Part shown: piece by piece, positions 1-34,781 of the stretch | Layout: each line of letters starts with the position of its first letter | Position numbering within the stretch: position 1 is the first letter of the stretch | Program-made: the position numbers and the translations under genes | From: an uncultured Bacteroidota bacterium | Lineage (GTDB): Bacteria > Bacteroidota > Bacteroidia > Chitinophagales > Chitinophagaceae | Length of the DNA stretch: 34,781 nucleotides | Assembly: GCA_903881585.1 (NCBI GenBank) | Contig: CAIRTW010000012.1 | Location: 1-34,781 of the forward strand | Reading direction: 5' to 3' | Notes under the pieces: model-generated | Database searches by the model: none | What the model was told of the DNA's origin: nothing | The model's input: only the letters and a program-made list of their open reading frames with translations

Positions 1-91
1 GAAACTATTGCCTGTATTGACTTATGCCTTATTTTATTTATGCACACCAAATGTGGAAAAACCCACCTGACATTTAGTTTTCAAACAAAAT

Positions 92-120
92 AAGAGGGTG
101 CCCTTTTGAGACACCCTCTT
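92..120. terminator. Hairpin terminator downstream of the PorP/SprF gene
   Basis: A perfect 9-bp stem (AAGAGGGTG at 92-100, CACCCTCTT at 112-120) encloses an 11-nt loop. A T-rich tail follows on the plus strand (positions 119-125) and an A-rich run precedes it (86-90), so it can act in both directions. It lies 26 nt beyond the stop codon of the minus-strand PorP/SprF gene and probably ends that operon. Bases 1-91 show no gene I can support. Confidence 0.8.
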
Positions 121-145
121 TTTATTGAATTACCGGGTAGAGATC

Positions 146-1219
146 TTATCTGAAATTGTAATTGTTGAGGTCTTCAAAACGTGGGCACATAACGCCATCG
201 CGTGGGTTCTTCTTGTGGTTGTAGTTGCCCCTGATGTACAGCGATATTTCTGTAGCATTGGCTGTGGAAACCGCAGTGCTGGTGATCAGCGATGAAGTAA
301 CAACATCGTAAGAAATGCCGATAGCCACATCCTTGTAGTCGATCTTTATGGTTGGTACAATAGCATCCTGGTAGCGATAGAAACAACCGAACGAGAAAGC
401 AAATATGCTGGGAAGGCCCACCGGCATACTGCGCCAGGTGAACATACCGCCCATTATTGTTTCGCTGTAAGGCTGCATCAGGCTGTAGTTTGCGTGAACT
501 GTCAGTCCGAACTGCTGGCTGAAGGACGTGTGAAATCCTGCGCTGAATTCCCACTTGATTGGCAGCTTCACCAGGTTGTCGCCACCGCCGTTGAAGTTTT
601 CAGTGGCAGCGTTGAGATGGTAGGCGCCTGCGCCAAGGTAGTAGTTGAAAATGCCGCTGTTGTCCAGTGAGCTGTTCAGGCTCACGCCAGCGCCTACATC
701 GTAGGTATTTATGCTCTTGAACGGCAGCAGCTGACCAGTTGGGTTGCCGGGGAGATAAGATCCGTCTATCCACTGGGAACTTGTGGTCATCTTGCTCTGG
801 TCTATAGAGCGGTTAAGATAGCCGCCGGTAAGGCCGACAGATAAATAAGAATTGTGCTGATCTTCCAGCGCCTTGTTGTAGCTCACAGCAGGATAAACCT
901 GTATGCTGGTAAAATCGATGCTCCCCGCTTTGTCGTAAGTGGTTACCAGGCCGAAACTGATATAGTCACCTATCTCCCGGTTTACGAGAACGCGTGTCTC
1001 GCCCGAGATCATGGTAGTACTATATGGTGTTGAAACGGAGCTCCACTGGCTGCGGTAATCAATGCCAACTTTGTAGTCACCACTGAAAATGCCTGTGAGT
1101 GCCGGATTGCGCAGTATCGCATTTTCGTAGAACTGCGAAAAATGGATATCCTGTGCATGGCTGCTAGCGCCCATGCCAAGCAATGCACTTACTGATAAAC
1201 CGATTAAAAAACGCTTCAT
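146..1219 (-). CDS. PorP/SprF family type IX secretion outer-membrane protein
   Basis: The product is 357 residues long, normal for the PorP/SprF family (TIGR03519 type). It starts with a signal peptide (MKRFLIGLSVSALLGMGASS, cleavage probably after HAQ near residue 23). The mature N-terminus reads HFSQFYENAILRNPALTG, the family hallmark, followed by alternating strands expected of an outer-membrane beta-barrel. The family's CPRF motif is at residues 345-348, followed by an extra tail of about nine residues. In Flavobacterium johnsoniae, SprF is needed for secretion or surface attachment of the type B (CHU_C-tailed) adhesin SprB encoded just upstream. The same order occurs here: the gene begins 30 nt after the stop of a CHU_C-tailed giant protein, so the two are almost certainly co-transcribed and PorP/SprF is the likely dedicated partner. 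The ATG at 1219 follows an A-rich leader without a Shine-Dalgarno, as is common in Bacteroidota. The family assignment is secure; the partner specificity is inferred. Confidence 0.93.
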   Translation of the reverse strand: MKRFLIGLSVSALLGMGASSHAQDIHFSQFYENAILRNPALTGIFSGDYKVGIDYRSQWSSVSTPYSTTMISGETRVLVNREIGDYISFGLVTTYDKAGSIDFTSIQVYPAVSYNKALEDQHNSYLSVGLTGGYLNRSIDQSKMTTSSQWIDGSYLPGNPTGQLLPFKSINTYDVGAGVSLNSSLDNSGIFNYYLGAGAYHLNAATENFNGGGDNLVKLPIKWEFSAGFHTSFSQQFGLTVHANYSLMQPYSETIMGGMFTWRSMPVGLPSIFAFSFGCFYRYQDAIVPTIKIDYKDVAIGISYDVVTSSLITSTAVSTANATEISLYIRGNYNHKKNPRDGVMCPRFEDLNNYNFR

Positions 1220-1249
1220 TTTTATCTGTTTTTAATTTTTTTAAAAATC

Positions 1250-4200
1250 TTATCGTACTATAGAAACATCTCCCTTGAAACTAAATGGCTGCTGTCCTAT
1301 TTCACAGATCACCTCGGCTACATACATGAACACGTCAGGCGACAGCACCATTCCTTTATAAGTACCGTCCCATCCCGCACCCGGATCATTTGGCTGCGAA
1401 TTGAGCGACTGGAACACCAGTTCACCCCAACGGTTGTAAACGCTAAGCCTTACAATAGAGCTAACTCCATGTGCGTTAATGAAGAAACGGTCATTTACAC
1501 CATCTCCATCAGGAGTGAAGGTGTTTGGAATAAATACCTGGCTGCCATCGCAGAACAGGCTTATGGTAATATCTGCGCTCGAAGAACAGCCATAGTTGGA
1601 TGTTGCGGTAAATGTATAAGTAGTCGTTACAGTTGGCGTAGCAATAGGCGCAAAACACCTGTCGCAGGATAGGCCATCGGCTGGTGTCCAGATGTAGTCA
1701 CTAACCAGCACCTCATTGGCTATAGATGCGGTTAACTGTACCTGAGTACCTGCGGATACATTGGTGCCACTTGCGGTAATTATTATTGTAGGCTGTGGTT
1801 CCACGTACACCGTTACATTCTCTACCCTTGTGAAGCAGAAGTTTTCCTTTATCGTCACACTGTATTGTGTGGTGGTATCAGGAGTAGCTATCGGGGTCGG
1901 GCTGTTAGGATCACTTAATTTGGTAGTAGGCGTCCATGAGTAAAACTCAGGGTGCGAACCGTCGCCGGCAGTGCTGGTAGCTATCAGCTGCACGCTCTGG
2001 CCAAGACATATAATGGTATCGTTGCTGATAGTGATCTGGGTGGTGTCAAGCACTGACACAGGTACCAGGATCGAATCGCGGCAACCAAATGAAGTGGTGC
2101 CTATCACATTATAAACCAGGTTTTGTGTATCAGATGCTATAACTATTGCACAGGTATCACAATTCAGGAACGCATTCGGGAACCAGGTATAAGTAGCGGC
2201 TCCGGATGCTGTAAGCTGTGTTGTTGACCCCTGGCAAACGATAGCAGGATTTGGATTTACCGAGAGAATTGGCAGCGGGTTTACTGATACAGTGAAAGAT
2301 GCTGAATACTTACAATTCGCTGTATCTATCGCAACTGCTGTATAAGTAGTGGTATTTACGATGCGTGCTATTGTAGTATCACATATCGTACAGCTGAGGC
2401 CTGTTGTTACAGGCGTCCAGTTAAAGAGGCTGCCGGTATAACCCGAAGCTATCAGCGTGTCTGCATCGCCGGCACATATACTGTGTCTGCCGGTAATTTC
2501 GATGTGGAGCAACATGCTGTCAACGTGAACCGTAACGGTAGTATCGCTGCTGCAGCCATATTGCGTGGTACCTATCACCGTATAGGTTGTAGTGACTGTA
2601 GGTGATGCGACCACCGGGTTGCCAGCAGTGGAAGACAGTGCGGTTGGTGGCGCCCATACGTAAGTGCCAGCACTGCCTCCGGGCGTTGATGCACCCGATG
2701 CGGTAAGGATCACTGATCCGCCAATACATATCTGTGCATTTGGCAAAGCCACCACAGTAATAACCGGTATCGGGTCTACCGTGAACAATGTATAGACATT
2801 ACAGCCGGTGACAGGGTACGTATAGAATATAGTATCTGTGCCGGGAGAGAAACCGGTAACCAGGCCGGTATCGTTCACTGTATCAATAACAATATTGCTG
2901 CTGCTCCATATACCGCCGGCCGAAGTATCGTTCAGCGCTACAGAGAAACCGTTACAAACCCTGTCAATTCCGTAGATCGGCGTTGGTATCGGATTTACAG
3001 TAACCGGCTTGGTTGCCGTACATCCGTGATTGCTGGTGTAGGTTACCAGTACCGTTCCCGAGTGGACGCCCACAAGGATGCCGGTGACTGAGTTGATATT
3101 TGCTGTATCCACCAGGTTAACACTCCAGGTGCCACCAACACTAGAATCGCTAAGCGTGATAAAGCTGTTGACACACACCACCGATGGGCCGGTAATGGCC
3201 GGAGGGAGCGGGAAAACAGTAACACTGTCTGTTATGAAACAACCGGTAGGCATTGTATAGGTGATCACAGTACCTCCTGCGGACTCACCGATGATCCATG
3301 CCGTACTGTCGCTTAATCCGTATGGGCTGATAGAACCAATGCCGGGATTAAGGCTTGTCCATGAACCGCCATGGTTTGCATCAGACAGCATTACCGAATC
3401 ATGCAGGCATACCGTGTTTCGCCCGGTAATAATATCTGGTATCGGGTTAACAGTTACTACCGTAGTAGCGATACAGCCGGTGTTTGTAAGTGTGTAGGTA
3501 ATAGTAGATGTGCCTGAATGCAAGCCGGTCACAAAGCCGGTTGTGTCTATTACGCTTGCAGTGTCTATCAGGCTGCTCGTCCAGGTACCGCCGGGGGTAA
3601 TGTCACTCAATGTGATCGAGTAACCAACGCAGATCGGAGTGTTGCCGGTGATAGGTGCAGGTAATGGATTAACCGTGATCACCTGTGTGATGATACAGCC
3701 GGTAGGCAGAGTGTAGGTAATGGTAGCCGTACCAAGTACATTACCGCAAACAACGCCTGTTGCAGAGCCTATAGGCGCTACAACAACATTGCTGCTGCTC
3801 CAGGTACCACCGGGGTTTGCATCAGCCAGGGTATTACATGTGCCGAAGCAAACGCTGAAGTTGCCAGTAATAGGCAGTGGTGTCGGGTTAACCGTAAATG
3901 TAGTGGTAACAAAACAACCGGTGCTGAACAGGCTGTAGGTATCGGTAACAACACCTGCGCTAACACCGAGTGCAAGGCCTGTACCTAAACCGATGGTTTC
4001 AATTGCCGTATTGCTGCTTGTCCATGTACCGCCCGGGGTGGCATCCGTCAATTGGGTAGTAAGCCCAACGCAAACGCTGTCTGCTCCAAGGATCGGAGTT
4101 GGTAAAGGATCAACAGTTACTGCAACGGTAACGAGACAGCCGGTGGTGGTTAAGTCGTAAGTAATAATTGTCGTACCCAGCGTGAGGCCCGACACACAAC

Positions 4201-7200
4201 CTGCTGCGCTGATGCTGCCAACAGCTGGGTTGCTGCTCGCCCATGTGCCACCCGGTGTGCCGTCGGTATAACATACCGTAGTGCCTATACAAACATTAGG
4301 ATTGCCGCTGATCGGGTTAGGTAATGGATTAACCGTTACTATCGCAGTAATGATACACCCGGTGCCCAACGTATAGGTAACAGTTGCAGTTCCTCCGGCA
4401 ACACCGGTAACCACGCCAAACGGATCAACAGTAGCAATTGTTGTTGGACTGATGCTCCAGGTTCCGCCCGGTGTTATATCGCTGAGATCAGTTGTTGACC
4501 CCTGGCATACAACCAGGTTGCCTGTTATTGAGGCTGGTAATGGATTCACCGTGACCACTACTGTAGTGATACAGCTTGTGGGCAGTGTATAAGTAATAGT
4601 TGCAGTGCTCGAGGTTGTACTACCTGAGAGAACCCCGGTAACTACCCCTGCTGCACTTACCGTAGCAACAGCAGTATTGCTGCTGCTCCAGGTGCCAAGC
4701 GGTGTAAGGTCGGTCAGGGTTATAGTGAGGCCTTGGCATACAACCGGTGTGCCAAGTATTGCAGATGGCAATGGGTTCACAGTAACCACAACGGTAGCGA
4801 TACAGCCCAGTGGTGAGGTAGCTGTGATAGTAGTGGTGCCGGCTGCGTTGCCGGTAACTACGCCCGTAGCTGAGTTAATACTGGCAACCGATGGTGTGCT
4901 GCTGGTCCAGGTTACACCGGCAGTAGCGTCAGTGAGTGCGGTGGTCAAGCCCACACAAACTGAATCAGCGCCCTGTATTGCATTGGTAACATTAACAGTT
5001 ACAATAGCAGTTATAATGCAGCCGCTGGGCAGTGTGTTGATCACGGTCGCGGTACCAGCGTCTATACCGGTCACCGTACCACTTGGATTGATCACCGCAA
5101 TAGTGGTAGGAGTAATGCTCCAGGTACCACCAAGGGTTGAATCGCTCAGGTGTGTGGTAAGGCCAAGGCAAACGTTGAGGTTGCCAAGGATCGGTGTAGC
5201 AGGGTTAACGATCACGGTATGTATAGCTACACAGCCGGGGCCGTAAGAATAGCTGATGATAGCTGTGCCTGAATGATGGCCGATAACCTCGCCTGTAGTG
5301 GACACTGTAGCAGTAGAATCAAAGCTGCTCGTCCATGTACCACCCGGAGTTGCATCAGTAAGGGCAATTGAATCGCCCTGGCAAACGCTTGATGGGCCGG
5401 TGATAGGGGAGAGTGCAGCAACCGTTACAATAATGGTAGCGGTACAACCTGAAGATAAAGTGTAAGATATTATTGCTGTGCCTGGAGCCACGCCGGTTAC
5501 AATACCAGTTATAGAGTTAACTGTCGCAACACCGGTATTGCTGCTGTTCCAGATGCCGCCAAGAAGCGAATCTGTAAATACAGTGCTGGTGCCTACGCAA
5601 AGCTCAGTGGTGCCGTGAATAGCTGCAAGTGAGTTTACAGTAACTATAAGCGTAGTGGTACAGCCGGTAGGCAATACGTAAGATATAGTGGATGTACCCA
5701 CAGTGTTGGCGGTAACATTGCCAAACGCGTCAACAGTTACATTAGTATTGCTGCTGCTCCAAACGCCGCCGGTAACCAGATCGCTAACAGTAGTCACCTG
5801 GCTCTGGCAAAGGTTGGTAGCGCCCGTTATTGGAGCTAATGGGTTAACAGTTACAACGGCAGTGATGGTACAACCTGTACCTAGCGTATAAGTGATGATC
5901 GAAGTGCCGGCGATATTACCAGTGATTATACCCGAAGAAGAGCCAATGGTTATGTTACCGTTGTTGCTGGTCCAGGTACCGCCCGCAGTACCGTCAGACA
6001 CTGATGTGGTTTGGCCAACACATACAGAGAGCGTGCCGCTGATATTAGTTGGTAAAGCGTAAACGGTTACGATAATGGTAGAAGTACAGCCTGAAGGCAT
6101 AACGTAAGAAATGGTAGCCGTACCCTGAGTAACACCGGTCACAACACCTGTTGTTGAACCGACGGTTGCAACACCCGTGGCATTGCTGCTCCATGTGCCG
6201 CCTGGCGTAGCATCGGTAAGATTAGTTGTAAGGCCTACGCAAAGAGAAGGTGTACCTGTAATTGGTGACAGTGGGTTAACTGTGATTATCGTTGTTGTGA
6301 TACAGCCGGTCGAAAGTGTATAAGTAATAATAGTAGTGCCCGCTGCTAAGCCGGTTACACAACCTGTGCCTGAGTTAACAATTGCAACTGCACTGCTGCT
6401 GCTCCATGTGCCACCTGCCGTAGCATCGGTAAGGCATATGGTCTGGCCTACGCAAACGCTGCCCGCACCTAGAATTGCAGTTGGGTTTGGATTCACCGTA
6501 ACCACCACTGTATTGAGACAGCCGGTGAGCAATGTATAAGTGATAGTAGCTGTGCCGCCGGCAACGCCTACGCCGGTAACTACGCCAGAGGAAGAACCAA
6601 CTGTAGCAACAGCAGTGTTGCTGCTGGTCCATACACCGCCGCCGGTAGCATCAGTGAGGGTCGTGGTAAGGCCCACACAAACGGTAAGTGTTCCATTTAT
6701 TGGTAGCGGGTTTGGATTGATGGTTATGATAGTATCAACATAACAACCGCTTGCCAGTGTATAAGTTACCATTGTAGTGCCGGGAGCAATACCGGTAACA
6801 ATACCTGATATAGAGCCAACGGTAGCGATAGAACCATTACCGGTGCTCCATGTGCCGCCGTTTGTGAGGTCGCTGAGTGTGGTAGAGAGCCCCTGGCAAA
6901 TAACGAGGTTGCCGTTGATCGCTGTAGGCAATGGATTGATGGTAATGGTATAATAAACCGCGCAGCCTGTTGGCAGTGTATAAGTCACTGTGCCTGTGCC
7001 AGGAACCTCTCCGGTGATGACCCCGGTAACTGATATTACAGGGTTAAAGCTGCTCCAGGTACCGCCTGCCGTAGCCTCGCTGAGCTGTGCAGTGCCGCCA
7101 TAAGCGCACACCTGGTTAGGACCGGTGATAGGCGATGGTAGCGGATTAACAGTAACGGTTATCACGGCTACGCAGCCCGTAGGAAGGGTATAAGTAATGT

Positions 7201-10200
7201 TTGAAGTACCAACGGTTCCTGCAGATGTGACGTTTCCAAGAGGGTCAACTGTAGCTACAGCAAGGTTGCTGCTGCTCCATGTGCCGCCAGCGACAGCATC
7301 AGTTAACGTAGTAGTGCCGCCGAGGCAAATGCTTGGATTTCCGGTAAGTGGTAAAACCGTATTTACAGTAACGATGGCTGTTGCGCTGCAGCCGGTAGGT
7401 ACAGTATAAGTAATAACTGCTGTGCCAGATGCAACACCGCAAACCAGTCCTGTGGTGGAACCTATGGTAGCGATCGTCGTATTGCTGCTGCTCCACACAC
7501 CGCCTATAGTAGTGTCGCTAAGAGAAGTGCACAAACCGGGGCATAAAGAAAGTGTTCCCAAAACAGGTGACATTGGGTTTACAATAACTGAGTAGATAAC
7601 CCAGCAGCTGGCGCCGTAGGTGTAGGTGATAATAACAGCGCCGGCAGAAACGCCCGTAACAATACCGGTCAAAGGATCAATAGAGCCAACAGCAGGATTG
7701 CTGCTGCTCCATACTCCGCCTGCAGTGCTCTCGTTCAGTGTGATCTGGGAACCCATGCAAACGCTGGTGGGGCCGGTAATGGCCGACAATGAATTAACAG
7801 TAATAGTTGTAGTTGCCACACATCCGCTCGGAGTGGTATTCGTGATCGTAACCACACCAGTGCCCGGTCCGCCCGTTACAATGCCGGTAAGTGAACCAAC
7901 GGAAGCAATGCCTGTATTGCTGCTTGTCCAGATACCACCTACCGTTGCGTCATTTAATGTCAGCGTATTACCTACGCACAATATTGTGTTGCCACCTGTT
8001 ATCGGAGACAGTGGATTAACAGTAACTACCACCGTAGCCTCGCAGCCGGTAGGTAATGAATAATAAATAGTAGTGGTATCAACAGACACGCCGGTTACAT
8101 TTCCTGAGCCATCAACTGTTGCAACACCTGTGTTGATGCTGCCCCATGTACCACCCGCAGTAGCATCTGTGAGGCTGGTTGTCTGTCCGAGACAAACGTT
8201 CGGGTTGCCGATGATCCGCGAGAAAGGATAAACAGTAACGATCGTGGTTACAATACAGCTGCTGCCTATCTGGTAAGTGATCACTGCGGTGCCGCCAGTA
8301 ATGCCGGTAACAATGCCGGTAGCGCCCACCTGCGCCACTGTTGGGGTGCTGCTACTCCAGTTACCGCCTACGGTAGCATCGGTCAGATTTGTAGTTAGGC
8401 CGGCGCAAACGCCCGTTATACCTGTAATAGGCAATGGCGACGGGTTTACGGTAACAATAACATTAGCAGAACAGCCTGTGGGCAGGGTATATACTATAGT
8501 AGTAGTACCACCGGCAGGGCCGGTTCCGGTAACAACGCCGGAGATCGCATCAACAGAAGCGATACCGGGGTTTACGCTCGACCATGTACCGCCTGCAGCC
8601 GCATCGCTGAGAGTAATGCTCTGGCCTACGCAGAACTCCACATTGCCTGTGATAGCAAATAATGAGTTAACAGTAACAACCAATGTTGCTGCGCAACCGG
8701 TATTTATTGTATAAGATATGGTCGTTGTGCCGGCAGTGATACCGGTAACATCGCCGGTAACATCTACTGTTCCTACAGCAGGAAAAGTACTGCTCCATAT
8801 ACCGCCACCTGTAATGTCGTTCAGACTGATGGTGTTGCCCATGCAAACTGTGTTTGGCCCTGTAATAGCTGCTGGCAGCGGGTTAACAGTAACCACCACG
8901 GTAGTAAAGCAGCCCGAAGGAATAGTATAAGTTATTGTCGATGTGCCGTTGCTTACACCTGTGACGTTGCCCGAAGCATCAACTGTGGCAACAGCGCCTG
9001 TGCTGCTGCTCCACGAGCCACCCGATGTGACGTCGGTAAGAGAGGTAATCGATCCCTGGCAAACAACAAGGGTGCCGGTTATTGTATTAGGTACCGGGAA
9101 GACAGTTACTAATGTATCAGCGGTACAGCCTGTGGGTAGTGTATAGATGATCTCTGTAGAGCCGGTTGCTATACCGGTAACAACGCCTGTGCTTGAGCCT
9201 ACGGTGCCTACCGCAGCGGTAACACTGCTCCAGGTACCGCCCGGCGATACATCGCTAAGTGCTGTTGTAAAGCCAACACAAACAGTATTGTTGCCCGTGA
9301 TAGGCGCTGGCAGCGGGTTAACCGTTACGTTGCTGATGGTCATACAACCCGTAGGGAGTGTATAAGTTACAGTTCCAAGGCCGGTAGCGTAGCCCGTCGC
9401 GCAGCCGCTAGGTGCTATCACAACCAGTGTACTGCTCCATACACCGCCTGCAGTTGCATCAGTAAGGCAGGTGACGCCGCCATCTTCGCATACACTCAGC
9501 GTGCCGGAAATTGTCGCCGGAAGCGGGTTTACAGTAACTACAACAGTTGCCGCGCAGCCCGAAGGAAGAGAATAGGAAATAATGGTAGTGCCTGCAGAGA
9601 GCCCGGTTACATTACCGAACGGATCAATAGAAGCTATACCTGGGTTGGAACTGCTCCATCCGCCACCGGGTGTAGCATCTGTCAGGGTAATGCCTAAGCC
9701 AACGCATACTGAAGTAGGGCCGGTGATCGGTGCTACTGGGTTCACTGCTATGACAGTAGTGGCCGTGCAGCCGGTAGGTAATGTATAAGTAATAGTAGTA
9801 GTGCCGTTAGATATGCCGGTAACAACACCGGTAGATGGATCAATGATAGCTACTGTAGGTGTGCTGCTGGTCCATGTGCCACCGGTGGGCAGGTCATTAA
9901 GCGTGATCGTAGCGCCAACACAAACACTCGTTGGGCCGCCGATAGCTGAAGGTAATGGATCTACTGTAAGAGAGGCAGTGGCAACGCAGCCAAAAGGAAG
10001 CGTGTAAATAATATTAAAGTTGCCAAGAGTAAGGCCGGTAACAACACCGGTAACCGGATCAACAGAGCCGATAGCCGGGTTGCTGCTGCTCCATACACCA
10101 CCGGTTGCAGCGTCGGTTAAGGTAGTTGTGCCGCCAAGGCAAACGTTGAAGTTACCATTGATAGGCCCGTAAGGATTTACAGTAACAACGACTGTTGCTA

Positions 10201-11506
10201 TGCAGCCGGTAGGTAATGTGTATGTGATCGTTGCAGTACCACCAAGTGCGCCGGAGACATTTCCGGCACCGGCTGTAACCGGAGCAATAGATGGATTGCT
10301 GCTGGTCCAGGTGCCGCCTGGTGTTGCATCTGTAAGTATGGTAGTAGAGCCCTGGCATAAAGTGTCTGTACCTAAAATAGGCGTTGGCAGCGGGTTAACA
10401 GTAAGATTAGTAGTTATAAGACAACCTGTCGGCAGTGTGTACGTGATGGTTGCATTGCCTACGCTCGAACCCGTCACGCAGCCGGTAGCACTCACTGAGG
10501 CTACAGCGCTGTTGCTGCTGCTCCATGTGCCGCCTGCATCGGTATCCGTTAAGCAATTGATGAGGCCGATACAAATGTTTGTATTGCCCGTAATGCCTGC
10601 TGGCAGCGGATTTACAGTGATGACCGTAGTGGTGTTGCAGCTAAGCGGAGAGGTGGCAGTAATGATAGTAGTGCCGCCAGAAATACCTGTAACAAGGCCG
10701 GTTGAAGGATCTATTGTTGCAACCCCTGTGTTGCTGCTTGTCCAGGTAATACCTGCCGTAGCATCAGTTAAAGTAATAGTGCTTCCCTGGCAAACAACCG
10801 AAGGGCCATTGATATTAGCGGTGGTATTAACGGTAACAACGGAAATAGATGAGCAGCCTGCGAGTGTATAGATTATAGTAGCAGTACCTCCCGAAATACC
10901 TGTAACACAACCTGTAGCCGCTACAGTAGCAACGGTAGCATCATCGCTGTTCCATGTGCCGCCTGAAGAAGCATCTGTTAAACATTGAATCGTGCCTACG
11001 CAAATGTTCGTCACGCCTGTAATAGCCGCTGGTCTTGGGTTTACGGTAATGCCGATAACATTGGACGTAGCTGTAGTTGTGCCAACGGTACAGTCACCTA
11101 CAATGCCTGTAAGCACCACCTGGTAGTAGCTATTTGCAAACAAACCTGGAGTTGTGTATGTAGCAGACACGGGGCCAGCCGACGATATAGTGCCTGGCGC
11201 ACCCACGTTCGACCAGCCGCCAACACCTGTTGCAGACGACTGCCACTGGTAGTTTGCGCTCCACGAGGCCACAGCTGTGCCACCCGGGATGTCCGTGAGG
11301 GTGAATCGCACCGAATCTCCCGAGCAAATAGACGTTGCCGAAGCGGTAAGATTAGCCCCGTTCACACACAGTTGTGCAAATGTTTCTCTGCTGGAAAACA
11401 AAGACGCGAGAAAAAAGATTCCTGCCAGAACTTTCATTTTGGAGGAACTGTTTTTGACAGAATAGGATCTTAAATTCGGAAATTGAGATCGTAAAAAATT
11501 AGTCAT
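1250..11506 (-). CDS. Giant secreted Ig-like repeat protein with T9SS type B (CHU_C) sorting domain
   Basis: The product has 3418 residues. A hydrophobic signal segment (KVLAGIFFLASLFSS) ends near residue 45 at FAQ. It is preceded by 23 polar residues, so translation may instead start at Met24 (position 11437). Residues about 46-160 form an Ig/PKD-like head with a YQWQSS motif. Residues about 163-2914 are roughly 38 tandem compact Big_2-like domains (core CVG, LTD, GGTWSSSN, ATV, VTG, GTATITYTL, TGC). Residues about 2915-3317 are five PKD/Ig-like domains (C-G, YxWxP, TTTYTV, GC pattern). Residues about 3318-3418 are a canonical gliding-motility-associated C-terminal domain: IPNTFTPDGDGVNDRF, VYNRWGELVF, GWDG and a terminal KGDVSIVR. 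Such tails send proteins through the type IX system and depend on SprF-like partners; one is encoded next in the operon. A role as a surface adhesin or fibre is inferred. It is poor in charged residues and rich in T, S, G, A and V. No exact TAnnTTTG box was found in the roughly 250 nt upstream. Confidence 0.95.
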   Translation of the reverse strand: MTNFLRSQFPNLRSYSVKNSSSKMKVLAGIFFLASLFSSRETFAQLCVNGANLTASATSICSGDSVRFTLTDIPGGTAVASWSANYQWQSSATGVGGWSNVGAPGTISSAGPVSATYTTPGLFANSYYQVVLTGIVGDCTVGTTTATSNVIGITVNPRPAAITGVTNICVGTIQCLTDASSGGTWNSDDATVATVAATGCVTGISGGTATIIYTLAGCSSISVVTVNTTANINGPSVVCQGSTITLTDATAGITWTSSNTGVATIDPSTGLVTGISGGTTIITATSPLSCNTTTVITVNPLPAGITGNTNICIGLINCLTDTDAGGTWSSSNSAVASVSATGCVTGSSVGNATITYTLPTGCLITTNLTVNPLPTPILGTDTLCQGSTTILTDATPGGTWTSSNPSIAPVTAGAGNVSGALGGTATITYTLPTGCIATVVVTVNPYGPINGNFNVCLGGTTTLTDAATGGVWSSSNPAIGSVDPVTGVVTGLTLGNFNIIYTLPFGCVATASLTVDPLPSAIGGPTSVCVGATITLNDLPTGGTWTSSTPTVAIIDPSTGVVTGISNGTTTITYTLPTGCTATTVIAVNPVAPITGPTSVCVGLGITLTDATPGGGWSSSNPGIASIDPFGNVTGLSAGTTIISYSLPSGCAATVVVTVNPLPATISGTLSVCEDGGVTCLTDATAGGVWSSTLVVIAPSGCATGYATGLGTVTYTLPTGCMTISNVTVNPLPAPITGNNTVCVGFTTALSDVSPGGTWSSVTAAVGTVGSSTGVVTGIATGSTEIIYTLPTGCTADTLVTVFPVPNTITGTLVVCQGSITSLTDVTSGGSWSSSTGAVATVDASGNVTGVSNGTSTITYTIPSGCFTTVVVTVNPLPAAITGPNTVCMGNTISLNDITGGGIWSSTFPAVGTVDVTGDVTGITAGTTTISYTINTGCAATLVVTVNSLFAITGNVEFCVGQSITLSDAAAGGTWSSVNPGIASVDAISGVVTGTGPAGGTTTIVYTLPTGCSANVIVTVNPSPLPITGITGVCAGLTTNLTDATVGGNWSSSTPTVAQVGATGIVTGITGGTAVITYQIGSSCIVTTIVTVYPFSRIIGNPNVCLGQTTSLTDATAGGTWGSINTGVATVDGSGNVTGVSVDTTTIYYSLPTGCEATVVVTVNPLSPITGGNTILCVGNTLTLNDATVGGIWTSSNTGIASVGSLTGIVTGGPGTGVVTITNTTPSGCVATTTITVNSLSAITGPTSVCMGSQITLNESTAGGVWSSSNPAVGSIDPLTGIVTGVSAGAVIITYTYGASCWVIYSVIVNPMSPVLGTLSLCPGLCTSLSDTTIGGVWSSSNTTIATIGSTTGLVCGVASGTAVITYTVPTGCSATAIVTVNTVLPLTGNPSICLGGTTTLTDAVAGGTWSSSNLAVATVDPLGNVTSAGTVGTSNITYTLPTGCVAVITVTVNPLPSPITGPNQVCAYGGTAQLSEATAGGTWSSFNPVISVTGVITGEVPGTGTVTYTLPTGCAVYYTITINPLPTAINGNLVICQGLSTTLSDLTNGGTWSTGNGSIATVGSISGIVTGIAPGTTMVTYTLASGCYVDTIITINPNPLPINGTLTVCVGLTTTLTDATGGGVWTSSNTAVATVGSSSGVVTGVGVAGGTATITYTLLTGCLNTVVVTVNPNPTAILGAGSVCVGQTICLTDATAGGTWSSSSAVAIVNSGTGCVTGLAAGTTIITYTLSTGCITTTIITVNPLSPITGTPSLCVGLTTNLTDATPGGTWSSNATGVATVGSTTGVVTGVTQGTATISYVMPSGCTSTIIVTVYALPTNISGTLSVCVGQTTSVSDGTAGGTWTSNNGNITIGSSSGIITGNIAGTSIITYTLGTGCTITAVVTVNPLAPITGATNLCQSQVTTVSDLVTGGVWSSSNTNVTVDAFGNVTANTVGTSTISYVLPTGCTTTLIVTVNSLAAIHGTTELCVGTSTVFTDSLLGGIWNSSNTGVATVNSITGIVTGVAPGTAIISYTLSSGCTATIIVTVAALSPITGPSSVCQGDSIALTDATPGGTWTSSFDSTATVSTTGEVIGHHSGTAIISYSYGPGCVAIHTVIVNPATPILGNLNVCLGLTTHLSDSTLGGTWSITPTTIAVINPSGTVTGIDAGTATVINTLPSGCIITAIVTVNVTNAIQGADSVCVGLTTALTDATAGVTWTSSTPSVASINSATGVVTGNAAGTTTITATSPLGCIATVVVTVNPLPSAILGTPVVCQGLTITLTDLTPLGTWSSSNTAVATVSAAGVVTGVLSGSTTSSTATITYTLPTSCITTVVVTVNPLPASITGNLVVCQGSTTDLSDITPGGTWSISPTTIATVDPFGVVTGVAGGTATVTYTLGTGCIITAIVTVNPLPNPISGNPNVCIGTTVCYTDGTPGGTWASSNPAVGSISAAGCVSGLTLGTTIITYDLTTTGCLVTVAVTVDPLPTPILGADSVCVGLTTQLTDATPGGTWTSSNTAIETIGLGTGLALGVSAGVVTDTYSLFSTGCFVTTTFTVNPTPLPITGNFSVCFGTCNTLADANPGGTWSSSNVVVAPIGSATGVVCGNVLGTATITYTLPTGCIITQVITVNPLPAPITGNTPICVGYSITLSDITPGGTWTSSLIDTASVIDTTGFVTGLHSGTSTITYTLTNTGCIATTVVTVNPIPDIITGRNTVCLHDSVMLSDANHGGSWTSLNPGIGSISPYGLSDSTAWIIGESAGGTVITYTMPTGCFITDSVTVFPLPPAITGPSVVCVNSFITLSDSSVGGTWSVNLVDTANINSVTGILVGVHSGTVLVTYTSNHGCTATKPVTVNPIPTPIYGIDRVCNGFSVALNDTSAGGIWSSSNIVIDTVNDTGLVTGFSPGTDTIFYTYPVTGCNVYTLFTVDPIPVITVVALPNAQICIGGSVILTASGASTPGGSAGTYVWAPPTALSSTAGNPVVASPTVTTTYTVIGTTQYGCSSDTTVTVHVDSMLLHIEITGRHSICAGDADTLIASGYTGSLFNWTPVTTGLSCTICDTTIARIVNTTTYTAVAIDTANCKYSASFTVSVNPLPILSVNPNPAIVCQGSTTQLTASGAATYTWFPNAFLNCDTCAIVIASDTQNLVYNVIGTTSFGCRDSILVPVSVLDTTQITISNDTIICLGQSVQLIATSTAGDGSHPEFYSWTPTTKLSDPNSPTPIATPDTTTQYSVTIKENFCFTRVENVTVYVEPQPTIIITASGTNVSAGTQVQLTASIANEVLVSDYIWTPADGLSCDRCFAPIATPTVTTTYTFTATSNYGCSSSADITISLFCDGSQVFIPNTFTPDGDGVNDRFFINAHGVSSIVRLSVYNRWGELVFQSLNSQPNDPGAGWDGTYKGMVLSPDVFMYVAEVICEIGQQPFSFKGDVSIVR
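1553..2763 (-). repeat. Five PKD/Ig-like domains before the CHU_C tail
   Basis: Residues about 2915-3317 of the 3418-residue protein hold five domains of roughly 80 residues with a different pattern from the main array: an initial C-x-G, then L-AsG, a Y-W-P core, a TTTYTV strand and a closing GC. Three of them carry an extra C-x-x-C (SCTIC, NCDTC, SCDRC) in the loop after the W-P core, which looks like a local disulfide or metal-type clip. This type of domain commonly sits directly before CHU_C tails in Bacteroidota. The last domain lacks the first cysteine (NVSAGTQVQL). Confidence 0.75.
2764..11020 (-). repeat. Array of about 38 compact Big_2-like domains (about 72 residues each)
   Basis: Splitting the translated protein at the linker (consensus VTVNPLPxx followed by I-x-G) gives 38 units; 8257 nt divided by 38 is 217 nt, about 72 residues. 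Each unit has a first cysteine (CVG/CQG/CLG), LTDAT-GG, W-S-S, AT-V, TG-VTG, GT-TITYTL, a second cysteine (TGC or close) and a closing V-VTVNP strand. The W-S-S-N-AT-V-G-VTG-GTA-I-T order matches bacterial Ig-like domain 2 (Big_2). However, the segment before the tryptophan is about ten residues shorter than usual, and two conserved cysteines bracket the domain. All 38 keep both cysteines. Some units are longer by insertion, for example the one around 4580-4760. Confidence 0.9.
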
Positions 11507-11637
11507 ACTACCGGTTTTAAAATTTTAATTTTTTGGCACTTAAACTTGTTTCAAAACTTAATTTTATTCCTCGCTGTTTTGTAAAAAAACGGCAACCTTA
11601 TTAGTTAATATATACGCAATACTATAAAAAAGTTTTC

Positions 11638-11679
11638 CACGACCCGTGAGTCGTGAGATATATCACCCATTTTAGTGGG
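11638..11679. promoter_or_regulatory. Consecutive small hairpins upstream of the type B giant gene
   Basis: CACGAC (11638-11643) pairs with GTCGTG (11650-11655) across a 6-nt loop. CCCA (11666-11669) pairs with TGGG (11676-11679) and can be extended by a T-G wobble. They lie 130-175 nt upstream of the 11506 start on the minus strand, in otherwise AT-rich DNA. No T-run follows on either strand, so they are not ordinary terminators. They could be leader-RNA structure or protein-binding sites; the function is unknown. Confidence 0.3.
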
Positions 11680-12097
11680 AGTAAACATACTAAAAAATGC
11701 TTTGCTAACCGAAAGTTACTCTAATTTATTTCAAAAAAAATGCCAAACACATATCTTGCAATATATAATTTGCCTGTTGGTTAATAAAATATTGTTTTTG
11801 TAGTATGCGTTATATCTAAGAAATTATTTCAGTTTTCTGTAAAAGAGGAATTTGAAGATGCCCAAGTCAACTCAACAATTGCAATATATATATCATGTTT
11901 GAAGTTTGTTCGGCATAAAACATGTGATTTTATCTTACTTGATGATCGCCGATTCAAAAGGGATTGGATCGAAAAATTCCGGTGGACATGGAAAAAATAA
12001 AAATCAATTCATATCATCGCATATGTTTTAATATAAATGCGACTTCGTATACAATAAAAAATACTTCTACTATAAACTCCCCAACATAGTTTGCGCT

Positions 12098-12213
12098 TAC
12101 CCCAACTCCTCCAAAAAGATACGATTTACCCCAACTCCTCTGGAAAAGGGGGCTATACCCCAACTCTACAGGATATTTTGTGCCTGCCCCAATTTTTTCG
12201 TGAAAATAAAAGG
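12098..12213. repeat. Four imperfect 29-nt direct repeats (TACCCCAACT core)
   Basis: TACCCCAACTCCTC occurs at 12098 and 12127, TACCCCAACTCTAC at 12156, and a weaker TGCCCCAATT at 12185. The spacing is exactly 29 nt each time. The rest of each unit diverges. The second unit can also fold, CCCC near 12129 facing GGGGG near 12148-12152. It could be a decayed dispersed hairpin repeat of the kind scattered through Bacteroidota genomes, or a local tandem repeat used as a binding site. It lies just upstream of the small peptide gene. Confidence 0.55.
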
Positions 12214-12265
12214 AGGTCTTATTCTTGCATTGTGAAAGCATTACAAACCTCTAAAACAAACTAAA

Positions 12266-12364
12266 ATGAAAAAGAAAGATTATTCATTGAGCGGCTATGT
12301 GTTTTTGTCGATTCCTTTGGCTTTTTTTGCGGGTGTCATCTACCTGATCATTTACATCCTCTAA
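12266..12364 (+). CDS. Hypothetical 32-residue single-pass membrane peptide
   Basis: ATG at 12266 opens a 32-codon frame ending TAA at 12362-12364. The product starts MKKKDYSLSG and continues as one hydrophobic segment (YVFLSIPLAFFAGVIYLIIY) to the end, giving a positively charged N-terminus and one membrane helix. The leader before the ATG (CAAACCTCTAAAACAAACTAAA) is A-rich without a Shine-Dalgarno, the usual style of Bacteroidota genes. TATTCTTG at 12220-12227 differs from the TAnnTTTG -7 box at one base and would give a leader of roughly 30 nt. I do not recognise the peptide. It is the only believable gene in the 1.9-kb divergent region. The charge and hydrophobicity layout supports it, but so short a frame could be chance. 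Confidence 0.4.
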   Translation: MKKKDYSLSGYVFLSIPLAFFAGVIYLIIYIL

Positions 12365-12845
12365 GGTAATATTCTTTAACTCCGTATTCCATTCTCCACT
12401 GATTTTTTAAGCTGGCTATATAATATCAATTGATTATTATACGCTATGTAATATAGTGTCTAGTAATTGAATAACAATCTAATAAGCATATAAAATACGT
12501 ATATGATAATAGGTATTTGCCTTTTACGCCTAATTTACAAAAAATGCAGGTTGTTTTATATTTAACCGGATAGGACGCTACTATGGTTGTTAACTATCTA
12601 ATAACAATAATTAACCCCGTTTAAAGACCTATATCCGTTAATTTTACTATTCCAAAAAATATTAAGTATTCTATTGCCTGATAAGTGGCTACCGCTTTGA
12701 ATAATGATAATAGAGTAATTGATGCTGGTATTTTTAGCAGTATTATATACCTCCTTATATACATTCTGTAAACTTTAAAATACGGGAAAAACACCCCCCT
12801 GGCCTTGGTTTTCAATAACTAAGTTTACAAACACAATATGGTTTG

Positions 12846-12923
12846 GCAAAAACCAATCAGCTTGATCCATCATAGCGTGGTTTATGCTGATTTTTGCAAT
12901 CTAAGATAGCTGCAAAAATGCAG
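12846..12923. promoter_or_regulatory. Mutually exclusive hairpins sharing one arm
   Basis: The segment GCTGATTTTTGCA (12886-12898) can pair with either of two neighbours. Upstream, GCAAAAA (12846-12852) plus TCAGC (12857-12861) match it with a 4-nt bulge. Downstream, TGCAAAAAT (12911-12919) plus CAG (12921-12923) match it with a single bulged G. Only one stem can form at a time. No poly-T run follows either stem. The region is 510-590 nt before the start of the type A giant gene, so it lies in the leader only if transcription begins far upstream. A switch-like role is speculative. Confidence 0.25.
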
Positions 12924-13030
12924 TATTAAATGAATTTTCTGAAATAATTTTATTTATTGATTATGTATCTTATTGACTTGTAAATACAAAATTTGAAAGA
13001 GAGGTTTTATTAATTTTATTACCCAAAACA

Positions 13031-13060
13031 ACAAAGTTTTTATAAAAATAGTAACTTTGT
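13031..13060 (+). promoter_or_regulatory. Candidate -7 box inside an inverted repeat
   Basis: TAACTTTG at 13052-13059 matches the Bacteroidota -7 consensus TAnnTTTG exactly. It falls within the right arm of a perfect 8-bp inverted repeat (ACAAAGTT at 13031-13038, AACTTTGT at 13053-13060). No convincing TTTG -33 box is at the right distance. In DNA this AT-rich an exact match can arise by chance, so the assignment is weak. Confidence 0.3.
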
Positions 13061-13143
13061 ATTAACATTTTAAGTTAAAATATAGTTAACGTAGTTTATA
13101 AATATGCGAGTATATTTTTTGTGTTAAATCACATATCGTTAGT

Positions 13144-13183
13144 AAAATATCTCCAATGAGATATTTTCATTAAAGTAAATTTG
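13144..13183 (+). promoter_or_regulatory. Candidate promoter with adjacent 10-bp palindrome upstream of the type A giant gene
   Basis: TAAATTTG at 13176-13183 matches TAnnTTTG exactly. Just upstream is a perfect 10-bp inverted repeat, AAAATATCTC (13144-13153) and GAGATATTTT (13158-13167), with a 4-nt CAAT spacer. The palindrome covers the position expected for the -33 element, the layout of a repressor or activator site. Transcription from here would give a leader of about 240 nt before the ATG at 13433. No clear TTTG -33 motif is visible. The stem could instead be a weak AT-rich terminator. Confidence 0.4.
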
Positions 13184-13432
13184 TGCAAAACGTTCATTTT
13201 TAAAACATTTTAATAACAAAGTAAATTGTTCCTGACTTTCGGAAAATCAAAATTATTTTTTTGAAAGCAGTGAAACCACCCCTGGAAGATAAAGTCGCAA
13301 TTAATTGAATTGGTGTATTGTTCTTAATGATCTTGTTATTTGCAGAGAAATAACCACATTTTTTCAGATAGTATAATGTACCTGTAAACTTAACTACGTG
13401 GAATATTTTCAGACAGGTTAAAACTGCCATAT

Positions 13433-16400
13433 ATGATGAAATACTACTCATTTATTACTGGCCGCAACACGGCTTCTGACATAACGAAAAAAAATACTAA
13501 CCGAATTCATGCTGAACGCCACCGGCATTTGCACCGGTCTGCCCAAATCCTTATTGCCATACTGGCGCTATGGGCAGGCATTGGAAACAATGCTTTCGCA
13601 ACGGCGTGGCGAACTAACAGCAATGCGAATATTAATACGCTGGCAAGCTGGACGGACGTTGCAACAGGAGCGTTGACACCCGGAAGCTTTACTGCTCCCG
13701 GCGACACCTGGACCATTCAGAATACAATGACCCAGGGTGCGCTATGGACTGTGACGGGAGATGTTACGCTCTCATCAGGGAGTTGGGCAGCAGGAGCCAA
13801 TGCAGTAAATTTTGGCGGCAGTTTCACCAACAATGTAAGCGCAGCCGCATTCACTTCTACGGGAATTACAACATTTAATGGAATTGTACCGCAAACGATC
13901 AGTGGCAGTGCTGCTACAACTTTTAGTGCACTGACGATCAATAATTCGACCGGTGTGTCATTATCAGGAACAGGCTGTACTGTGACGGGAAACCTAACTC
14001 TTGCAGCGGGTACATTCTCCGATGGAGGCAATGTAATAATACTGCAGGGGATCATAGCAGGCACAGGGACACACAGCAGCAGCGCAGGTGGCAAGATCAG
14101 CATGACCGGCGTTGCGAAAAGCATATCTGCGGCAACGTTGGGCAACCTTGAGTTCAACGCAGGTGCTGCGAGCGCATTTACATTAACTGGCAATCCTACT
14201 ATAAACGGCAACCTTACCTTTACCGGAGCTAGTAATACATGGACGATCGGGGCCTTTACGGTAACGCTGAAAGGCACAGTAGCCGGTATGTCGGCTACAC
14301 AGTATTTTACAGGTGGGGCTACCTCTAATTTGACGGTCAATTCCACAAGCGATCTTGGTACATTGTTCTTTAACCAGACAACTCCCGGCACTACCAACAA
14401 GATGGCAACGTTCACAGTAAACAGTGCCGGCCATACGGTTACTTTAGGTAACGCCTGCAGCGTAGCGACCACATTGGCGCTTACGGCTGGAACATTGAAT
14501 GATGGTGGCAATGTGATCACTTGCATTGGAAATGTTACTGGTGCAGGAACTCATGTAAGTGGTGCCGGTGGTAAAATAAGCATGACCGGGGCACTGGTAA
14601 GTATTGCAAATGGCGCAATAACTTTTGGTAATCTGGAGCTGAATCATGCCGGAGGCACAACATTTTCCATGACCGGCAGCCCAACAATAACTGGTGCGCT
14701 TACCTTCACCGGTGCTGCCAATACGCTGAATGTCGGAGCATTTACCCTTACCCTAAACGGGACTGTATCGGGGATGACTGCAGCAAAATATATAACTGGC
14801 GGGCCTACCACTAACTTAACTATCGGATCAAGCGGGGCGCTGGGTACATTATTTTTCGATCAAACTACAGTTGGCAGTTCTAATCAGATCGCTACTTTCC
14901 TGGTGACAGGGGGCGGCTCTGCTACTGTTGGCAACAATGCCGTATGCCAGACAGCCTTGACATTAACATCGGGTAAACTGATCGTGGGTGCTGCTGCAAC
15001 ACTAACCATTAATGGCACGTTTACCGGCAATGCAACCAATTGTATTACCGGCGGTGCAACTTCAAATATAACGACCGGCGGATCAAACACGTATTATTTT
15101 GACCAAACCACCCCCGGCAACACAAATAATTTTGCAACATTTATTGCCAGTGCTGGTACCAGTACACTCGCCACAAATCTGAGTGTTGGTACAACGCTTA
15201 ATCTTACGGGAACACTTGTTGATGGAGGCAATGTGATCACCTGTGCCGGAAATATCACAGGTGGGGGTACGCATACAAGCAGTACGGGCGGTAAGATCAG
15301 CATGACAGGTGCAGCAAAGAGCATATCTAATGCCGCAGCAACACTGGGCAACCTCGAATTAAACCATGCAACGGCAACCGCGTTCACAATGGCCGGCAGC
15401 CCAGTGATCACGGGCGCACTTACCTTTACCGGGACAGGCAACACGCTGACCATCGGTGCCTTTACATTAAACCTCAAAGGTACTGTGGCAGGTATGTCTG
15501 CAACTCAGTATTTAACCGGTAGTGCTACTTCCAATCTGAACATAAATTCTGCGAACGATCTGGCGACAATATTTTTTAATCAGACAACGCCGGGAACTAC
15601 TAATAATGTTGCAACGTTCACAATGAACAGTACAGGTCACTCCGCAACGCTGGGCAGTGCATGTGCTGTAGGAACAACTTTGGCATTGGCAGCAGGTACG
15701 CTTGCTGACGGCGGTAATGTGATCACCTGTGCGGGCAATATTACGGGTGCAGGCACACATACAAGTTTGACTGGCGGCAAGATCAGTATGACCGGAGCGG
15801 CAAAGAGCATTTCCAATGCTGCGGCAACTCTGGGCAACCTCGAACTGAACCATGCAACAGCAAGTGCTTTTACGATGGCAGGAAGCCCCACTATTACAGG
15901 TGCGCTCACTATTACGGGAACTGCAAATACATTGACGATCGGCGCTTTTACGCTTACGTTAGACGGAACGGTATCCGGAATGTCCGCCACCCAATTTTTA
16001 ACCGGTGGTGCTACATCTAATTTAACGATTGGCTCGGCTGGTGCGTTAGGCACGGTGTTTTTTGGAGCCGGCGGAGCATCTAATATCAAGAATTTTATTG
16101 TAAACGGCGGTGGTTCGGTTACATTAGGGAACAGCATGACAAGTGTTACCTTAATGGACCTGACACAGGTATCAGGTGGAAAAGTGGCGATCGGGGCGGG
16201 AGCAACTTTAACGATCAGCGGCACCTTCACTGGCAACACATCTGATTGCATTATTGGAGGAGCTACATCCAATTTAACTACTGGTGGATCGAACACTTAT
16301 TATTTCGACCAGACAACGCCGGGTACTTCAAACAATATCGCAACATTTATCGCGAGTGCCGGTACAAGTACATTGGGCAGTAACCTTAGTGTTGGCACTG

Positions 16401-19400
16401 CACTTACGCTCAACGGCACACTTGCTGATGGCGGCTTTGTAATTTCGTGTGCGGGCAATATTACAGGTGTTGGCACACATACCAGTTCTGCCGGTGGCAA
16501 GATCAGTATGACGGGTGTTGCCAAAAGTATTTCAGGTGCAAACCTTGGCAACCTGGACTTCAACTGCGCATCTGCAAGTGCCTTCACATTAACGGCCGGT
16601 CCTACAGTGAATGGCAATATGTCATTTACTGGGGCAAACAATACTTTGACGATTGGGGCCTTCACCCTCACCCTGAAGGGCACTGTATCGGGCATGTCTG
16701 CAACTCAGTATCTTACCGGTAATGGAGTAAGTTCTAATTTAACGATCAACTCCACAAGTGACCTCGGTACATTATTTTTTAATCCCACTACTCCGGGCAC
16801 TACCGATAACATTTCTACTTTGACAATGAATAGTGCCGGTCACTCGGCTACATTGGGTAATAATTGCAGCATTGCAACTTTCCTAACTCTTACAGCGGGT
16901 ACGTTTAATGATGGTGGTCATATCATTACTAACTCCGGAAATATAGGCGGTGCCGGTACCCATGTTAGCGGAGCGGGTGGAAAGATAAGCATGATAGGTG
17001 GTGCAAAAAGCATATCAAATGCAGCGGCAACATTAGGTAATGTTGAATTTAACCATACCGGCGCCACGGCATTTATCATGGCTGGAAGCCCAACCATCAC
17101 CGGTGCGCTGACATTTACAGGCGCTGCCAATACACTGACACTTGGTGCATTTACCCTGACACTGAATGGCACTGTATCTGGTATGTCAACGACCCAATTT
17201 TTTACAGGGAGCGCAGCATCTAATTTGACGATCGGCGCTACTGGCGCGCTCGGAACCATATTCTTTAGTCAGGGAGCGCCAGGTACAAGTAACAAGATAG
17301 TCACCTTTTTAATGAATGGCGGCGGATCGGCAACTCTTGGCAGCAACATGGTGTCGCAGACGGCTTTAACGCTTACATCCGGTAAATTGGCGGTGGGCGC
17401 GGGCAATACGTTGACTGTGAATGGAACATTCACAGGTGACGCTTCCGATTACCTCACGGGCAGCGCAACATCCAACCTGATCACCGGCACATCCAGCACT
17501 TATTATTTCGACCAGACAACACCAGGCACATCAAATAATTTCGCAGCATTTACTGCCAGCGCAGGCACTACCACCCTTGGCAATAATCTCAGTGTAGGTA
17601 CTACGCTCACGCTTACAGGCACCGTTGCAGATGCCGGAAATGTGCTCACTTGTGCAGGTAACATAACCGGTGCAGGTATCCATACCAGCAGCGGCAGCGG
17701 TAAGATCAGCATGACGGGTGTGGCTAAAAGTATTTCAGGTGCAAATCTCGGTAACTTCGAATTTAACGCTGCTTCGGCAAGTGCGTTTACCCTCACGGGG
17801 AGCCCTACTGTAAATGGAGCGCTGACATTCACAGGAGCTAATAATACATGGACGCTTGGGGCAAATCTATTGACGCTGAAAGGCACTGTTTCCGGCATGT
17901 CTGCTACACAATATCTTACTGGCAATGGTGTGAGCTCAAATTTGACGATCAACTCAGCAAGCGACCTCGGTACATTATTCTTTAATCCCACCACGCCCGG
18001 CACAACCGATAATATTGCGACCTTCACAATGAACAGCGCAGGCTTTTCGGCAACATTAGGCAATAATTGCAGTGTGCTTACAACGTTGGCGCTTACAGCA
18101 GGAACGCTGAATGATGGCGGGCATGTGATCACCAACTCAGGTAATATTACCGGATCGGGCACACACGTTAGCGGCGTGGGTGGAAAGATCAGCATGATCG
18201 GTGCAGCAAAAAGTATATCAAATAATACGGCGACATTAGGAAACCTTGAGTTGAACCATACTGGTGCAACGGCTTACACAATGGCCAGTAGTCCAATCAT
18301 TACCGGTGCACTTACCATAACTGCTGCCGCTAATACATTAACCCTCGGTGCCAATACGCTCACCCTGAATGGTACTGTTTCAGGAATGTCTGCTACTAAA
18401 TATTTAACGGGAAGTGCATCTTCTAATTTAACTATAGGCTCCACAGGGGCGTTGGGCACTTTATTTTTCAATCCCACTACACCCGGCACCACCAACAAGA
18501 TCGTCACATTTACAATTAGCGGTGGTGGAACGGCTACTTTGGGCAATCCAATAACCGTGGCTACTGCATTAGCGCTTACATCAGGTACACTTGCTGATGG
18601 GGCAAACCTGGTTACTTGTGCAGGAAATATCACCGGAACCGGAACAGAATCAGGCACTGGCGGCATCACGATGACGACCTCTGGTGCAACCATCTCCGGT
18701 GCAACTATTCAAAAACTTACATTAAATAATGCTGGTGGTTTCGGATTAACGGGCAGCCCCACTATTACGGGAACCCTTACCATTAGCTCAGGCAAGCTGA
18801 CTTTACTGTCTGATAATATTGTCTTCGGCACTGCGGCTACAGCTGTTGGCGGTGTACTTTCTTCCTCTAATATGATTGTTGCCAATGGCAGCGGACAGGT
18901 TATCAAAAATTACTCGTCAAACGGCGCCTATACTTTCCCCATTGGTGATGCCTCAAACTATACCCCGGTTACCCTCAATGTTACTGGTAGCTATTCAGGC
19001 GCAAGCATGGGTGTAAATCTAAATCCAACGAAGCCTTCGCAGAATGCAAATACTACCAACTATATCAACCGTTTCTGGACAGTAACACCATCGGGCATTT
19101 CATCGCTTTCCTATACCGCAGTTGCAACTTATATAGTAGCCGATATACAAGCAGGAAGCACAGAAACCAATATTGCGATGGGTGCATATCCCGGCTCATT
19201 ACCGTGGATAAAATTTGGTACCGAGAGCGCACATGTGCTCACCTCAGGCGCGGTTACGGCAACCGGTGCAACAATATTTACAGGTATCAACAATGTGGCC
19301 GGACCTTTCCCCACAGTATCTGCAAATACAACAATATGCAACGGTGGGAATACGTCACTTTCCGCCTCTGGTACCTCAGGTGATGCAACGCTTACCTATA

Positions 19401-22400
19401 CATGGTCTCCCGCAGCCGGTTTGTCTGCGACTACGGGTACATCGGTAACGGCATCGCCAACGGTAACAACAACATATACCTTAACTGTTACAGATGGTAA
19501 CGGGGAGACAGCAACTGCTACTACTAGAGTTTCTGTGAACCCGGTGCCTTCATCCACTGGCGCTACGAATACAAGCCCTGTATGCGCAGGCGCAACAGCA
19601 ACACTTAGTGATCACTCCAGCAATGCAACAGCATGGTCATGGACCGGCCCAGGCAGTTATAGTTCCACGGTGCAAAGCCCAGTTATAACACCAACTGTTA
19701 CCGGCGTTTATTCACTGGTGGTGAGTAGCTCAGGCAGCGGCTGTAATCCTGCAACAGTATATACTACTTCTGTTACGGTAAACCCGGCACCAACATCTAC
19801 GGGTGCTACCAACACCAGCCCTATATGTGCGGGTGGCAGCGTGGCGCTGAATGATAATTCAAGCAATGCCACAGCATGGTCGTGGACCGGCCCGGGTGGA
19901 TACACTTCTTCTGTACAATCACCCACCCTCACGCCAACAGTAACAGGAGTATATTCACTTGTAGTGAGCAGTACCGGCGCAGGTTGTAATCCCGGCACTG
20001 TTTATACAACAACAGTAACGGTTAATAGTGTACCTACTTCTACAGGAGCCACAAATAACAGCCCAATATGCGTCGGCGGAACAGTAACATTCAATGACCA
20101 TTCCAGCAATGCCTCAGCCTGGTCGTGGACCGGACCTGGTGGTTTCACTTCATCTTTGCAAACCCCGACAGCAACCCCAACTGTAACGGGTGTTTATTCT
20201 TTAGTAGTGAGCAGCACAGGAAGCGGTTGCAATCCGGCTACGGTATATACCACTTCGGTAACAGTACATGCAGTGCCAACATCAACCGGGGCAACAAATA
20301 CCAGCCCGATCTGTGTAGGTGGAACAGCAACGCTAAATGATAACTCCAGCAACACTACCGCATGGTCATGGACCGGCCCGGGCAGCTACAGTTCATCGAT
20401 TCAAAGTCCTGCAATAACACCTGTTGTCACTGGTACATACTCACTTACTATTAGTAGTACCGGCATAGGGTGTAATCCTGCTACAGTATATACTACATCT
20501 GTAACGGTACACACTGTACCAACATCAACTGGCGCAACAAACACCAGTCCGGTCTGCGTAGGGGGGACTGCCACACTAAATGATAATTCCAGTAATGCAA
20601 CAGCCTGGTCATGGACCGGCCCGGGCAGCTACACTTCGTCAATTCAAAGTCCGGTAATAACGCCAACGGTATCGGGGGTTTATTCTCTTGTTGTAAGCGC
20701 TACCGGAAGCGGCTGTAATCCTGCCACAGTATATACAACGGCAGTCACGGTAAATGCTGTGCCAACTTCAACCGGTGCTACTAATACCAGCCCCATATGT
20801 TCGGGCAGTGCAGTAACGCTGATCGATAATTCCACTCATGCTACCGCGTGGTCATGGACCGGACCTGCCGGATATAGCTCTTCGCTTCAAAGCCCGGTAA
20901 TTACACCGACAGTCACAGGGGTTTATTCATTAGTGGTAAGCAGCACAGGAAACGGCTGTAGCCCAGGTACAGTATATACCACTACAGTCACCGTAAGCAC
21001 AGGCCTTACCCCGGTAACAGGTAATCCGAATGCCTGCGTTGGAACCACCACCACATTGACAGATGCATCTGCCGGTGGTATCTGGACAAGTGTTACCACA
21101 TCTGTTGCCACAGTAGGCACGGATGGCGTGGTAGCAGGAGTATCTGCGGGTACATCATTAGTATCTTATTCTATAAGTGCATGCGTAGCCACTGTTGTTG
21201 TGACTGTTGCACCAGCACCAGCGCCAATATCAGGCGCTACCAATGTATGTGTCGGCTCCACAACAAACCTGACAGACGCCGCCGGGGCAGGTATATGGGC
21301 GTGCAGTAATACAGAGATTGCCAATGTTGGTTCATCTACGGGGATAGTTACCGGCGTATCAGGTGGCATCACTACGGTTACCTTCACTACCGGCACAGGC
21401 TGCAGCATAACTGCTACTATCCTGAGCAGCCCGGTTGCAGCGCCAATCACGGGCACAGCTGCGCTTTGTATCGGTAGGAATGCTCAGCTAAGTGACATTA
21501 CGCTGGGTGGTAACTGGACGAGCAGCAATACTTCGGTCGCAGAGGTAAGTTTATACACGGGGTTGGTAACTGGTTTATCTGCTGGTACAACAGTGATAAC
21601 CTACTCCCTCGAAACCGGCTGTATGAGGACCATGGTGGTAACAGTTGATGCAACGGCTGGCCCCATCACCGGGCCTAATGTAGTGTGCGATGGCTTCACC
21701 ACTGCTTTAACAGATGCTACAGGCGGTGGCACGTGGGCGAGCAGTGACGTAACGATCGCAACTGTTGGCTCCACTACTGGTGTCGTGGCAAGCGTAGCCG
21801 CAGGTACTGCAACTATTACTTATGCTTTATCCAGTGGTTGCATGTCTTCAAGAACGGTAACCATCGACGCACTGCCTGCGACTGTGAATGTTAGCAGCAG
21901 TGGAAATTATTGCGTAAGCACTACTATCACGGCAGACAACAGTGGGGATGGTACTATTTATTACCAGGGCACAACTTCCGGCGGTACATCAACAGCTACG
22001 CCGGAGACAGCACAGATCATCACCACCTCAGGGACTTATTATTTCAGGGCATTATCTGCTTCAGGTTGCTGGAGCCCGGATGGAAGTGCAGTTATTACCG
22101 TCAATTCACTGCCCGCTGCTATTTCGGGTGCTCCTTCAGTTTGTCTGGGATCAACTACAAATTTGACCGATGCAAATGCCGGCGGTACCTGGATCAGCAG
22201 CAATACTTCTAAAGCTACTATTGGCTCTTCTTCAGGTATTGTAACTGGCATGGCAGCCGGTACTGCTAACATTACTTATACTGCCCCTACAGGCTGCCAG
22301 GCCACAGAGGTATTCACCATTAGTCCCGTTTCTGCAATAAATGGTGCAAACAAGGTTTGCGCAGGGTCAACAACAACTCTGACTAATGCCGTGTCAGGCG

Positions 22401-25400
22401 GCACCTGGACAAGCAGCGTCACTTCTGTTGCAACCATTGGTTCCGTATCAGGCGTTCTTTCTGGCGGTGCTATAGGCACTTCCAATATTACTTATACAAC
22501 TTCCGCTGGCTGTATTTCAGCAGCCACAATTACAGTTAATTCTGTTCCATCCGGTATAACCGGTACAGCTACCGTTTGTATCGGACTCACAACTTCTCTC
22601 ACGGATGCCACAGGCGGTGGTACCTGGAGCAGCAGTGACACGGCAATTGCTACAGTAGGATCAGGCACAGGAACTGTGGCAGGCCTTGCCGCAGGTACGT
22701 CAATAATTACCTACTTGGTGTCCACAGGCTGTAGGTCCACTGCTGTTGTCACAGTTATCGCTTTACCTGGCGTTATCAATGGCACTGCAAGTGTGTGCGC
22801 AGGGTTGACTACATCATTGAGCGACGCGACAGCGGGTGGCACATGGAGCAGTAGTGATATCACATTGGGAAGTGTAGGTACCACCGGTGTCGTAACGGGT
22901 ATTGCCTCAGGTACACCAATAATTACATACACATTGGGTACGGGATGTATCAGGACGATCCCCGTTACCGTTAATCCGCTGTCTTCCGTAACCGGTTCTT
23001 CGCCGGTATGTGTGAACTCAACAGTAACGCTTGCAGATGCAACTTCGGGCGGTGCCTGGAGCAGCAGTAACAATGCTATTGGAAGCGTTGGGGCTGGTAC
23101 GGGTATAGTGACCGGTGTAGGTGCGGGCACAGCGACAATTACATATTTATTACCGACTGGCTGTAAATCAACCTCAGTAATAACCGTTAACGCGATACCG
23201 GGTGTAATAAACGGCACAGCCTCTGTATGTGTTGGGTTAACAACGTCACTGAGTGATGCCACAGCCGGCGGCACATGGAGCAGCAGCGATGGCACATTGG
23301 CTGTTATTGGCACCTCTGGCATCGTAACCGGTGTTGCCGTTGGCAATCCTGTTATTTCATATACACTCGGTACTGGTTGCATGAGAACAGCAACAGTGAC
23401 CGTTAACACATTGGCTAACATCACAGGTTCCACTCCTGTATGCATAGGTCAGACGATCAGCCTGAACGATGCAGCTTCAGGCGGTGCGTGGACCAGCGGT
23501 ACAACAAGCGTAGCAACGGTGATAGGTTCCGCGGGTGTTGTTACTGGCGCAGGTGCCGGCACATCAACTATTACATACTTATTATCATCCGGGTGCAAAG
23601 CAACAGCCATTGTTACAGTTAATTCATTGCCGGCAGTAATTACCGGTACGGGCAATGTATGCGTTGGCTTTACCTTGGCATTGACTGATGCCACGGCTGG
23701 CGGCACATGGAGCAGCAGCGATGGCACACTCGCTACAGTTGGTTCCTCAGGTATCGCTACTGGCGCAGGTGCCGGTATACCGGTCATTACCTACATGCTT
23801 GCTACCGGATGCATTAGCGCCACGCCAGTAACCGTTAATCCGGTGCCGACAGCTATCACGGGCACAATGGTAGTATGTGCGGGTTCGTCAACAAGCCTTA
23901 GCGATGCTGCCGCCGGTGGCACGTGGAGCAGCAGCACAACTACAGTTGCAACGGTAGACGCTTCGGGCAATGTAACAGCTGTGGCTGGCGGCACCACTAC
24001 TATCACTTATACGATGGGAGCCGGCTGTTTCTCAACAGCTGTAGTAACCGTTAATGCTATATTGCCTATTACCGGCCAGTTGAGTACGTGTTTAGCGTCC
24101 ACAACAAGTTTGGGCGATGGCACTTCGGGCGGTACATGGAGTACCAGCAATGGGACAATTGCCTCAATCGGCACTTCTGGTATTGTCACCGGAAATGGCG
24201 TAGGTACTGTGACCATCAGCTATACAATAGCTTCTGGTTGTGTGCGAACAGCTGCACTGGCAGTAAATAATACACCTTCCGCTATCCTCGGAACACTGAC
24301 GGCTTGTGTCGGATATACGACTTCGTTAAGTGATGCAGTTCCTGGTGGCACGTGGAGTGCGAGCAACATATTTGCAGCATCCGTTGGTTCGGCTACCGGT
24401 ATTGTAACCGGGCAGGGTTCGGGCACATCGGTCATCTCTTATATTTCAGGCCCGGGCTGTTTTGTTACTAAAGTAGTCACAGCTAATTCATTGCCGTCAG
24501 GTATAGGCGGGCCTTCCAGCGTCTGCCCGGGATCTACTGTTACACTGGCTGACTTTGCAGCCGGCGGTACATGGAGCAGCAGCAACGGAGATGTCACAAT
24601 AGACGGCTCAGGACACGTTCTTGGGGTAACTCCGGGTACATGCACCATAAGTTATACGATCACCAGTACGGGTTGTTTTGTTACATACGGCATGACCGTG
24701 AAGCCAGCTCCTGTAGCCATTTCCGGCACAGAAACAGTGTGTGTGGCTGCCGTTACCTTCCTCTCTGATGCTACATCAGGCGGGATTTCATGGTCGAGTG
24801 ATAATACTTCGGTAGCCACAGTAAGCGGCGGCGGCGGTGTGTCCGGTATATCATCTGGTACTGCTGATATTACGTATACCATTAGTAACAACTGTACCGC
24901 AGTGGCAGTTGTTACCGTCAATCCGGTTCCGGTTGCTGTAACAAGCAATTCGCCGGTATGTGTTGGCCTGTCCGTGACGCTTAGTGACGGGTCCGCAGGC
25001 GGTACATGGATAAGTGGCAACACGGGCATCGCCACTATCGGTTCCACGACAGGTACAGCCGCCGGAGTAGCAGGTGGCACAGTAACGGTCACTTACCAGT
25101 TTGGCACAGGATGCAGGGTAACGGCTACAGTGACTGTGAATGCTATAAATGCAATAACCGGCAATGTTCCGGCATGTATCGGAAACACGCTCGTGCTCAC
25201 TGATGCAAGTACAGGTGGTATCTGGAGCAGCAGCAATACCGGGGTAGCCACAGTTGGTTCCACTGGTATCGTCTCTGGTGTGGGAACAGGTGGTACTGCT
25301 ACGATCTCTTATGTTATTCCATCGGGCTGTGTGGCTGCTGTGGTGGTCACCTTCAACCAAACTCCATCAGCAATTACCGGTACCAGGACTCTTTGTTTTG

Positions 25401-28400
25401 GCTTTACCACCGCGTTGACCGATGCTGTTGCCGGCGGTGCGTGGAGCAGCAATTTCGGGTTTATTGCCACTGTCGGCTCGACGGGTATTGTTATAGGAGA
25501 AGGGCCAGGTACAGCTACCGTTAGCTATACAACTGGCGCTGGCTGTTATGCAACTGCTTTGGTTACAGTTAATCCGCAACCTTCAGGCATCGGCGGTTCA
25601 TCGGCTGTATGTTTTGGAAACACTATAACATTAAGTGACTTTACCGCAGGTGGCAGCTGGAGCAGCAGCAACAGCAATATTTCTGTGGATGGCTCTGGCC
25701 ATGTTGCGGGGTTGGTGGTAGGTGCAAGCGTTGTTACTTACACACTTCCTACAAGCTGCTATGTAACCTTCAATGAACAAGTAAATCCATTGCCTGCAGC
25801 GGTTACGGGAACCCTTATAGTTTGTGCAGCGTCTCAAACGTTTGTAAGCGATGCCTCAACACCCGGACTTTCATGGACGAGCAGCAATACCGGGGTAGCA
25901 ACTGTTATCAATTCAGGCGCTGTGACCGGCGTTGCCGGCGGTACTGCTATACTTACATATACACTTCCAACTGGCTGCATAGCAACGGCTGTTTTAACGG
26001 TCAATCCGCTACCAGTTGTTCCTACAGGGAACAGCCCGGTATGTCTTGGTAATACCATTACACTAAGCGATGCAACTGCGGGTGGTGCATGGAGCAGCAC
26101 CGACAATACAATTGCAACGATAGGCTCCGGAACTGGTGCAGTAACTACTGTTGCTGCGGGAACTTTAGCTATGTTGTATACTATAGGCACCGGCTGTTTT
26201 ATTTCAGCAACAGTGACGGTCAATCCAATTTATCCGATATCCGGAAACGGCCCGGCTTGCCTGGGTCAGACGCTGCCGCTTTCTGATGCAGCCACCGGCG
26301 GCACATGGAGCAGTGCAGATGGTTCTGTGGCTACAATCAACTCTTTATTCGGCACAGTGAGCCCGGTAACTTCCGGTACAACTGCCGTGACGTATTCACT
26401 GGCTACTGGTTGCAGCGCTACAGCCGTAGTCACAGTAACGGCAACTATAGCCGGTGTGACCGGTGGTGGAACGACTTGCGCAGGAGTGTTTACGACATTG
26501 CCGCTTAGTGATGCTACAGCAGGTGGCGCATGGAGCAGCGGCGATATAACTATTGCCACTGTTGGCAGTACCGGTATTGTTACAGGCGTAGGCAGCGGCA
26601 CTGTGAATATCACTTATTCAATCGTCGCAGGATGTGTAGCAAGCACTTTGGTTACCATAAATCAGGCGCCTTCATCTATCCACGGTATCAATATTATATG
26701 TGCAGGCCTCACAACCTCGCTCAGTGATGATTATCCCGATGGCGTGTGGACAACTAGTGATGGTACTATTGCTGACGTAGGCGATTATACAGGCCTTGTA
26801 ACAGGTATAGCAGGTGGCACCGCAAATATCTCCTACACGCTCGGTGATGGCTGCTACAATTTGGCAACGGTAACGGTCAACTCGTTGGTGTCGCTTATTT
26901 CTGGCGCCACCAGTGTGTGTGCTGGCAGCACAAACCTGCTCACGGATGCCACTTCGGGGGGCACCTGGAGCAGCAGCAATACTGCTGTGGCAACTGTAGG
27001 CACCGATGGCATTGTTACCGGTATTTCAGGTGGTTCAGCTACGGTTGCTTATACTGCTCCTACCGGTTGCATGAGTGCTTTCTTTATCGTTGTTGATCCA
27101 TATGCCGGTGTTATATCCGGTTCAAATAATGTTGACCTTTTAGCAACTATTACCCTGACAGATGTGATCGGCGGTGGAATATGGACAGCAAGCAATGGCA
27201 ATGCAACCGTTGACGGTTCAGGCGATGTTACAGGAGCAACCGCGGGAACGGTTGTTATTTCATACACAATCAATAATGTCTGCGGTTCCGCCACAACCAC
27301 AACCACGGTTACTGTAAATTCAGGCCCTGCGCCGGTTGTTGTAAACGGTGCCGGTACATTCTGTGGCAGCACTACTATTACCGCTGACAACGGTGGTGAT
27401 GGTGTCATTTATTTCCAGGGCACAACATCAGGTGGTACTTCTGCTGCAGATCCATCCACTTCAGAGTTGATCACCACATCGGGTACTTATTATTTCAGGG
27501 CATTTTCCGGCGGCCTGTGGGGAGATGAGGGCAGCGCAATAGTTGTTATCAATCCCGTTGCTGCTGCGATCACGGGAACCGCAGCTGTATGTATAGGCCA
27601 GGTTACCAGCCTTACGGATGCAGGTGGCGGCACATGGAGCAGCAGTGATAATTCTGTTGCCAATGTGGGATCTGCAACGGGCATTGTATCCGGTGTTGCT
27701 GCGGGAACCGCAACGATCACTTATACTCTGGCCACGGGTTGCTCAACAACTGCGGTAGTAACCGTTAATTCTTTGCCTGCGGGGATATCCGGCGACCCGG
27801 TTGCCTGCGTTGGTTTAACTACGAATTTAACTGATGCTGCAACTGGCGGCCTGTGGAGCAGCAATGACGGCTCTATAGCCACAATAGGAACATCAGGTAT
27901 TGTTACCGGGGTATCAGCCGGAACAACTACGATCACTTATACTTTGCCAACAGGTTGTGTTGCGACAGCTTCGGTGACAATATTTGGCTTGCCAGGTACT
28001 ATATCCGGCAGCGCAAATATTTGTTTAGGCCTGGTTACTAACCTGTCGGATGCAACAGGCGGCGGTGACTGGAACTCCAGTGACGCTTCTACCGCAAGTG
28101 TCAATTCATTAGGTCAGGTAACCGGCTCATCCCTCGGTACGGCTACGATCACGTATTCCTTAGGCACAGGCTGTATCACAACATTGACAGTTACCGTCAG
28201 CGATCTGCCTGCAGCAATTACGGGTACAGCCGCTGTATGTATTGGTTCTTCAACCAGCCTTACTGACGGCACAGCCGGCGGCTCCTGGACTTCAGGCGCA
28301 ACCGGTACTGCAACTATCGGCTCTTCTACCGGTATAGTAAATGGGTTGGCTGCGGGAGTTGCAGGTATCACATATACTATGCCAACGGGTTGTAAGATAA

Positions 28401-31400
28401 CAGGTATTGTCACTGTCAACGCATTAGCGGCAACAGTGACAGCCGCCGGCAGTGGTGCCTTCTGTGGCAGCACAACAATTACTGCAGCAAACGGTGGCAG
28501 CGGCACCATCTACTTCCAGGGCACAACCTCAGGTGGCACATCTGTGTCAACACCGGGAACGTTGCAGGTAGTATCGTCTTCAGGTACCTACTATTTCCGT
28601 GCACTATCAGCTGCTGGCTGTTGGGGCGCTGAAGGAAGCGTTACAGTAACTATCAATCCATTGCCTGCAGCCATCACAGGTACATCTTCTGTTTGCGTAG
28701 GTTTAACTACCGGTTTAACCGATGCCACTGCGGGTGGTACATGGAGCAGCACCGATGCAACTATTGCCACTGCGGGATCTACAGGTATTGTAACGGGTAT
28801 TGCTCATGGCAACGCAACCATTACCTATATGTTGGGCACAGGGTGTTACGTTACAGATGCAGTTGCGGTCAATGCATTGCCTGCGGCTATAACCGGCACA
28901 ACGAGTGTTTGTGTAGGCGCCGCCACAGCGCTGGGTAATACTACCGTAGGAGGCACGTGGAGCTCAGGCGCAACAGGGGTTGCAACCATTGGTTCTGCTA
29001 CTGGTATTGCAACCGGTATGTCTGCAGGTGTTGCAAGTATTACTTATACCCTTGCTACCGGCTGCATGGCAACTGCCAGCCTCAATGTAAATGCACTTCC
29101 GGCAACCGTTATCGCAAGCGGCGGCGGCACTTTCTGCGGCAGTGCTACTATTACTGCTGCAAACGGCAGCGATGGCACCATCTATTTTGAAGGCACAACC
29201 TCTGGCGGTACCTCTACAGCAACGCCATCGGCTTCGCAATTGATAACAACCTCTGGCACATACTATTTCAGGGCGCAGTCAGCTTCGGGTTGCTGGGGCA
29301 CTGAAGGAAGTGTTGCTGTTACCATCAATCCATTACCTGCTGCAATTTCAGGCGCTGCAACTTTGTGCATGGGCTCTGGCTATTCTATGAGCGATGCCAC
29401 AAGTGGCGGCACGTGGACGAGCAGCAATACGGCTACAGCAACCATTGGTTCTAATGATGGATCAGTTGCCGCGCTTGCTGTCGGAACTTCAAATATTACC
29501 TACACACTCGGCACAGGTTGTTTTGTAACCGCTGCAGTTACAGTTGATCCGCTGCCGGCGGGTATTACCGGCACAGAGACGCTCTGTCTCGGCCTCACTA
29601 CTGCACTGACCGATGCCACAGCCGGTGGCGCATGGAGCAGCGGTAACACGTTAGTGGCCACTGTGGGCGCTACCGGTATTGTTACCGGTAATGTATCGGG
29701 CAATGCTGTAATTACTTATATGCTAGGCACAGGCTGCATAACAACCGCCACGGTAACAATAGATCCGAATCCTTCTGCCATCATCGGGCCGGCAACATTG
29801 TGTCTCGGCACTGGCTATCTTTTATCTGATGGCGTTGCAGGTGGCAACTGGAGCAGCAGCAACGGATCGGTTGCAACTATTGATGGCAGTGGTAATGTTA
29901 CTACTAATGCAACGGGTACGTCATCCATCTCCTACGTACTTGCTACAGGTTGCCTTACATCAACTGTTGTTACAGTTGACCCAACACCTGGCGTCATCAA
30001 TGGAACAACAAGTATTTGCACCGGGGCAACGACTACTTTAACTGATGCCACTGGCTCCGGCACATGGACCAGCCAGGACGGGAGTATTGCTACGGTAAAC
30101 TCATCTTCAGGCCTGGTATCAGGTGTCGCTTCGGGGATCATTAATATTACCTACACACTTGGCTCAGGTTGTTATGCAACCACCGGCTTCACCGTCAACC
30201 AGTCTCCGGCAGCCATCACAGGTACTGCAACAGTATGCCAGGGGCTTACCACCGCATTGACCAATACGGTCGCCGGTGGTGTGTGGGGCAGCAGTGACGG
30301 AACTATTGCATCTGTTGGCACTACTGGTATTGTAACGGGAGTGGCTGGTGGAACGGCTGCTATCGCATACACATCAGGAAGTTGCGCGGTAACCATTATT
30401 GTAACAGTTGATCCTATATCTGCAATTACCGGCAATGCACCTGTATGTGCAGGGTCAGCAATAACGTTAAGCGATGCCGCCAGTGGTGGCTCATGGAGCA
30501 GTGGCAGCATATCCATAGCATCCGTGGGTACGGGTGGCGTTGTTTCGGGCCTTAATGCAGGAACATCGTCCATTACTTATCTGATGTCAACGGGTTGCAG
30601 TGCTGTTGCTGTTGTAACAGTCAATCCTTTGCCGCAGGTTATCACGGGAGGCAATACTGTATGCGGGGGGCAGGCAATAACACTAGCCGACTTCACCAGC
30701 GGCGGTATCTGGACCAGTAATGATATTACGATAGCCTCCGCAGGGTCGGCCTCTGGGGTTATTACCGGTGTTGCAGCTGGCGCCACGCTTATCAGTTATA
30801 CACTTCCTACGGGTTGTTATCTCGTCAGGAGTGTTACAGTCTATCCGTTGTCCGCTATCACTGGGTCAATTCCGGTGTGTAGAGGATTCGCAATTACATT
30901 AGGTGACGCGGCCACAGGTGGCACATGGAGCAGCAGCAATACGCTGGCTGCTACAATAGGCACTGACGGGGTTGTTACAAGTGTTGCCGCAGGCACTACC
31001 ACTATTTCATACGCACTCTCTACAGGTTGCACAGCTACATCAGTAGTCACAGTGAACGCGCAACCTTCAGCCATCACAGGCACGCTTATTACCTGCGTGG
31101 GTCTCACTACGGCACTTACAGATGCAGGTGGCGGAACGTGGGCTTCCGGAGCCACAGGCATAGCTACTATCGGCACGGACGGAATCGTTACCGGAGCCGG
31201 AGCTGGAACTGCAGTAATTACTTATACGCTGCCAACGGGTTGCATCGCTACTGCAATAGTAACGATCAATTCAGTTCCCACAGCTATTAATGGTACACTA
31301 AGTGTTTGTGCAGGTTCTGCTGCCACTTTAACAGATGCCATCACTGGAGGCACGTGGGCCAGCAGCAATACTTCCATTGCTACTGCCGGAGTCTCCTCGG

Positions 31401-34400
31401 GTGTCATTACCGGAGTGGCGGGGGGTACCGCTACAGTTACCTATACAATGGCTGCAGGTTGCTTTGCAACTACGGTTGTTACAATAAATCCTATTTCGCC
31501 GATCACTGGTACTCTTAGCGCTTGTTTAGGTTCCACTACTGCCCTGGCCGACGGTTCATCAGGCGGTACATGGAGCAGCAGTGATGCTGCCACGGCAAGT
31601 ATTGGTTCGTCAAGCGGTATAGTCACCGGCAATATTCTTGGCACAGCAATAATATCTTATACCATACCTTCTGGTTGTGTGCGCACAGTTACGGTGGCGA
31701 TAAATGCGCTGCCAGGTGCGATCAACGGTGTTGCAGTAGTGTGCGTTGGTGCAACTACTGCTTTGACCGATGGCACTTCGGGCGGCACATGGAGTACCGG
31801 AAATGCAGGAATCGCAACAGCGGTTGCCAGTACAGGTGTCATTACAGGTGTTAGCAACGGCACAACAGGCGTCACTTATACTGCGGGCTCTGGCTGTGTG
31901 GTAACTACCATTTTGACTGTTAATCCTACGCCTTCATCCATAGGGGGTGCAAGTGCCGTATGTGTGGGTTCAGGAATTACACTCAGCGATTTCGTTTCAG
32001 GGGGCACCTGGAGCAGCAGCAACGGTAACGCAACAATTGGGTCAGTTACAGGCATCGTGACTGGTGTTACAGCAGGCACAAGCACAATGACCTATATGCT
32101 TACAAGCACAGGCTGCTTTAAGACCTATGGTATTGCCACCAATGCAGTCCCGGCACCTATATCGGGCACCAGCACGGTTTGTGTGGGGTCTGTTGGCTTT
32201 GTGAGCGATGCCACTTCAGGCGGCGTGTCATGGACAAGCAGCACTACTGCTGTAGCTACTATCTCCAATTCCGGCGCTATCACGGGCGTTGCCGGCGGCA
32301 CAACAACAATTACTTACAGCATCTCTACCGGCTGCATTGCAACGGCTGTGGTCACCGTAAATACCTCCACTCCAGCTATTACAGGCAATTCGCCGGTATG
32401 TGCAGGTTCAACGATCACACTCACCGATGCACAGGCTGGCGGCACATGGACCAGCAGTAATACATCAATAGCAACCGTTGGATCGGGTACGGGTTTAGTG
32501 GCTGGTGTTGCCGGCGGTACGGCCACGGTCAATTACCTGCTCAATGGCGGCTGCAATACATCAGCCATCGTGACAGTGAATCCAATACTAGCGATCACAG
32601 GCGGTACATCAGCTTGTGTCGGGGCAACTACGGCTTTGGCAGATGGCACATCTGGCGGCACATGGACCAGCAGCAATGCAGGCATTGCCACGGTTGGCTC
32701 TGCTTCCGGTATTGTAGCCGGTGTGGCTTCCGGTGTGGCTAACATTACTTATGCCGTACCTTCGGGCTGCGCAAGGTCTGTCTCGGTAAACATCACTCCG
32801 ATGACCATTATCACGGGCTCGCCCAGTGTCTGTGTGGGGTCAACAACTGCGCTCACCGACGCAACAGCTGGCGGCACATGGAGCAGCAATGCACCGTTTA
32901 CGGCATCTGTTGGCACATCGGGTATTGTGACCGGCGGGGGTGCAGGCACTGCTAACATTACCTACGCTATTTCGGGGTGCACAGAAATACAGGTTGTTAC
33001 TGTCAACGCCTTACCATCGGGCATTGGTGGCTCATCCTCTGTTTGTACAGGAGCCAGTATCACATTGAGTGACTTTGTATCGGGAGGCACATGGAGCAGC
33101 AGTAATGGAAACGTTAGTGTTGGCTCGGCAACGGGTGTCATAACGGGTGTCACCGCAGGTACCAGTACCATAACCTATATGATAACTGCCACAGGCTGTT
33201 TCAGAACGTATAGCATGACGATAAACCAATCGCCAACGGCTGTAACAGGTGCAACCACTGTTTGTGTAGGTGCGGTAGCTTTTGTGAGCGATGCCACTTC
33301 CGGCGGCGTCTCCTGGGCCAGCGGCAATACATCAGTGGCAACGATCAGTAACTCAGGTGCGGTAACCGGGGTAGCAGCAGGTACGACAACGCTCACCTAT
33401 GCTATTTCCACGGGCTGTATTGCTACTGAAGTGCTTACCGTAAATGCCACGCCATCTGCCGGCACTATATCCGGTACAATGACAGTGATCATAGGTTTGC
33501 ACACTACTTTGACCGACGGTGTCGCCGGCGGTATTTGGACGACCAGCAACGCAGTCGTTGCTACCATCGGCTCTTCATCAGGTATAGCAAATGGTGTGAA
33601 CCCGGGCACTGCCACCATTACTTATACCGTTACCAATGCATCCGGCTGCTTTGCGTTTGCGACGGCGGTATTCTCGGTCACCGCCTCAGCACCTCCTCCT
33701 CACGAAGGATCTGTGTCTGTCTGTGTTGGTTCCACAGTTGCGTTGGATCAGGCTAACCCCGGTGGTGTATGGAGCAGCACAGACAATAACATTGCAACGG
33801 TGAACGACGGCATAGTTACCGGCGTATCTGCGGGCAATGCTGTGATAAAATATACGATCGTAAGCGGCTTTGGCACAAACATTATTGCCACACCGGTAGA
33901 GGTGGACGCATTGCCCGCCGGCCTTGTAATAACCGCCGATCCCGGTACCAATATCGGGGTAGGGGAAACCGTTACATTCACCGCTTCTGTTGTCAATGGC
34001 GGCCCATCGCCTGCCTGGCAGTGGTTGGTAAATGGTGTTCCGGTTGCTGATGCCACTTCAGCCAAATTTGTCAGCAATACATGCTCTGACAATGACATAG
34101 TCACCTGCGAAGCGACCAGCAGTGGCGCTTGCAGCGGATATGTTGTGGACAATAGTGTCGCCGTTAAAGTGAGCCCGCTCGGCATAAACACCGGCATTGT
34201 TTCTGGCAGTGATATAAGGTTATTGCCTAACCCAAGCAATGGAGAGTTTTCCTTGAAAGGCACGCTGGGATCCGATATTCAAGATGCCGTGATCGAGATA
34301 ACAGATATCCTCGGCCAGGTCATCTACAAACAAACAGTAACAGCCACCAACGGCAATATTGATCAGAAAGTATCGCTCAGCGGCACATTGGCAAATGGTA

Positions 34401-34465
34401 TGTATATGCTGAACCTGCACAGTGGTAACGAAAACAAAACGTTCCACTTCATGATCGAGAAATAG
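13433..34465 (+). CDS. Giant (7010-residue) secreted repeat protein with T9SS type A sorting domain
   Basis: The frame runs 21,033 nt without interruption. Residues 1-57 are a signal peptide with an unusually long basic N-region (about 36 residues, including HAERHRHLHRS), a hydrophobic core (ILIAILALWAGI) and a likely AFA cleavage site. Residues about 58-1780 are beta-strand repeats rich in G, T, S, A and N, probably a parallel beta-helix or solenoid. Residues about 1800-1960 contain a TFPIGDASNYTPVTLN-type domain common in T9SS cargo. Residues about 1960-2040 are a PKD-like domain and 2041-2526 six 81-residue Ig-like repeats. Residues about 2524-6828 are about 55 compact Big_2-like domains with four inserted Ig_7-like domains. 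Residues about 6829-6920 are a further Ig-like domain with WQWLVNG. The C-terminus (LLPNPSNGEF, ITDILGQVIYKQ, NGMYMLNL, FHFMIEK) is a typical Por_Secre_tail (type A) signal, removed by PorU when cargo is anchored to surface lipopolysaccharide. A giant adhesin or surface fibre is inferred; the ligand is unknown. It is divergent from the type B giant with homologous stalk domains. ATG-ATG at 13433 allows a start one codon later. Confidence 0.94.
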   Translation: MMKYYSFITGRNTASDITKKNTNRIHAERHRHLHRSAQILIAILALWAGIGNNAFATAWRTNSNANINTLASWTDVATGALTPGSFTAPGDTWTIQNTMTQGALWTVTGDVTLSSGSWAAGANAVNFGGSFTNNVSAAAFTSTGITTFNGIVPQTISGSAATTFSALTINNSTGVSLSGTGCTVTGNLTLAAGTFSDGGNVIILQGIIAGTGTHSSSAGGKISMTGVAKSISAATLGNLEFNAGAASAFTLTGNPTINGNLTFTGASNTWTIGAFTVTLKGTVAGMSATQYFTGGATSNLTVNSTSDLGTLFFNQTTPGTTNKMATFTVNSAGHTVTLGNACSVATTLALTAGTLNDGGNVITCIGNVTGAGTHVSGAGGKISMTGALVSIANGAITFGNLELNHAGGTTFSMTGSPTITGALTFTGAANTLNVGAFTLTLNGTVSGMTAAKYITGGPTTNLTIGSSGALGTLFFDQTTVGSSNQIATFLVTGGGSATVGNNAVCQTALTLTSGKLIVGAAATLTINGTFTGNATNCITGGATSNITTGGSNTYYFDQTTPGNTNNFATFIASAGTSTLATNLSVGTTLNLTGTLVDGGNVITCAGNITGGGTHTSSTGGKISMTGAAKSISNAAATLGNLELNHATATAFTMAGSPVITGALTFTGTGNTLTIGAFTLNLKGTVAGMSATQYLTGSATSNLNINSANDLATIFFNQTTPGTTNNVATFTMNSTGHSATLGSACAVGTTLALAAGTLADGGNVITCAGNITGAGTHTSLTGGKISMTGAAKSISNAAATLGNLELNHATASAFTMAGSPTITGALTITGTANTLTIGAFTLTLDGTVSGMSATQFLTGGATSNLTIGSAGALGTVFFGAGGASNIKNFIVNGGGSVTLGNSMTSVTLMDLTQVSGGKVAIGAGATLTISGTFTGNTSDCIIGGATSNLTTGGSNTYYFDQTTPGTSNNIATFIASAGTSTLGSNLSVGTALTLNGTLADGGFVISCAGNITGVGTHTSSAGGKISMTGVAKSISGANLGNLDFNCASASAFTLTAGPTVNGNMSFTGANNTLTIGAFTLTLKGTVSGMSATQYLTGNGVSSNLTINSTSDLGTLFFNPTTPGTTDNISTLTMNSAGHSATLGNNCSIATFLTLTAGTFNDGGHIITNSGNIGGAGTHVSGAGGKISMIGGAKSISNAAATLGNVEFNHTGATAFIMAGSPTITGALTFTGAANTLTLGAFTLTLNGTVSGMSTTQFFTGSAASNLTIGATGALGTIFFSQGAPGTSNKIVTFLMNGGGSATLGSNMVSQTALTLTSGKLAVGAGNTLTVNGTFTGDASDYLTGSATSNLITGTSSTYYFDQTTPGTSNNFAAFTASAGTTTLGNNLSVGTTLTLTGTVADAGNVLTCAGNITGAGIHTSSGSGKISMTGVAKSISGANLGNFEFNAASASAFTLTGSPTVNGALTFTGANNTWTLGANLLTLKGTVSGMSATQYLTGNGVSSNLTINSASDLGTLFFNPTTPGTTDNIATFTMNSAGFSATLGNNCSVLTTLALTAGTLNDGGHVITNSGNITGSGTHVSGVGGKISMIGAAKSISNNTATLGNLELNHTGATAYTMASSPIITGALTITAAANTLTLGANTLTLNGTVSGMSATKYLTGSASSNLTIGSTGALGTLFFNPTTPGTTNKIVTFTISGGGTATLGNPITVATALALTSGTLADGANLVTCAGNITGTGTESGTGGITMTTSGATISGATIQKLTLNNAGGFGLTGSPTITGTLTISSGKLTLLSDNIVFGTAATAVGGVLSSSNMIVANGSGQVIKNYSSNGAYTFPIGDASNYTPVTLNVTGSYSGASMGVNLNPTKPSQNANTTNYINRFWTVTPSGISSLSYTAVATYIVADIQAGSTETNIAMGAYPGSLPWIKFGTESAHVLTSGAVTATGATIFTGINNVAGPFPTVSANTTICNGGNTSLSASGTSGDATLTYTWSPAAGLSATTGTSVTASPTVTTTYTLTVTDGNGETATATTRVSVNPVPSSTGATNTSPVCAGATATLSDHSSNATAWSWTGPGSYSSTVQSPVITPTVTGVYSLVVSSSGSGCNPATVYTTSVTVNPAPTSTGATNTSPICAGGSVALNDNSSNATAWSWTGPGGYTSSVQSPTLTPTVTGVYSLVVSSTGAGCNPGTVYTTTVTVNSVPTSTGATNNSPICVGGTVTFNDHSSNASAWSWTGPGGFTSSLQTPTATPTVTGVYSLVVSSTGSGCNPATVYTTSVTVHAVPTSTGATNTSPICVGGTATLNDNSSNTTAWSWTGPGSYSSSIQSPAITPVVTGTYSLTISSTGIGCNPATVYTTSVTVHTVPTSTGATNTSPVCVGGTATLNDNSSNATAWSWTGPGSYTSSIQSPVITPTVSGVYSLVVSATGSGCNPATVYTTAVTVNAVPTSTGATNTSPICSGSAVTLIDNSTHATAWSWTGPAGYSSSLQSPVITPTVTGVYSLVVSSTGNGCSPGTVYTTTVTVSTGLTPVTGNPNACVGTTTTLTDASAGGIWTSVTTSVATVGTDGVVAGVSAGTSLVSYSISACVATVVVTVAPAPAPISGATNVCVGSTTNLTDAAGAGIWACSNTEIANVGSSTGIVTGVSGGITTVTFTTGTGCSITATILSSPVAAPITGTAALCIGRNAQLSDITLGGNWTSSNTSVAEVSLYTGLVTGLSAGTTVITYSLETGCMRTMVVTVDATAGPITGPNVVCDGFTTALTDATGGGTWASSDVTIATVGSTTGVVASVAAGTATITYALSSGCMSSRTVTIDALPATVNVSSSGNYCVSTTITADNSGDGTIYYQGTTSGGTSTATPETAQIITTSGTYYFRALSASGCWSPDGSAVITVNSLPAAISGAPSVCLGSTTNLTDANAGGTWISSNTSKATIGSSSGIVTGMAAGTANITYTAPTGCQATEVFTISPVSAINGANKVCAGSTTTLTNAVSGGTWTSSVTSVATIGSVSGVLSGGAIGTSNITYTTSAGCISAATITVNSVPSGITGTATVCIGLTTSLTDATGGGTWSSSDTAIATVGSGTGTVAGLAAGTSIITYLVSTGCRSTAVVTVIALPGVINGTASVCAGLTTSLSDATAGGTWSSSDITLGSVGTTGVVTGIASGTPIITYTLGTGCIRTIPVTVNPLSSVTGSSPVCVNSTVTLADATSGGAWSSSNNAIGSVGAGTGIVTGVGAGTATITYLLPTGCKSTSVITVNAIPGVINGTASVCVGLTTSLSDATAGGTWSSSDGTLAVIGTSGIVTGVAVGNPVISYTLGTGCMRTATVTVNTLANITGSTPVCIGQTISLNDAASGGAWTSGTTSVATVIGSAGVVTGAGAGTSTITYLLSSGCKATAIVTVNSLPAVITGTGNVCVGFTLALTDATAGGTWSSSDGTLATVGSSGIATGAGAGIPVITYMLATGCISATPVTVNPVPTAITGTMVVCAGSSTSLSDAAAGGTWSSSTTTVATVDASGNVTAVAGGTTTITYTMGAGCFSTAVVTVNAILPITGQLSTCLASTTSLGDGTSGGTWSTSNGTIASIGTSGIVTGNGVGTVTISYTIASGCVRTAALAVNNTPSAILGTLTACVGYTTSLSDAVPGGTWSASNIFAASVGSATGIVTGQGSGTSVISYISGPGCFVTKVVTANSLPSGIGGPSSVCPGSTVTLADFAAGGTWSSSNGDVTIDGSGHVLGVTPGTCTISYTITSTGCFVTYGMTVKPAPVAISGTETVCVAAVTFLSDATSGGISWSSDNTSVATVSGGGGVSGISSGTADITYTISNNCTAVAVVTVNPVPVAVTSNSPVCVGLSVTLSDGSAGGTWISGNTGIATIGSTTGTAAGVAGGTVTVTYQFGTGCRVTATVTVNAINAITGNVPACIGNTLVLTDASTGGIWSSSNTGVATVGSTGIVSGVGTGGTATISYVIPSGCVAAVVVTFNQTPSAITGTRTLCFGFTTALTDAVAGGAWSSNFGFIATVGSTGIVIGEGPGTATVSYTTGAGCYATALVTVNPQPSGIGGSSAVCFGNTITLSDFTAGGSWSSSNSNISVDGSGHVAGLVVGASVVTYTLPTSCYVTFNEQVNPLPAAVTGTLIVCAASQTFVSDASTPGLSWTSSNTGVATVINSGAVTGVAGGTAILTYTLPTGCIATAVLTVNPLPVVPTGNSPVCLGNTITLSDATAGGAWSSTDNTIATIGSGTGAVTTVAAGTLAMLYTIGTGCFISATVTVNPIYPISGNGPACLGQTLPLSDAATGGTWSSADGSVATINSLFGTVSPVTSGTTAVTYSLATGCSATAVVTVTATIAGVTGGGTTCAGVFTTLPLSDATAGGAWSSGDITIATVGSTGIVTGVGSGTVNITYSIVAGCVASTLVTINQAPSSIHGINIICAGLTTSLSDDYPDGVWTTSDGTIADVGDYTGLVTGIAGGTANISYTLGDGCYNLATVTVNSLVSLISGATSVCAGSTNLLTDATSGGTWSSSNTAVATVGTDGIVTGISGGSATVAYTAPTGCMSAFFIVVDPYAGVISGSNNVDLLATITLTDVIGGGIWTASNGNATVDGSGDVTGATAGTVVISYTINNVCGSATTTTTVTVNSGPAPVVVNGAGTFCGSTTITADNGGDGVIYFQGTTSGGTSAADPSTSELITTSGTYYFRAFSGGLWGDEGSAIVVINPVAAAITGTAAVCIGQVTSLTDAGGGTWSSSDNSVANVGSATGIVSGVAAGTATITYTLATGCSTTAVVTVNSLPAGISGDPVACVGLTTNLTDAATGGLWSSNDGSIATIGTSGIVTGVSAGTTTITYTLPTGCVATASVTIFGLPGTISGSANICLGLVTNLSDATGGGDWNSSDASTASVNSLGQVTGSSLGTATITYSLGTGCITTLTVTVSDLPAAITGTAAVCIGSSTSLTDGTAGGSWTSGATGTATIGSSTGIVNGLAAGVAGITYTMPTGCKITGIVTVNALAATVTAAGSGAFCGSTTITAANGGSGTIYFQGTTSGGTSVSTPGTLQVVSSSGTYYFRALSAAGCWGAEGSVTVTINPLPAAITGTSSVCVGLTTGLTDATAGGTWSSTDATIATAGSTGIVTGIAHGNATITYMLGTGCYVTDAVAVNALPAAITGTTSVCVGAATALGNTTVGGTWSSGATGVATIGSATGIATGMSAGVASITYTLATGCMATASLNVNALPATVIASGGGTFCGSATITAANGSDGTIYFEGTTSGGTSTATPSASQLITTSGTYYFRAQSASGCWGTEGSVAVTINPLPAAISGAATLCMGSGYSMSDATSGGTWTSSNTATATIGSNDGSVAALAVGTSNITYTLGTGCFVTAAVTVDPLPAGITGTETLCLGLTTALTDATAGGAWSSGNTLVATVGATGIVTGNVSGNAVITYMLGTGCITTATVTIDPNPSAIIGPATLCLGTGYLLSDGVAGGNWSSSNGSVATIDGSGNVTTNATGTSSISYVLATGCLTSTVVTVDPTPGVINGTTSICTGATTTLTDATGSGTWTSQDGSIATVNSSSGLVSGVASGIINITYTLGSGCYATTGFTVNQSPAAITGTATVCQGLTTALTNTVAGGVWGSSDGTIASVGTTGIVTGVAGGTAAIAYTSGSCAVTIIVTVDPISAITGNAPVCAGSAITLSDAASGGSWSSGSISIASVGTGGVVSGLNAGTSSITYLMSTGCSAVAVVTVNPLPQVITGGNTVCGGQAITLADFTSGGIWTSNDITIASAGSASGVITGVAAGATLISYTLPTGCYLVRSVTVYPLSAITGSIPVCRGFAITLGDAATGGTWSSSNTLAATIGTDGVVTSVAAGTTTISYALSTGCTATSVVTVNAQPSAITGTLITCVGLTTALTDAGGGTWASGATGIATIGTDGIVTGAGAGTAVITYTLPTGCIATAIVTINSVPTAINGTLSVCAGSAATLTDAITGGTWASSNTSIATAGVSSGVITGVAGGTATVTYTMAAGCFATTVVTINPISPITGTLSACLGSTTALADGSSGGTWSSSDAATASIGSSSGIVTGNILGTAIISYTIPSGCVRTVTVAINALPGAINGVAVVCVGATTALTDGTSGGTWSTGNAGIATAVASTGVITGVSNGTTGVTYTAGSGCVVTTILTVNPTPSSIGGASAVCVGSGITLSDFVSGGTWSSSNGNATIGSVTGIVTGVTAGTSTMTYMLTSTGCFKTYGIATNAVPAPISGTSTVCVGSVGFVSDATSGGVSWTSSTTAVATISNSGAITGVAGGTTTITYSISTGCIATAVVTVNTSTPAITGNSPVCAGSTITLTDAQAGGTWTSSNTSIATVGSGTGLVAGVAGGTATVNYLLNGGCNTSAIVTVNPILAITGGTSACVGATTALADGTSGGTWTSSNAGIATVGSASGIVAGVASGVANITYAVPSGCARSVSVNITPMTIITGSPSVCVGSTTALTDATAGGTWSSNAPFTASVGTSGIVTGGGAGTANITYAISGCTEIQVVTVNALPSGIGGSSSVCTGASITLSDFVSGGTWSSSNGNVSVGSATGVITGVTAGTSTITYMITATGCFRTYSMTINQSPTAVTGATTVCVGAVAFVSDATSGGVSWASGNTSVATISNSGAVTGVAAGTTTLTYAISTGCIATEVLTVNATPSAGTISGTMTVIIGLHTTLTDGVAGGIWTTSNAVVATIGSSSGIANGVNPGTATITYTVTNASGCFAFATAVFSVTASAPPPHEGSVSVCVGSTVALDQANPGGVWSSTDNNIATVNDGIVTGVSAGNAVIKYTIVSGFGTNIIATPVEVDALPAGLVITADPGTNIGVGETVTFTASVVNGGPSPAWQWLVNGVPVADATSAKFVSNTCSDNDIVTCEATSSGACSGYVVDNSVAVKVSPLGINTGIVSGSDIRLLPNPSNGEFSLKGTLGSDIQDAVIEITDILGQVIYKQTVTATNGNIDQKVSLSGTLANGMYMLNLHSGNENKTFHFMIEK
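14102..18671 (+). repeat. Beta-strand super-repeat: about 401-residue period, three full copies and one truncated
   Basis: The anchor motif KISM(T/I)G has its Met codon at 14102, 14582, 15302, 15788, 16508, 16991, 17711 and 18194, and a degenerate ITMTTSG follows at 18671. Intervals alternate 480, 720, 486, 720, 483, 720, 483, 477 nt. Short (about 160 aa) and long (exactly 240 aa) units therefore alternate, giving super-periods of 1200, 1206 and 1203 nt. The long unit differs by an extra module of about 80 residues containing GTFTGN, TSNLTTG and YYFDQTTPG. The fourth super-repeat lacks that module. The pattern resembles the 'beta strand repeat' passengers of Bacteroidota surface proteins. Confidence 0.9.
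18830..19320 (+). other. Transition domain between beta-strand and Ig-like regions
   Basis: Residues about 1800-1960 of the 7010-residue protein break the repetition: NGSGQVIKNYSSNG, TFPIGDASNYTPVTLN, a YINRFWTVTPSG motif and further beta-rich sequence. The order of an F-x-IGD...YTPV strand followed by RFWTV is a recurring module in T9SS type A cargo, usually found after beta-helical passengers. It probably caps the solenoid before the Ig-like stalk. Its exact family and function are not known to me. Confidence 0.55.
19553..21010 (+). repeat. Six tandem 81-residue Ig-like repeats with exact 243-nt period
   Basis: The motif STGATN recurs with its serine codon at 19553, 19796, 20039, 20282, 20525 and 20768, each exactly 243 nt apart. 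Every unit reads TSP(V/I)C-G, LxDxSS, AWSWTGP, SxxQSP, TPTVTGVYSLVVS, GSGCNP and VYTTSVTV. It therefore carries one cysteine near the start and one near the end, and the SWTGP core of PKD/Ig-like domains. Third positions differ freely between copies. Confidence 0.92.
22556..23854 (+). repeat. Three tandem two-domain cassettes (about 432 nt each)
   Basis: Boundaries at 22556, 22988, 23420 and 23855 give cassettes of 432, 432 and 435 nt. In each, the first domain ends C(R/K)(S/A)T followed by an alanine- or serine-containing linker to PGV or PAV. The second begins NGTASVC or TGTGNVC and contains GGTWSSSD with a conserved GT or IT-L phrase. The alternation shows duplication of domain pairs, not single domains. 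Confidence 0.7.
24068..26236 (+). repeat. Five-domain cassette, tandem copies 1 and 2
   Basis: Two consecutive blocks of five Big_2-like domains, 24068-25153 (362 residues) and 25154-26236 (361 residues), have the same domain order. Domain 1 has a SGCV ending. Domain 2 has a phenylalanine before (A/T)(S/T)VG. Domain 3 starts IGG and carries LADF or LSDF with SSSN. Domain 4 has FLSDATSGGISW or FVSDAST, with an extra residue before the tryptophan. Domain 5 starts with an NSPVC phrase. The order reappears at 31502-33709. Confidence 0.7.
31502..33709 (+). repeat. Five-domain cassette, tandem copies 3 and 4
   Basis: Blocks 31502-32593 (364 residues) and 32594-33709 repeat the domain order seen at 24068-26236, including the diagnostic pair IGG...LSDF...SSSNGN followed by FVSDATSGGVSW. 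The unit before this pair (starting NGTLSVCAGS) also resembles the unit before the first pair (TGTMVVCAGS), so the duplicated segment was probably larger than two cassettes. The last domain of copy 4 is altered: it lacks its first cysteine and ends in a PPP-containing linker. Confidence 0.7.
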
Positions 34466-34485
34466 TAAGTCTATATGACGGATAT

Positions 34486-34514
34486 GGGGGCTGCTTCACT
34501 GTGGCCCCCTTTTT
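34486..34514 (+). terminator. Rho-independent terminator of the type A giant gene
   Basis: GGGGGC (34486-34491) pairs with GCCCCC (34504-34509) across a 12-nt loop, followed directly by TTTTT at 34510-34514. It lies 20 nt after the TAG stop of the giant gene. On the minus strand no T-run follows, so it is unlikely to terminate the convergent ArsC-like gene. Confidence 0.85.
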
Positions 34515-34519
34515 ATTGC

Positions 34520-34781
34520 TCATAGCAGGTCAGATACCTTCTCCTCATCCCAACCCAGGAAGAATTTCCCATTGCCAAAGTCCCACACCGGCCGCTTGAT
34601 AAGGGTAGGGTACTTTATCATCAAAGCTATTGCCTTTGACTTATCCGCAACAGCTTGTTTCTCATCACCAGGCAGTTCCCGGTAAGTAGTGCTTCTCATA
34701 TTGATCAGCTTATCCACAGGAAAATGTTTCAGCCAAAGCTCTATCGTCTTCTTATCTATGCCCGCCTCCCTGTAGTCATGA
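34520..34781 (-). CDS. ArsC/Spx-related family protein, partial (N-terminus outside window)
   Basis: The minus-strand frame runs open from the window edge to a TGA stop at 34520-34522, giving the last 87 residues. Visible motifs are HDYREAGID, LINMRSTTYRELP, MIKYPTLIKRPV and a final GWDEEKVSDLL. These match the C-terminal two thirds of the arsenate reductase-like thioredoxin-fold family (ArsC/YffB/Spx type, about 115 residues). The TLIKRPV segment carries the arginine conserved with the active site of ArsC. The N-terminal catalytic cysteine lies beyond the window, so it cannot be checked whether this is a reductase or a regulator. A GTG at 34717 would give a shorter frame, but the upstream sequence is clearly homologous and the true start is outside. 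The gene is convergent with the giant gene and probably unrelated to it. Confidence 0.88.
   Translation of the reverse strand, partial: HDYREAGIDKKTIELWLKHFPVDKLINMRSTTYRELPGDEKQAVADKSKAIALMIKYPTLIKRPVWDFGNGKFFLGWDEEKVSDLL

Follow-up and report, generated by a model that had tools for sequence, protein, structure and literature searches.

Seven of the 38 Ig-like units of P0001, a giant protein encoded by an uncultured Bacteroidota bacterium, carry two extra cysteines in addition to their canonical pair, and these always come together, in one of two neighbouring registers. The best explanation, which we consider very probable, is an optional second disulfide, predicted to staple strand B to the antiparallel strand E of single units. 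A preliminary description of the sequence had proposed such a cross-strand disulfide; the prediction is now strongly supported, although not proved, by the pairing of these cysteines in 72 units of the genus, by the register obtained from mean-field DCA and by the modelled strands.

The window, i.e. the whole stretch of 34,781 nucleotides that was analysed (contig CAIRTW010000012.1), contains two divergent giant genes and one PorP/SprF gene. P0001 (1250-11506, minus strand; 3418 aa) was recognised from its translation and profile matches as a giant T9SS type B protein, with an N-terminal region, 38 Big_2-type units (aa 162-2913) of about 70-78 aa each, an Ig_7/PKD-like region and a CHU_C sorting domain. 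The whole protein scored 324.5 bits against Big_2 (PF02368), for which the curated cut-off is 22.8. Units 1-3 together scored 79 bits and unit 17 alone 26.2; unit 34 alone, with 20.0 bits, is under the cut-off of 22.8 for that single unit and above that of the related model Ig_NUP210_16th (30.4 vs. 27). An Ig-like beta sandwich is borne out by the AlphaFold2 strands and by the NUP210, S-layer and LigA chains that Foldseek matched. The C-terminal sorting domain was retrieved with CHU_C (47.9 bits, cut-off 27) and TIGR04131 (39.3, cut-off 35), by which P0001 is a predicted T9SS type B substrate. Directly downstream, on the same strand, a gene for a PorP/SprF family T9SS membrane protein (146-1219, minus strand) provides context for the secretion route. 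The second giant, P0002 (13433-34465, plus strand; 7010 aa, Por_Secre_tail), served as an internal control. It also contains a 243-base tandem repeat of 5.9 copies with 70% matches (19551-20979 of the window), a type of repeat that differs from the Big_2 units.

The unit model comprises 73 columns, of which 8 and 59 hold the canonical cysteines. Each unit is a Big_2-type Ig-like domain in which the canonical pair, presumably disulfide-bonded, links the end of strand A (column 8) to the start of strand G (column 59). Both canonical cysteines are present in all 38 units of P0001, which together contain 90 cysteines, 76 canonical and 14 extra: 31 units have two and seven have four. Register A (columns 14+40) is found in unit 1 (10814-11023; C175/C200, codons 10982-10984 and 10907-10909), unit 3 (10379-10594; C318/C343, codons 10553-10555 and 10478-10480), unit 8 (9302-9511; C680/C702, codons 9467-9469 and 9401-9403), unit 22 (6263-6475; C1691/C1716, codons 6434-6436 and 6359-6361) and unit 32 (4094-4312; C2412/C2437, codons 4271-4273 and 4196-4198). 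Register B (columns 12+42) is found in unit 17 (7349-7564; C1326/C1356, codons 7529-7531 and 7439-7441) and unit 34 (3653-3871; C2557/C2587, codons 3836-3838 and 3746-3748), all of these units lying on the minus strand. The preliminary description had reported two extra cysteines together in these seven domains, five in one register and two in the other, and no domain with only one member. Tabulating the cysteine columns from an alignment of all repeat units bore this out, with half pairs in 0 of 38 units, and the codon positions and motifs given at that stage proved correct on codon mapping. In the control protein P0002, no second cysteine pair was detected among the 59 rows matched by the unit model, two of which have a lone extra cysteine.

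We then have a larger sample in the genus. Whole-giant stretches from 173 same-genus loci, together with the window itself, yielded 3967 unique units, 72 of which carry a second pair (23 in register A and 49 in register B), against one half pair. The main tally covers 3772 of these units, after exclusion of 46 that were not nearly full and 149 without cysteines at both canonical columns; the 195 excluded units, checked separately, contain two further register B pairs, added to the 47 of the main tally, and zero half pairs. In two units, residues 1681-1754 of L087 and 1601-1672 of L137 in frame numbering, the register B pair is kept but the canonical C59 is missing, so that C8 is left unpaired. 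Within the main tally, cysteines occupy columns 14 and 40 together in 23 units and columns 12 and 42 together in 45, while two more units were placed by the HMM at 12+38; MAFFT realignment moved both column-38 cysteines into the column shared by the other 45 register B units. Among the 3772 same-genus units, no cysteine was found at column 40 without one at 14, or at column 42 without one at 12. The sole half case is a unit of L100 that has C14 without C40, adjoining another cysteine at column 15. Fisher tests, in which the relatedness of units is ignored, gave 1.9e-102 for 12+42 and 3.6e-59 for 14+40. An odd cysteine count was observed in 126 of the 3772 units, and lone cysteines were commonest at columns 17, 26, 49, 53 and 18; lone cysteines occur in this fold, yet hardly at columns 12, 14, 40 and 42. 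At least one second pair was present in 21 of the 155 frames of an earlier set. As for taxonomic range, a first look gave 230 to 1338 unit candidates per genome in the window genome and 34 congeners, and 0-15 unit matches in each of 25 genomes from other genera of the family and order. Outside the genus, no second pair was found in 120 nearly full units (129 unique), whose loci were best matches and not a random sample.

Covariation provides evidence on the strand register that is independent of the extra cysteines. Mean-field DCA was run on 3545 units with exactly two cysteines, that is, no extra ones, and 2284 pairs were ranked; pair 12-38 was omitted from the rank test as an HMM misplacement. 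Pair 14-40 ranks 8th of 2284 (z 6.2), and 12-42, with moderate coupling only, ranks 67th (z 2.3). The antidiagonal with index sum 54, to which both belong, is the strongest of the B x E block, and the same picture was obtained with 3064 units. The dominant index sums of the strand ladders are 54 for B-E, 75 for D-E, 75 (then 77) for C-F and 114 for F-G. Rarer cysteine pairs fall on these ladders as well: 22-53 (rank 3), 27-50 (rank 36) and 28-49 (rank 37) on C-F, the last two sharing index sum 77, and 52-62 (rank 7) on F-G. Overall, the 12 distinct cysteine pairs have a mean DCA rank of 571, compared with 1186 for random pairs drawn from the same columns (P 0.00055), with DCA support absent for four of the 12 (15-49, 16-38, 17-39 and 17-49). 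One of these, 16+38, was considered as a third register, a possible further rung of the B-E ladder, and rejected; it occurs in one unit (L089:5522-19048, minus strand, aa 1004-1080), ranks 851 and is not coupled.

AlphaFold2 models were obtained for contiguous units 1-3 and 32-34 from alignments of 100 of 119 chosen three-unit relatives, all devoid of extra cysteines, from which the pairing could not be learned. The mean pLDDT was 97.7 (pTM 0.85) for units 32-34 and 97.2 (pTM 0.82) for units 1-3. In units 1, 3 and 32, the models assign local residues 12-14 to strand B and 39-42 to strand E, with cysteines at 14 and 39; in unit 34 the assignment is 12-14 for strand B and 40-43 for strand E, with cysteines at 12 and 42. 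All eight extra cysteines of these four units are placed on strands B and E. The DCA ladder i+j=54 and the modelled strand extents together indicate that the partners probably lie opposite each other on adjacent antiparallel strands. The genus tally, the covariation in units without extra cysteines and the modelled strands all support the earlier proposal that the two registers are neighbouring rungs of one antiparallel strand pair. Since the registers differ by two residues on each strand, both should share one site type, either hydrogen-bonded or non-hydrogen-bonded.

In 7 of the 38 units, a putative second disulfide would staple strand B to the neighbouring antiparallel strand E. Two adjacent rungs of the same face, 14-40 and 12-42, could hold it, as both have i+j=54. 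The staple is likely to sit on the outer face: columns 12, 14 and 42 are mostly T/S/N/A, which fits the expected outer face, and columns 15 and 41 are hydrophobic, whereas column 40 is mostly V/I/L, which makes this reading weak at that column. By comparison with cross-linked giant adhesins, the staple may optionally reinforce individual domains of a rod sorted to the cell surface, through greater stability or resistance to proteases or pulling.

Register use correlates with how long the D-E turn is. The residue at column 37, which lies in this turn ahead of the conserved glycine opening strand E, is absent from 16 of 23 register A units and 6 of 47 register B units (being present in the other 41), compared with 1172 of the 3702 remaining units (32%). 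Fisher tests against the remaining units, with related units counted separately, gave 3.7e-4 for register A and 4.1e-3 for register B. One-residue length variants of the D-E turn are reported for intimin, which has DASG in EHEC and DASSG in EPEC (PMC3002965). By its place before a conserved G, this variant would fit column 37, a match of position and not of a residue alignment.

Other cysteine patterns were observed in the same set of units. Of the 3772 units, 47 have a lone cysteine at column 17 (LSC replacing LTD) with no partner within the unit, in some cases two units in a row; many loci of the most complete congener, G001, show it (e.g. L272, L271, L267, L265 and L264), as does L093:2618-15202. 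In one giant, L183:2816-12655 (plus strand), several units carry a lone cysteine at column 26 (WSCSN), and some of these units are consecutive. The 28+49 pair of the C-F ladder is the only extra pair in nine units and accompanies further cysteines in two (L031, L084, L092, L267, L271 and L272). In ten units (L031, L084, L089, L092 and L124), a cysteine at column 45 or 46, or in an insertion there, after strand E, is paired with one at column 69, close to where strand G ends; DCA support for this pair is weak (ranks 111 and 239).

Pairs seen in seven units of a single protein would be thin evidence alone; the comparison of orthologous sequences makes it strong. We aligned, unit by unit, the 38-unit orthologues of four congeners (L080, L081, L082 and L083), which are 62-82% identical. 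Across the five proteins, 27 of 190 units bear the pair, and no half state was found in the 190. Units 1, 3 and 17 have the pair in all five orthologues, P0001 included, and the partial sixth orthologue L144 has it in its first and third units and in none of the next eleven. Presence varies between species at units 8, 22, 23, 26, 30, 32, 33 and 34, always as both cysteines or neither. Among the four full orthologues, the pair of unit 8 is shared by L080 only, that of unit 32 by L080 and L082 (not L081 or L083) and that of unit 34 by L083 (not L080, L081 or L082), and the pair of unit 22 is absent from all four. A hand count on a FastTree tree gave at least nine joint presence/absence changes, one each for units 8, 22, 23, 26, 30, 32 and 33 and two for unit 34. 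We infer that the two cysteines are gained and lost as a unit because a lone cysteine is disfavoured at these positions. Left exposed on an exported protein, a single thiol could plausibly be harmful, and this would account for the joint coming and going of the pairs.

How the bond would be formed is less straightforward. No DsbB was detected on searching 34 genomes, among them the window genome G000 and its congeners G001-G021; some of the 34 are incomplete. VKOR was detected in one of the 34 (G015), which is one of the 22 genomes of the genus and indicates that the VKOR search can work there. The window genome has two matches to the DSBA family, with no obvious signal peptide as judged by eye, and 15 to Thioredoxin_2, a family too general to tell. 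The missing DsbB and the rare VKOR are indirect evidence against taking oxidation for granted. Despite both, nearly all repeats examined in the giants of G000-G021 have a cysteine pair. A broader reading, which we offer tentatively and think somewhat doubtful as a whole, is that of a natural disulfide scan: pairs at facing positions would arise and vanish repeatedly, crossing a fitness valley in apparently one step, with oxidation by an unrecognised enzyme or outside the cell, and the cysteine positions would report strand contacts well enough to rebuild the ladders of the fold.

A cross-strand disulfide that does form might serve as a redox switch rather than a staple, being a strained bond that is easily reduced. 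Such bonds have been described as metastable, and thioredoxin-like enzymes are reported to act on them (PMC4354306). The pairs of these giants are scattered and partly lineage-specific, unlike a conserved switch, yet those of units 1, 3 and 17 are conserved in five orthologues. Moreover, P0001 carries a T9SS sorting domain and we know of no extracellular reductant in this setting, so that a switch appears rather unlikely.

Tandem repeats recombine, and a short tract copied between units, by duplication or gene conversion, could carry both cysteines with no need for selection on the bond. The two codons are only 66-90 bases apart, and in several comparisons of greater distance the inner tract of changed units falls below the flanks in identity, as for L081 vs. 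L082 (0.565 vs. 0.679, n=2) and for the window vs. L082 (0.630 vs. 0.698, n=4). In unit 30 of L083, the best tracts of its own giant (0.731 each) are those of register A units 1 and 3. However, between the window and L080, the closest pair, inner and outer identities are equal in changed units (0.745/0.746, n=4) and alike in unchanged ones (0.746/0.760, n=34). In unit 34, the window has codons TGT/TGC where L080 has ACA/TCC, and at the DNA level the inner tract shares 0.864 identity with this pair-less orthologue (flanks 0.792) and at most 0.679 with other units of its own giant. Similarly, for unit 33 of L080, identity with the pair-less orthologue is 0.765, compared with 0.667 at most within its own giant. 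Gene conversion is contradicted for these two units by codon-level change without tract replacement. The overall best tracts for units 22, 23, 26 and 30 are in pair-less units (0.73-0.78), the tract comparison found no clear donor tract for the remaining gained pairs, and the two registers require at least two origins. Copying is rejected for the clearest cases, units 33 and 34; it may apply to some gains, such as unit 30 of L083, and as an account of the pairs in general it is quite improbable.

Bonding of the extra cysteines between different units or different molecules is very unlikely. The units with an odd cysteine count mean that some cysteines may bond between units, but those at columns 12, 14, 40 and 42 come two per unit on one antiparallel ladder. 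Adjacent-unit bonds through the odd cysteines showed no clear excess of adjacency either: in an earlier set of 3230 units, 82 of them odd, odd units adjoined each other 6 times where shuffling gave 4.5 on average, and a count of 6 was reached in 130 of 500 shuffles. Chance or an alignment artefact, which could draw on the seven units in the one protein first examined, is refuted and of negligible probability, given that 14 cysteines falling independently in 38 units would form seven exact doubles with a chance of 6.6e-7 (exact formula, columns ignored; 0 of 200000 simulated placements), that orthologues and genus tally agree, and that both column-38 exceptions vanish on realignment.

The optional B-E staple can be set beside several known systems. 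Cross-strand disulfides (CSDs) are an established class, and the predicted partners of P0001 resemble them in facing each other on adjacent antiparallel strands. A study of CSDs searched for proteins that have the bond, lack it or possess one of the cysteines only, and refers to a primordial cysteine (PMC4354306); in contrast to the CSDs described there, we observe one half state against 72 pairs, and two registers within one protein. With Big_2 (PF02368), P0001 shares the profile match of the whole protein, the Ig-like strand order and length variants of the D-E turn; among the sequence relatives of the unit profile that have solved structures are intimin and LigA/LigB domains. P0001 differs from these relatives in that each unit has the A-G cysteine pair and a subset also the B-E pair. 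The giant adhesin of Mobiluncus mulieris (7651 aa) has 51 Ig-like domains with isopeptide and ester bonds, and in one domain two neighbouring strands of a sheet, 2 and 5, are connected by a disulfide, according to the accessible text of its report (PMC10619420). It thereby resembles P0001 in being a very long series of Ig-like domains that are cross-linked within the molecule, by prediction in the case of P0001, whereas alternative registers are not mentioned in that part of the report (PMC10619420). Six fragments of GhpA of Aureispira are among the best 50 Foldseek matches in the PDB (18-21% identity, E 2e-8 to 3e-7). This is a resemblance of fold only, with TM-scores by query length of 0.34-0.40, and GhpA gave no match at E 0.001 in a sequence search of P0001 against the PDB. 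No report of cross-strand disulfides in alternative registers, or of these giants, was found in the open-licence literature. Cross-strand disulfides as such are known; what looks new is that they occur in alternative registers and that both cysteines are gained and lost in concert.

The evolution of disulfides via a tolerated single cysteine has usually been studied in a small number of proteins. With thousands of homologous domains from a single genus, of which 72 of 3967 have a second pair and one has a half pair, the single-cysteine route becomes directly testable, and the lone cysteines at other columns (units of odd count, 126 of 3772) offer an internal control for this question. The two registers indicate that one fold accepts the same putative staple on adjacent rungs. 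If the extra cysteines bond, the repeats of these giants would be a natural experiment on how disulfide bonds arise.
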